From positions 4,383,001-4,447,000 of the forward strand of contig OX031063.1 of the NCBI GenBank assembly GCA_943736015.1: DNA of 64,000 nt, read 5' to 3'. This document shows, piece after piece, positions 1-64,000 of the stretch; position 1 is the first letter of the stretch; every line of letters starts with the position of its first letter. The translations under genes were made by a program, and so were the position numbers. The notes beneath the pieces were generated by a model. It was not told the origin of the DNA. It did not search any database and saw only the letters and a program-made list of their open reading frames with translations. The stretch comes from Tridacna crocea. Lineage: Eukaryota; Mollusca; Bivalvia; Cardiida; Cardiidae.

Positions 1-1035
1 GTTATCTGGTCACTTTGAAAGACCAGTTTTCATTGGCTTAATTTTCAATACAAGGCTGTTAAAGAAGCACGTATAAACCAATCACTAAGCCTTTTATAGG
101 AGGGGCAAAGTCGGCGTTTTTACAACATGAGTTTGAAAATGGGTCACGTTCATCAAGAAAAACATTCTGATCAAGTTTAAAGATTATTTCACTAAAAATG
201 TAATTTCTATATGTCAAAATTTCATCCAGTGACCTAATTTTTGACCTGACATGGCCCATTTTCACACTTATCCGAGCTATCATTATGGCAGACATTCTGA
301 TTAAGTCTGATGAAGAGGGCTGAACGGAAAATGTGGCCTCAGGGCTGTAAACAAGGTTTTTTTCCAAGATTTGACATAGTGACCTCTTTTTGACCTGACA
401 TGACCCATTTTTGAACTTGTCCAAGATATTATTAAAGCAAACATTCTGACCAACGTTCAAGGGTATGGACAGAAAATGTGGCATCTGGAGAGAGCACAAG
501 GTTTTTTCTTTTTAAAGATTTGACCTGGTAACATAGTTTTTTTACTCGACATGGCCCATTTTCAAACTCGATGAACAGATAACGTTAATTTCAAGACAAA
601 CATTCTGACTAACTTTCAAGAGTATTTGGCAGAAAATGAGGCTCCTTGAACGTACACAAGGTTTTTCTAAGATTTGACCTCGTGACTTAGTATCTGAACC
701 TACAAGGCCTATTTTAGACCTCTTTCGAGATATCATCAAGGAAAATATTCTGACCAACTTTCAGGTGTATTGGACATAAAATGTGGCCTCTAGAACGTGC
801 ACAAGGTTTTTCTAAGATTTGATCTTGTGGCCTAGTGTTGAATTGGACATAAAATATTTTCACACTCTTCAGAGATAACCTCAAGGCAAACATTCTGACA
901 AAGTTTCATTGGTATAGAACCGAAAATGTGGCCTCTAGAGCGTACACAAGGTAAAACCTTTACGACGCTCGACGGACACCGGAGCACTATCACAATAGCT
1001 CACCATAAGCACTTTGTGCTCAGTTTACCTTTACC
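1..1035 (+). repeat. Helitron-like repeat, family V, ~150-bp tandem units
   Basis: About seven degenerate units each carry 'cattctgacc', 'atgtggcctc', 'acacaaggtttt' and 'gacctagtgac'-like words. The 3' end at about 960-1030 has 'gacgctcgacgg' followed by 'tagctcacc' and 'gcactttgtgctc', the terminal signature shared by many repeats here. The same family returns at 41560-42763 and, reversed, at 2545-3180. The short ORFs inside are shadows of the repeat. Confidence 0.7.
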
Positions 1036-1934
1036 TTGTTTACCTTGTCCTTGAGATGTTGTTTAGGCTTCTGCCTCTAATGATCCTTTTTGATTATTTT
1101 CGTCTATATTGTCCGCTTCCGGCCCATAGGAAGAAGGAGAAAAGTTGATTGGGTGTTTTTTCCATACTTTATTTATGAAATTTTCAAAACTGTTCACATT
1201 GTGACAATTTTCTATGTCTACAGGCAGTTTATTCCAGTTTTCAACGACTCGATTCGCAAAACTGAATTTTTGATGTTTGTTTTGCACTGTGGCTGATATA
1301 ATTTAAAAGTGTGTCCTCTAGTAACAGTTGTTAATCTTGAAGGTTTCCCATGTTTTGGGTAAAGTTTGGTTTCATCTAATCTATCTATATTCTTGTGAAT
1401 TATAAAGGCTTGGATGACATCCGATCTTAATCGTCGATATTCTAATGATGGTAGACCTAATGATCTTAGCCTCTCTGTACATGATTTGTTCTTCATCTCT
1501 GGTAGATTTTTGTTGCTCTTCTTTTTATATTTTCCAATTTAGTGGATTCCTTCTTATAGGCTGTTGACCAGATGGCGCTACCATATTCCAGGTGTGGTCG
1601 TATGAAACTTTTTATATATGATCAGGAACATGCCTTTGTCCATGTCGTTGAAAGATCTTTTAATAAGGCCCACCATCTGATTTGCTTTCTTTACTTTAGA
1701 GTCGATATGTATTTTGAAATTCAATTGACGGTCAATATAAATTCTTAAATCCTTCTCGTCTGATACTTTTTGAATGTCCTGTCCAAACAGCCTTTACGTT
1801 GAATCTACTTTTTTCCAAGGTGAAAGTGTTTACATTTATCCTTATTAAACTTTAGCAGCAAGCGGTTTGACCAATTTTCCTATTTTTATCGAGATCTTCC
1901 TGTAACAATTTCTGATCTTCCTGGGTGTTAACAG

Positions 1935-2230
1935 TTGAATATATTTTTTTATTTCATGCTTTCCGGTAGGATATCGAGAAATAGCAGTGAAAATATTTTT
2001 CGATCTTACAGTGAAAATACCGATTTTCGCGTTCTTGTTGCCTAGGTAAATTGCGCGTGCCTAACAACCAGATGGGAAATATGACGTCATATACCTTACA
2101 TTTCTCGCGCTTGACGTAACGTTGCTATGCGGGAGGGGTACGCCACGGGGAATAAGGAAAAAGAACTGTACTGAATTTTGATAAAGCTCCTCCCAGAAAG
2201 GGTAAAAAGCATGAAATAAATAGAATATTT
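1935..2230. mobile_element. Non-autonomous DNA element in the LINE
   Basis: Inverted ends 'tttatttcatgcttt' (about 1948-1962) and 'aaagcatgaaataaa' (2206-2220) enclose about 240 bp without coding potential. With the palindrome that follows, it interrupts the LINE reading frame just after the catalytic DD block, so it arrived after the LINE. The exact borders and target duplication are uncertain; an AT-only word (ATAT-like) occurs at both junctions. Confidence 0.55.
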
Positions 2231-2382
2231 GTTTTTTTCGGTGAAAGATCGAAATTTATTTCATCTCGTGAACACCATCGGTAATATTTTCACGAGTGGC
2301 TTCGCCACACGTGAAAATATTACCGATGGTGTCCACTCGATGAAATAAATTTCGATCTTTCACCGAAAAAAAAAACAAATAT
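2228..2382. repeat. Long near-perfect palindrome (hairpin)
   Basis: The arms run outward from a 3-nt loop at 2301-2303. The inner stem is 'gtggc/gccac'; outer blocks include 'gtgaaaatattaccgatggt' and its complement and 'cggtgaaagatcgaaat' and its complement. Each arm is about 70-75 bp with few mismatches. It is related to the half-sites near 1980-2030, so 1935-2382 looks like one composite foldback element. No protein is encoded. Confidence 0.8.
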
Positions 2383-2544
2383 CCTCTATGTATCATCTAC
2401 GAATAAATTGGAAGTGTTTTGCAGACTATCTGGAAGGTCGTTTATGTAAATTGTGACCAGGATTGGTCCTAGAATAGTTCCTTGCGGAATTCCACTGCTT
2501 ACTTGGGCATGTTCAGAAGTTGTTCCATTTAAAACAATTCGGGT

Positions 2545-3180
2545 GAGCTAAGAACCTTGTGTATGCCCTAGAAGCCACATTTTCAGTCCAAAACTCTTTA
2601 ACCCATTACCACACAATCCCTACTTTTGACGCCCATGAGAAAGAAGCCTTTAGAAAACATTGTGGGAAAAGGAGAAAATGCTGGTAACCAGCATTTTCTC
2701 CTTTTCCAACAATGTTTTCTACCCTTCACAAAACAAATTTCAAATTTTCAGTCACTTTAATTTTGTCGTCTGCAAATGCTTTCAATTTGGACAAGTCTAT
2801 AATATTGTCGTTTGGTAATGAGTTAAAGTTGGTCAGAATGTTTTTCATGATAAAATCTCGGAAGAATTTGAAAATAAGACATGCCGGGTCTAAAACTAGG
2901 TCACTAGACCAAATCTTCGAAAATCTTGTGAAAGCTGTATAGGCCGAATTTTTGTGCATTACTCATGGAACATGGTCAGAACGTTTGTCATATTGACTTC
3001 TTGGACCAGTGTGCAAGTTGGTCATTTCTGGTCAATAACTTGGTCACAGAGTCAAATCTTAGAAAACCATTTTTCAATTTAATACTCGTGAAAATACTGG
3101 TAGAAAGTTTGTCATTATATTTCAAAAGAGATTGAAAATGGGTTATATATTGTCAGTTGAAAGACTCAGATGAGCGATTT
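2545..3180 (-). repeat. Helitron-like repeat, family V, reversed
   Basis: This reverse-orientation copy of the array at 1-1035 carries 'ccttgtgtatgccc', 'ccacattttcagtcc' and 'agttggtcagaatgttt'. It is split by the MITE at 2598-2826. The two halves join into the normal array sequence once the MITE is removed. It fades near 3130-3180. Confidence 0.65.
2598..2826. mobile_element. TTAA-flanked palindromic MITE, copy 1
   Basis: It starts TTAACCCATTACCAC and ends GGTAATGAGTTAA, so the ends are inverted repeats with TTAA at both sides. The centre (about 2660-2720) is a long hairpin with 'gggaaaaggagaaaatgct' and its complement. TTAA target duplications with CCC-starting ends suggest a piggyBac-type transposase in trans (inference). 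No ORF of its own. Confidence 0.85.
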
Positions 3181-3393
3181 CAAGGCCACATGGTCCTCTT
3201 GTTTTTTATCTTATATTGACCAAAGCAACTTACCTTAGTCAACTTTACAGCTATTGAAGCATTTGGAGTACAGCATAGATCAAGATAAAACAGCACAAAA
3301 AAACAGTTTGATTTTTTATCTATAATGTCCTCTCTGGTGGTCATTGCGTGTCGGAGGACTTTATTCACTCATTAAATTTTCAATTCAAATTCT
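3181..3393. other. No recognisable feature
   Basis: AT-rich spacer between a family V repeat and a family I fragment. I see no coding signal, RNA gene or clear repeat end. Confidence 0.4.
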
Positions 3394-3727
3394 TAGCTTT
3401 AGTACAACGTGCTCAAGGGGAACTCTCTGGATCACGTTGTGTCCGTCGTGCGTCATGCATGGCCCGTTGTCAACAATTTTTCCCCTTCTAAACTGCTGCC
3501 CAGCCAATTTGGACCAAACTTGGCTGGAATGTTCCTTCGGAGGTCGTCTTTACAAATTGTTCACAGAATTTGATTCCATCAAAAGCTCTTTTTGCCATGG
3601 CAATAAAATAGAATGTTAAAAAAAATTCTTTAAAAATCTCCTCTGAAACCTCTGATTATGAAATAATTTCACAGAAATGTTCCTTGTGTAAACCTTTCAA
3701 AAACTGTTTTCAAAATTTTGATCCGGC
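3394..3727 (-). repeat. Family I Helitron-like repeat, partial, reversed
   Basis: Read on the minus strand it gives the 3' half of the family best seen at 23423-24670: 'gccatggcaa', 'aacaatttgtaaagac', 'ccaagtttggtccaaattgg', then 'gagcacgttgtact'. It abuts and truncates the RNase H of the retroelement to its right, so it probably arrived by insertion or a joined deletion. Confidence 0.7.
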
Positions 3728-4480
3728 GAAAAGGATTATGATCACTATATACAATAGTGGTTGCAGGAGAAGGAGCCATATATCTCGAAACGATGAAGAA
3801 CAAGAATGAGAGATAAACACTCTTCTTCTACTGTTGATTTGTTTTTCTGATATTTATTAAACTTTTTAGAAAAATAACTAATTGGATGAACTACACCATT
3901 ACAATCTTCTGGAAGCAAAACACCACCTGAATCAGTATAATTAGCATCTACTATAAACTTAAATTCTTTTCCAAAATTAGGAGCTGAAAGAACTGGTTCA
4001 CCTTTTAGTATGACTTTTACCCAATGATCGCTGTGAATGATGACATCATCGGTGTAGGCTCCACATTTGTCCAATCCACATAATTTATTATCATGTTGAT
4101 AAGACGAAATGTTACCGGCGAGTTGTTCATCTCAAAACGCATAACTTTGTATTGATAAAGTCCATTAGGGGTTACAAATGCAGATATCTCTTTAGCTCTC
4201 TCAGTGAGAGGCATTTGCTGAAATCCTTTCAGAAGATCAAATTTGTTAACATATTTTGCATGACCAATATTGTTAATGAAGTGATCTAGTCTTGGCACTG
4301 GAAACGAATCAGCCTTAGTCACAGTATCTGGCTTTGGTATAAGATTGCTGTGAGAACCTCATTGACTTTGACTAGGTTCAATGAAGTCATTGCCCTATAA
4401 ATACTTGATTTCCTTTTTAAGATGCTACAATTTCTTGTGATTCATTCGATATGGATGTTGTTTGAGTGTTTTTGAATCCA
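3728..4480 (-). pseudogene. Reverse transcriptase and RNase H (Gmr1-like pol)
   Basis: RT blocks on the minus strand include 'TKADSFPVPRLDHFI', 'KYVNKFDLLKGFQQMPL', 'KEISAFVTPNGLYQYKVM' and the catalytic 'YTDD' (about 4030-4050). RNase H follows directly with 'PVLSAPNF', 'FIVDANYTDSGGVLL' (first catalytic Asp kept) and 'HPISYFSKKFNKYQ'. The thumb and connection between YTDD and RNase H are almost wholly deleted. A frameshift splits the two RT pieces near 4020-4075. The reading ends in a frame-shifted 'YSDHNP' block at about 3730 where a family I repeat cuts it off. Upstream, decayed sequence to about 4480 still matches the RT N-terminal leader. It cannot encode an active enzyme. Confidence 0.85.
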
Positions 4481-4829
4481 ATGTCCTTATCATGGTATAT
4501 TTTATCTGTCCGTGTAGGAATATCAGGGAACAGGTGCTCATATTCAGAAATTAACTTTTTCCTTTGAATCCTCTTGATTATAATCCAAATGTGAAGGTTT
4601 TCTTATATCTAAATTTCTGAAAATTTCATAATTCTGAAGTTTTGAACAAATATAAGGTTAGACTTATCAAAGTTCAATTCTTTACGATTTATGTGTTCAT
4701 ATTTATGTGATTTCGACTTTGAGGGACTGAAGAAACTAAATTCATTTGTGAAATATTTGAATTATCCCTATTAACATATTCTTTGAATATATCAATATGA
4801 CATAATTACTTTTGCTTTCGCCTGCCAGG

Positions 4830-5160
4830 ACATTATTCCCAAAGGAATAAGAACCCAAATATCTCACTTGTAGAGGCCTACCAGGAATTGGTAGAAGAGC
4901 TAACACCTTATCTCCAGGTTTAAAATTTCTTTCTTTAGTATTCTTGTCCTATCTTACTTTCATGTTAAACAGAGTTTTCTCTAAATAATTAAGAATTTTG
5001 TGATAGGTTTTAATGACATCTAAATGACCTGACATGGATGTTTTATGAGCTAAGCTTAACATTTCTGATCTATGAGATTTGGTAAAGACAACTTGATGAT
5101 TGACAGCCCACTCATAATCAACAGAAACTTTGGGCTCCACTTTCTTATTAACTTTCCATT
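4830..5160 (-). pseudogene. Integrase zinc finger joined to GPY/F tail, core deleted
   Basis: At 4949-5140 the minus strand encodes 'VDYEWAVNHQVVFTKSHR', 'LSLAHKTSMSGHL' and 'VIKTYHKIL', the HHCC region of a Ty3/gypsy integrase. It is followed at once by a segment near 4830-4940 reading 'FKPGDKVL-LLPIPGRPLQ-RYLGSY', the GPY/F-type domain that normally lies after the catalytic core. The DDE core between them is gone. The block sits between protease and RT, which is the unusual Gmr1 order and not a rearrangement special to this copy (inference from the family). Confidence 0.75.
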
Positions 5161-5369
5161 CCTTATATAAAAACAGACAGATTCCAGTGAAAGATCAGTT
5201 TCACCAACTTGTTTTTGAAATAAAGGTGCTATTTCTGGGAGATTGTGTTGGTCTTCACTTAGTTTTGACCTTGACCTTGTATCATTGCCTTCATTAACTA
5301 AGGGTGAAGTTGTGTAATCAAATTCTGATGAACCACGTTTAGAATTTGTCTGACATTAAGACGGGTTTT

Positions 5370-5960
5370 ATGAAATGACTCCGGTTTTAAATAAACGACA
5401 CAACAAAGAATCAGATAAGTTAGTATCAGGCTGATTTTCAGACAAAATGGCCTTCTTTGCCATGGCTCTAGTAACTGCACATGATGGGTATAGGTCAGGA
5501 ATTTCTTCATCAGTCGGATTGGGTGATTGATCCATGCAAGGTGTGTCAGTTACAAGCAGCATTATCTCCGACTAAATCATTGCCTAATAACAAATGAGTA
5601 ACTTTAAAAGGTAATTGTTTTGGACACCAACAGTCACTGGAGCATTAATCAAGTCTGAGGACAAATAAATGTTATGAAGCGGAACGTAAACAAATCCACA
5701 TTCTACAACCTGAATGAGGACATTTGTCCAAGAAGAAGTCTTCTTAGAACAAGGCAGGACATCTGCTAAAATAAGATATTATGAAGCTACAGTTTCCCGT
5801 AAAATTTTAAAAACGGTAAACTGGGCAAAATCACTTTTTAGCGAGTGACACAAAACCATCTTATAAGAATGGTTCATAAATCTCTATAACACTATCAGTG
5901 TCGGGTACTTTGGCCTGGACAAGGGTTTGGTCCTTGAAACATGACTGACGTGTAGACTTC
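5370..5960 (-). pseudogene. Aspartic protease remnant and linker
   Basis: On the minus strand, 'KILRETVAS' at about 5790-5815 stands where the protease active site (D-T/S-G-A) should be; the Asp is Glu and the Gly is Val, so the enzyme is dead. It is followed by 'LILADVLP', then 'SDLINAPVTVGVQ' and 'THLLLGNDLVGDN' (about 5570-5660), the flap and C-terminal region. The linker 'DLYPSCAVTRAMAKKA' (about 5450-5510) leads to integrase. Several stops interrupt the frame. Confidence 0.7.
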
Positions 5961-5999
5961 AATGAAGTAAAGCCTTTAGGCTGAAAACTTTCATATTTA

Positions 6000-7417
6000 A
6001 ACCGCTTTCTTCTTTAAAACAGGACAGTCAGAAATAATATGGCCAGTTTCTTTGCAATAATTGCGAGTGGTTCTAGAGGAGGGATTTTGACTTCTGGCTT
6101 CATAGAGAGACTTGGGTCTGGGACCATGCTGATTGGAAACGTCATTAAATTTATTTCTAGATGAATGGAATGGGTTTCGAGGTTTGATTTATTCATGAAA
6201 CAGACCTTAACCCATTACCACACAATCCCTACTTTTGACGCCCCTGAGAAAGAAGTCTTTAGAAAACATTGTGGGAAAAGGAGAAAATGCTGGAAACCAG
6301 CATTTTCTCCTTTTTCCACAATGATTTCTACCCTTCACAAAATAAATTTCAAATTTTCAGTCACTTTTCATTTGTCGTCTGCAAAAGCTTTCGATTTGGA
6401 CAAACTGAAAATTTTGTTGTTTAGTACTGAGTTAGGCGTCAAGGCAAAACTGTCCGTTAAGCAAGCTGTCTCTTCTACAGTTTCAACTTTTTTCTCGTCT
6501 AAGACAGTTTTTTATATCTGAATTAATGTACCCTTTAAATTGTTCCAGTAACAGTAGTTGTCTAAGTTTTCAATGATCTTAATCTATTTTCTTTGAATGG
6601 CACCCCTATCAAATAATTGTTATTTAGTTCTAGCAAATTCAAGAGGGTTAGACCATTTTTTTCTGCAATTCCGAAATTTTTGTCTATATGCTTCATGTAC
6701 TAATTCATAAGACTTTAGAATTAATTCTTTAACATTATCATAATTAGAAAGCTGTTCATTACTTAGAAGAGGAAAATTATCGCGAGCCTTTCCAGTTACC
6801 AACTTTGCAAGAGTGAGGTCCAGCGTTCTTTTGACCATTCCAAATTTTTAGCAAGTATTTCAAAATGTAAAAAATATTTATCAATTTCCTGTTCTTGAAA
6901 TGGTGGAGCAAGTTTCCGGTGTTTTGTTATGTCATAATCATTAATCATATACAAAGATGTTTTTTCTTTATATTTCTCATTTTTTCATTCTCAACTAAAA
7001 CTGCCTATTCCCCCCTAATTCAGCATACCGATACTCTACTTCTTTATTTTTCATGCTTTCTTCTTGCTCTTATTCTTTTTCTTTCATCCATTCTTCTTTT
7101 TCTATCTGTTGTTTTAATTTTTCTGACTCGATATTGATTTCTATCTGTAGTTTTAATTTTTCTGACTCAAGATTGATTTCAACGTCTGTGTGAGACACAA
7201 GAATGAGACACAGAGCCGACGAGTCATGTATTTCTTCGTCAACTAAAAATTGACTAATGGAATTCTTAATTTCATTATTCAATATACATGTACATGTAGT
7301 ATCTTTCATAGCAGTTAGCTTTTAATGAGAAGCAAGATCTAATAAATCAGACTTTCTTGCCAAATTTAACGACTCCTGAGAAGGCTCAGCAATAAATTTT
7401 TCAAGATCAATAGACAT
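6000..7417 (-). pseudogene. Gag: coiled coil, capsid, CCHC knuckle
   Basis: The start at 7417 reads 'MSIDLEKFIAEPSQES', the probable Gag N-terminus. A Lys/Glu-rich coiled coil lies at about 7070-7250. The capsid segment at 6620-6838 contains 'LVTGKARDNFPLLS' and 'ILKSYELVHEAYRQKFR', resembling the SCAN-like capsid of vertebrate and mollusc gypsy elements. A zinc knuckle 'CNYCKETGHIISDC' is at about 6018-6065. A MITE (6207-6435) separates capsid and knuckle, and there are internal stops, so the protein is not made intact. Confidence 0.75.
6207..6435. mobile_element. TTAA palindromic MITE, copy 2
   Basis: It begins TTAACCCATTACCAC, has the hairpin core at about 6265-6325, and ends 'tactgagttag', where the last TTAA has one change. 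It is inserted in the Gag pseudogene between capsid and zinc knuckle, so it post-dates the retroelement. Confidence 0.8.
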
Positions 7418-7515
7418 GATTGCTTTTTCCTAGTTCGGTAGAATAACTAGAGGCGCTTGAGCGCCTGTATCGCTCCACAGGCCTGATTTTTCTGTAACGG
7501 TGAAGAGAACTTTTT

Positions 7516-7740
7516 AACAATTACCATTCATTCCTGCATTTTAGGTCACTGAAGAAAAATACCTATGAAAAACATTGTGAGAAAAGAAGCAAATAAAAGT
7601 AACCTGCATTTTCTTAGTTTTACACAATAATTTCTACCCTTTTTGATACAAGTTTTACTATTTTGAAGATTTATTATGTTGTCTGCAACATCTTTCAATT
7701 ATGGCCAGTTATAAAAATTTTGTCGTCTGGTTATAGTTAA
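7516..7740. mobile_element. Degenerate TTAA MITE, copy 3a
   Basis: It keeps 'aacaattaccattc', a weakened core ('aacattgtgagaaaagaagc'), 'ttgtcgtctgg' and a final TTAA at 7737-7740. The hairpin arms have drifted apart, so it is older than most copies. It shares its last TTAA with the next MITE. Confidence 0.6.
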
Positions 7741-7938
7741 CTCATTACCAAACGACAACATTTTAGGGTTGTCCAAATGGAAAGCATTTGTAGATGAAAA
7801 AATAAAAGTGACTGAAAATTTGAAAGTTGTTTTGTGAAGGGTAGATAACATTGTGGGAAAAGGTTACCAGCATTTTCTCCTTTTCCCACAATGTTTTCTA
7901 AAGTCTTCTTTGTCAGGGATCAATTTGATTGGGTAACA
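7737..7938. mobile_element. TTAA MITE, copy 3b, reverse orientation
   Basis: It starts TTAACTCATTACCAAACGAC and has 'gggaaaaggttaccagcat' at the centre, where part of one hairpin arm is deleted. It ends near 'gattgggtaac'. Head-to-head with copy 3a. Confidence 0.7.
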
Positions 7939-8083
7939 AAATGCCTTATCACAACAGTAAAGCCCTGTCCCTCTTTGTACTAGGTCACCAGTAGGTCAAC
8001 AAACCTTTACCAGAACTAATCAAAGTGCAGAGTTTCTCTTGTTTTATATGAAAAGGATTATAGATTATGTAAAGCGACCATCT

Positions 8084-8284
8084 TTAACTCTTTACCAAAC
8101 AACCAAATTTTGGATGTGACCAAACTGAAAGCATTTGCAGACAACAGATTAAACATTGATGAAATGATGATTTCTCTCTTTGATAGAGTAGAAAACACTG
8201 AGGGAAAAGGAGAAAATGCTGATTACCAGCATTTTCTCCTTTTCCAAGAGTGTTTTCCAAAAACTTCTTCTAAACGATAGTTAA
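8084..8284. mobile_element. TTAA MITE, copy 4, diverged subtype
   Basis: TTAA at both ends (8084-8087, 8281-8284). The left end is 'ttaactctttaccaaacaac'. The core near 8200-8255 is a hairpin of 'gggaaaaggagaaaatgct'. The body differs ('aacattgatgaaatgatg'), matching the copy at 22494. Confidence 0.75.
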
Positions 8285-8299
8285 AAGTCAGGATAGTAT

Positions 8300-8792
8300 G
8301 GTAAAGACTTACCACCATAGGAACTAACCTGCAATACAGCAATGAAATCAAAACAAGTAGTTTGAGAGAAGAAATGTTTCAAAAATTTTACTTTATACCA
8401 TAAAAGGAAAATGAGTCTCCCATAAAAGCCATGTTTTTAACGAATCTTTTTTTTTTTAAGGAATTCTGTAGACCTCTACCTTAGGAACATTCCTGCAAAA
8501 AAATTAATGCTATCCAATTAGCGGTTTGGGAGAAGAAGATTTTTAAAGGGGTTTTACTTTGGTTGCCATGGCAACCAGAATTATTCATGGAACACAATTA
8601 TTTAAAGGAATTAGAGAGAGGAGCACCTACGGAACATTCTTGTGAAATTTGGTAAAAATCCACTCAATAGTTTCTGAGGAGAAGTTTTTTAAAGAAAAAG
8701 TTTACGGACGCACGCACGGACGAACGGACGGACGGACGACGGACACAACGCCATGACAATAGCCCGCTGGCCTTCGGCCAGTGGAGCTAAAA
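8300..8792 (+). repeat. Helitron-like repeat, family IV
   Basis: Contains 'aaaagccatgtttttaacg', 'ggttgccatggcaaccag', 'gtttctgaggagaag', then a GACG-rich tract (8704-8745). It ends with the hairpin CTGGCCTTCGGCCAG (8767-8781) and CTAA (8787-8790). The reverse orientation of this end is seen at 47858. Confidence 0.7.
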
Positions 8793-8879
8793 ATTAAGTT
8801 TTATTTTCTAATTATTTTTTAGAATTATTTCTTATAATTTAATAAACTTTAATAGGGTGACAAGTTCAAAATAATTTTA

Positions 8880-9200
8880 AAAAAGTATATCCAAAATGAC
8901 TAAATGATAATTCCTAGACGAGATCCCAACTTCTGTTGCGAGTCAAGCGTAACGAAAGGGAAAACCAACAACAAGCGTTTTGACAATTAACAATGTTTAT
9001 TAATTAATTAATGAAGACACAAGATTACAATAACAGATAAGTTTGAATGAAATTTTGACAATTCTTAATCTTACAACAAGAAATAGAATAAGTCCTTCAA
9101 AATTAAGAATAAGGTTTAGTCCTCAAAAAGTATGACATTTCTGATACCTAAAACCTAAATTCACAATAGTTTAACTTGCAACCTGAGAAACCTATTTAAA
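8880..9200 (-). repeat. LTR-like segment of the Gmr1-type element
   Basis: Shares 'acaagaaatagaataagtcc', 'aaattttgacaatt', 'caacaacaagc' and 'ttacgcttgactcg'-like words, in the same relative order, with the reverse complement of 39850-40060. It lies upstream of the Gag start in the element's own direction, so it is the likely 5' LTR. Exact ends are unclear, and 9200-9540 shows nothing I can name. Confidence 0.55.
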
Positions 9201-9562
9201 AATAAAGTACTTCCAACTTACAGATCTTTTTTCCAGTGTAAATCCAACACTTTTCACTAATTCTCTCTCCTCATAGTCAAAATTCTAAGTTCAAGTCCAA
9301 AATTACCAAGTATGTCTCTCCTACTTTTTTTTTTTTCAGCTTGGAAAATTCTAGATTTGTCTTTTCTTGAAAGATGACAACATCAATATTAGTAAACAGC
9401 TTATTGACTAATAACCTTTTTCTAAAAATAACCACAATGGGAAAACCAATAAATATTCTTTATGTTTCCAGAATATTCTGAGAATAGATCATGGTACATT
9501 CTATTTACATAACAATGGTATATGTGGCTTGTGCATCTGCAACATGCATCGACCCATGTCTA

Positions 9563-9850
9563 CCTAACCCCGTTAGCTCAGTCGGTAGCTTGCAGGACTT
9601 GAGAACATGGGGTTCAGGGCTCGATCCCTGGCTACGACCAGAGGATTGATGATAGTCATAGCGATAGATTTCATTCCTCTCCCATCGCAGACCATTGTTT
9701 TGACGATAATCATGTGGAAAGCCGCTAATGGCTTGGAAAGAAAATTGTGTGAAGAACTGGTATAAGAGACTCCAGGAATGCATGGATAGGTGCACTGGCC
9801 GCCACGATATAACTAAAATAATGTTGAAAACGGTGTTGCGCTGATATAGA
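9563..9850 (+). mobile_element. SINE with tRNA-like head (family S1)
   Basis: The head has an A box TAGCTCAGTCG (9574-9584) and a B box GGGCTCGATCC (9617-9627), the internal RNA polymerase III promoter pattern. The body contains 'aggattgatgatagtcatag' and 'tggcttggaaag' and ends 'gttgaaaacggtgttgcgc'. Other copies: 55945-56245 (+), 22755-23055 (-), 17527-17825 (-). It is a SINE rather than a tRNA gene because the tRNA part cannot close an acceptor stem and is followed by a conserved body. Confidence 0.85.
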
Positions 9851-9896
9851 CTGAAATATTCCAATTTTCTGCGTGTCCAAGTAACATTCTATCTCT

Positions 9897-10125
9897 TTAT
9901 CCCATTACCAAACGACAATATTTTAGACTGGTCTAAATTGAAAGCATTTGCAGACGACAAAATAAAAGTGACTGAAAATTTGAAATTTGTTTTGTGAACA
10001 GTAGAAAACATTGTGGGAAAAGGAGAAAATGCTGGTTACCAGCATTTTCTCCTTTTCCAACAATGTTTTCTATAGGCTTCTTTCTCAGGGGCGTCAAAAG
10101 GAGGGATTGTGTGGTAATGGGTTAT
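9897..10125. mobile_element. Palindromic MITE, copy 5, TTAT target
   Basis: Flanked by TTAT on both sides (9897-9900, 10122-10125), with ends CCCATTACCAAACGAC and GTGTGGTAATGGG. It has a long hairpin core at about 10008-10075. TTAT in place of TTAA suggests tolerance at the target site. Confidence 0.8.
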
Positions 10126-10447
10126 TCGGTCGGTTATTATTCGGTCGGTTATTAGACAAGGTGGATTTTATTGGTCTGTAATTGTGTACTGATTTGTTTA
10201 GTATTCTCTACTAATTGTTTGGTATTCTGTATCATTAGGTGCATTAGGCCTCCTTTTGTCGTGGCATGGGTCAGATGCATTTTGTTTTTTTTTCATCTGG
10301 GTTCGGGCACATTTGGCGGGGTGAAAAAGCTCCAATGAATTCATTCCGGGACTTGGTATTAATTGTTTACGTGTAAAACAAGGCTTTGTATCACAGGATC
10401 CGACTAGAAGATGGCGGCTGTACCACTGAAAACTCGTGTAGATTACT

Positions 10448-10660
10448 TTAACTCATTACCAAACTACAAAATTTTAGGTTTGTCCAAATCGAAAGCATTT
10501 GCAGACGACAACATAAAGGTAACTGAACATTTGAAATTTATTTTGTAAGGGATAGAAAACTTCGTATGAAAAGGAGAAAATACTGGTTACCAGCATTTTC
10601 TCCTTTTCCCACAATGTTTCCTTGAGGCTTCTTTCTCAGCGTCGTCAAAAGTTGGGTTAA
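10448..10660. mobile_element. TTAA MITE, copy 6
   Basis: TTAA at 10448-10451 and 10657-10660, left end 'ttaactcattaccaaac', hairpin core at about 10560-10620, right end 'aaagttgggttaa'. It lies just downstream of the transposase gene and is inverted relative to copy 7. Confidence 0.8.
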
Positions 10661-10765
10661 TTCAAAATTCTATTATTTTTATTTTCAAAAAAATCTCTCT
10701 CGCAAAATGAAATAGATCTTTATATAACGGATTCAAAAATACAATAAGAAGTGTTCAGCTCTCAT

Positions 10766-12082
10766 CTAATTCACCTGAGTCTCACCGTTTTCACTCGCCG
10801 TATCGGTACGCTCAGTGTCATCACTTTCAGCCTCCATTCCATCCTTGGCACTGAGTTCCATATCAGTAAGCTCAGTGTCTTCACTTGTAATATCAGTTCC
10901 TTCCTCCTTGTTGACCTCAATAATAAACCCTTTAAAGGCTTCTTCAATTGCAATGTCCGTTTTTCTAAATCTTTCTTCTGCCTCACGAACATGTCTGAAG
11001 CAGCTGTCCCACTCAGATGGAGTTACGCTATCAATTGCCTCCTGGATCAACGTCATGGCATCCTTCAATTTGAACGTTAGGTTTGAAGCAGCTATCTGAT
11101 GTTTGATGATTCCCCACACCATTTCAATTACGTTGAGTTCCGTATGATACTGAGGTAGTCGAAGACAGGTGTGGCCAAACTGTTCCAAAGTAGAGTCAAG
11201 ATCGTACTTCGATGCAGGCTTGTGTCCTTTGCAAAGTTCAAGAAGTTTCGGTTTTAACATATTTTCTGCAAAAGGGATGTTATGTCTTTCCAGCCAAGCC
11301 TGTATATCCGCTTTTGAGGTGTAATGCGTAGGACATTTTTCACGCTGGATATTATGGTATGGCGCATTCTCTACCACCAACACTGCATTTTTTGGCAAAT
11401 TCGGTATCAGTTTCTCGTTCAGCCATTTTGTGAAGTTTTGGCCGATCATTTCCAACAGGTTGTCAACTGTGGAGCAGTTGGCTTTGAAAACAAGACCGGC
11501 ACCTTTTAGAAATCCCTCCGAGGATCCAGCATGAAGAACTATAAGATGTTCACCATGGGTAAATGGCACTGCGAGGGTTGCATTGTCAGACTGCCAACAT
11601 TTTTGAGCGCTGTGTGTGGAATGGACCAAAGTATACACAATATGCCTACCAGAATCTCTGTATTCTTTTATTTTCAGGAGGAAGTTAATCCTTGCAATAA
11701 CTATATCAGGTCTTTCTGTTAGTAGACGTCTGTTTGATCCGCATTTCCTCCAAGTAAATCCCAGTTCTTTTAAAAGCTTACGTAAATAGGTTAAACCGCT
11801 TGGAAAATCCATACTATTCCGTAAAGCTTTCTGTATCGACTTGGCCGTTGGAATAGTCTTTCCATTTGCTAGAATTTTATAAACAGTCCTGCGGATTAAG
11901 TCTCTGTCCAAGCTTTCCAGGGCATTTTGCCTGCTTTTCTTTGGTTTGGGATGAGATGATGACGATGCCTGGGTTAGCGTCTTACATGTGCTCACAGGCA
12001 GTCCGCTGTAATTCGCTACTCTCTGCGAAACCTGATGCACTGGAACTTGTAAGCACCCAGATTCTTTCTCCTCCTTACACAC
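10766..12082 (-). CDS. Tc1/IS630-like DDE transposase, open but catalytically altered
   Basis: A single open frame of 438 codons. Residues about 12-110 form helix-turn-helix and winged-helix DNA-binding regions ('VSQRVANYSGLPVSTCKTL', then 'RRTVYKIL'). The RNase-H-fold core spans about 145-335: 'GRHIVYT' (145-151), 'LIVLHAGSSEGFLKGAGLVF' (180-199), 'VLVVENAPYH' (234-243) and 'LNVIEMVWGIIKHQI' (316-330). The family normally has an Asp-Glu pair right after 'YT'; here the sequence runs straight to 'LVHSTH', as if a few codons were lost in frame. The second Asp ('xDNAPYH') is Glu-238; the third acidic residue, Glu-320, is kept. The C-terminus (390-438) is very acidic. No inverted ends of its own were found. 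Either a recently inactivated transposon or a co-opted gene; the intact length among decayed repeats favours recent origin or selection. The start at 12082 is the first Met; an upstream exon is possible. Confidence 0.8.
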   Translation of the reverse strand: MCKEEKESGCLQVPVHQVSQRVANYSGLPVSTCKTLTQASSSSHPKPKKSRQNALESLDRDLIRRTVYKILANGKTIPTAKSIQKALRNSMDFPSGLTYLRKLLKELGFTWRKCGSNRRLLTERPDIVIARINFLLKIKEYRDSGRHIVYTLVHSTHSAQKCWQSDNATLAVPFTHGEHLIVLHAGSSEGFLKGAGLVFKANCSTVDNLLEMIGQNFTKWLNEKLIPNLPKNAVLVVENAPYHNIQREKCPTHYTSKADIQAWLERHNIPFAENMLKPKLLELCKGHKPASKYDLDSTLEQFGHTCLRLPQYHTELNVIEMVWGIIKHQIAASNLTFKLKDAMTLIQEAIDSVTPSEWDSCFRHVREAEERFRKTDIAIEEAFKGFIIEVNKEEGTDITSEDTELTDMELSAKDGMEAESDDTERTDTASENGETQVN

Positions 12083-12168
12083 ATGAAAGATAAAAGAAAC
12101 AAAGTAAACTGGTCTGAAAAATTAAACAATCTTATGAGCATTATAATGTTAACAACAATTCAACTACT

Positions 12169-12361
12169 TTAACCCATTACCACACAATCCCTACTTTTGC
12201 CGTCCCTGAGAAAGAAACCTGCAGAAAACATTATGGGAAAAAGAGAAAATGCTACAATGTTTTCTACTCTTCACAAAAATTTTCAGTCACTTTTATTATG
12301 TCGTCTGCAAAGGCTTTCATTTTGGAGAAATCTGAAATTTTGTCGTTTGGTAATGAGTTAA
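12169..12361. mobile_element. TTAA MITE, copy 7, core arm deleted
   Basis: Starts TTAACCCATTACCAC and ends TTTGGTAATGAGTTAA. The core reads 'gagaaaatgctacaatgttt', so one hairpin arm is mostly lost. It lies 87 bp upstream of the transposase start and is inverted relative to copy 6. Confidence 0.8.
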
Positions 12362-12384
12362 CTTCCATCTACGACATTAGCCTT

Positions 12385-12830
12385 TCTTCAGCTCACCTCA
12401 GCATGACATGCCCAGAGAGAGCTATTTTGATCACTCACCGTCCGTCTGTACCCGATGTCTGTCCATCGTCCGACCGACCGTCCGTCCGTCGTCCGTTCAC
12501 ATGTCTTTGTTTACATTCTACAAATATTAACCAGTCAGCAACAACCTTGGTCAAAGTATATATTACTAAGATCTCGGACGAGTTCGATTATGGGTGTAAT
12601 CGGACCAGAACATCTGGAATTATTTGCCCTTGAATTAAAAAAATTGCTATATTTGTTTACACTCTAGCATCTACATCTTTTAAACCAACCAGCACTCAAC
12701 TTTGCTAAAACATATATAACCATAAGATCTTGGATGAGTTCGATATTGGGTGTAGTCAGACCAGAACATCTGGAGTTGTTTGCCCTTGAATTAGAAAAAT
12801 TGCTACATTTGGATTTGTTTACTGTTGGTT
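12385..12830 (-). repeat. Helitron-like repeat, family III, reversed
   Basis: It begins with a reversed terminal region ('cagctcacctcagc'), then a 'cgaccgaccgtccgtccgtc' tract. Units of about 165-190 bp follow, with 'tgggtgtaatcggaccagaa', 'tttgcccttgaatta' and 'tttgtttacactc'. Its mirror image occupies 13090-14065, so the pair forms a large inverted repeat. Confidence 0.65.
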
Positions 12831-12847
12831 GTATTGGTAGTATAGGG

Positions 12848-12990
12848 ATTTAACGCCACTTTCACAGCTAAGGTCATATCATGGCAGTCGGTGACGTACA
12901 TGTGTTTCCTGGCTTTCTTACACCAGTACTAACACAACTTTCTTATTAAAGCCACCGACTACTTTCCTCACATGCTTCAGGAGAGTAAGA
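12848..12990 (-). mobile_element. SINE 3'-core fragment
   Basis: Carries 'atttaacgccactttcac', 'aaggtcatatcatggcagtc' and 'caccagtactaacacaac', the reversed 3' core of the SINEs at 13556-13781 and 22755-23055. The tRNA-like head is missing. Similar remnants lie at about 16640-16740 and 17200-17310. Confidence 0.5.
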
Positions 12991-13089
12991 GTTATGGTTC
13001 TTTCACACTTCATTCTGTATTACTGAAACAAACACAAATGCCATGTTTCAAGTCAATCGGACTTGAAATGACAAAGTTATACTCCGGAC

Positions 13090-14065
13090 TAAGAACTATT
13101 CTAAAAAACTTTCTAATTCAAGGGCAAATAACTCCAGTTATTCTGTTCCGATTACACCCATATTCAAACACATCCTAGATCTTAGAGTCATATATATTTT
13201 GACCAAGTTTGGTATTGATTGGTCGATATTTATAGATAATAGAGTGTAACCAAAGTCAAATATAGCATTTCTTCAAATTCAAGGGCAGATAACTCCAGTT
13301 TTTCTGGTCCAATTACATCCATAATTGAACTCATCAAAGACCTTATGGTCATGTACATTTTGACCAAGTTTTGTGCTGACTGGTTGATAATTACTGAGTG
13401 TAAACAAAGTCAACAATAGCAATTTTTCTAATTCAAGGGCAAATAACTCGTCTTTCTGGTCCGATTACACCCATAATCAAACTCATCCGAGATCTTATGG
13501 TCACATATATTTTGACCAAGTTTGGTGCTGACTGGTTGATATTTGTAGATGCTAGTTTGTTTGAATAGTGTTTTACGCCGCTTTCAACGTTATTTCAGTC
13601 ATATCATGTCGACAGTTCACATATTCATGTTTCCTGGGTTTCACCAGTACTAGGCTAGGGTCTGAAGTGTCTTGCCCAAAGACACTCTTGTGAAAAAACC
13701 CAGTGGAGTTAGTGAGGTTCGATCCTAGGACCTCCAGACCACGAATCCTGCACCTTACCACTGAGCCACACAGGACCCTTGTTGTAGATGCTAGAGTGTA
13801 AACAAAGTGAAATATAGCAATTTTTCTAATTCAAGGGCTTGTAACTCCAGTCGTTCTGGTCCGATTACACCAAAAACAAATTCTTCCGAGATTTTATGAT
13901 CATATATATTTTGACCAAGTTTGGTGCTGATTGGTTGATATTTGTAGATGCTAGAGTGTAAACAATGAAAATGTGAACACACGCCGCCGGACGAACGGAC
14001 GGACGTTGGACGGTGAGTGATCACAATAGCTCACTCTTAGCACTTCCTGCTCAGGTGAGCTAAAA
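13090..14065 (+). repeat. Helitron-like repeat, family III, forward
   Basis: At least four units of 'ttctaattcaagggcaaata', 'ctggtccgattacacccata', 'tattttgaccaagtttggt' and 'agtgtaaacaaag'. A GGACGAACGGACGGACG tract follows, then the ending 'gctcaggtgagctaaaaa'. A SINE is inserted at 13556-13781. The repeat ends 14 bp from the splice donor of the exon at 14080. Confidence 0.7.
13556..13781 (-). mobile_element. SINE, second tRNA-head family, with 13-bp target duplication
   Basis: Flanked by the direct repeat TTGTAGATGCTAG at 13543-13555 and 13782-13794. That word is part of the host repeat unit, which proves the insertion. On the minus strand the head has A box TGGCTCAGTGG and a B-like 'ggatcgaacc'. 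The other end carries the 3' core 'gaaagcggcgtaaaac', like the S1 SINEs but with a different head. Confidence 0.85.
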
Positions 14066-14079
14066 ACATTAATTCTTAC

Positions 14080-14319
14080 CTCTGTTTTATCTTCAGTTTC
14101 AATCTCGGGTTTGATGTCAATAGAATTTCCTGCAAATGTACTCATGCTAGATGTAGTAGATGTCGTAGGGGTTACGACTGATGCTGTGCAGGCAGTGGGT
14201 CCCAGGACAGAGGACGTCTCTGAGGAATGGACCTCACTTAGTGACTGGTGCTGAGTGTTGACGTTCATGGCACCCTCATGTATGATCTGCTTGTCTATTC
14301 CTACGCCAGTCAAACCATT
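14080..14319 (-). CDS. TAZ-gene linker exon A, copy 1 (80 codons)
   Basis: Acceptor 'tttacatttag' precedes 14319 and donor GTAAGAATT follows 14080, giving 240 bp, phase 0 to 0, without stops. The peptide starts 'NGLTGVGIDKQIIHEG', has the core 'QSLSEVHSSETSS', a Thr/Ser-rich stretch, and ends 'SIDIKPEIETEDKTE'. 'IKPE' matches the psi-K-x-E SUMO-acceptor pattern. Acidic K-x-E stretches of this kind occur in the CRD1 segment of CBP/p300, so a regulatory linker is plausible (inference). Four relatives lie at 27895, 29519, 31307 and 33103. It follows exon B (16183-16340) in transcription order. Any next exon would be outside the window or was not recognised. Confidence 0.65.
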
Positions 14320-14488
14320 CTAAATGTAAATTGACATATTTTCAATACTTCTTGCAGTTGACTTTGCATATTGAAGCAAAAAAGCTGCTGACATTATGCT
14401 TCTGGGCATTTGCTTTCTTCTACCCCATGTTTACAACCTCTAAACCCTATACATGTACCAAACATCCCGTGTTTACATAGATCGGAGG

Positions 14489-14694
14489 TGTTACGGGAGA
14501 CCACTCCTTCCTGCATGGCATACTCCCGATTTAAAGACAATACCTGGCTACTGCGTCAGGGAGATATCTCTTTGGCTCAGTGGTTAGGGTATTGGCTTTG
14601 CGTCCGGGAGTTCGGAGTTCGAATCCCGCTCCGATCCTTATTTCTGCCATGCATTTATTCATTTGTTTCTTTGTTACGGACTTCGTTCGTAAGA
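14489..14694 (+). repeat. TRIM LTR 1 (206 bp)
   Basis: Starts TGTTACGGGAGACC and ends TTCGTAAGA; the outer 7 bases are inverted with one mismatch (TGTTACG / CGTAAGA). LTR 3 (15147-15352) has the same length. LTR 2 (14811-15030) is 220 bp because 'gatatctcttga' is duplicated near 14885-14908. Confidence 0.88.
14573..14626 (+). promoter_or_regulatory. Internal RNA polymerase III promoter in TRIM LTR
   Basis: A box TGGCTCAGTGG (14573-14583) fits TRGYNNARNNG fully; B box AGTTCGAATCC (14616-14626) fits GGTTCGANTCC at all but one base. The spacing of 32 bp is normal for tRNA genes. The same pair lies in LTR 2 (14909-14919, 14952-14962) and LTR 3 (15231-15241, 15274-15284). Confidence 0.8.
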
Positions 14695-14712
14695 TGGGGG
14701 CTCGTCCGGGAT
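14695..14712 (+). other. Primer-binding site, tRNA-Pro
   Basis: TGGGGGCTCGTCCGGGAT directly after the LTR is complementary to the 3' end of eukaryotic tRNA-Pro, a primer used by several retroviruses and retrotransposons. The second copy at 15031-15048 has one C-to-T change. Confidence 0.9.
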
Positions 14713-15499
14713 TGGCCATTGAGCCATTAATCCCATTTGTTGTCCAAAATCGGACTTCCTGCCTAATAAGGCTTTGAGTCATCAATAAATGATGACTTTA
14801 AGAGGGGGTGTGTTACGGGAGACCACTCCTTCCTGCATGGCATATACTCCCGATTTAAATACAATACCTGGCTACTGCGTCAGGGAGATATCTCTTGAGA
14901 TATCTCTTTGGCTCAGTGGTTAGGGTATTGGCTTTGCGTCCGGGAGTTCGGAGTTCGAATCCCGCTCCGATCCTTATTTCTGCCATGCATTTATTCATTT
15001 GTTTCTTTGTTACGGACTTCGTTCGTAAGATGGGGGCTCGTCTGGGATTGGCCGTTGAGCCATTGGTCCCATTTGTTGTCCAAAATTGGACTCCCTGCCT
15101 AATAAGGCTTTGAGTCATCAATAAATGATGACTTTAAGAGGGGGTGTGTTACGGGAGACCACTCCTTCCTGCATGGCATACTCCCGATTTAAAGACAATA
15201 CCTGGCTACTGCGTCAGGGAGATATCTCTTTGGCTCAGTGGTTAGGGTATTGGCTTTGCGTCCGGGAGTTCGGAGTTCGAATCCCGCTCCGATCCTTATT
15301 TCTGCCATGCATTTATTCATTTGTTTCTTTGTTACGGACTTCGTTCGTAAGAGGAGGTAGCATGCTTTTGAAAAATAACGTGGAAACAAAGGTAAAATGC
15401 AAGACAAAACAAGAAGGCCTTGATGGCCCAGTATCGATCAACTTCCCAATAAATTTGCTAAACATATAATCGAAAGTCATTAAACCAAGACATCTTTAT

Positions 15500-16182
15500 T
15501 AAAAAAAAAAATCATAAAGAAAATAAGCCTTGCCCCCGCCATTCACAAAAGTAGCACAATACTATTGGGTATAACCTTGTCTCATTTATACCAAATATCA
15601 ATAATATTATGTCTAATTTATACCAAATATCAATAACTCTAACAAAGGTTATTTTCATACGACAGTAATTTCTAGAAAGTATCCAGCATATAGTCTTTTT
15701 TCCAGTGATATTTTCTGTTTTCTTCTGACAAATTTGTAGTTTTTGTGTCACATAAAATTTTGAATTTAGGTAAAGAGTAAGCTCAAGCAGATTCTCAACA
15801 TTGACACGGGCATTTCAATATTTTGCACAGAAAAGTTTCAAGATGTGGTATGCGTGAAGCTGATAGACGACACTTCTAAAAACATTGTGGGAGATTGATT
15901 GACATGGTTGCTCTTTATACGAACAATGTTTTCAATGTCACTTACGAGCCATTTTCTGTTCTTTCAAGTATTTATTTGTAGAAATAAAATTCTATTACAT
16001 ATTTTACATCGCTTCCACAGCGTAGCAGAGTCTGAAATTATTGCCTGTTACAGGATTGATGTTAAAATGGATTAATTTCATACCCAAATGATAGGAGTTC
16101 CTGAATGAAAGAATAAAAATATACGTATGGTCCTTCAAAATTAAGCAAATGGCTCTAATTCAAAAATTTAAACAAAACTTAC
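15500..16182. repeat. Segmental duplicate of 37680-38562
   Basis: Shares 'cattcacaaaagtagcacaa', 'gtctcatttataccaaatat', 'tagcagagtctgaaatta' and 'attaatttcatacccaaatg' in order with 37680-38500, up to the exon B donor. The 38-kb copy has an extra MITE at 38128. Intron sequence was thus copied together with exon B. Confidence 0.75.
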
Positions 16183-16340
16183 CACCATTTGTGTTGTTGG
16201 TGGTTGTGGAACTTGTATCTTTCCAGCTTTCTGTCGCATGTTCTGAGAGCCAACTTTGGGCAATCTGATGACCATATCTTTTACAAAAAATGGAATATTG
16301 CCCATTCCAGTACTGGATGATGGGTTTGCCATTGGAGTTT
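16183..16340 (-). CDS. TAZ-gene linker exon B, copy 2
   Basis: Acceptor 'gaaaatttttcag'-type just above 16340 and donor GTAAGTTTTG below 16183; 158 bp, entering in phase 1 and leaving in phase 0. The peptide has 'MANPSSSTGMGNIP' and 'GKIQVPQPPTTQM'. It is the paralogue of 38563-38729, which is 9 bp (three codons) longer. The exit phase fits exon A at 14080-14319. It is preceded in transcription order by the TAZ1 end exon (17882), which exits in phase 2. These two do not join in frame directly, so an exon is missing between them or one border is wrong. Confidence 0.6.
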
Positions 16341-16496
16341 CTGAAAATTTTGAAAAATAATATGGAAACATATAGACTTACCAACCTAAAATGTGAGTCC
16401 AGAATTATATCCCCCAAGAATGCTGAAAACGAGTCATATCAAACTTGTATTTGAATTGCCAATAAATTGTTAAAAGATTGTGCCTTTTTGTTTTAG

Positions 16497-16630
16497 ATAC
16501 CTTGACGTACATGTATTCAGTGTAGATCAAGATCTGTCGGCATTTTGTTTGCACTGTAATATTGATACCTTCTGTCTGCATCAACAAAATTGTGATGAAG
16601 GCCATTCTATGATCTTTAAATTGAAAATTG
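16497..16630 (+). other. Possible B-box-like exon remnant, copy 1
   Basis: A pyrimidine tract and 'ttttag' precede 16497. The plus strand then reads 'YLDVHVFSVDQDLSAFCLHC', followed by 'NIDTFCLHQQNCDEGHSM'. The Cys/His spacing recalls a B-box zinc finger of TRIM-type proteins. No neighbouring exon was found. Low certainty. Confidence 0.3.
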
Positions 16631-17070
16631 TGTTTAATGCAACTTTGAACATTATTTCAGTCATTTTAGGGTGACAGCTCCTTTATTATTGGATTTCCTA
16701 GAATTTACCTGTGCTGGACTGAGCTAAGGATTAGGAAATACGGAAGTTTTAACATTTGCTGCAAAACACACGTCTGCATCATGTTAGTCTAGAATTCTAA
16801 GAATGTTGAATACAAGTGATATCAAATTTATATTTAACATAAAATTGGTAACAAGTTGTGCCTTTTTCTTCCTTTAAGATAAATTGACTTAGTATTCCAG
16901 GTTTGGCATTGGATTGTCTAAAAAATTTGAAAAATAAAATGAAAACACAGACATACCCATCTAAAATGTGAGTCTAGAATTATACTTTCTAAGAATGCCG
17001 TATACAAGTGATATCAAATTTTTATTTGACATTAAATTGTTAAAAAGTTGTGCCTTTTTTCTTCTTTTAG

Positions 17071-17205
17071 ATACCTTGACGTGGTATTCAGGGTAGATCA
17101 CGATCTGACAGCATTTTGTGTGCACTGTAATATTGATAACTTCTGTCAGCATCAACAAAATTGTGATGAAGGCCACTCAATGATTTTTACATTGAAAGGT
17201 GTTTT
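17071..17205 (+). other. Possible B-box-like exon remnant, copy 2
   Basis: A duplicate of 16497-16630 after 'tcttttag'. It reads 'VDHDLTAFCVHC', then 'NIDNFCQHQQNCDEGHS'. The Cys and His positions are kept although other residues changed. A third, shorter piece of the same unit lies near 16790-16910. SINE-core fragments follow both copies. Confidence 0.3.
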
Positions 17206-17526
17206 ACGCCTCTTTGAACATTATTTCTGTCATTTCAGGTTAACAGCTCATTTATTCCTGGATTTCCTAGATTTCACACGTGCAGGGTTGAGCCAAGGAT
17301 TGGGAAAAAGGAGAGTTTTTACATTTGCAGCAGAACACACTTCAGCATCATGTTATTGATAACCTGAAACGCAACAATTCCATATTACAAGGATATTTAC
17401 TGTAGTTTTCTTTGCACAATCTAGGGTGCATAGGAATATTTTTTTGGTCTCTCTGCTTGTTCGCCCTGATTTGTTTGACCTTTGAAATGGTCAACCTTCT
17501 TTCATGACAGTACTGATAATATGGTG

Positions 17527-17825
17527 TTTGACACTGTTTTCAGCATTATTTCAGTCATATTGGGATGGCCAGTGCACCTCTTCATGCGTTCCTGGAGTCT
17601 CTTTAACCAGTACTTCACACAATTTTCTTTCCAAGTGACTGGCTGCTTTTTCCTATAATCGTCGATAAAACAATGGTCAGTGGCGCGAGAGAAATGAATC
17701 CTGTTGCAGTGACTATAATCAATCCTCCGAATTGAATTGGCCGAGCCATGAATTTAACCCTGGAATCTGTGTTCTCAAGTCCTGCTGCAAGCAACCGATT
17801 GAGATATCGGGGTTTAATATTTGAA
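17527..17825 (-). mobile_element. SINE family S1, reversed
   Basis: Carries 'cagcattatttcagtcatat', 'ctttccaagtgactggctgc', 'gactataatcaatcc' and 'gttctcaagtcctgc', the complement of the S1 body and head. The tRNA-like head (about 17750-17825) is diverged. It ends about 57 bp from the TAZ1 end exon. Confidence 0.75.
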
Positions 17826-17881
17826 AACAAATCTGGAGCTCAAGAAGGTTTATTAGTATATCTATATTAGCATATTTATAC

Positions 17882-17996
17882 CTATATTTAAAGCTTCTAT
17901 CTGATGCATACTTTAAAGGCAGGCATACTGGACAATCTTTACAAGAACATTTCTTCCAGTGGATTATAATATGTCTTGATAATCCACAGTAGGCAA
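17882..17996 (-). CDS. TAZ1 domain, C-terminal exon (CBP/p300-like)
   Basis: Acceptor 'tatattttag' ends at 17997 and a donor GTATAA begins at 17881, giving 115 bp, entering in phase 1. The peptide 'VAYCGLSRHIIIHWKKCSCK' and then 'DCPVCLPLKYASDR' match the third helix-pair and last zinc site (H-x3-C-x4-C-x2-C) of a TAZ1 zinc finger. That domain binds transactivators in CBP/p300. All four ligands of this last site are present. The other half of TAZ1 starts at 21982; the middle piece with the first Cys/His ligands was not found. Confidence 0.75.
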
Positions 17997-18119
17997 CTAA
18001 AATATACAGACATATTGATTTGAGACTAGTTCGTTCAAATGGGTTTATATACATTTTCAGAAGTGTATCAGTCAATTTTCTATAAGTGCATGTAACTAGT
18101 TCTATAAACAGCATTGTTA

Positions 18120-18467
18120 GCTGTGGTCAGTACTAAACTGCCCCACATTAAAATACATAAACTCAACCCTTCCCAATAGCTGAGAGTGCCGTCCACTGTA
18201 ACTCAGAGAAAACTAGCATTCTGATAGTATTGCCATGGTAATACTGACATGGCAATACTGAGTTGGCAATACTGAGTCCCCTACCAGCCGTATATAATTA
18301 TCAATGGCAGGTATAGTTTGTGAAACTCTTTAAAGGAGAAAGAACATATTTGACCCCCTTTCAGAATTATAAGCATCATGTCTATCTTTGTATGCAATGC
18401 TTTAATGAAAGCCAGTTGTATAAGCATTTCCTCATTAAAGTAAGTCCCTTGAAGAAGTTTTACTAAG

Positions 18468-18470
<3 letters not shown>
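18120..18470. other. Intron; no recognisable gene
   Basis: Contains 'ggcaggtatagtttgtgaaac' (about 18306-18326), repeated near 19137-19157, and short 'ggcaatactga' repeats at 18245-18275. Nothing coding seen. Confidence 0.4.
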
Positions 18471-18499
<29 letters not shown>

Positions 18500-18811
18500 T
18501 TACAAGCAAATTTTCAGAAATATGACTTAACCTTGTGAGATGACCTGGACCTTATCATCAGCAGATGTGTAGTTAATGAGAGGTACTAGCTTACCAGGTA
18601 AAATGAGTTATAACTTAAGTACTTATAAAATATACAGAGAAATGACTATTGAAAGTGTTCATGATAAAGGTTAATTAATTTTACCTTGCTGCAGAACACA
18701 CTGCAGACTTTATCGTATAAATGAGAAAAAGACTAACGGACGGACGGACAGACAGACGACAGAAACTATACCATGACACAAACTTTGCTGGCTTTCAGCC
18801 AGTAGAGCTAA
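18471..18811 (+). repeat. Helitron-like repeat with CTGGC hairpin end
   Basis: Starts near 'gtgtttgtgaaacacaaatg' (18475-18495) and has a GACGGACGGACAG tract at 18737. It ends with the hairpin CTGGCTTTCAGCCAG (18788-18802) and CTAA (18808-18811). Confidence 0.65.
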
Positions 18812-20342
18812 AAATTAGTGGAACATTATGAAAGTTAAACTTGATATGTAACTCACAGTGGTTGACTTACATTACAAAAATCTGCTCAATACTTGCAAGA
18901 GTTTAGAAAAAAAAGTCTGGAAAACCATTTTTTCAGTGAAAAATTCTTAGTTCAAGGTCCGTAATTTCGTCAAATAACAGTGGACTAGAACGAAACTTGA
19001 ACTTGATCTATAGCTCATGGTTGTTAACTTAAAACCAATAATCAGCTCTTTATCAGCTTCGCAGGTTGGGGACTAACAAGCATTCATTTAGTATTGCATA
19101 GTAATACAAAGACCCCTATCAGCCGTAAATATCACTGGCAGGTATAGTTTGTGAAACTTTAAGACCAACATCAGCAATTTCTTAATAAGTCAGTGGACCA
19201 GAACATAGCTCGAACTTAATAGGTTTCTCATGGTCGTTCACTTCAACAACAGAAATTAGCTCAATACTAGTATCTCTCAGCGTTTAGAAAACTAGAGCTG
19301 TCACTGAATGTGACTTAATACCCGCCAGCGATTTGATAGAAACAGGCAATTGCTAGTATTTTGTATACAGACACACCCACGGACACACGGACAGACAGGC
19401 TGATTCCAGTAAACCCCCAAAAACATTCGCTGGGGTATAAAAGTTCAGAAAACTGTGGTTTTTTTTTGTAAAAATTTCAAAGTCAAGGCTTGTAATTTTG
19501 CTAAAAATTAATGACCAGGAATTAAACTCGAACTTACTAGTAAAAAAAGTCCAAAAAGTTTTTTTTTTTTCAATGAAAAGCTCTCAGTCCAAGGCCCGTA
19601 ATTTGGTAAAAAATCAGAGGACTGGAGGGAAACACGAACTTCATGTAACTCATGGTAGTTTACTTACGCACCAAAAATGAGCTCAATATCTATCAGTGTT
19701 CAGAAAAACAGTAGAAAAACTTTTTTTTTTTTTCAGAGAAAATGTCCAAGTCCAAGGCCTGTAATTTCATAAAAAATCAGCAGACTGTAATGAAACTTAA
19801 ACTTGATCTGTAACAGTGGTTGACTTACAAACCCAAAATCAGCTCAATATCTGCCATCTTTTAGGATAAAGGTCGAGAAATCTATTTTTTTCTGTGAAAA
19901 TTTGTAAGTGAAAGACTTTTAATTTTGTAAAAAATCGATGGATTACAACAAAACTCACACATGATCTGTAACTCATGGTTATTGACTTGCAGACCAAAAA
20001 GCAGCTCGCTATCTTCCAGTGTTTGGAAGAAAGTCCGGAAAACATTTTTTTTATGTAAAATTTTCTAAGTCCAAAGCCCGCAATTTGATTAAAAATCAGT
20101 GGACCTGAATGAAAATCAAACTTGATCTGGAACAAATGGTTGTTGACTTACACACCAAAAAGAGCTTAATATCTACCAGCATTTAGGAAAAAATCTGGAG
20201 TACTGTTCTTTCCTTAAAAGTTTTTAAGTCCTGTAATTTTGTCAAAATTCAGAACACTGCAACGAAACTCGAACTTTATCCTTAACTAATGGTGGTTGAC
20301 TTACACACCAAAAGATCAGCTTAATATCTGCCAGCATTTAGA
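18812..20342 (+). repeat. Tandem array, ~145-bp units
   Basis: Eight to ten degenerate units with 'gtaattttgtcaaaaatcag', 'actcatggttgttgactta' and 'agctcaatatctgccag', each with a poly-T tract. A small element (19270-19440) with 'gggacagacaggctgattcc'-like words is inserted. The array seems to continue after the family I insert and ends at about 21345 with 'ccccttcggcttcgccag'. Confidence 0.7.
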
Positions 20343-21245
20343 AACAAGAGGGCCAAGATGGCCCTGGATCGCTCACTTGAATTTTTGAGAGGACTATAGC
20401 AATTTTTTTTTTTTTTTTGAGGAATTGAAACACTGGAAAAAAAATCATTATTTTGCCAAGCAATTTTCAAAAGATCACCTGTAAAAGTCTTTTAAAAATC
20501 TGACCAGCAGTTGAATTTTTAGGAGTTTCTTAATTTCCGTACAGTGCAAGTAGCCCCCATCCACCAGCGCCATGTTTCTTGACGAATCAAAATATCACCA
20601 TCAGTCTTTTAAAAGGGTCACCCAAGGAACATCTTTGTGAAATTATATTAAAATCTGATCAGCAGTTCGAGAGAAGAAGAATTTTTAACAATATCTTCAT
20701 TTCTGTATCGTGCAAGTAGCCCCCATTCACCAGAGCCATGTTTCTTGATGGATCAAAATTTTACGAACAAGTTTTGAAAAGGGTCACCCAAGGAACATCT
20801 CTGTGAAATTATTTCAAAATCTGACAAGCGGTTTCAGATAAGAAGAACTTTTACGAATTTCTTCATTTCTATATAGTGCAAGTAGCCCCCATTCACCAGA
20901 GCCATGTTTCTTGACGGATCAAAATTTCGCGACCAATTTTTGAAAAGGGTCACCCACAAAACATCTCTGTGAAATTATTTTAAAATCTGGCCAGCGGTTT
21001 CAGAGAAGAAGATTTTTAAAATATTTTCTAGAAAATTCAATTTGGTTGCCGTGACAACCACAGTTTTTGACAGAATCAAATTCTGTGAACAACTTTTAAA
21101 GAGGACCTCCCAAGGAACATTCCAGCAAATTTGGTGCAAATTGGCCCAGCGGTTTAGGAGGAGTTGATGTTTAAAGAATTGTTGACGACGGACACCGAGT
21201 GATCCTAAAAGCTCCCCTTGAGCACGTTGTGTTCAGGTGAGCTAA
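20343..21245 (+). repeat. Helitron-like repeat, family I, full copy
   Basis: 5' end 'aacaagagggccaagatggc'; three to four internal units of 'gccatgtttcttgacggatc' and 'gcggtttcagagaagaag'; 3' end with hairpin 'gagcacgttgtgttc' and CTAA at 21242-21245. It is nested in the preceding tandem array. Confidence 0.8.
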
Positions 21246-21345
21246 AAATGTCTGCAGAACTGAGGAGAGATAGATAAAAGGACGGACAGATGGACGGAGG
21301 GATGCAAACCTGAAGTCCCCTTCGGCTTCGCCAGTAGGGGACAAA

Positions 21346-21711
21346 AAATATATTAACGAGCTGGACTAAACAAGCAGAAGTATAGATAAAGACTAGACTG
21401 CTAGTTGTAAGCAGCCTGATCTTGATAATTGCATCCACAAAAACCTACTTCTGCCTATGGTACCAGAAATGGTTAATATGCCAACTAAGCCTTTCTTTCT
21501 AAGCAGTCTTCATTACAATGAAATTTGGAAATTTTCAACAAAGAATGGAGAAACTCAAATTAGAGGATGAAAAACATTTTTATTTTTACAAGCATGCCAA
21601 AACAGAGTGTGGAAAGTAGCAGTTACTAGTACTCTCTCTCTCATAATGTGTCCATCTACTGCATGGAAATAGAGAGTCAAATTTGTGTTTCAAAAAGGTA
21701 AACAACATTAC
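21346..21711. other. Intron; no recognisable feature
   Basis: AT-rich sequence just downstream of the TAZ1 start exon in transcription order. The missing middle TAZ1 exon was looked for here and not found. Confidence 0.4.
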
Positions 21712-21982
21712 CTGTTACGCTATTATTCTGTACCTGCCCCTGGCACATGCGGGCAAGAAGCAGCAATGCAAGTTGTTTTTGTACCAGTTTTCTCTTCTCC
21801 AGCTCCAGGTCCGCTGTTTGTGGCTGGGACGGTGCACCCTGATCTGCTGGTAGATCTGGCATACTTTGGGACATCTGCTGATCCTGTGGCAACTGAAATG
21901 ATACAGTTTCAATTGATGCAGATAATACTTCATGTAAATGGTGTTCATCAGGGTCAGGTTGAATGAATGAAGAAGGCAACAC
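21712..21982 (-). CDS. TAZ1 domain, N-terminal exon (CBP/p300-like)
   Basis: Acceptor 'tttgatgtcag' precedes 21982 and donor GTAATGTTG follows 21712. The length is 271 bp, entering in phase 0 and leaving in phase 1. The first 55 or so residues are a low-complexity linker ('IQPDPDEHHLHEV', 'DQQMSQSMPDLPADQ'). Then 'LELEKRKLVQKQLALLLLAR' and 'MCQGQVQNN' match helix 1 and the first zinc ligands of TAZ1. The His expected before the first Cys is replaced (A-R-M-C), so the first zinc site may be weakened. The entry phase equals the exit phase of exon A, and the exit phase equals the entry phase of the 17882 exon. Confidence 0.75.
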
Positions 21983-22493
21983 CTGACATCAAAATTTCAG
22001 CTATGCCCACATGAAAAACATTTAAAAATTAATACACAAAATCTGTCTAACAGTTTATGATGGAATAACATTGAATGCAAATATTTGTATTTGAAAAGAG
22101 TCCAGATGATGATTGCAAGCATTGTTTAATCCTTATCCCACAATTAGTTTGACAATTAGTTCTTTCTACCTTAGTATATAGGTTAATTGAACATTTATTG
22201 TTCAGAAATCAACCTAGCACATATCACTGCAACTGAGTAAAGGATTTTTGACAATTTCCATGGCCTGTTGTTAGATTATCATTTTGTTTCTTAACAATAT
22301 TTTCCTCTTACCAATATATTTCCTTTCTCCTTTTCCCTCTCTGTAAGTTGTTTGTGACATTCATTACCATCCATGAAATACCGTGGTTAATTTTTATCGT
22401 GTCACAAAAATAAACATTTCCATGACACTGTACAAATATAACATTGTTTATGTATGGTTACAAGTAAATATACATGTATTGCACGGTGCCATA
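21983..22493. other. Intron; nothing recognised
   Basis: AT-rich, no coding signal and no clear repeat termini. Confidence 0.4.
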
Positions 22494-22722
22494 TTAACCC
22501 TTTCCCAAACCGACAAACTTTTGGACTAGACCAAATTCAAAGCATTTGCTGACGACAATTCAACTCTTGCTGAAAAGATGATTTCTGTCTATGATAGGGT
22601 GGAAAACATTGTGGGAAAAGGAGAAAATGCTGGTTACCAGCATTTTCTCCTTTTCCCACAATGTTTTCAAAAGGTTACTATTCCAGACCCGTAAAAACCA
22701 GGGATTGTTTGGGAAAGGGTTA
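22494..22722. mobile_element. TTAA MITE, copy 8, CCCTTTCCC subtype
   Basis: TTAACCCTTTCCCAAACCGAC at the left and GTTTGGGAAAGGGTTA at the right. The core is a near-perfect 64-bp palindrome (about 22602-22668). CCCTTT-starting ends next to TTAA resemble several piggyBac-group transposons (family knowledge). Confidence 0.85.
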
Positions 22723-22754
22723 CACTGCTGTCATTAGATTGATTGATTGATTGA

Positions 22755-23055
22755 TTGTATGGTGTTCATTATCATTTTTAACATTATTTCAGTTATATCA
22801 CGGTGGTCAGTGCACCATCCATGCTTTCCAGGAGTTTCTGTTACCAGTACCCAGCACAGTATTCTTTCCAAGCCACTGGCTGCTTTCCCACACAACCATC
22901 GTCGAAAAAATGATCAGCTATGAGAGAGGAATGAATCCTGTCGCAATGACTATCATCAATCCTTGGAAAGAAATTGGCCAAGCCGGGGATCGAACTCACG
23001 ACCCCCTGTTCTCAAGTCCTGTAAGCTACCAACTGAGCTACCGGGCTTGGCGCTG
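22755..23055 (-). mobile_element. SINE family S1, reversed
   Basis: On the minus strand: A box region 'tagctcagttgg' (about 23028-23040), B box 'gttcgatcccc' (about 22983-22995), then the S1 body. A GATT microsatellite (22738-22757) marks the tail side. Confidence 0.85.
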
Positions 23056-23422
23056 TCCTTAGAACATAATACTGGTGTAAATTTTGAAATATTCTGGAAA
23101 GCGCTGGCACTGTATTCCTACTTTGTTCATAATTATTCCTTCTTTCCTACCGAGTTGCTGCTATCTCATTACAAAAACAAGAGCTTCGCAGAGCGGCGCA
23201 TACACGCCCGAAAGGGCTTGTCAGTGAAATGAGTTGCACTGACGGATGGGACATGGATAAAGAGCAATAACTAAAAAAATAAGGGTGGCAAAGTTACAAA
23301 TTTTGTGATTTGCTCTTATCCACAAGGTTTTCTATCAGTCTTTGAAGGTCCAAGATCATATCTTTTATATTTTAGAAATTAAAGCCCAGACGAAAATTCA
23401 AAGTGAAAAGAGCAATACCTCA

Positions 23423-24670
23423 ACAAGAGGGCCAAGATGGCCCTGGATCGCTCACCTGAATTTTTGAGAGGACCATGGCCTTTTTTTTTGGAAGGTATTG
23501 AAACACTGGAAACATATAATTTTTTTGCCAAGCAATTTTCAAAAAGTCACCTGTAAAAGTCCTTTCAAAATCTGACCAGCAGTTTCAGAAAAGAAGAATT
23601 TTTAGGAGTTTCTTAATTTCCGAACAGTGCAAGTAGCCCCCATTCACCATAGCCATATTTCTTGACCTATCAAAATTTCGCGATCAATTTTGAAAAAAAG
23701 TCATTCAAGGAATATTTCCATGAAATAAATTTCAAATCTGACCAGTCGTTTCAGAGAAGAAGAATTTTCAAGAAATTCTTCATTTCCATATAGTGCCAGT
23801 AGCCCCCTTTCACCAGAGCAATGTTTCTCGAGGAATCAAACTTTCACGAATTTTTTTTGAAAAGAGTCACCCAAGGACTATCTCTGTGAAATTATTTCAA
23901 AATCTGACCAGCCGTTTCAGAGAAGAAGAACTTACAAGAATTTCCTCATTGCCCTATAGTGCAAGTAGCCCCCATTCACCAGAGCCATGTTTCTTGACGG
24001 ATCAAAATTTCGCGAACAATTTTTGAAAAGGGTCACCAAAGGAACATCTCTGTGAAATTATTTTAAAATCTGGTCAGCGGTTTCAGAGAAGAAGAATTTT
24101 TAAGAATTTCTTGATTTCCCTATAGCGCAAGTAGCCCCCATTCACCAGAGCCATGTTTCTTGACGAATCAAATTTCGCGAACAATTTTTGAAAAGGGTCA
24201 TCCAAAGAACATCTCTGTGAAATTATTTCAAAATCTGACCAGCGGTTTCAGAGAAGAATTTTTAAGAATTTCTTCATTTCTGTATAGTGCAAGAAGTCCC
24301 CTTTCACCAGAGCCATATTTCTTGACGGATCAAAATTTCGCGAATAATTTTTGAAAAGGGTCACCCAAGGAACATCTCTGTGAAATTATTTTAAAATCTG
24401 GCCAGCGGTTTCAGAGAAGAAGATTTTTAAAGAATTTCCTAAAAAATTCCAATTCGTTGCCATGGCAACCAGAGTTTTTGACGGAATCAAATTCTGCGAA
24501 CAGTTTTTAAAGAGGACCTCCCAAGGAACATTCCAGCCAAGTTTGGTCCAAATTGGCCTAGCGGTTTAGGAGGAGTTGATGTTTAAAGAATTGTGACGAC
24601 GCACGACGGCCGACGGACACCGGGTGACCCTAAAAGCTCCCCTTGAGCACGTTGTGCTCAGGTGAGCTAA
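23423..24670 (+). repeat. Helitron-like repeat, family I, longest copy
   Basis: 5' 'acaagagggccaagatggcc', five to six internal units of about 170 bp ('gcaagtagcccccattcacc', 'gggtcacccaaggaacatct'), a 'ggttgcc' block, 3' hairpin GAGCACGTTGTGCTC (24645-24659) and CTAA (24667-24670). Unit number differs between copies, as in bivalve elements with internal tandem repeats (pearl-like and Helitron-derived; family knowledge). Confidence 0.82.
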
Positions 24671-25180
24671 AAAGAAGGAGGACAGTGTTATGGTTCTTGT
24701 GCAATGCACGTCTTCATAATGTGTTCTATTAGTCTTTGAAGTTTCAAGATGATGGATTTTGAAGTTTGGAAGTTATGTTCTTTTCAAAAATTCAAACTGA
24801 AAATTAACAAATGGCAATTACAAAAATTCAAACTGAAAATTAACAAAATTAATGGCAATCACTAAAAAAATAAAAGTGACAGAGTTATGATTCATGTACA
24901 ATGCACTTCTTCATAATGGGTTCTATCAGTGTATGAAGTTCAAAGTTAATAGCTTTTATAGTTTGGAAGTTATGAGCTGGACAAATATCAAACTGAAAAT
25001 TAACAAAGGGCAATAACTCAAAAGATAAGGTGGCAGAGTTATGGTTCACGTGCAAAGCACTTCTCCATAATGGGTTCTATCAGCGTATGAAGTTCCAAGT
25101 TAATAGCTTTTATAGTTAAGAAGTTATGGCCTGGACAAAAATTCCAACTGAAAATTAACAAAGGGCAGTAACTAATAAAA

Positions 25181-26127
25181 CAAGAGGGCCAAGATGGCCC
25201 TGGATCGCTCACCTGAATTTTTGAGAGGACCATAGCCTTTTTTTTTTTTTGGAAGGTATTGAAACAATGGAAACAAAATCATTATTTTGCCAAGCAATTT
25301 TTAAAAGGTCACCTGTAAAAGTCCTTTCAAAATCTGACCAGCAGTTTCAGAAAAGAAGAATTTTTAGGAGTTTCTTAATTTCCGTAAAGTGTAAGTAGCC
25401 ACCATTCACCAGAGCCATGTTTCTTGACGAATCAAAATTTCACGAACACTTTTTGAAAAGGGTCAACCAAGGAACATCTCTGTGAAATTATTTCACAATG
25501 TGACCAGCGGTTTCAGAGAAGAAGAATTTTTAAGAATTTTTTCATTCCCTATAGCGCAAGTAGCCCCCATTCACCAGAGCCATGTTTCTTGACGGATCAA
25601 AATTTCACGAACAGTTTTTGAAAAGGGTCATCCAAGAACATCTCTGTGATATTTTTATTACAAAAGCTGGCCAGCGGTTTCAGAGAAGAAGAACTTTTAA
25701 GAATTTCTTCATTTCTGTATGGTGCAAGAAGCCCCCATTCACCAGAGCCATGTTTCTTGACGGATCAAAATTTCGTGAACAGTTTTTGAAATGGGTCACC
25801 TAAAGAACATCTCTGTGAATTTTTTTAAAATCTGGCCAGCGGTTTCAGAGAAGAAGATTTTTAAAGAATTTCCTAAATAATTCCATTTCGTTGCCATGGC
25901 ATGATGGCAATCAGAGTTTTTGACGGAATCAAATTCTGTGTACACTTTTTAAAGAGGACCTCCCAAGGAACATTCCAGCCACGTTTAATCCAAATTGGTC
26001 CAGTGGTTTAGGAGGAGTTGATGTTTAAAGAATTGTTGACGACGCACGACGGACGATGCACGACGGACGACGGACACCGGGTGATCCTAAAAGCTCCCCG
26101 TGAGCACGTTGTGCTCAGGTGAGCTAA
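25181..26127 (+). repeat. Helitron-like repeat, family I, third copy
   Basis: Same termini: 'acaagagggccaagatggcc' at the left, hairpin GAGCACGTTGTGCTC at 26102-26116 and CTAA at 26124-26127. About three to four internal units. A GACGACGCACGACGGACG tract precedes the end. Confidence 0.82.
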
Positions 26128-26475
26128 TAACGGTGGGAGAGTTTTCTTCATGTGCACTGCACTTCCCTTTAATGTTTTCTATCAGTGTATGTAGTTTCAA
26201 ATTGATAACTTTTACAGTATGGAAGTTACGGCCTAGACAAAAATTCAAAGTGAAAAATTGGTTATTTCAGAAATCAGGGGCAGATAATTTTAGAACACAA
26301 ACAGATATCCAAATTCTAAAACCCAGGTGCACAACTACACATCATGGAGATTCATTGTGGCAAGTTTCAAATAATTCCAATGGAAACTGTAGGAAGAGTT
26401 GCGCACACAAGAAATTGCTAACAGACGGACGGACGACCGCGGTTATAACATAATACGACCCTTCGGGCGTATAAT

Positions 26476-26740
26476 TAATAGTACTTGTACTTCCTTGAAT
26501 GGCCATTGATATCAGGGGAGAATGGGATGTTTTACTACTTTATAAGAATAGTACCATTGACATTTCCTAAAACACGTACAAATTGAACGGGATAAAAAAG
26601 ACCTTTTTTCTAAAAGAGCTCATAGATTTATTTTCAAAACACATGACTGTGTTTGCAGAAAATATCTTCTGAATATGATGTCGTTTAGAGATTATGAAAC
26701 AGATACAAAAATTGGTTCTTCTTATCAGAGAATTACAATT
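26476..26740. other. No recognisable feature
   Basis: AT-rich intronic spacer between two repeat families. Confidence 0.4.
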
Positions 26741-27719
26741 AAAACAAGAAAACCATGATGGTCCAATATCGCTCACCTGAGTACTAAGCAGTAAAGGTCT
26801 ACAATGAAAATAAATACCCAGTAAAGGTCTACAATGAAAATAAATACCAAATATCAAAGTTCAAGGCCAAATCATTATGACTGGGGGCATCATATGAACA
26901 ATCTTGGTAGAGGTCCACTAGGAGATGTTACATACCAAATATGAAAGCTCTGCACCTTCTAGTTTCATAGTAAAAGAAATTTAAAGTTTTCCTTCTATGT
27001 TCCTATGTTTCAAACTTGTGAACCCCGTGGCGGGGCCAGTTTTGAACCCAGGGACATCATACAAACAATCTTGGTAGAGGTCCACTAGGAGATGCTACAT
27101 ACCAAATATCAAAGCTCTGCACCTTCTTGTTTCAGACAAGAACAATTTTAAACTTTTCCTTCTTTGTTCCTATGCACAAACTTGTGATCCCCGGGGTGGG
27201 GCCAGTTTTGACACCAGGGGCATTATTTGAACAAACTTGGTAGAGGTCCACTAGGAGATGCCACATACCAAATATCAAAGCTCTACGTTTTCAAGTTTCA
27301 GATGAGAAGATTTTTAAAGTTTTCCTTCTTTGATCCTAACATTTTATCTCCCGGAGTTGGACAAGTTTTGACCCTAGGGGCATAATTTGAACAAACTTAG
27401 TAGAGGTCCATTAGGAGGTGCCACATACCAAATATCAAAACTCTACGCCTTCTAGTTTCAGAGAAGAAGATTTTCAAAGATTTCATTTTTTTTCTTTTTG
27501 TTGCCATGGCAACCAGTGTTATGGGTGAAGTTAAATTCTTTGAACAATTTTGGTCGAGCTTCACCAAAGGAACGTTCCTGCTTAGTTTCATGAAGATTGG
27601 CGCAGTGGTTTAGGAGAAGAAAATGTTTAAAGAATTGTTGACGGACGATGGACGACGGATGCCGGACATAGGGTGATTACAATAGCTTACCTTTAGCACT
27701 TTGTGCTAAGGTGAGCTAA
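26741..27719 (+). repeat. Helitron-like repeat, family II
   Basis: 5' 'ccatgatggtccaatatcgc'. Internal units of about 115-120 bp: 'ggggccagttttgacccc', 'aacttggtagaggtccacta', 'gctacataccaaatatcaaa', 'ttctagtttcagagaagaag'. The 3' hairpin TTAGCACTTTGTGCTAA (27693-27709) is followed by CTAA (27716-27719). Confidence 0.82.
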
Positions 27720-27894
27720 ACAAGTCACTAGTCCTACGGAGTGACGTCATGAAGTGGTATTATTGTTGAAGTCTGGACAACGACATGGCAGACAATGGAA
27801 ATGGCAGGATCACTAAAGTTTGTCTTGAGCACTTTGTGCTAAAATAAGCTGAAAAAATGGCTTATTATCAAATAATAAAAATATAAATTCTTAC

Positions 27895-28134
27895 CTCTGT
27901 TTTACCTTCAGTTTCAATCTCGGTTTTGATGTCAATAGAATTTCCTGCTAATGTACTCATGCCAGATGTGGTGGATGAAGTAGAGGTTACGAATGACACT
28001 GTACTGGCAGTGGGTCCCTGGGCAGAGGACGTCTCTGAGGAATGGACCTCACTTAGAGACTGGTACCGAGTGTTGACGTCCATGGCATTCTCATCTATGA
28101 TCTGCTTATCTATTCCTACACCAGTCAGACCATT
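27895..28134 (-). CDS. TAZ-gene exon A, copy 2
   Basis: 240 bp, phase 0 to 0, acceptor 'atatttag' above 28134 and donor GTAAGAATTT below 27895, no stops. Distinctive residues are 'VNTRYQSLSEV', 'STVSFVTSTSS' and 'DIKTEIETEGKTE'. 'IKTE' keeps the SUMO-type motif. It is the last A exon before the TAZ1 exon in transcription order and sits in the shortest (1624-bp) tandem unit. Part of the intron between the exon and its repeat was lost at about 28197. Confidence 0.7.
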
Positions 28135-28194
28135 CTAAATATAAATTGACATATTTTCAATACTTCTTGCAGTTGACTTTGCATATTGAAGCAA

Positions 28195-29343
28195 AAATTC
28201 GCCCTGGAACGCTCACCTTAGACTATAGCTTATGAGTGAAATTCAACTCTTTGAGCAACTTTGGTAAAGCTTCACCCAAGAAACATCCCTGCCAAGTTTC
28301 ATCAAGATTGGCCCAGCGGGTTAGGAGAAGAAGATGTTGAAAGAAATTGTTGACGGGCGACAAACGCCGGACATAGGGCAATCAAATATCAAAGCTCTAC
28401 ACCTTTCAGTTTCAAAGAAGAATTTCAAATTTTCCTTCTTTGTCCTATGTGTAAACTTGTGGTCCCCGGGGCTGGGTCAATTTTATCCAAAGCAGCATCC
28501 TTGGAACAAACTTGGTAGAAAACTACTCAAAGATGCTACATACCAAGTATCAAAGATCTACACCTTCCCGTTTAAGAGAAAGAGAAATTTAAATTTTTCC
28601 TTCTTTGTTCCTATGTTCCAACCTGTGACCTCCGGAGTATGGCCATTTTTGACGCCAGGGACATCATATGACCAAACTTGGAAGAGGTCCACTAGAAGAT
28701 TCTGCATACCCAATATCTAAGTTCTGCACCTTCAAGTTTCAAAAAAGATTTCTAAAGTTTTCCTTCTTTGTTGCTATGTTCGAACCTGTGACCCCCCTGG
28801 GGCAGGGCCAGTTTTGACCCCAAGGGCATAATATGAACAAACTTGGTAGAGATCCACTAGGAATTGCTACAAGCCAAATACCGTATCATAGCTCTATGCC
28901 TTCTAGTTTTAGAGAAGAAGAATTTTAAAATTTTCCTTTTTTGTTCTTATGTTCAACTTGTGACCCCAGGGGTGGGGCCAGTTTTGACCCTAGGGGCATA
29001 ATTTGAACAGACTTGGTAGAGGTCTATTAGGAGGTGCCACATACCAAATATCAAAGCTCTACGCCGTCTAGTTTCAGAGAAGAAGATTTTCAAAGATTTC
29101 GGTTTTTTTTCTTTTAGTTGCAATTACAACCAGAGTTATGGGTGAAATTAAATTCTTTGAACAATTTTGGTAGAGCTTCACCCAAGAAAACGTTCCTGCC
29201 AAGTTTCATGAAGATTGGCCCAGTGATTTAGGAGAAGATGTTTAAAGAAATTGTTGACGGACGATAGACGACGGACGACAGACGCCGGACATAGGGTGAT
29301 CACAATAGCTCACCTTTAGTACTTTGTGCTAAGGTAAGCTAAA
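28195..29343 (+). repeat. Family II repeat in A-exon unit
   Basis: Starts 'ttcgccctggaacgctcacc' and runs through seven to eight ~120-bp units to 'acttt gtgctaagg' and 'taagctaaac'. Its 5' end is fused to the intron word 'gaagcaaaaa'; other units have an extra 150 bp here. Confidence 0.75.
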
Positions 29344-29518
29344 CAAGTCACTTGTCCCACGGAGTGACGTCATGAAATGGTGTTGTTGTTGAAGCCTGGA
29401 CAACGACATGACAGACAATGGAAATGGCAGGATCACTTAAGTTTGTCTTGAGCACTTTGTGCTTAAATAAGCTAAAAAAAATGACTTATCATCAAATAAT
29501 AAAAATTTAAATTCTTAC

Positions 29519-29758
29519 CTCTGTTTTATCTTCAGTTTCAATCTCGGTTTTGATATTAATAGAATTTCCTGCAAATGTATTCATGCTAGATGTTGTGGAT
29601 GAAGTAGAGGTTACGACTGACACTGTACTGGCAGTGGGTCCCTGGGCAGAGGACGTCTCTGAGGAATGGACCTCACTTAGAGACTGGGGCTGAGTGTTGA
29701 CGTCCATGGCATTCTCATGTATGATCTGCTTGCCTATTCCTACACCAGTCAGACCATT
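29519..29758 (-). CDS. TAZ-gene exon A, copy 3
   Basis: 240 bp, phase 0 to 0, intact borders ('atatttag' / GTAAGAATTT). The peptide differs from copy 4 at only a few residues ('VGIGKQII', 'SSMNTFAG', 'INIKTEIETEDKTE'). Open throughout, although the introns around it are full of decayed repeats. Confidence 0.7.
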
Positions 29759-29984
29759 CTAAATATAAATTGACATATTTTCAATACTTCTTGCAGTTGA
29801 CTTTGCATATTGAAGCAAAAATGATATTAAACAGCTGCACACATTATGCTTCTGGGCATTTGCTTTCTTATATCCCATGTTTACAACCTCTAAACCGTAT
29901 ACATGTACCCAACAATCTTGTGTTTACATTAACCTCAGGTAGAGTGCTTTTGAAAAATATTTTGGAAACAAAGGTAAACAAGAG

Positions 29985-31130
29985 GGCCATTCGCCCTGGA
30001 ACGCTCACCTTAGACTATAGCTTATGAGTGAAATTCAATTCTTTGAGCAACTTTGGTAAAGCTTCACCCAAGGAACATCCCTGCCAAGTTTCATCAAGAT
30101 TGGCCCAGTGGGTTAGGAGAAGAAGATGTTGAAAGAAATTGTTGACGGGCGACAAACGCCGGACATAGGGCAATCAAATATCAATGCTCTACACCTTCCA
30201 GTTTCAAAGAAGAATTTCAAATTTTCTTTCTTTGTCCTATGTTTGAACTTGTGGTTCCCGGGGCTGGGTCAGTTTTAACCAAAGTAGCATCCTTGGAACA
30301 AACTTGGTAGAGGTCCACTCAAAGATCCTACATACCAAGTATCAAAGCTCTAAACCTTCTAGTTTAAGAGAAAAAGAAATTAAAAATTTCCGTCTTTGTT
30401 CTATGTTCCAACCTGTGATCCCCGGGGTATGGCAAGTTTTGACGCCAGGGACATCATATGACCAAACTTGTAAGAGGTCCACTGAAAGATTCTGCATACC
30501 AAATATCTAAGCTCTGCACCTTCAAGTTTCAGAAAAGATTTTTAAAGTTTTCCTTCTTTGTTGCTATGTTCGAACCTGTGACCCCCCTGGGGCAGGGCCA
30601 GTTTTGACCCCAAGGGCATAATATGAACAAACTTGGTAGAGATCCGCTAGGAATTGCTACATGCCAAATACCGTATCATAGCTCTATGCCTTCTAGTTTT
30701 AGAAAAGAAGAATTTTATAATTTTCCTTTTTTTGTTCTTATGTTAAACTTGTGACCCCAGGGGTGGGGCCAGTTTTGGCCCTAGGGGCATAATTTGAACA
30801 CACAACTTGGTAGAGGTCCATTAGGAGGTGCCACATACCAAATATCAAAGCTCTACGCCGTCTAGTTTCAGAGAAGATTTTCAAAGATTTTTTTTTTTTT
30901 TTTTAGTTGCAATTACAACCAGAGTTATGGGTGAAGTTAAATTCTTTGAACAATTTTGGTAGAGCTTAATCCAAGAAAACGTTGCTGCCAAGTTTCATGA
31001 AGATTGGCCCAGTGGTTTAGGAGAAGATGTTTAAAGAAATTGTTGACGGACGATAGACGACGGACGACAGACGCCGAACATAGGGTGATCACAATAGCTC
31101 ACCTTTAGTACTTTGTGCTAAGGTAAGCTA
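29985..31130 (+). repeat. Family II repeat in A-exon unit
   Basis: Starts 'caagagggccattcgccctg', has the same unit order as 28195-29343 and ends 'tgtgctaaggtaagctaaac'. A following 100-bp piece ('cggagtgacgtcatga' to 'gagcactttgtgctt') is shared by all units. Confidence 0.75.
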
Positions 31131-31306
31131 AACAAGTCACTTGTCCCACGGAGTGACGTCATGAAATGGTGTTGTTGTTGAAGCCTGGACAACGACATGA
31201 CAGACAATGGAAATGGCAGGATCACTTAAGTTTGTCTTGAGCACTTTGTGCTTAAATAAGCTGAAAAAATGGCTTATTATCAAATAATAAAAATATAAAT
31301 TCTTAC

Positions 31307-31546
31307 CTCTGTTTTATCTTCAGTTTCAATCTCGGTTTTGATATTAATAGAATTTCCTGCAAATGTACTCATGCTAGATGTTGTGGATGAAGTAGAGGTT
31401 ACGACTGACACTGTACTGGCAGTGGGTCCCTGGGCAGAGGACGTCTCTGAGGAATGGACCTCACTTAGAGACTGGGGCTGAGTGTTGACTTCCATGGCAC
31501 TCTCATGTTTGATCTGCTTGTCTAATCCTACACCAGTCAGACCATT
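31307..31546 (-). CDS. TAZ-gene exon A, copy 4
   Basis: 240 bp, phase 0 to 0, borders intact. Distinctive residues are 'VGLDKQIKHESAMEVN' and 'INIKTEIETEDKTE'. It lies 1788 bp from copy 3, with almost identical intron, which points to recent unequal crossing-over. Confidence 0.7.
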
Positions 31547-31769
31547 CTAAATATAAATTGACATATTTTCAATACTTCTTGCAGTTGACTTTGCATATTG
31601 AAGCAAAAATGATATTAAACAGCTGCAGACATTATGCTTCTGGGCATTTGCTTTCTTATATCCCATGTTTACAACCTCTAAACCGTATACATGTACCCAA
31701 CAATCTTGTGTTTACATTAACCTCAGGTAGAGTGCTTTTGAAAAATATTTTGGAAACAAAGGTAAACAA

Positions 31770-32927
31770 GAGGGCCATTCGCCCTGGAACGCTCACCTTA
31801 GACTATAGCTTATGAGTGAAATTCAATTCTTTGAGCATCTTTGGTAAAGCTTCACCCAAGGAACATCCCTGCCAAGTTTCATCAAGATTGGCCCAGTGGG
31901 TTAGGAGAAGATGATGTTGAAAGAAATTGTTGACGGGCGACAAACGCCGGACATAGGGCAATCAAATATCAAAGCTCTACACCTTCCAGTTTCAAAGAAA
32001 AATTTCATATTTTTCCTTCATTGTCCTATGTTTGAACTTGTGGTTCCCGGGGCTGGGTCAGTTTTAACCAAAGCAGCATCCTTGGAACAAACTTGATAGA
32101 GGTCCACTCAAAGATGCTACATACAAGGTATCAAAGCTCTACACCTTCCCGTTTAAGAGAAAGAGAAATTTAAAATTTTTCCTTCTTTATTCCTATGTTC
32201 CAACCTGTGACCTCCGGGGTATGGCCAGTTTTGATGCAAGGGACATCATATGACCAAACTTGGAAGAGGTCCACAAGAAGATTCTGCATACCAAATATCT
32301 AAGCTCTGCACCTTCAAGTTTCAGAAAAGATTTCTAAAGTTTTCCTTCTTTGTTGCTATGTTCAAAGCTGTGACACCCCCCCCCCCCTGCCCGGGGCATG
32401 GCCAGTTTGTACCCCAAGGGCATAATATGAACAAACTTGGTAGAGATCCACTAGGAATTGCTACAAGCCAAATACCGTTTCATAGCTCTATGCCTTCTAG
32501 TTTTAGAGAAGAATAATTTTAAAATTTTCCTTCTTTGTTCCTATGTCCAACTTGTGACCCCAGGGTTGGGGCCAGTTTTGACCCTAGGGGCATAATTTGA
32601 ACAAACTTGGTAGAGGTCCATTAGGAGGTGCCACATACCAAAAATCAAAGCTCTACGCCTTCTAGTTTCAGAGAAGATTTTCAAAGATTTCGTTTTTTTT
32701 TTTCTTTTAGTTGCAATGGCAACCAGAGTTATGGGTGAAATTAAATTCTTTGAACAATTTTGGTAGAGCTTCACCCAAGAAAACGTTCCTGCCAAGTTTC
32801 ATGAAGATTGGCACAGTGGTTTAGGAGAAGATGTTTAAAGAAATTGTTGACGGACGATTGACGACGGATGTCGGACATAGGGTGATCACAATAGCTGACC
32901 TTTAGCACTTTGTGCTAAGGTGAGCTA
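31770..32927 (+). repeat. Family II repeat in A-exon unit
   Basis: Near-identical in layout to 29985-31130, with a private C-tract ('ccccccccccctgcc' near 32375) and ending 'tgtgctaaggtgagctaa'. Confidence 0.75.
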
Positions 32928-33102
32928 ATTAAGTCACTAGTCCCACGGACTTACGTCATGAAGTGGTGTTATTGTTGAAGCCTGGACAACGACATGACAG
33001 ACAATGGAAATGGCAGGATCACTAAAGTTTGTCTTGAGCACTTGTGCTAAAATAAGCTGAAAAAATGGCTTATTATCAAATAAAAAAAATATAAATCCTT
33101 AC

Positions 33103-33342
33103 CTTTGTTTTATCTTCAGTTTCAATCTCGGTTTTGATGTCAAAAGAATTTCCTGCTAATGTACTCATGCTAGATGTGGTGGATGAAGTAGAGGTTACGA
33201 CTGACACTGTACTGGCAGTGGGTCCCTGGGCAGAGGACGTCTCTGAGGAATGGACCTCACTGAGTGACTGTTGCTGAGTATTGACTTCCATGGCATTCTC
33301 ATGTATGATCTGCTTGTCTATTCCTACACCAGTCAGACCATT
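33103..33342 (-). CDS. TAZ-gene exon A, copy 5
   Basis: 240 bp, phase 0 to 0. The donor is 'aaag' GTAAGG, one base different from the other copies, so the last codon is Lys not Glu ('ETEDKTK'). Other private residues are 'VNTQQQSLSEV' and 'GNSFDIKTE'. It is the first A exon after exon B (38563-38729) in transcription order. Confidence 0.7.
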
Positions 33343-33560
33343 CTAAATATAAATTGACGTATTTTCAATATTTCTTGCAGTTGCCTTTGCATACTGAAGC
33401 AAAACTGATAAGCAGCTGCAGACATTATGCTTCTGGGCATTTGCTTTCTTATATCCCATGTTTACAACCTCTAAACCGTATACATGTACCCAACAATCTT
33501 GTGTTTACATTAACCTCAGGTAGCGTGCTTTTGAAAAATATTTTGGAAACAAAGGTAAAC

Positions 33561-34625
33561 AAGACGGCCATTGGCCGTGGAACGCTCACCTTAGACTATA
33601 GCTTATGTGTGAAATTCAATTCTTTGAGCAACTTTGGTCAGGCATCACTTAAGGAACATCCTTGCCAAGTTTCATCAAGATAGGCCCAGCGCGTTAGGAG
33701 AAGAAGATGTTGAAAGAAATTGTTGACGGGCGACAAACGCCGGACATAGGGCAATCAAAAATCAAAGCTCCACACCTTCCAGTTTCAAAGAAGAATTTCA
33801 AATTTTCCTTCTTTGTCCTATGCTTGAACTTGTGGTCCCCGGGGCTGGGTCAGTTTTAACCAAAGCAGCATCCTTGGAACGAACTTGGTAGAGAACTACT
33901 CAAAGATGCTACATACCAAGTATCAAAGCTCTACACCCTCCCGTTTAAGAGAAAAAGAAATTTAAAATTTAGCTTCTTTGTGCCTCCGGGGTATGGCCAG
34001 TTTTGACGCCAGGGACATTATATGACCAAACTTGGAAGAGGTCCACTAGAAGATTCTGCATACCAAATATCTAAGCTCTGCCCTTCAAGTTTCAGAAAAT
34101 ATTTCTAAAGTTTTCCTTCTTTGTTGCTATGTTCGAACCTGTGACCCCACTGGGGCAGGGCCAGTTTTGACCCCAAGGGCATAATATGAACAAACTTGGT
34201 AGAAATCCGCTAGGAATTGCGACATGCCAAACACTGTATCATAGCTCTATGCCTTCTAGTTTTAGAGAAGAAGAATTTTAAAAATTTCCTTCTTTGTTCC
34301 TATGTCCAACTTATGAACCCCGGGGCGGAGCCAGTTTTGACCCAACGGACATGATTTAAACAACCTTGGTAGAGGTCCACTAGGAAATGCCACATACCAA
34401 ATATCAAAGCTCTACGCCATCTAGTTTCAGAGGAGAAGAATTTTGAAGTTTTCCTTCTTTGTTCCTATGCTCAAACTAGTGACCCCCGGGTTGAGGCCAG
34501 TTTTGACGCCAGGGACATCATTTGAATAAACTTGGTAGAGGTCCACTAGGAGATGCAACAGACCAAATATCAAAGCTCTAACTTTCTAGTTTCTGAGGAA
34601 AAGAATTTCAAAGTTTTCTTCAATT
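33561..34625 (+). repeat. Family II repeat, truncated 3' end
   Basis: Starts 'caagacggccattggccgtg' and carries the usual units to about 34620, but lacks the terminal hairpin and CTAA. It gives way to a different tandem array. Confidence 0.7.
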
Positions 34626-35960
34626 TTTGTCAAGGACTTTAGAAGATATCCCTCTCACAATATAAGCCGCCACACTGCTGCCATTTCAAGCAGGTAAATG
34701 TAGCTAGAGAAATTTGTAGCACCTGCCTGGGTAGCTGAATGGATGTATGGTATTACTTGTGATCTAAAAGGTTTACGAACAGACTGATGCATGGAGAGAC
34801 GAATGCACAATTGACTCATTGGTCACTGGCTTTGACCAAGCAATAAAAATATGAGGTTCTATGAAAATATGAGCAAAAGTTGGAGATACACTGATAAAAA
34901 ATTAAATTTGACAGGAGGTCCCCTTTTTCCATGATACAGTGATAAATTGCAAAACCCTGACAACGTGTGCTAGGTCGCATGATCTGTGAAAATCTCATCC
35001 AAATCTACTGAGATATGTCCAGTAATTGAAGAGATTCTGGTGAAAAATGAAATTATAACATGAAGTCCCCTTATTCCATGATGCAGCTACATATCCCAAA
35101 ACTTTGACAATATGCAGTAGGTGACAGAATCATGTGAAAATTCCATCCAAATCTGCCAAGAAATGTGGGAAGCCTTGTGTTAGGTCACATGATAATGTGA
35201 AAATTCCATTAAAATCTGCCAAGAAATGTGGGAGGAGTTGTCTTCACAACAAATAGAATGAAATAAAACATGAAGCCCCATTTTTTCATGACGCAGCTAC
35301 AAATCGCAAAACCTTGAGAATATGCTATAGGTCAGATGATGAGAAACATTCTGTGATTTTTTTTTTCAATTCTGTCGAGAAATATGGGACGAGTTGCAGT
35401 CACAAGAAATAAAATGAAATAAAACATGAAGCCCCCTTTTTTCATGATACAGCTACAAATCACAAAATGTTGACAATATGCAATAGGTCAAATGACGAAA
35501 AATATTCTGTCAAAATTCTATTCAATTCCGTCAAGAAATGTGGAAGGAGTTGCCTTCACAAGAAATGGAATGAAATATAACATGAAACCCCCTTTTTCCA
35601 TAACACCTTATTACAAAAACAAGGGCAAATAACTGTGGTGTTGCACGGTCAATGTAGGTAAAACTTTTTTCCTTGCATTTCCCAATGGAGGTTGACAGAT
35701 ATGACAAGTTTAATGTAAAAACTCTGTATAGTTTCGAAGACAAGACTCCAAACATCGAAAGTGTGCTTAAGTGTAACTTAAGTGAAACTTAAAATCGCTC
35801 TTAGTAGGCCATTTTGCATCAAATCAAAAAAACAAAAAAAGCGTCTGGGCAGAATGGAAATTCCGTCCAATGGTATTGGAGATGTTTGCCGGGACGGACG
35901 GACAGAAGGACGGACAACGCTAAACCTATATCGCTCCGCCTACGGCGGGGGAATAACAAA
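34626..35960 (+). repeat. Tandem array, ~150-180-bp units, hairpin end
   Basis: Five units with 'aacatgaagtccccttattc'-like, 'atgcagctacaaatc' and 'caagaaatgtgggaggagtt'. The right end has 'gacggacggacagaagg' and then 'cgctccgcctacggcgggg', another hairpin terminus. Nothing coding seen. Confidence 0.6.
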
Positions 35961-36431
35961 CTTGGTAGAGGTCCACTAGGAGATGCTACATACCAAATAT
36001 CAAAGTTCTGCGCCTTCAAGTTTCAGAGGAGAAGATTTTTAAAGTTTTCCTTCTTTGTTCCTACTCGTTATCCCCCGGGGCGGGGCCAGTTTTGACCCTA
36101 GGGGCATAATTTGAACAAACTTGGTAGAGGGTCCATTAGGAGATGCTACATACCAAATATCAAAGCTCTACGCCTTCTACTTTCAGAGAAGAAGATTTTC
36201 AAAGATTTCGTTTTTTTTCCTTTTTGTTGCCATGGCAACCAGAGTTATGGGTAGAATTAAATTCTTTGAACAATTCTAGTAGAGCCTCAGCCAAGGAACA
36301 TTCTTGCCAAGTTTCGTGAAGATTGGCCCAGTGGTTTAGGAGGATAAGATGTTTAAAGAAATTGTTGACGGACGACGGATATAGGGCGATCACAATAGCT
36401 CACCTTAAGCACTTTGTGCTAAGGTGAGCTA
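35961..36431 (+). repeat. Family II repeat fragment
   Basis: Two units ('aacttggtagaggtccacta' and 'ggttgcc' block) ending with TTAAGCACTTTGTGCTAA and 'ggtgagctaa' at 36401-36431. Its 5' end was replaced by the preceding array. Confidence 0.7.
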
Positions 36432-37600
36432 ACAAGAGGACCATGATGGTCCTATATTGCGCACCTTAGTACTAAGCAGTTAAGGTCTACAATGAAGATA
36501 AATACCAAATATTGAGGTTCAAGGCCAAATGATAATGAAACAAGAATGGCAAATTGTCGCAACATATGCCCATCCCAACGGCAGTTGTCGAGGAGGTAAA
36601 ATAGTTGCAAAGGGTAGGCAATACAACAAACATGTTCACCAAGTCTCAAGTCAATTTGACATACCAAATATCAAAGCTCTCGGAAGAATTTTAAAGTTTT
36701 CCTTTTTTGTCCCTATGTTTAGAACTTGTGACTTCCTGGGAGGGGCCAGTTTTGACCTCTGGGGCATCTTATGAGCAAACCTGGTAGAGGTCCACTAGTA
36801 GATGCTACATACTAAATATTAAAGCTCTACACCTCCTAGTTTCAGAGAAGAAGAATTTAATTTTATTCCTTTTTAGTTCCCATGTTTAAACCTGTGACCT
36901 CCGGGGCTGGACCAATTATGACCCCAGGGGCATCATATGAATAGACTTGGTAAAGGTCCACTAGGTGATGCTATATACCAAATATCAAAGATCAAAATCT
37001 TCTGGTTTCAAAGAAGAAGAATTTTAAAGTTTTCCTTTTTTCCCCATGTTCAAACTTGTGACCCTCGGGCCAAGGCCAGTTTGGACCCCACAGGCATGAT
37101 ATGAAGAAATATGGAAGAGGTTTACTAGAAGATCCTTCATGCACAATATCAAAGCTCTACTCCTTCCAGTTTCAGAGAAGAAGAAGTTTTCCTTCTTTGT
37201 TTATTATGTTCAAACTTGTGACCACCGGGGCGGAGCCAGTTTTGACCCCAGGGGCATCATATGAAAAATCTTGGTAGAGGTCTACTAGGAGATGCTACAT
37301 ACCAAATATCAAAGCTCTACGCCTTCTAGTTTCAGAGAAGAAGATTTTGAAAGATTTTGCTATTTCTTTTCCTTCTGGTTGCCATGGCAAGCAGAATTAT
37401 TGGTGGAATTCAATCTCTTGAATATCGTTGATAGAACTTCACCTAAGGAACATCCCTGCCAAGTTTCATTAAGATTGGTCCAGCGGCTTAGGAGAAGATG
37501 ATGTTTAAAAAATTGTGGACGACGGAGGACGCACGACGGACGACGGTCATTGGGCGATCACAAAAGCTCACCATGAGCACTTCGTGCTCAGGTGAGCTAA
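36432..37600 (+). repeat. Helitron-like repeat, family II, full copy
   Basis: 5' 'caagaggaccatgatggtcc', six to seven units, a 'ggttgccatggcaagc' block, a GACGGACGACGG tract and 3' 'gagcacttcgtgctcagg', 'tgagctaaaaa'. Confidence 0.78.
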
Positions 37601-38127
37601 AAAGGCAAAACCAAGGAAGAGGGCCAATACATTTGTTACATTTGTGATTGATAGTCATAAAACTAAGAAAGCTTTATTGCGTAAAAAAATACACAGAAAA
37701 AATAAGCCTGGCTCCGACCATTCACAAAAGTAGCACAATACTACGGGGTGTAACCATGTCTCATTTATACCAAATATCAATAATTCTGACAAAGATTATT
37801 TGGACCAGACAATAATTTCTAAAGATTATCCAGCATTTTCTCTTTTTTTTTCCCAACGATATTTTCTATTCTTTCTCAGGCATTCTTCAGTTTTTTTTGG
37901 ATCCCATGTAAATACTTTCGATTTGGACTAGTCTAAGAATTCGTAATTTAGTAAAGGGTAAACTCAAGCACAGATGTTTCAATAATGTGCACAGAAACGT
38001 TTTAACATGTGGTAACAGTTAAGCTGATACACGATGTTTCTAGAAAAAATTGTGGGAGATGGATTGACGTAATTGTCCTGTTTACAAATAATGTTTTCAA
38101 TGTCACTAAAGAGTCATTTTTTGTTCT

Positions 38128-38356
38128 TTAACCCTTTACCCCATGAGGCATTTTTATGGTATCTCTAATTGACCCTAAATAACAGCAAGGATGAAGCTGT
38201 TTTTTATGTGTATTTGACACCTTTTGATAGCATAGAAAACACTGTGGCAAAAGGTGAAATTGCTCGTCACGAGCAATTTCACCTTTTGCCACAATGTTTT
38301 CCAAAGGCTCCTACAAGCAATGCGTAGAAATGAGTATCTATGGAGTAAAGGGTTAA
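38128..38356. mobile_element. TTAA MITE, copy 9, fully diverged hairpin
   Basis: TTAACCCTTTACCCCATGAGG to 'gagtaaagggttaa', TTAA at both sides. The central arms read 'ggcaaaaggtgaaattgctc' and the exact complement, different in sequence from the other copies but still perfectly self-complementary. It is absent from the paralogous site near 15950. Confidence 0.85.
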
Positions 38357-38562
38357 AGTTTCTATTCTTAGCATAAAATTCTATTTACATCACTTCATGA
38401 CATAGCAGAGTCTGAAATTACTGCCTGTTACAGGATTAATTTTGAAATGGATTAATTTCATACCCAAATGAGAGGAGTATCCGAATGAGTGAATAAAAAA
38501 ACATGTATAGTACTTCAAAAGTTAGCAAATGGCTCTAATCCAAGAACTTAAACGAAACTTAC

Positions 38563-38729
38563 CAGCAGTTGTGTTGTAGGTGGTTGTGGAACTTGCATCT
38601 TGCCAGGTATCAGTCGTATTTTTCGAGAGCCAACTTTGGGCTTTCTGATTCTCAGGTCTTCCACGACAGATGGAATATTATCCATTTCTGCCATTCCAAT
38701 ACTGGGTGTGGGGTTTGCCATTGAATTGT
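38563..38729 (-). CDS. TAZ-gene linker exon B, copy 1
   Basis: Acceptor 'aaattttcag' above 38729 and donor GTAAGTTTCG below 38563. 167 bp, phase 1 to phase 0. The peptide has 'MANPTPSIGMAEMDNIPSVV', a basic 'RIRKPKVGSRKIR' stretch and ends 'GKMQVPQPPTTQLL'. Its entry phase fits the TAZ2 exon (42780) and its exit phase fits exon A. The basic patch could be a nuclear localisation signal (inference). No known domain. Confidence 0.65.
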
Positions 38730-38789
38730 CTGAAAATTTAGAAAAATGATATGAAAACACATAGACTTACCCACCTAAAATGTGAGTTT

Positions 38790-39440
38790 CTGACTTAATA
38801 CCCCCGCCAGCACTTTGACGGAGAAAAAGTGTCAAGTTCAAGGGGAGATAATTCCTGAACAGGAAGAGCTGACACTTCTCAAAAATTCAGGTGAGCGATC
38901 AAGGGACATCTTGGCCCTCTTGTTTCTTTTTCTAACGCTAATTGTAATTCAATTTTTTTTTTTCATTCTTTCTTCTCGTTCTAATTCTTTTTAATACCCC
39001 CGCAAAATGAATGTTTTCGGGGGTATACTGGAATCAGCCTGTCTGTCCGTGTGTCTGTCTGTGTGTCCGTCCGTCTGTCCGTCCGTGTGTCCAAAATACT
39101 AGTAATTTTGTGTCGCAAACTCCTCCTACAGTTTTCCTTCAACTGTATTGAAACTTTGCACATATACTGATCATATATTGAAGACATGCAAGAAGCAATT
39201 TTCATAGAAAATTTTATTTGGTTGCAATGGCAACCAGAGTTTTTTCCTGGAATCTAATTCTGTGAACAAAAACCCAAGGTACATTCCAGCCAAGTTTGGT
39301 CCAAATCTGCGCAGCACTTTAGGAGGAAAGAATGTTCATAGAAATTGTTGACGTCGGACGACGAATGATGGACGACGCTAGACAGATACAGGGTGATCCT
39401 AAAGCTCCCCTTAGGCACGTTGTGCTCAGGTGAGCTAAAA
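38790..39440 (+). repeat. Fragments of three interspersed repeats
   Basis: 38795-38935 holds a reversed family I 5' end ('aggtgagcgatcaagg', 'cttggccctcttg'). 38990-39140 holds an 'aatacccccgcaaaatgaat' element with a GTCCGTCCGTC tract, and 39180-39440 a family I 3' end ('ggttgcaatggcaaccag', 'gcacgttgtgctcaggtgag'). Confidence 0.65.
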
Positions 39441-39521
39441 AGATGAATTAAAATAGTTAATACCTGACTATTAGCACCTGTTCCATGATATTCCAACACA
39501 AATACAACATACGTATATGAT

Positions 39522-39846
39522 TTGTACATTGAAAATTTAAAACCAGTGAAACATCATCCATATAAAATGAATCACAAGAAATTGGAGCATCTTAGAGAGG
39601 AAATCAAGTATCTGTTGGACAATGACTTTATTGATCCTAGCCAAAGTGAATGGAGTTCTCCCTGTTTTCTTGTACAAAAGTCTGATAGAATTTTTCGTAT
39701 GTGCACCGACTACAAAAAAGTTAATACTGTGACCAAGACTGATTCGTTTCCAGTGCCAAGAGCAGATGACCACATTCACAATATTAGTCATACAGAAATA
39801 TTAAATATGTTACTAAATTTGATCCTCTAAAACGATTTTGGCAAAA
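39522..39846 (+). pseudogene. Gmr1-like reverse transcriptase fragment, second copy
   Basis: The plus strand reads 'KHHPYKMNHKKLEHLREEIK', 'YLLDNDFIDPSQSEWSSPC' and 'TKTDSFPVPRADDHI', the RT N-terminal region matching the minus-strand element at 4.3-4.5 kb. After a frameshift it continues 'IKYVTKFDPLKRFWQ' and stops at about 39846, where LTR-like sequence begins. No catalytic YxDD is present. It is an internally deleted copy. Confidence 0.8.
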
Positions 39847-39849
39847 CAT

Positions 39850-40080
39850 ACAGCATTTCTAAGTTTGAGGGACTTATTCTATTTCTTGTTCTAAGATTAA
39901 AAATTGTCAAAATTTTATTAAAACTTTCAAACTCTTATTGTACACTTTTGTCTTTGTGCATTGATATTGTTCATTGTTAAGAGGCTTGTTGCTGTTTTTT
40001 TTTTCTTTCTTGTTATGCTTGGGTCGTAACAATACTTTTAGGTAAAACTAGGAATTTTTGTGTAAAAATGTGTTATGGTT
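39850..40080 (+). repeat. LTR-like segment of second Gmr1-type copy
   Basis: Matches the complement of 8880-9140 through 'acttattctatttcttgtt', 'attgtcaaaatttt', 'aggcttgttgctg'-like and 'tgcttgggtcg'-like words. It lies directly after the RT fragment, so RT to LTR was deleted in between. Confidence 0.55.
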
Positions 40081-40531
40081 GCCAAGGTTACAGTAATTTT
40101 GTAAGCATTTTAACCTCAACCTAATTGTTTTCAGCTAAATTTGAATACAAAGTACTTTAAAGATTTTTTTACAGAAAAGTCGGAAAAAATCTAAGGAAGG
40201 CACTTTGTTTGATAACTCGGTTTTCCTTGCATAATTCTTAAAACTTTTCTTCAGACGTTTTGTGAATTCAAAATTGCAAAATAGGTCTAGGCCCCGTTCT
40301 ACGAATATATGAAAGAAAATCAACTCATCTGGATGTAAAATAAAGATACCATAATATTTAGCTCTGATTTTATATAAATTATACTAGAAATGTGTCACAA
40401 ACATGGATTTCCCCCTTCTAACATACAAAATGTCTCAAATGGTAGAAAAGTTTCGACTTTCAGAAAATTTATCAATCCCGAGAGATAGTTCATGGAATCG
40501 GAATAGTCCTTCTTGTAAGCGCCATTCCTAC
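40081..40531. other. No recognisable feature
   Basis: AT-rich, no coding signal on either strand. Confidence 0.4.
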
Positions 40532-40754
40532 ATAGCCCTTTCCCAAACAACAAATTTTGGATCCTTCTAAACCGAAAGAGTTCATAGATGACGATTTTGG
40601 ATTTGGAGAAAATTGCAGAAAGTTCTCAAGAAGGGTAGAAAACACTGTGGGAAAAGGAATAACTGTTTGTTACGAGCAATTTCTCTTTTTCCCACAGTGT
40701 TTTCAGACTTACAGCAGAAGCGTAAAAACCAGGGCTTGTTTGGGAAAGGGTTAA
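40532..40754. mobile_element. TTAA MITE, copy 10, CCCTTTCCC subtype
   Basis: Left 'agccctttcccaaacaac', right 'tgtttgggaaagggttaa'. The hairpin core at about 40633-40700 is imperfect ('ataactgttt' against 'acgagcaatt'). The left TTAA is mutated. Confidence 0.75.
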
Positions 40755-40788
40755 TAATCTCTTCAGTTTGATGAAGTATCACGACAAA

Positions 40789-41045
40789 CGGAGTGCAACA
40801 CGCGAAAAGGGTCATTCGGACATTTGCGTAAAGTGTCGTCTCTGATCAGCGTGTGCACTCCGCACAGGCTAATCCAAAACGACACTTTCCGATTTTATGT
40901 GATTTTCTGTTTTACGCAAGTCCACTGTAGCACAAAATCTAATGTAGTCGTAAAGTGCCGTCTCGGATTAGCCTGCGCGGACTGCGCAGGCTAATCCGGG
41001 ACGACACTTTACGCAAATGTCCGAATGCCCCTTTTCGCGTGTTGC
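40789..41045. mobile_element. Near-palindromic MITE with 8-bp direct repeats
   Basis: ACGACAAA flanks it at 40781-40788 and 41046-41053. Long inverted ends: 'gcaacacgcgaaaaggg', 'catttgcgtaaagtgtcgtc' and their complements. Internal 'ctgcgcaggctaatccg' words are also palindromic. An 8-bp duplication would suit a hAT-type transposase (inference). A related piece lies at 43457-43620. Confidence 0.75.
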
Positions 41046-41213
41046 ACGACAAATATCAGTGGGGTAAAGGGTTATGGCCTGCACAAATTTAACAACTAAG
41101 GGAGATAACTCGTGGAATAACTCTGGTGTCATGGCTCTTCCATAGCAAAAGAACTTTAGCACGCAACTCATCATCTATTCAAAGTGTTCATTTGTACCAT
41201 ACAATATTAGCTC

Positions 41214-41438
41214 TTAAGCCATTACCACACAATCCCTTCTTTTGACGCCCATGAGAAAGAAGCCTTTAGAAAACGTGGGAAAAGGAGAAAATGCTGGTAA
41301 CAAGCATTTTCTCCTTTTTCCACAATATTTTTAGTCTTCCCAAATCAAATTTCGATTCTTCTGTCACATTTATTTTGTCGTCTGCAAATGCTTTTAATTT
41401 GGACCAGTCTATAAATTTGTCGTTTGGTAAAGATTTAA
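41214..41438. mobile_element. TTAA MITE, copy 11
   Basis: TTAA at 41214-41217 and 41435-41438, left 'gccattaccacacaatccc', core at about 41275-41330, right 'cgtttggtaaagatttaa'. A truncated reversed copy (41435-41560) follows and shares the right TTAA. Confidence 0.78.
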
Positions 41439-41559
41439 GCAAACGACAAAATTTTAGACTGGTCAAAATTGAAAGCATTTGCAGATAACAAAATGAATGT
41501 GATTAACTAATTGATGTTTTTTTTAAGGAATGGGAAAAGGAGAAAATGCTGGTTTTATC

Positions 41560-42763
41560 ATACTATTTTAAAAGTTAGTAAGACAAACATTCTGACCAAA
41601 TTTCAAGATTATTGGACTGAGAATGTGGCCTCTAGTGTATATACAAGATTTTCTTAAGGTTTCAACCAGTCCCCTGACATGACCTTTTTTCAAGCTCATT
41701 TAAGCTATGATCATGACAGCATTCTGACCAACTTTCATGAGTATTGGACAGAAAATGTGGTTTCTGGAAGGGACACAAGGTTTTTCTAAGATTTGACCTA
41801 GTGATCTAGTTTTTGACCCAACATGACCCATTTTCAACCTCGTCTCAGATATCATCAAGAAAAACAATCTGACCATATTTTTCACGTGTATTGGACATAA
41901 AATGTGGCCTCCAGAGCATATACAAGGTTTTTCCGAGATTTGACCGGGTAACCTCGTTTTTGACCCGACATGATCCTTTTTCTCAAACTGGTACTGAAGA
42001 GCATCAAGGCAATCATTCTGACCAACTTTCAAGAGTATGGGACATAAAATGTGGCCTCTAGAGCGTACACAAGCCTTTCTAAGATTTGGCCTAGTGATCT
42101 AGTTTTTGACCAAATATGGCACATTTTGAAACTCCTCTCAGATATCATCAAACAAACATTCTGACTAATTTTCAAGAGTATCGGACTGAAAATATGGCGT
42201 CTAGAGCTACACAAGCTTTCTCTAAGATTTGACCTAGTCACCTAGGTTTTGACCCAACATGACCCATTTTCAGACTCATCTGAGATATCAACAAGACAAA
42301 CATTCTGACCAACTTTTATGAGTATCGGACTGATAACGTGGCCTCTAGAGCATACCTAAGTTTTTTTTTCTTTTTTCTTTTTTTAATAGATTTGACCTGG
42401 TAACCTAGTTTTTGACCCAACATGACCCTTTTTCAAACTTATCTGAGATACTATCAAGGCAAACATTCTGACAAACTTTCAGAAGTATTGGACATAAAAT
42501 GTGGCCACTAGAGCATGCACGAGGTTTTTCTAAGATTTGACCTAGTGACCTAGTTCTTGACTCGACAGTTTCAAAATTGTTAGGGTTATCATAAAGGCAA
42601 ACATTCCGACCATATTCAATGAGTATCTGACAAAAATTGTAGCCTCTAGAGGATACACAAGATAAAAAGTTGATGACAGACTACAGATGATGGCTGCTGG
42701 ACGACGGACGCAGCATTATCACAAAACTTTACTATGAGCACTTTGTGCTGAGGTGGGCTAAAA
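41560..42763 (+). repeat. Helitron-like repeat, family V, forward
   Basis: Eight units of about 145-150 bp ('acattctgaccaactttc', 'aaaatgtggcctctagag', 'tttgacctagtgacctag'). A GGACGACGGACG tract follows, then hairpin GAGCAC-TTT-GTGCT (42736-42749) and CTAA (42758-42761). It ends only about 17 bp from the TAZ2 exon border. Confidence 0.8.
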
Positions 42764-42779
42764 ATTGTGAGAGGCTTAC

Positions 42780-43353
42780 CAATGTTGGAAACAGATCCTC
42801 TTTGGTCAGTTTTCTGGGCTTCAAGATCAACCTGCATTGCTGCAGCCTGTGGGGCTCCAGCAGGCTTCCCACTCGGAATTGGCTGAGTGCCAACAGAGTT
42901 CGCTGGTGGAGGTGCAGGGGCTGATGACTTTGTTCTTTGCATGGTCAGCGTTTGTTGTATCATCATCTGAGTATGCTTTAACCGCTGTTCTATACGCTGT
43001 AGGCAGATTTTTGTCTTAATTTGTAGACAGAATGGCACTTTACACTTTTTGTCATTGCAATGTTTAGCATGGTAGCAGCACAAAGCAATAAACTGTTTGC
43101 AAATGTCACAACTAGAATTTGTCATCTTGTGACAATTCTTAGTGTGAGCAACAGTACGTTTCAACTTAATACAACTAAGAAACTGACAACTAGTGTTTCT
43201 GCACTGACATGAATGCACCAGGGACTGAATAACCCGCTGAATGGCCTGCTGGCGATTTTCTAGAGTATCTTGTTTGTCTCCAGAAGGAGGGCCATAGTTC
43301 AGATCCGTGTCTTGACCATCTTTCTGGTTATCCTTCTTACACAAGTCAGAGTC
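42780..43353 (-). CDS. TAZ2 zinc-finger exon (CBP/p300-related)
   Basis: Acceptor 'atttattgaag' above 43353 and donor GTAAGCCTC below 42780. 574 bp, frame open, exiting in phase 1. Residues about 30-115 form a complete TAZ2: 'IQRVIQSLVHSCQCRNTSC', 'TVAHTKNCHKMTNSSCDICK' and 'FIALCCYHAKHCNDKKCKVP' with all Cys/His ligands of the three HCCC sites. A long helix follows ('RIEQRLKHTQMMIQQ'). In CBP/p300 this domain binds transactivators such as p53 and lies after the acetyltransferase domain. The rest (about 130-191) is a Pro/Ala-rich tail. No HAT or bromodomain exon was seen upstream to 64 kb, though introns there may be large. Retained ligands suggest a functional exon. Confidence 0.88.
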
Positions 43354-43456
43354 CTTCAATAAATAAAAAATACACAGTACAATAATGAGCTATAGTAAAA
43401 TTAAAACTTCTCTACTTTCTAAAATTCTAATCTCTGACTAGCCACAGCAAATAGCT

Positions 43457-43620
43457 TGCAACACGCCAAAAGTGACGTCTTGGATCGGCCTGCAGAGTCC
43501 GCGCAGGCTAGTCCGAGACATTAGATTTTGTGCTAAAGTAGACTTGTGCAAAACAGAAAACTACATTAACACAGAAAGCGTTGTTTCTGATTAGCCTGCG
43601 CAGACTGCGACAAACTTTTT
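43457..43620. repeat. Fragment related to the MITE at 40789-41045
   Basis: Shares 'gcaacacgc', 'gcgcaggctagtccgagac', 'tttgtgctaaagt' and 'agcctgcgcagactgcg' with the near-palindromic MITE. One end is missing. Confidence 0.6.
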
Positions 43621-44011
43621 GACTAGACATGATCCTATTGACCGGTAAATAACTTCGCCTTAAGCTCTAGATTAATAGCTGATATACTTATGTATAATTC
43701 AATCAAAATCTGTGCCTACAAGTAGGCATTTTTCTTAGACAAACATACAGTAATTATTTGACTTTTCCTATAGAATATATTGACGGTCTTTTTCCATGTT
43801 GCAAAGTAAAAATACGCCTTATGATGACAATGAGATTTTAGCAACTTTGAAACGGAATATATCAACTACTACAAACACTTAAAGGTGGGTATTTAGATTT
43901 TTCACATCTCACCAAAATATATTATCACTGAATTTAATATATAAAAAAACAATACAGAATCAACAATGAAGAATCATAAAGTTACAAAAAAATTGTTTTC
44001 ATGGTGTTACT

Positions 44012-44240
44012 TTAACCCATTACCACACAATCCCTACTTTTGACGCCCCTGAGAAAGAAGCCTTTAGAAAACATTGTGGGAAAAGGAGAAAATGCTGGTA
44101 ACCAGCATTTTCTCCTTCTCCCACAATGTTTTCTACCCTTCACGAAACAAATTTCAAATTTTCAGTCACTTTTATTTTGTCGTCTGCAAATGCTTTCAAT
44201 TTGAACCAGTGTAAAATTTTGTCGTGTGGTAATGAGTTAC
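44012..44240. mobile_element. TTAA MITE, copy 12a
   Basis: TTAACCCATTACCAC start, near-perfect core at about 44072-44130, end 'tggtaatgagttac'. First of three adjacent copies. Confidence 0.8.
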
Positions 44241-44456
44241 TAAACTACAAAATTTTGGACTTGTCCAAATTGAAAGCATTTGCAAACGACAAAATAAAAG
44301 TGACTGAAAATTTGAAATTTGTTTTGTGAAGGGTAGAAAACATTGTGGGAAAAGGAGAAAATGCTGGTTACCATCATTTTCTCCTTTTCCTACAATGTTT
44401 TCTGAAAGCTTTTTCTCAGGGGCATCAAAAGTAGGGATTGTGTGGTAATGGGTTAA
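44237..44456. mobile_element. TTAA MITE, copy 12b, inverted
   Basis: Starts 'ttactaaactacaaaa' and ends 'tgtgtggtaatgggttaa' (TTAA 44453-44456). Opposite orientation to 12a, sharing the junction tetramer. Confidence 0.8.
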
Positions 44457-44690
44457 CCTTATACCAGACAATCCCTGGTTTTTACCTGGTTTTTCTCTGG
44501 TCGTACCTTGAGATAGACGACTTTTGAAAACATTTTGGGAAAAAGAGAAAATACTGGTAACCTTCATTTTCTCTTTTTCCCCACTGCTTCCTTCCCTAAT
44601 GGAAACAAATTTCAGTTTTTGAGTTACGCAGATTTTGATGTCTGCAAGTGGTTTCAATTTGGACCAGTAGTTTAGTAAAGAGAAAGGCTA
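44453..44690. mobile_element. TTAA MITE, copy 12c, diverged
   Basis: Begins at the shared TTAA ('ttaaccttataccagac'), core 'gggaaaaagagaaaatact' with a partly matching arm, right end 'tttagtaaagagaaag' near 44680. Third member of the cluster. Confidence 0.65.
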
Positions 44691-46272
44691 CGTAACCTCT
44701 TAAGGTATTTTTGGATTTTGTGCCAGAAATAAACAAAAGCATTGTGGGAATGTCAAGTGACTGGCACATGACTAATGACCCTTACATTCCATTACTAACA
44801 AACATATATTTATCACCTCCAAGGTGGCGGAAAATTCACTTCGAGAAAGGTGGGTGTCTCTTTTTATCATCAATAACTTTTTTTCTTGAAACCTTCGAGC
44901 CATGATCCCTATGGCATATTGTGGGAGAATGATACGATAAGCCTATGTGCTATACAGGAAAGAGCCATTATTCGATATAGTCTAAGGCCTGGCAAGCTGG
45001 AATCATTTTTTTTTCAATCCGTCTGGTAGAAAAATTTCATTGGTACCAGGTGATAGTAGAGCTATATAGAAGTCAAATTTGGGTGGATGCCAGAAACAAA
45101 AGTGGTGCAGATTTTTTTCAGTCGACATTTTGTTACCCCACCCACTGAAAATGCATTGAATTGAGCTTATGTGTATAAACCACAAATTTCAATATCTTTT
45201 GGAGTATATTTAAGCAATGAAAACAATCCATTTACAGGAGAAGATAAAATACATTGGGCATCTGGTGTTACCTCACCCACCAAATTTGCAAACATTTTTT
45301 GAAAATCATGTTCAACTTAATATCATTTAAGACTTTTGTGTTTCAACTTCTTGTGAAAGGTTTTGATGAGAACTAAATGCTGATTATTGTACTAAATTGT
45401 TGCATTGTATATTTGTTACGGTCTTGCTTATCTTTTACCCCACCCACTAATGTATATACACGGCCATCTATGAGCTATTCTATAATTATGGCAGATTTTA
45501 GGAGACACGATTTATGAAAATTAAGTTGGATTTCTTTCTTTGGTAAGGTTCCTTACATCCACACTGGAATATTGTCTACTATGATGCAATGTTAGTCATA
45601 ACACATCGACATGTCCTTCATGTAACAAAATTGTAAAGTAAAAGAAATTCCATTCTAATTTAGAAAAATAAATATTTTCTGGTTCAGATTATAATATTTC
45701 ACTTCGAATCATCTGTATAACACATATTTGTTTTATATTAATTGAGTGTTTTGGACCAAAAATTTGGCATGTTATATGTCAGAGAAGATCAGTGTTTTGC
45801 ATCTATTTTAATTTCTTTAAAAAGTTATATAGATATAGTAAATGATTCCTAGCTGTTTGTACTAAAAATGTAACTATATTTTGCGTTTTGCTCCCAGAAA
45901 TTGTTTTTATTAAATCAAACGTCGCGGCTTCATTCATGAGCATTTTTTATCATTGTTATATAAACGACTCATGTTTTACAGCAATGACAGAAAATGTTAC
46001 AGCGCAGACAGATATAAGTATCAAAAAAAGGTTTGTACTTAGTGCCTTTATTTGAGAAAAATCAAACGAAACAATAATTGAATAGTTTCACATGAAATGA
46101 AGAAAAGTCATTTGCACCAAAAATACTATCTTGTGATAAGTTAAGGCTTTATATGTTATTACAATTACATTTAAGTTATTTCAAATACTTTTCTGTACCC
46201 ACTATTAACTATATTCATGCTATATGCATTAAAAATATCATTGATATGTAGGAAATAAATCCGTTACATCAT
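44691..46272. other. 1.6 kb without a recognisable gene
   Basis: AT-rich sequence with no coding region over 70 codons that resembles a protein and no clear repeat ends. The word 'taccccacccac' recurs three times (about 45133, 45270, 45437). Probably single-copy intergenic or intronic DNA. Confidence 0.45.
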
Positions 46273-47660
46273 GACATTTCAACAAGAAGGGTATTGGCCC
46301 TGAAGTGCTCACCTGAGACTATAGCTTTATTTCCCTTATGTTTATGTGATAAACTTTAAACTAATCTGTGACCCCAGGGGCAGGGCCAGTTTTGACCCCA
46401 AGGGCATAAAATGAACAAACTTGGGAGAGGTCCACTAGGAATTGCTACATGCCAAATATCAAAGCTCTATGCCTTCTAGTTTTAGAGAAGAAGAATTTTA
46501 TAATATTCTGTCTTTGTTCCTATGTTTGAACTTGTGGCCCCCAGGGCAGGGCCAGTTTTGACCCGGAGGGCACCATATGAACAAACTTGATGGAGGTTCA
46601 CTAGAAGATGCTACATACCAAATATCAAAGCTCTACGCCATCAAGTTTCAGAGAAGAAAGTTTTCCTTCTTTGTTCCTGTGTTCGAATTTATGATCCCCG
46701 GGTCAGGGCCACTTTTGAACCTAAGGGCATCATATGAACAAACTTGGTGGAGGTCAATTAGGTGATGTTACATTCCAAATATCAAAGCTCTATGCCTTTT
46801 ACTTTGTGAGAAGAAGAATATTAAAGTTTTCATTCTTTGTTCCTATGTTTGAACTTGTAACCCCCTGGGCAGGGCCAGTTTTGACCCCAGGGGCATCAAG
46901 TGAAAAAACTTGGTAGAGGTCCACTAGGAGATGCTACATACTTAATATCAAAGCTCTACGCCTTCAATTTTCAGAGAAGATTTTTAAAGTTTTCCTTCTT
47001 TGTTCCTATGCTCAAACACGTGACCGCCGGCGTGGGGCCAGTTTTGACCCCAGGCGCATTATTTGAACAAACTTGGTAAAGGTCCACTGGGAGATGGCCA
47101 CATACCAAATAGCAAAGCTCTATGCCTTCTACTTTCAGAGAAGAAGATATTTCAAAGATTTCTTTTTTCCTTTTTGCGGCCATGGCAATCAGAATTATGA
47201 GTGTAATTCTATTCTTTGAACAATTTTGGTAGAGCTTTACCCAAGGAACATCCCTGCCAAGTTTCATCAAAATTTGCTCAGTGATTGAGGAGAAGATGTT
47301 TAAAGAAACTGTTGACGGACGACAGAGGCTGGACGCCGGACATAGGACGATCACAATAGCTCACCTTTAGCACTTTGTCATCCTCGGATACCCCGGGGTC
47401 TCCCTATTTGCTACGCTACATCGACCCCTGGGACAATTGACTAATAAAACTTTGAATCAGCCGCCGAAAATCGATACGAAACGTCATAGCGTACAGTCCA
47501 CTCGCCCATCACAAAATGATGATGGAACCAATGAAAAGCCATCATTCGGCCAGCGGTAAAGCGAGGGAAATTCAATTAATTGTCCCAGGGGTCGATGTAG
47601 CGTAGCAAATAGGGAGACCCCGGGGTATCCGAGGATGGCACTTTGTGCTGAGGGAGCTAA
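46273..47660 (+). repeat. Helitron-like repeat, family II, split by a MITE
   Basis: 5' 'acaagaagggtattggccct', six to seven ~120-bp units, then 'cacaatagctcacctttagc'. The 3' hairpin 'gcactttgtgctgagg' and 'gagctaaaa' are separated by the MITE at 47379-47637. Confidence 0.78.
47379..47637. mobile_element. MULE-like MITE, 60-bp perfect TIRs, 9-bp TSD
   Basis: The ends 'catcctcggataccccgggg...' and its complement match for 60 of 60 bases. GCACTTTGT is duplicated at 47370-47378 and 47638-47646. The internal 139 bp has no ORF of note. A 9-bp duplication plus long inverted ends is the Mutator/MULE pattern. Perfect ends mean a recent insertion. Confidence 0.9.
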
Positions 47661-47674
47661 AATAAAGAACCCAG

Positions 47675-47745
47675 AAAAACACCCACATCCACACCCCCAC
47701 ACACATCCACACACATATACACATCTACACACACACACACAACGC
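47675..47745. repeat. CA-rich microsatellite
   Basis: 'cacccacatccacacccc' grading into (AC)n. The Cys/Gly-rich ORF across it on the minus strand is a repeat artefact. Confidence 0.85.
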
Positions 47746-47857
47746 AGCTATACTGTCAATGCAGCAAACAAAGAAACTGATGATTGATCACATGTCACAA
47801 TTACGCTGAATGAACAGCGCATTTGTTAATTTTAAGTTAACAAGAGGATTTTAGCTC

Positions 47858-48450
47858 CACTGGTCGAAGGCCAACGGGCTTACTTCATGGCCCGCTGTCC
47901 GTCGTGTGTCTGTCCGTACGTGCATTAACTTATATTTCAAACATCTCTTCCGACACTACCCATCCAAACTTGATGAAACTTCACAGAAATGATCCTTCCA
48001 TGGCTTTCTTCAGAATTTCTTGAAAGAATCTGATTCCTTCAAAAACTCTGGAATGGCAAAAAAACTGAAAAAAATACTGAAATCTTTGAAAATCTTCTTA
48101 TCTGAAGGTTAGGCCTAGGGCTAACAAACTTGGCATGTAGCTTTACGTCGTGAACCTCTACCAAGTTCCTTCAAATACCAGCCCTGGAGTCGAAATTGGC
48201 CCTGCCACGAGGGTTACAAGTTTTATACGGGATTATATAGGGAAAAACTTTAAAATCTTTCTTTAGGGCCTTGGGCTACTAAATTTGGCATGTATCTTTA
48301 TCAACTGGGCGTCTACCAAGAGTGCCAAACTTATAGCCCTGGGGCCAAATTTGGCCCGGCCCCGGGGTCACAAGTTTTACATGGGCTCATATTGGGAAAG
48401 TCTTTAAAAAAACCATTTACCTGTTTTAAAAAAACAACACTTTGTCTATG
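47858..48450 (-). repeat. Helitron-like repeat, family IV/II type, reversed
   Basis: Begins with a reversed terminus 'ttttagctccactggtcgaa' and 'ggcccgctgtccgtcg'. Reversed units follow, with 'aaacttggcatgtagcttta' and 'ccctgg' blocks and 'acaagttttacatgggc'. It fades out at about 48440, just before the exonuclease-like pseudogene. Confidence 0.6.
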
Positions 48451-48577
48451 CTATATTTCAGTTGCACACCATTCACGTGTTACCAATGTCCATTTGGAGG
48501 TGATTTCGAAAGTGTTGTTTGATACTCCATTGAAGTACATTCTGATAAGATTTTGAAATCGCGTCGGAGGGAAATCA

Positions 48578-51500
48578 ATGAAAAAAAATGGGAGAAAAGG
48601 TCTGAAGACTCTTAACTTTAACATAATTCCTGATATCATTAAAATTACGAACAAGGACATTTTGGCTATAAATGAGGATGGAACGCAAAAATTGGAATTG
48701 ATTGACAAAGAGAATGATGATTTTGGACTGACTGATCTATCGCTTGACCATATTCCCGATCCTGACAGTATGAGTCCTTTTTGTAAAAGAAGAAAGACTT
48801 CAATACCACACGAAGTTGCTCAGAAAACACCGACTGATTCTGATAATTTTTTACCAGACTGTGCCGAAACAGTTATGGAAGATAACTCTGTAGATTCTCC
48901 TCTTTATCAAAAGGACATGGAAATAATGAGTGAAATCAATCGTATACTACCGGAGGTAATTCGGTCATTAAGAAACATTAATCAACTTCAAAATTGGTTA
49001 TCGTTTATCGTTTATCATGGATGTTTGCAAAATTTTATTCTCTTGGAAATAGTGCTGCAATGCATTTCAGTCCCATAGTGAAACGTTTCTGGCGAATTGG
49101 ATACTGTCTTTTTCACGGGAAATGGTTGCATTTTATGAGTGGGTCGAAAAACCTTGGGCAGAAAATCATAAATCCTGAAGAAGAGGTGTCATCCGAACGG
49201 GCTAAAATTAATTTTTCTGTACCTTACCGAGCGACTTTAGGAAGCACTAACAGGGCGTTTAAAGAAGACGATGTTAAACTGGGTCTTCTTACACCAATGA
49301 TTGATAAGTTAGCAGATCAAACAAAAGAAAATAAAACGTATAAACTGTGTGTAGACGGTAAAAAGATTAATTCTGGGAAAAGCAAGACAAACGGCGACAT
49401 TGACCTATTTGGTTTTGAAAAGTCACCTACGTTATCAGAGAGAAAAGCTGAATTGAAAACTGAAACTATCTTACTGAAATCAATATCAGAAAATCTAGAT
49501 CTTTTTTCTATTTGTCGGAAGGTACTGTTGAAAGATTTATCCTGTGAAGAAAGTGAAAAGTTAGTGCCACCGCTTCATTGAAACTTTACAGATAGTCAGT
49601 GAAAAATTACCTGCCTTAAGAGAAACAAAAGTAAATAAAGAGTTGATGTTAGAAAAAATGAAGAAAAAGAGTGGAATGGATTGGCGAAAATCAAAATTTG
49701 TATATGTTATCAGATCCCTAGAAACTGATTTGTATGACATGTCAAACTGCATTAAAGAGTTGCTGAGTATTGCTGATGAAATAGGACTTACAGTAGCTAC
49801 ATTAAGGAACACGGGATATTTATATTTGACGAACAAAAGTGTACCACTACACACCCAGAGTAATTACATTCAAATATCCAGCACATGCAGTGAACATGAC
49901 TTTATAGAGCCGAGAAAAATCAAACAACAAAATGACAAATGGCATGAAATACGTAACTCTGCAACAGTGACCGGAAGTTCCTTGAATAATGCTCTTGGAT
50001 TGAGTTCATTCAACCAGCAACTAGAGCACTTTGATAAAGTTTTCTGCAAAAAGGAACCAAAACCATTCTCTAGCGCTTTGCAAATGAAAATGAGATATGG
50101 ATCAGAGCAGGAGATAAATGCAATCGCCACTTTAGTGGGTAAGGTTCTACCGGTCTTTGAACCATCGCTTGTGTATGTTGAAGAAGGGTGTTTTAAGAAA
50201 ACTATTGGCAGTAAGCCAAAAGCAGTTCCGATTGTAATCAGTCCAGATGGGAGCTTAAGAAAAAGTCAAGACAGCGCAGCTTTATTCCGGATAGAATGTC
50301 AATGTCCGTTTCCTGGAAAAACATTCGCTACTCTGTGTTCTATAAAGTTCCAAAGTACTATGTCACACAAGCTTTGACAGAAATGTATAGCATGGATTGC
50401 AAGGAACTGTACCTTATTTGCTATTCTGAGGAATCATTTACCATTTTCAAAGTCCATTTTTGTCCAGACCTATGGCGTGCTCTAGAAAATGAGATGGTAT
50501 TATTATATGGCCAAGAACGCCCTAATCGGCCTACCAAAAAATCCGACAGATCTGTTACCCTAAAAAATAGTTGACAGGTTTGAAAAGGAAAATGTTAAAT
50601 TGTTGCAGAATTTCCTTCCATTTTGGCTGAAAAATGTGAACTGCACACAACTGAAATATATTGTGTTCATACAAAACCAAAGTCTACCAATACTCGTATA
50701 TCAGTTCGTGACATACAGGAAATAATACAGAAAGCGACTTTTTCGATCAATAAGGCATACGAGTTAAACAGGACTAGGGCAAGTGAGTTTTTGGGTTTTA
50801 TGGCATCGGATTTAGATCGTGAATACAGTTTAGAAAGATATCATGTTGTGCCCATTGCATACGGTTTAAAGGGATACAGGTTACCTACGAAGACACTCCG
50901 AGATATGATCGAAAATGTATTGCAGGAATGCTGGAACAAAGGGTTTTATATCCCTGTGTGTTGTTTTGATGGTTCCGAATGGCTGTCAGAGACCGATATG
51001 ACAGCCCACTCACCCTCCTTCAGTTGCAGAAGGATGTGTACGCAGACGCCAAGAAAATGTCCGAAGGCCAGATTAAAAAAAAAAAAAATATCAGTGAAAT
51101 CAATATTGCAAATTTGCCTTCTGATGTAGCACCAGAAGATGTTTTTGAAATTCAAAGAGAAGGAACTAAACTTACATAAGCAAATGATAATAAATCTGAA
51201 AGGAAAGTTATGACATCAAGACTAGTACAGCTATTGAAAAATTCTTTGGATGTGGACGAAACTATATCAGGAAACAGCAATGAATCAGAAAATACACTAA
51301 CAGATATGGTTCTAAGTTCATTGCCCGATAGTTATGTTAATGAAATTGAAGAGGAGTTAGTTGAAGAAGTAGCGATCTTGGCGTCAAGTGCGTCTGAAGG
51401 AAGTGATCAACTTGAGTCTGAAAATAATGACCAAGCACATGTAGAAACAATCCATGAGCTTTTCTATGGACAAACAAGTCTGTCAGATGATCATTTTATG

Positions 51501-52748
51501 GACGTCGATACGGAACATGACAGCATACCTCAACATCCTTTAGACGGGAAATTAATTTGAACATATGAGAAGCGACAAATACGAATTTCTGAAAGCCTTG
51601 TACACAAAAGAAAACATCATTTTGATGTTGTCTGAATTGCAGTCGAATGACAGGAACATTGACATCTGTCTTTCAGAGCTCACATTGAAATTGAAATCTG
51701 CGGAATCAATTCATAAAAGTTTCACTAAAACCCAGATTGTAGCACTGATCTCTCCTATTTCAGGTGTGTTAAAAAGTCACGGAATTAAATGCAACAAGTC
51801 TCAAACAAAGTATACACTCACAAATATACTATCAGATATATTTGGCGGTTCCAGGTTACACCGAAAGCCAACCAAAACAATTGAAAATCCATCGAGTCTC
51901 AAATGTTTGGCCTGAAAGGCGGTCCAGAAACTACCAAAGATAATACTAAACTGTGTTTATGCTCAATATAACTTTCTAAAAGCTCTTGAATGGTGGCAAA
52001 ATGAATCACCACTCCGTTAAGTCATCCAAATCGAAGGTTTCAAAAATCTCAAATATACACATTGGTATTCAAAACCTGAATTCAATGATGTAATTGGAAG
52101 CTATCTATTTGTTATACTTGATGCATATCATCAAATTTGTGGTTTGCGAAGAGTTTTTTTTTTTTTTGTGATCCAGGAATACTAAAAGCTGGCGTGTCTA
52201 GTAAACCTGTACACATGGTAGCGGAAAATAGTGCCTGGAATGGAAGTAGGTTAAGCATTGCTCTAGTTCGTGATATGATTGACAAGCACAGCATCGCATA
52301 CGCAGTACAAATATTTTCTGAGAGTGTTGAAGAAGCCCTCATCAATATAAACGCTAAGAGCGAGGCTGAATTCTGTAACATTGTTCGGAATTAGTATTTA
52401 TCAGAAGATGAACCTGGGCTGTCTGCTCACCATATGTGTTCTGCAAAATTGGAATTCAGACACTGGTTTTTGAAAGGAGTAAGATTTGACGAATTTCCTC
52501 CCTATGGTTCCTATGTAAAAGATATACCCATTGTACTCTATGAAGGTTTACTAATAGGAATAGAAGGCAAGTTACAATTATATCCGTTTACAAAAGCGAG
52601 TGCATACAACGTCCGTGCAGTCGGGAGTCTTGATATTCAAAACTTTTTTGGAAGTTTCAAGGACATAGATCCACGTGGAGCAGGAGTGCTGCGGTCTGAC
52701 GATATACCCACTGCCATAAGTGTGGCCTTGGACCCTTCAGACAGGTAA
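48578..52748 (+). pseudogene. Large unnamed protein with YqaJ/lambda-exonuclease-like core, frameshifted
   Basis: At least nine frame breaks join reading segments of one protein. 48578-49581: charged N-terminus. 49643-50377: 'KWHEIRNSATVTGSSLNNAL', 'MRYGSEQEINAIATLVGK', 'VISPDGSL' and 'IECQCPFPGK', the order of the YqaJ viral-recombinase-like nuclease fold (catalytic E, D and E-x-K; here the Lys is Gln). 50296-50574: 'YYVTQALTEMYSMDCKELYL'. 50623-51179: 'YHVVPIAYGLKGYRLPTKTL' and 'CFDGSEW'. 51210-51560: very acidic. 51565-51915: basic. 52133-52748: C-terminus with 'RFDEFPPYGSYVKDIP', 'NVRAVGSLDIQNFFGSF' and 'RGAGVLRSDDIP'. Proteins of this make-up occur in several invertebrate genomes as uncharacterised multi-copy genes (recollection, unverified). 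Whether it is a transposon gene is unknown. Confidence 0.7.
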
Positions 52749-52799
52749 TTACATATGAATCGGATTAACGAAACGTACAGGAAATTAATCATTTCATGT

Positions 52800-53230
52800 C
52801 ACAAAATGTATGTGATTGTTGGGCACAAATGCCTCCTAAACGGCAATTTTTCGAAAATGTGAACTTGTAAACTTACCTTGACATTTTCAAATGACCTTCG
52901 CCTTCGGGTCATCGGTAAGATTTTACGACAAGGACTATATATGTGAAATATGAAAGCCTGCTCAGTTAATATTGTAAGGTTATAGCAACTGTATAACTTT
53001 TTGCAGAAATGATCTTTGACTTTGATCTTGACAGATGACATTGACCTTGGTACCACAAGAAAGGTCATACCACAAAGAAAACATATGTAAAATAGGAAAT
53101 AACCTACTTGTTATGGCCTATGTTAAAGTTTTTCCCAGAATTTTGACCTTGATATCTGACCTTCACCTGGAAAAATGACCCTGACGTCCAGTGAACGTCC
53201 TGGAACCAGTGGGTCGTCCTTCCAGGAAAC
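52800..53230 (-). repeat. Repeat with 'tgaccttgacc' words
   Basis: Contains 'gaccttcgccttcggg', 'ttgatcttgacagatgacat', 'gaccttggtaccacaag' and 'gaacgtcctggaacc', typical short tandem words of a bivalve interspersed repeat. No gene seen. Confidence 0.5.
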
Positions 53231-53394
53231 AATACCTATGTAAATGAATGAATGAATATTGTTTTATGGCGCATTGGCAACTTTGGTCATTTAGCGCGCA
53301 TATCTGTGTTAAAAGATGATAAAAGTGGAGTTGTTTAAATCGAATAACGTTTGAGTATACTAATGAAAATAACAGAATTGGGTTAAGAAGTATT

Positions 53395-53655
53395 ATGTGC
53401 GATATATTCATATACATAAAGGACATTTTAGAGTTACAGGGTAACCCCTATATACTCAAAGTTTTAAATGATAAGAATGTGATAAATAGGTTTGAAGTAA
53501 ATGTTGGATTGATAAAAAAGTCTTTAAATGAAGAAGAAATGTGTGCTATTTTTAATGTGCATGAAATATGTTATCGAGTGGCTGGGCGTCCCTGCCTACT
53601 CCAAAGTTTTAGATTAAAAGGTAAAACTGATAATATTGCTTTTCTTTGGAAATGA
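53395..53655 (+). other. Short ORF of unknown nature
   Basis: 86 codons starting 'MCDIFIYIKDILELQGNPYI' and containing 'LNEEEMCAIFNVHEICYRV'. No known family. It may be part of the LINE whose end lies just to the right, or chance. Confidence 0.2.
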
Positions 53656-53849
53656 GGTTAAAATTGGTAAAGATTGGAGCTTCCAATGGGATCAATATAC
53701 TCCCATTTAAGAGGTCCTGTCTCTCAATGAGATAAGATGGCCCCAAGAGCGCTAATCCTCCCATTAAGGAGATGCAAACTGAAGATAAAAACGATTTAAA
53801 TGGTAGAGATATGGGATTACAACACATGTTTAAAAGAGGTACTAGTAAT

Positions 53850-54300
53850 TAAGAAAGTATCACAGCTTGTTGTATAGACCAATCTCTTTGATGAAGGTGA
53901 TAATTGAATCAATACTGACTGTATCAAAGAGGTTCTGCATGCTGTCAACATTGTAGTATTTCTCTCACGAATTGGCTGAAAGTCAATGCAGTCTAACAGA
54001 ATATGTTTAATTGTAAGGTGTTCATTGCATGCAATACATTCTGGTGCATCTTCTCTGGCTAAAGCCAGAAGTGTGTTAACCGATAATGTCCAATTCGAAG
54101 CCTTGTGATTACCACCTTTTCTCGACGAATGGACCTGTAAGAGGGGTACCACTCGCCAAGGGTTGGTTTAACGGAATGGAGTTTGTTGAAATGATCTGCA
54201 TCCCATTTGGATTGCCAAAGAGATTGGGTGAAAGGTAAAATGCATGCTTTAAAATCTGTGTATGGTATTTTAAAATGAGATATGGTTAGAGACATACACA
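53850..54300 (-). pseudogene. LINE ORF2 C-terminus
   Basis: Minus-strand peptides 'LWQSKWDADHFNKLHSVKP', 'LGEWYPSYRSIRREKVVITR', 'LRIGHYRLTH' and 'CIACNEHLTIKHILLDC' are the conserved tail of a non-LTR element's pol (after RNase H). One frameshift at about 54060-54150. The remaining LINE body is absent, so it is a 5'-truncated copy. Confidence 0.8.
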
Positions 54301-55280
54301 TGTAAAATATGAAGGCTCTAACAGTAACTTTTCAGAAGTGGGCATTGTTATTATCATCATCATCATTATTTATTGACAGACAAACACATAAAGACATACA
54401 TACACACACACAGACATGGCTAAAACTGTATTTCATTGATCAATCGATGTGGGGGCTACAAACCTGAAGTTTTTCGAAGTTTTTCAAAATCATTACACAG
54501 TAGATCCATATACCATGAATTGGCAGTAATGTGCTGGCTGAAATTAGAGTCGATTTGACAAGTCTAACTTTTTTTTCTGGTAAGAGTTGACAAACACTAA
54601 CGAAACGTTTCTCAAACAACAATATACAAATCCAAGCAATGGACACATTTCTTCCATTTATGCATACACTTGCAGAGTGATTTCGCATAAGATTCGAAAT
54701 TCAGAGATTAGTTAGCTTTGATCAGGTTCTGAACCTACAACACCTCTACCAAATTAGCTAATCCGAATAGCTGCTCTTTTTATTAGCATATTAGAATGAA
54801 TTTTATACACTTGGTATTTATACCTTTTACAACATTACCTATTGCAGTTTAAACCACACTGACTCTGGCATTTTTAACCATGAAACTTATGTATTGAAAT
54901 GTTTAACATCGGCAATTTATGGACATTAAAAAGAATATGTTTAAAAAAGACAGACGGCGTAATCGTAGGATAGATTACTTTTCAATGGTATCAACCACAA
55001 TGCCATCAGGGTCCGATTAGCGGTAGCAGAGCTTGTAAATTAAGTTTTCATAAATGTGCTAGCAATTATGGCAGCATAGGCCCGCTGAATAAACATGGGG
55101 ATACTTTTTACCAATCGCAAATTACCCTCACTTTATTCTGAATCAGTTCCAAGAAGTAAGTCAAAAGCCAGCACATACAGCTACGGCGAAAAAACTCTCG
55201 GATTGTCAAGTTAGCGCATGGTACCCACTCAAGAAAGTGTTGATTCACAGGAAATAGCTCGTCTTTATAAATAAAGATTC
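54301..55280. other. No recognisable gene
   Basis: AT-rich DNA with an ATC microsatellite near 54352-54372 and an 'acacacac' tract near 54400. No convincing coding region on either strand. Confidence 0.4.
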
Positions 55281-55345
55281 TTGTTTGTTAATTTATCAAT
55301 AATGACATTTTATTCTTGTTGGGGTTTCTACCTGAACTCATTCAG

Positions 55346-55450
55346 GAAAAGGGTTTATCCATCCAAGGAAGGTATGGAAGTTCAAACAGTGCAGCAGACT
55401 TTGAACGAATGGGGACAACCCTTTAGAGATGTTTCAACAATTTGTTTGAG
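55346..55450 (+). other. Exon-like segment, unassigned
   Basis: 'ctcattcag' precedes it and GTGTGT follows. The open frame reads 'RVYPSKEGMEVQTVQQTLNE' and 'WGQPFRDVSTICL'. No family recognised. Other exon-like pieces lie at 56250-56390 ('YYKLSEFFHDDGDVNDNV', donor GTGTAA) and 56693-56840 after 'tctctttttatag'. They do not form a gene I can name. Confidence 0.2.
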
Positions 55451-55944
55451 GTGTGTTTCCTTTTTCTTTTTTTTTACTAGTTATAGACATTAAGAATTGA
55501 GACCTAATGATGTCCATTTTGTGTTCGTCCGTGGAGAAATTGGTCGTTGTCAAATTGCATATGTATTACAAGTAATCACAAAATCGCATATTTCTATGGT
55601 CTCACCAAATTAATTTGTCGGTATCTCACCAAGATTGTTAAAATATCGTCTGCAAATAAATGCCGACCTGAAATTCAAATCCCAGACTCTCTTATTACTG
55701 AAAGCAATCCACTCTTTAATCTATATCATATGCACTTGAACTAAATTACGAGACTGTTTGTCAACCACACCATAGAACAAGTGTACCCCCTTAATGTCCA
55801 TCGCTCGGATGCATATCCTTGATATTGATTTCAAAATCTAATATAGAAAAGGGGAATATTCGGGCAAACAATGATTTTAGAGTAATCTACCCTTGTCGTA
55901 CAGGTTGTTTTGTAAAAAGGTTTCAAGTATACATTTTGGTCGCC

Positions 55945-56245
55945 GAGCCCCATAGCTCAGTCGGTAGCCTATAGAAATTGAGAACAGGAGGTCGCTGGTT
56001 CGATACCCGGCTCTGCCAATATTCTTTCCAAGGATTGATGGTGGTCACTGCGACAGATTGGCAGGAATAAATCCCCTCTCACCGCTGCCCAGTGTTTCGA
56101 CAATGCTTTTGTAGGAAAGCAGCCAGTGGCTTGGAAAGAATATTGTGCGGAGTGCCGGATAAAAGAACTTCAGGAAAGCATTGACAGATGCACTGACCTC
56201 CAAGATATAACTGAAATACTCTTGAAAACGGCGTTAAACACTATT
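55945..56245 (+). mobile_element. SINE family S1, forward
   Basis: A box TAGCTCAGTCG (55953-55963) and B box GGTTCGATACC (55997-56007). The body has 'ccaaggattgatggtggtca' and 'gccagtggcttggaaag' and ends 'gaaaacggcgttaaacac'. The ORF through it is the SINE body. Confidence 0.88.
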
Positions 56246-56849
56246 ATAATCAATCATTCAAAACATGTTGGGTGGAAGCAACAATATTATAAACTGTCAG
56301 AGTTTTTTCACGACGATGGAGACGTAAATGACAACGTTGCTATGAAGAAAAGCTCAAAAACATCTGACCTAAAAAAAAATAGATCCAGGTGTAAAATATA
56401 TATCTAGTGATAAGACTCAACTTTCATTTGAAAACATGTTTCATGTGACCTTGACCTTTTAGGAAATGGGTAAACCAACAAGGTGTTACGTGCTAAACAA
56501 TAAACCCCATTTCTTCAAATGAAAACTACTATCTATGAATAGCTGTACTTTAGCATCGGCAAAACGCATCGACGATGGGACCATTGGATAAATTCAATTT
56601 AAAAAATACCTCTCATTCTTTAAAGAATGTCTACAGTATTCATTTTGCCTTATTTGAAATGCACCGCTTCTGTTTTTTTTCTCTTTTTATAGAGACCACA
56701 CCTTTGATCTTCAGGAGCGAAGACGAGGAAAACGATCTAGAAAGTCTTGTAATGTTTCGAAACCCGATCAATCAGGAAGGAATCACTTTCCAGTTCGAGA
56801 GTATCATAAAGCATCAGAAGCAAAGATGTCAGACGTAGATTAAAGCTTG

Positions 56850-57426
56850 ACTCTCATAACAAATGATTACATGTATATGTAACTCACAGTATATATTTCA
56901 ATATTTAAGAAACGGATTAATGTATGGCATTGATTGCGAATGGTGTGAAATAAATAGTGACTTGTTATCATACAATCCAGAGTTTGAGGAAAAGCTTTTG
57001 AAATCACAGTTGGGCAGGAAGAAGATGATGATAAACGGCATATTGTCTTTTTCCAACAATGCTTTCTAACTTTTTTGAGACACATTTCATTGTTTTATCC
57101 ATATCTAATATGTTGTTTGCACTAGTTTTCTTTTTGGAAGTCTATGTTGAATATGATATACATGCACTGGCTCAATTAAAGTCTAATTTAACAGCTAACA
57201 GCGTGTTTTGTATGTGATTCATAACGTCAATCTGTCGATGGCTTAGATATATATAAATAGAATAAAAGACAATTGACCCGACAATTTGATTTTTAACTTT
57301 TCGACAGGTTTCGCTTAAAAAAGTTCATCCGGGCAAAAATTAAATGAGACGTCGTCACATTACGTCATCGCATTTCGATACATTCAATTGAAATTTGGGC
57401 AAACATTTTTCATAAAATATTTTTCC
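56850..57426. other. No recognisable gene
   Basis: AT-rich with a weak MITE-like relic ('atattgtctttttccaacaa' near 57040). Nothing coding. Confidence 0.4.
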
Positions 57427-57651
57427 TTAACCCATTACCACACAATCCCTACTTTTGACGCCCTGAGAAGGACGCCTTTTGAAAACACTATGGGAAAAGG
57501 AGAAAATGCTGGTAACCAGCATTTTCTCCTTTTCCCACAGTGTTTTCTACCCCTCCAACAAATTTCAATTTTTTAGTCACCTTTATTTTGTCGTCTGCAA
57601 ATCCTTTCAATTTGAACAAGTCTAAAATTTTCTCATATGGTAAAGAGTTAA
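57427..57651. mobile_element. TTAA MITE, copy 13
   Basis: TTAA at 57427-57430 and 57648-57651, start 'ttaacccattaccacac', core at about 57485-57545 with 'gagaaaatgctggtaaccag', end 'atatggtaaagagttaa'. Confidence 0.8.
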
Positions 57652-57915
57652 TTGCCATAGCACAACGCATATGTTTAAATCGTTTCTAACACTTTCGTTT
57701 TAACCTGGAATTATGTAGTATGAAGTTATGGATATCGTTCTACACGTGTTTCTTCTTTGTCCGTAAGAAAGTAAGAGAAAATGAAATATGCTTTGATATT
57801 ATTTATTCATAACAAATGTCTTTCCTAGAAAAAATATTTCATATAAAAATAACATAAAAATATATGGAAACAAAACGGTAGACATCGAAATTCAAATCAC
57901 AGGGTATTTACATAC

Positions 57916-58112
57916 TGTTACATGGGAAATAACTCTTGCCATTCTGATTGCAGAATATACTGCCCCTGTAAGAGTTACTGTTCTTGACCCCTTTAATACT
58001 GTATAGATTCCTCTCTGATAGCAGTCTGTAACTAGGTAGCATAGATTAAACATTTAATAGAAAAATACTACCCGTGTTCCTTTACCCTGCTCCCAGACAA
58101 AACAACATAACA
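57916..58112 (+). repeat. 5' LTR (197 bp)
   Basis: Begins TGTTACATGGG and ends ACAACATAACA (inverted TGTTA/TAACA), immediately before the primer site. The 3' LTR is outside the window, so the age cannot be estimated. Confidence 0.75.
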
Positions 58113-58130
58113 TGGTGTCAGAAGTGGGAT
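58113..58130 (+). other. Primer-binding site, tRNA-Leu
   Basis: TGGTGTCAGAAGTGGGAT is complementary to the CCA end of a eukaryotic tRNA-Leu, and the match continues for several bases. It directly follows the LTR. Confidence 0.8.
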
Positions 58131-58232
58131 TGGAACTATATTGATCAAGATAAAGAAAGATTTATCAATTTATCAATATACTTGGATTTTTAAAAAAGTT
58201 CTATTTTAATCACCGTAACAAAGTGACAGACC

Positions 58233-58958
58233 AATGGAGAATTCAGATCAGTGCCCAAGAATGAACTGGGATGCGAGGGACTTTAAAAAGTTTCGAGAAC
58301 ACGCAGAGTTTATGTTTGGTGGACCATTTGAGAAAAAGTCAGAGGAAGCCAAGTGCAACTACTTGATGTTGTGGATGGGAGAAAAAGGCAGAGAAATTTT
58401 CTACACTTGAGAACTCACCCAAGATCATCATCAGAACTTAAATAATTACTTCGAAGGATTTGAGAAATAACAGCAGATTCCTACTTCGGTCTAGAATTCA
58501 AAAGGACAGTGAACTTTTTGACGAGTATTTTACAGAGCTCAAGTTGCTCATGAAGGACTGTGATTACCCTGTTGACATACAGGAAGAGCTAATACGTGAT
58601 CACATTGCGTTCGGCATTAAAAGTAATCAAGTAAGAGAGAAGCTCATACATGAAGGCTCAGACCTCAGTCTGCAGAAATGTCTGGACATTGCCAGAACAA
58701 GCGAGATCAGTCAATCACAACTGCGATCCATGGACAATCCAGGAGCCGTAGAAATTGTACGAGGAAAAGACCATAAAAATCGAAGCCGAAACAAACGAGC
58801 AAAACAGACGACTGTACATAAACAGTCAAACAGATCAGAAAGTCAATGTGACAAATGTGGACTTGTACACTGTCATAGTTCAAATAAACGCTGTCCAGCA
58901 CTAGGACAAAAGTGTCCATATTGTGCAAGGTATAATCATTTTGAAAAAAATGTGTTGT
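58233..58958 (+). pseudogene. Gag (capsid and zinc knuckles), interrupted
   Basis: The ATG at 58233 starts 'MENSDQCPRMNWDARDFKKF'. A stop falls at about 58409 and the frame shifts before 58460. Capsid-like sequence continues ('FDEYFTELKLLMKDCDYP', 'RDHIAFGIKSNQVREKL', 'CLDIARTSEISQSQL'). A basic linker leads to a Cys/His cluster 'CDKCGLVHCHSSNKRCPALG' and 'CPYCARYNHF' (about 58845-58945), the nucleocapsid zinc fingers. The last Cys is lost at the frameshift into the protease segment. Confidence 0.8.
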
Positions 58959-59449
58959 AAACGGATTAAGGATAACAAATCAAAGACAGTAAATGAGGTA
59001 AGGTCAAACCTTTTTAACTCTTCTGATTCTGTTGATCCTGAAATTACAGTAAATACTGTGCAGCATGCTAAAATAACAAATCAAGCTTTTGTAGATATTA
59101 GTATTTGGAATGGTACACTGAAAATGAAAATTGATACAGGTGCTCAGGTAAATGTCATTCCAACATTGCAATACTACAGTCTACCAAATTTCGCACGACT
59201 GCAGCACACACGCAGGCGCTTGAAAGCTTATGATGGTAGTCATTTAAAGGTTGAGGGTTGAAGGGTAAGGTCACAAAGGAAGAATTCTACATTGTAGATA
59301 CGCCTACTTCACACCCTATTCTTGGTCTTGAAACGTGCATGTCGATAGGTCTACTAATAAAATTGATTCATACTGCGGACATTGACAGACCTGCTATGAC
59401 AAGACAAGAGGTATTAGACAAATACAAAGATGTATTTACTGGTATATGA
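58950..59449 (+). pseudogene. Aspartic protease segment
   Basis: 'FVDISIWNGTLKMKIDTGAQ' and 'VNVIPTLQYY' (about 59090-59185) keep the D-T-G-A catalytic site; 'SHPILGLETCMSIGLL' is the C-terminal hydrophobic loop with the usual I-L-G. A stop at 59259-59261 splits it, with overlap of the next frame. Confidence 0.75.
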
Positions 59450-60140
59450 ACTTTACCAGGTGAATGTGAAATTCATCTTCGACACGACACCAAACCTGTC
59501 ATACACCCGCCTCGGAAAGTTCCAATTGCGACTAGAAACAAACTTAAGAAACAGCTGGACGAAATGGAGAAATCGCATGTTATCTGTAATGTTACGGAGC
59601 CTACAGAATGGGTTAACATTCTAGTGACTCTACAAAAGAGTAACGGGACATTGCCGATATGTTTGTGTCCGAAAGACTTGAACGACGCGATAAAGAGACC
59701 GCATTATCCAAGCAAGACGATCAACGACATACTGCCAGACTTGGCAGGAGCAAAGGTTTTTTCTAAGCTAGATGCTAGAAGTGGTTACCGGTCGATCAAA
59801 GTAACAGAAAAATCGTCAATGTACATGACGTTTAACACGTCATTCGGGAGATACAGATTTCTTAGACGGCCATTTGGAATCAAATCGGCAAATGACTTGT
59901 TCCAGCAGAAAATGGACGAATGCTTGGAAAATCTACCTGGTGTTAAGACCATCGTAGACGACATTGTGGTGTATGGAAAGGATCAAGCCACACTTGAAAG
60001 AAATCTGGACTTACTATTGACCAGATGCAGGGAGAAGGATATAAGGTTAAACCCAGAAAAGACGAAAATAGGAAAGCAAGAAATACAGTTCTTTGGTCAC
60101 ATGTTAACGGCAGGACTAATCAAAGTACTGAAAGTACTGA
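59450..60140 (+). pseudogene. Reverse transcriptase (palm and fingers)
   Basis: After a frame change near 59564: 'VTEPTEWVNILVTLQK', 'LPICLCPKDLNDAIKRPHYP', 'FSKLDARSGYRSIKV', 'RYRFLRRPFGIKSA', the catalytic 'TIVDDIVVYGKD' (about 59950-59985) and 'FFGHMLTAG'. It breaks off at about 60117-60140 where an insert begins and resumes in the connection domain at 62705. Confidence 0.82.
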
Positions 60141-61244
60141 AGGCCAGGAAATTGAGGATACGAAACAATGTAAGAGGTCAATTTTAATTAATACAAACAG
60201 GTAGAGGGACAGGGATACAAGCGGATTCCTCTAAGCCCCTGGAATTCTTGGTTTTAACAGGAAATTTTGAACTGATACAAGAAAGCACATGCCAAAAACT
60301 AATTAACCCAGAGCTAGGCATGTGCTCACAGTGATGGGGTGCTTGATAATGGCTTGGAATACTTAGTAATTTGTCGTGCTTGTAAACAATCTCAAGTCAA
60401 AATTGAACTATTCAATCGTTGCAATACCAACTTTGGTTATCTAAATTTTTTGAAAACATGTGAAGTCCTGAATGACGTTATTTTTCACATTTATGAGTCG
60501 TCTATTAACAGTAGCATATTTTTCCCCAATATTTATCCTATTCAAATGACAAGTTTCTTTATTGTCAATTACGTTGCACAGTAGATTGTATACATGTATT
60601 AAAAATGTTTTATCACTATTTTAATTGCCAAATCAACTACCTCTATTTAATTTCCATTGATGACCCACATGAAATTAGTAATCACTTCACGAGAGATTAT
60701 AAGACCAACATATAATTACAATTAAAAACTGAGATTTATAAGCAACTTTTACAGATGATAAATTAAGGTGCTTCATCAGAAGCAAAATTTAACTTAGTGT
60801 TAACCAAAAGAGCCTTGAAAAACATTGTGATTTTGTCTCAAAATCAGGATGCTCTGTGGACAACACGCTTTTTAAATCAGCCTGGCTGGTGAAATTAAAT
60901 TTTGAGAGAGAGAGAGAAAATAGGCTGTTTGAAAGATATTTGTAGCTTGCACTGGTCAGTATGCCACCAATCCCCAGATTTTCAGAATTATCAACATTGA
61001 AAGTATCTTGCAGACAACTGAAGTGTTGCTAAAATGATGGTTTTATCAGTGAAATATAGTTCAGTTGGTAGTGAAGTACACTTTAAGAGTCCACAAGCTC
61101 TGTCAATTTCCTATTGAGGAAAAAAAGGTATTGTGATAGGGTACAATTCTCTCTCATCACATATTAAACATACATGTCTCTAAAATTCAAGTTCTTTGAA
61201 ACTCTGTAAATAAGTGTTGTTTTTTTTTTCCTCAAAAATCTCCC

Positions 61245-61394
61245 TTAACCAAAAGACATTTTTTTTTCTGGAAAAAAGTTGAAAGCAGTTGCAGAAGACA
61301 AATCAAATGTTAATAAAAAAGTAACATTCCTCTTTCAAATGCTAGAAAATATTGTGGGAAAAGGAGGATATGTTTTTGTGGAAAAGGGTTTCAA
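61245..61394. mobile_element. TTAA MITE, copy 14, partial
   Basis: 'ccttaaccaaaagac' at the left, 'gttgcagaagacaaatcaaa', one hairpin arm 'attgtgggaaaaggag' and 'gaaaagggttt' at the right. The second arm is gone. Confidence 0.5.
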
Positions 61395-61528
61395 TTAACA
61401 GTGACCAGAGATGTGATTCAATAAAACACATTTTATGGGATCGATCTGGTGACTTCACGATCGAGGGCTGGACATGAATCTCGTCTTGGGTGATGGAAAA
61501 TGTACAAATAGGAAAGGGCAGGAAAATA

Positions 61529-61531
<3 letters not shown>

Positions 61532-61563
<32 letters not shown>
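61532..61563. repeat. (GA)n microsatellite
   Basis: Sixteen uninterrupted GA units. The Ser/Leu-rich ORF on the other strand is an artefact. Confidence 0.95.
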
Positions 61564-61571
<8 letters not shown>

Positions 61572-61933
61572 AAATCTTCATACAATAAATCAAGATAATG
61601 GGCATATATAAATATATAAAAAAAAACAACATTAAATGACAAGCAAACACCACAGAAAAAAAAAAAAAAACATATATATATATAAGCATTTATTTGGTTT
61701 CAAATCAAAGTCAATCAAATACATATTTTAAAAATCACACAGGTGTAATCTGTTTGTGACAGGTGTAAAAGGTGTGAAAAACATCTTATCAGTGTGAAAT
61801 AGACAGTTATAAACAATGGATAAAGGTGACTAATACACATAAATGTACGTACTAAAGCCAACGAAGTTTCAAAAATAATTTTTATAGATAACTTGAATAA
61901 CGATATGGATGAAATTTGATGTTGGGGTCGATT

Positions 61934-62117
61934 TCTCTAAAATTTTATTTGGGGACGATTTCACCAGATTTCTCCGGAGAAATCGTTTACAAGCAGTTTG
62001 GGGATGATTTTTCCAGGGGCAGTTTTCTGTAAAATTTTATTTGGGGACGATTTCACCAGATTTCTCCGAAGAAATCGTCTCCAAGCAGTTTGGGGACGAT
62101 TTTTCCAGGGGCCGATT
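61934..62117 (+). repeat. 92-bp tandem duplication with small palindrome
   Basis: Two units share 'attttatttggggacgattt', 'caccagatttctcc' and 'gatttttccagggg'. The first contains the perfect palindrome GATTTCTCCGGAGAAATC. Confidence 0.75.
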
Positions 62118-62700
62118 TCTCCAGCAGTCGAAAATTGCTATCACAACAGCGTATGGTATGCAGAGAAGTAGACACACTCGTGGGAAATGGTTGATTTTTG
62201 TCGGTGTAGAAAGTACCACAGTCAAAGTACCCTAGATTTAGTCGATATATATAAGAAAAAGTGATAAATTTAACACAGGCCAATATTCTATATGTACATG
62301 TACATGTAGTTGCTTTATTTACAATCGCATTTCAGCGGAGACGCGTTTTGTGACACATATGTTCAAATGTCAACACAACAATATAGATATTAACCGTATA
62401 GCGCGTAGGAATACACAACTGCCAGATAAAGCTAAGTTTATTAGGTTACCCCTTTATTAGGTCGATGTTAATGACGAAAACGGGATAAAAACACACACTC
62501 GTCAGTTATTTAAGGGTCGTAATACCCTTGCAATACCACGGCATTTTGCAGATGAAAGCTTTGAGGGAAACTAGTTGTTTTGGCGGACTCAGCTATATCG
62601 AGTGGACACACCGTTCAACATTTTGTCTGAAAGTAGTCCGGAAAAGGCAGCTTACGATCCCTATAGGCAAGGGAATCCCTTGAGAGGGATTTCCTGGCCT

Positions 62701-63560
62701 AAAAATGGTCCCTGCAAAAGTCAAAGCCATTCGGGAAATGCCGTTCCCTCAGTCAAAATCAGAATTGCAGACAGTTCTAGGTATGATTACCTATCTGCAA
62801 CGTTTTGCCCCTTGTTTAGCAGAGATGACTAGTCCCATGAGACAACTGCTAAAAAACAATGTCGAATTCGAGTGGAATGAGGCATGTAAAAATGCGTTCA
62901 CAAAGATCAAAGATGTGATAACGAAAACCCCAGGACCTGTACTGACGTACTTTGACCCTAAGAAGGACATTACGTTACAGGTAGACGCATCCAAATTTGG
63001 ACTAGGAGCAGCATTGCTGCAAGATGATAGACCAGTGAGCTATGCATCAAAGTCACTGACTCAGACAGAAATCAATTATAGCCAAATTGAAAAAGAGTTG
63101 TTTGCTATCATGTTTGGATGCACACGATTTCATCAGTATGTTTATGGCAGACCCATTAACGTAGAGACAGATCATAAGCCGTTAATAGCAATATTTAAGA
63201 AAAAAATAAAGACAGCGCCGTCTCGTCTGCAACGTATGATGTTGTCACTGTCAAGATATGACATCAATCTGACATACATACCAGGGAAAGAAATCCCTTT
63301 AGCCGATACTCTGTCGAGAAAGTTTTTACCTGACACTTATCCTGACTTGATAGACGGACTTGACGAACATGTAAATGGAGTTATGTCATGTATTCCTGTA
63401 AGTGATCAGAAAATGGATTATCTCAGAGCTGAGACAAAGACAGACAGAAATATGCAGCTATTGATTGAGGTCATAAATAATGGTTGGCCAGAAAACAGGA
63501 CAGACTGTCCAAGAGAGCTGATAGAGTTCTGGAACTACAGGGACGAACTGACCGTAATTG
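62701..63560 (+). pseudogene. RT connection and RNase H
   Basis: Continuous frame: 'KVKAIREMPFPQSKSELQT', 'LGMITYLQRFAPCLAEM', then RNase H 'DITLQVDASKFGLGAALLQD' (first catalytic Asp), 'YSQIEKELFAIMFG' (Glu) and 'VETDHKPLIAIF' (second Asp), followed by 'RYDINLTYIPGKEIPLADTL', where the last Asp-like position is Ala-Asp. This stretch has no stop and is the best-preserved part of the element. Confidence 0.85.
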
Positions 63561-64000
63561 ACGGAATAGTTCTGAAGGGGACAAACATTTTTGTTCGAGA
63601 ACTATGTAGACCATTCATGCTAGAAAAATTCATGACGCGCATTTGGGTATTGAAAAATGCACGCAGAGAGCCCGAAATTACTGTTTTGGCCAAACATATC
63701 AAAAGACATCAAACAGCTCATTCAAAAATGTTACATTTACCTTGAGCACAGAAATTCAAATGTGAAGGAACCGTTACAATGCAGTAATATTCCTGAGGGA
63801 CCATGGCAGATAGCTGCCACAAACACTTTTCATTGGAATGATGCTAATTACATCTTACTCGTACTACAGTAAATATTTTTAAGTTAGTATATTGCCTGAC
63901 TCTAGATCAGCCACAGTCATAGACCGCCTGAAAAGTTACATGAGTGGGCATGGTATTGTGCAGAAGCTAATTAGCGACAACGCCATACAATACACTTCTC
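63561..64000 (+). pseudogene. Integrase, N-terminal zinc finger and start of core
   Basis: Frame changes near 63630. The second frame gives 'RARNYCFWPNISKDIKQLIQ' and 'KCYIYLEHRNSNVKEP'; the second Cys of the HHCC finger is Tyr (CYIY). 'QIAATNTFHWNDANYILLV' follows, where the first core Asp (x-T-D-x-F) is Asn. 63900-64000 in a further frame reads 'VIDRLKSYMSGHGIVQKLIS' and 'DNAIQYTS', containing the second core Asp. It is cut by the window edge. Confidence 0.78.

Follow-up and report, generated by a model that had tools for sequence, protein, structure and literature searches.

The question raised by this locus is what kind of element carries both the ends of an LTR retrotransposon and the promoter motifs of a tRNA gene, and how it came to have three long terminal repeats (LTRs). 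The stretch of DNA analysed, hereafter the window, comprises 64,000 nucleotides from the giant clam Tridacna crocea (GenBank assembly GCA_943736015.1, contig OX031063.1, positions 4,383,001 to 4,447,000 of the forward strand), a member of the Cardiidae within the Imparidentia and Euheterodonta. In keeping with this host, COX1 from the 29,009-bp contig C31 shows 97.3% identity (433 of 445) with a Tridacna derasa protein and 84% with a cockle (Lymnocardiinae) cluster. A sequence-only reading had described here a miniature LTR retrotransposon (TRIM) with tRNA-type promoter motifs for RNA polymerase III (pol III), and this description holds, as A and B boxes are present in every LTR of the window element. 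The copy is very probably a recent, dimeric (three-LTR) insertion of a TRIM of the Helenus type, for which a pathway involving pol III, a Gypsy helper and a dimeric cDNA is proposed below.

The element occupies positions 14489-15352 of the forward strand and reads LTR(206)-116 bp-LTR(220)-116 bp-LTR(206) (Table 1). The LTR lengths and the purine tracts ahead of the next LTR were found as previously described, and each internal part measures 116 bp as claimed, but there are two such parts, arranged in a three-LTR tandem rather than in a simple LTR-internal-LTR unit. LTR 1 and LTR 3 are identical at 206 of 206 positions. LTR 2 differs from them by one substitution, a 2-nt indel and a 12-nt duplication (14885-14896), and its length of 220 bp results from the duplication plus 2 nt. 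The two internal parts differ by 6 substitutions over 116 sites, and each ends in the purine tract AAGAGGGGG, followed by TG and the next LTR. GGAGG borders the entire element on both sides and can be read as a 5-bp target duplication or possibly as GGAG plus one G contributed by the purine tract. The window copy shows neither a poly-A nor a simple tail.

The 18-nt primer site occurs in the window once exactly and once with 1 mismatch, where 0.01 places are expected from shuffles. The first site (14695-14712) is fully complementary to the 3' end of a tRNA-Pro(AGG) gene called by ARAGORN in the same genome, together with the CCA that is joined to tRNAs after transcription. The 18-base tRNA-Pro primer site proposed earlier was therefore confirmed in full (18/18) at the first site, but the second site agrees at 17/18 positions. 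The second of two tRNA-Pro candidates fetched from the genome (L107) received no ARAGORN call.

Table 1. Features of the three-LTR element and its immediate flanks, in positions of the window.
Feature	Positions	Strand	Remarks
5' target-site duplication GGAGG	14484..14488	+	5 bp, or 4-bp GGAG plus one extra G
LTR 1	14489..14694	+	206 bp; first bases TGTTACGG, last bases CGTAAGA
A box TGGCTCAGTGG, LTR 1	14573..14583	+	exact
B box AGTTCGAATCC, LTR 1	14616..14626	+	exact
Internal part 1	14695..14810	+	116 bp, without TTTT
Primer-binding site 1	14695..14712	+	18/18 complement of tRNA-Pro(AGG), same genome
Polypurine tract AAGAGGGGG ahead of LTR 2	14800..14808	+	
LTR 2 (middle)	14811..15030	+	220 bp
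Extra 12-mer GAGATATCTCTT in LTR 2	14885..14896	+	marker of the 220-bp LTR subfamily
A box, LTR 2	14909..14919	+	exact
B box, LTR 2	14952..14962	+	exact
Internal part 2	15031..15146	+	116 bp
Primer-binding site 2	15031..15048	+	17/18
Polypurine tract ahead of LTR 3	15136..15144	+	
LTR 3	15147..15352	+	206 bp, identical to LTR 1
A box, LTR 3	15231..15241	+	exact
B box, LTR 3	15274..15284	+	exact
3' target-site duplication GGAGG	15353..15357	+	
Nearest downstream TTTT, host flank	15366..15369	+	possible pol III terminator

All three LTRs carry the A box TGGCTCAGTGG and the B box AGTTCGAATCC without mismatch, 32 bp apart, as had been reported. A looser version of the pair was met in 0 of 2,000 mononucleotide-shuffled LTRs, which rules out a chance origin of the boxes. 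Neither ARAGORN nor Rfam called a tRNA in the window, nor did ARAGORN in the fetched TRIM loci that were scanned, and the tRNA-likeness of the LTR is therefore confined to the two boxes. A promoter derived from 5S rRNA, of the Cassandra or Ajax type, was not found either: no Rfam model reached its gathering score anywhere in the window, and positions 14400-15450 gave no 5S match even at E values up to 5. Further tRNA-type box stretches lie at 13753-13768 (-) and 55953 (+) of the window and possibly belong to tRNA-derived SINEs; the 11-base A box of the former is the same as that of the TRIM. A hairpin at 14857-14935 matches a miRNA precursor model below gathering score and probably reflects the 12-nt duplication of LTR 2, and hairpins with such matches at 41387-41479 and 44136-44334, again below gathering score, are probably inverted-repeat elements.

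Searches of the 1.05-Gb assembly (31 contigs) revealed a large family. The 21-nt junction of LTR and primer site was found at 2,748 places with up to 2 mismatches (reversed control, 0), the 3' end of the LTR at 6,040 (reversed control, 12) and the A-box 21-mer at 7,324 (reversed control, 0). Exact-pattern scans of viral and prokaryote collections returned 0 matches. The sequence-only reading had allowed for a SINE array or a chance SINE within an LTR, to be recognised by copies that are mostly solo units lacking a primer site or by LTRs that mostly lack the tRNA-like part. Because the A-box 21-mer is recovered at more places than the LTR 3' end, the tRNA-like part is not absent from the majority of LTRs. 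Solo copies seem to be in the minority. Their share is an estimate from 100 exact LTR ends listed on contig C1, of which 25 have no exact junction within 700 bp. Eight of the 25 were fetched and proved to be 5 solo LTRs flanked by 4-bp duplications, a 3' LTR, a truncated copy and a diverged one. Both outcomes speak for the sequence-only reading.

Loci L001-L096, without L083 and after removal of duplicates, yielded 108 chained TRIM pieces, of which 69 that were complete and LTR-bounded were kept and 39 that were incomplete or internal-only were excluded. The 69 comprise 67 multi-LTR copies (27 two-LTR, 32 three-LTR and 8 four-LTR) and two single LTRs, L064 and L078, which are diverged and without duplication and were excluded from the LTR counts, leaving 182 of 184 LTRs. 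Target duplications of 4 bp flank 65 of the 67 complete copies (26/27 two-LTR, 31/32 three-LTR and 8/8 four-LTR), the exceptions being the window copy, with 5 bp, and L050, with no duplication. As the sequence-only reading had anticipated, complete copies are LTR-internal-LTR units bounded by target duplications; its GGAGG is present on both sides of the window copy, but this copy departs from the family norm, and a 5-bp duplication as a family trait is ruled out. The primer site is exact in 104 of 115 internal parts, many of the copies having been picked by this very junction, and the purine tract AAGAGGGGG lies near the end of 105 of the 115. Of the 27 complete two-LTR copies analysed, 9 have identical 5' and 3' LTRs, and the first 23 average 2.26 changes per LTR pair, a low divergence that points to recent activity.

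Three- and four-LTR copies are over-represented in this locus set because of how the loci were chosen: the first 30 came from a ranking by likeness to the window copy, itself three-LTR, and a further 13 were taken as tandems. Among exact-junction clusters on C1, 6 of 85 are tandem, which is a lower bound since both junctions had to match exactly. In the least biased sample, 3 of 28 elements are tandem (L028/L040, L041 and L018/L045-L047), the 28 being obtained, by reading of the match table and the genome positions, from the first 30 listed junctions minus 2 (L028 and L040 are one place, as are L045, L046 and L047). Head-to-head inverted TRIM fusions were also seen, at 2466-2787 of L030 and 1254-1511 of L031, with the joint in or beside the tRNA-like part of the LTR.

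By its structural features the window element is a Helenus-type TRIM (TRIMp3), of a class already described by Kojima (2024, PMC10886601). The novelty claimed for a tRNA-type promoter in the LTR of an animal TRIM is therefore not upheld. Helenus, whose TRIMs have a tRNA-like sequence in the LTR, makes up TRIMp3 together with Cassandra and Ajax (PMC10886601); its members measure 311-1263 bp, have 4-bp duplications in animals and presumably use Gypsy as helper, tRNA-Pro is among the primers used by bivalve families, and tandem arrays were noted in one fish family (PMC10886601). The clam TRIM shares with Helenus the A and B boxes in the LTR, a primer site for a tRNA 3' end (tRNA-Pro in bivalves), the purine tract and the 4-bp duplications, and its two-LTR unit (206 + 116 + 206 = 528 bp) lies under the Helenus limit of ~1.3 kb. 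The A box TGGCTCAGTGG is exact in 178 of the 182 young-family LTRs and agrees with the Helenus A-box pattern TRGCY..YGG. The B box differs: it is mostly AGTTCGAATCC, with AGTTC (165 of the 182 young LTRs), or else GGTTCGAATCC (13 LTRs; together 178/182), whereas Kojima reports GGTTC as conserved, a motif found in the B box of 13 of 18 diverged LTR stretches.

The clam family also differs from published molluscan Helenus in its host, which is heterodont and not pteriomorphian. Molluscan Helenus was described from five orders of Pteriomorphia and its origin placed in the ancestor of that group (PMC10886601). The main text of that paper contains no word beginning heterodont, venerid, imparident, tridacn or clam, and among the later papers searched for Helenus a single meeting report mentions the name. 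Because molluscan Helenus is listed there from Pteriomorphia only, the giant clam family extends its range, as far as literature searches go, to heterodont bivalves. Related systems share parts of this design. Cassandra (PMC7215508, PMC10853983) is likewise small and non-coding, with a pol III promoter inside its LTRs and tandem arrays that have LTRs in common, but the promoter is of the 5S rRNA type and the hosts are plants; plant TRIMs other than Cassandra have no 5S sequence according to PMC4717578. Ajax, like the clam element, is an animal TRIM with the promoter of a small-RNA gene within the LTR, but it is 5S-derived, occurs in nemerteans and has 5-bp duplications (PMC10886601).

TTTT, the usual stop signal of pol III, is absent from the sense strand of the window element, the first one occurring 13 bp past its end. 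This absence alone is weak evidence for pol III use, because shuffles of the 322-bp unit are also free of TTTT in 0.7% (dinucleotide) and 7.4% (mononucleotide) of cases, as are 6.2% of the 322-bp windows here. Moreover, the absence is not kept in relatives: TTTT is present in 7 of 182 young LTRs, 2 of 115 internal parts and 10 of 18 diverged LTRs, which rules out strict avoidance as a lasting constraint. Pol III activity of the LTR is suggested by the box motifs, and the pol III promoter function of Helenus was left unproven by Kojima (PMC10886601).

Two other accounts of the boxes can be weighed against these data. The tandem look of the window copy and its tRNA boxes might suggest a SINE array, or a satellite built from a tRNA-derived SINE, but copies at independent sites share a primer site, a purine tract, LTR ends and 4-bp duplications, isolated LTR ends include solo LTRs with duplications of the same length (5 of 8), and the window copy ends without a poly-A or simple tail. 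A SINE array, which would consist of solo units with A-rich or simple tails and variable-length duplications, is refuted by the genome-wide LTR-bounded copies and solo LTRs with 4-bp duplications, and this account retains a vanishingly small probability. Less easily dismissed, although unlikely, is that the boxes are the inert fossil of a SINE caught in the LTR of an ordinary TRIM that is transcribed by pol II. The lack of a detected tRNA fold agrees with it, and so do older relatives, in which the start of the LTR is more conserved than the boxes: among 18 diverged LTR stretches (up to 90% identity; L075 left out as a near copy of L076), the first 11 bases of the LTR hold rank 1 among 196 windows for conservation, against ranks 23 and 69 for the A box and B box. 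Yet both boxes are recognisable in all 18 (up to 3 mismatches each) although the gap between them ranges from 28 to 53 nt, and in the young family the boxes show less change per site than the other stretches (A box, 0.0020; B box, 0.0090; positions 1-71, 0.0125; 72-84, 0.0216; between the boxes, 0.0251; 139-206, 0.0141). Identity of the diverged LTRs to the window copy is 0.909 in the A box, 0.859 in the B box and 0.794 between them, with 0.802 in positions 1-71, 0.878 in 72-84 and 0.855 in 139-206; the B-box figure is depressed because the window copy has AGTTC where 13 of the 18 have GGTTC. By these figures the A box appears better preserved than the stretches next to it and the B box better than the sequence separating the two, neither being the most conserved part of the LTR.

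The origin of the third LTR has precedents in plants. Tandem LTR elements are ascribed to recombination (PMC4528315), tandem TRIMs are reported from 35 of 43 plant genomes (PMC4717578), both tandem routes are held possible (PMC7215508), and single insertion is suggested with both routes left open (2025, PMC11899658). Plant tandem TRIMs resemble those of the clam in having at least three LTRs with shared internal LTRs, many with target duplications, according to PMC4717578 and PMC4528315. Template switching during reverse transcription, giving a dimer, is put forward by Sabot & Schulman (2007, PMC1950507) for complexes of Angela, Squiq and Opie, which, like the window copy, have three LTRs, one target duplication and outer LTRs that are alike; those are four cases in large grass elements, whereas the clam has dozens of copies of a miniature animal element.

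The alternative to the insertion of a ready-made dimer is a gain of the third LTR in an element already inserted, whether through unequal crossing over among its own LTRs or through entry of a circular cDNA into a resident LTR. After crossing over, the middle LTR would have to be a mosaic made from both outer ones. In the window copy, however, LTR 1 equals LTR 3 and not LTR 2, yet 6 sites separate the two internal parts. The outer LTRs of the first 23 three-LTR copies are on average 2.17 changes apart, against means of 4.04 and 4.26 between the middle LTR and either outer one (two-LTR pairs for comparison, mean 2.26 in 23 copies). Across the 32 three-LTR copies, most of which were chosen by similarity to the window copy, family-shared variants are odd in the middle, 3' and 5' LTR in 101, 38 and 30 cases, and private changes are evenly spread (16, 21 and 15). 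Permutation of LTRs within elements gave p = 0.0004 for the middle-LTR excess, and p = 0.002 when the window copy and its marker columns were removed (85/36/30); the six C1 three-LTR copies also found by the junction list give 19/9/3. In 6 three-LTR copies the middle LTR differs at both of its ends from an outer pair without any shared-variant difference, a pattern given neither by a single crossover nor by one with a circle in a resident LTR. Copy by copy, 11 of the 32 are clean, 12 are mixed, 7 are odd in an outer LTR only and 2 show nothing, and the mixed and outer-odd copies are in keeping with crossing over. So are 13 of the 27 two-LTR copies, whose LTRs differ by at least one shared variant, indicating that exchange after insertion or further switching also occurs; in five of them (L039, L055, L056, L069 and L079) 3 to 8 family-shared variants differ between the 5' and 3' LTR, and these may be reduced dimers or exchange products. 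The combination of alike outer LTRs, a different middle LTR and one target duplication favours a single insertion for many copies, not all, and a post-insertion origin of the three-LTR structure appears quite improbable.

The mark of the 220-bp subfamily, a 22-nt pattern of the 12-nt duplication, was found at 25 exact genomic places, 18 of which form 9 pairs at a spacing of 334-336 bp, as expected from that spacing of two-LTR copies with 220-bp LTRs. Read as such copies, the pairs rule out a dimer-only lineage marked by the duplication. Since the 220-bp LTR subfamily appears to exist as two-LTR copies, the window copy can be taken as a dimer of two subfamilies.

For such a dimer inserted as one unit, the following pathway is proposed. 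Pol III would start in the 5' LTR, at a point upstream of the A box, and its transcript would cross the element without meeting TTTT and terminate in host DNA. The TRIM RNA would be packaged by proteins of a Ty3/Gypsy element, its copying would be primed by tRNA-Pro, and the cDNA would be integrated by a borrowed integrase. In the window copy, and in a substantial share of the remaining three-LTR copies, two different RNAs would have given one dimeric cDNA and one integration. Dimer copying would remake the outer LTRs as an identical pair, with the middle LTR retaining the variants of the other parent.

The search for a helper covered 22 exact primer sites whose preceding base is A, itself following a base other than G; only one of the 22 is not a TRIM. 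This site, on contig C13 (locus L077/L083), belongs to a Gypsy element, which we take to be a Ty3/Gypsy of the Gmr1 type. It has identical 560-bp LTRs with the ends TGTTA...TAACA, a 4-bp duplication (CTGG) and a tRNA-Pro primer site; the LTR contains TATAAA and AATAAA motifs and no match to the A and B boxes. Positions 224-4995 of L083 encode an integrase ahead of the reverse transcriptase, with a SCAN-like domain in the first frame, and the best 120 matches include similar pol proteins from hemichordate, echinoderm, coral and shrimp records. The element resembles the TRIM in its tRNA-Pro primer site and 4-bp duplication, but its 560-bp LTR lacks the boxes, its primer site lies 5 nt off the LTR and its interior is unrelated beyond 21 nt, of which 18 are dictated by the tRNA. 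Because only these 21 nt of interior are in common, the autonomous partner envisaged by the sequence-only reading is represented by a weak candidate.

Remains of other elements are scattered through the window. Degraded Gypsy remains at 3730-6912 (-) are related to the candidate helper L083 at 64-74% at the DNA level, and broken frames at 58460-63745 (+) are, by their look, presumably a Gypsy-like gag and reverse transcriptase/RNase H. A 438-aa DDE transposase frame at 10766-12082 (-) has relatives at 51% identity in Mercenaria mercenaria, and a 237-aa frame at 42646-43359 (-) is one that we take to resemble the TAZ zinc finger of p300/CBP.

What is new here is a heterodont bivalve host beyond the published molluscan range of Helenus, a very large young Helenus family (~2,700 junctions) and enough marked subfamilies for testing how tandem TRIMs form. 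A wider reading, possible but somewhat doubtful, is that the pol III promoter sits within an LTR lacking a terminator, that the RNAs are so short that dimer copying is routine (3 of 28 elements tandem), that dimers joining different subfamilies integrate as one unit, that many tandem TRIMs are products of reverse transcription and not of crossing over, and that the clam lineage stands at the root of, or is a horizontal guest across, the pteriomorphian and heterodont bivalves. If dimers of different subfamilies are indeed formed routinely, tandem TRIMs would be a natural record of template switching.
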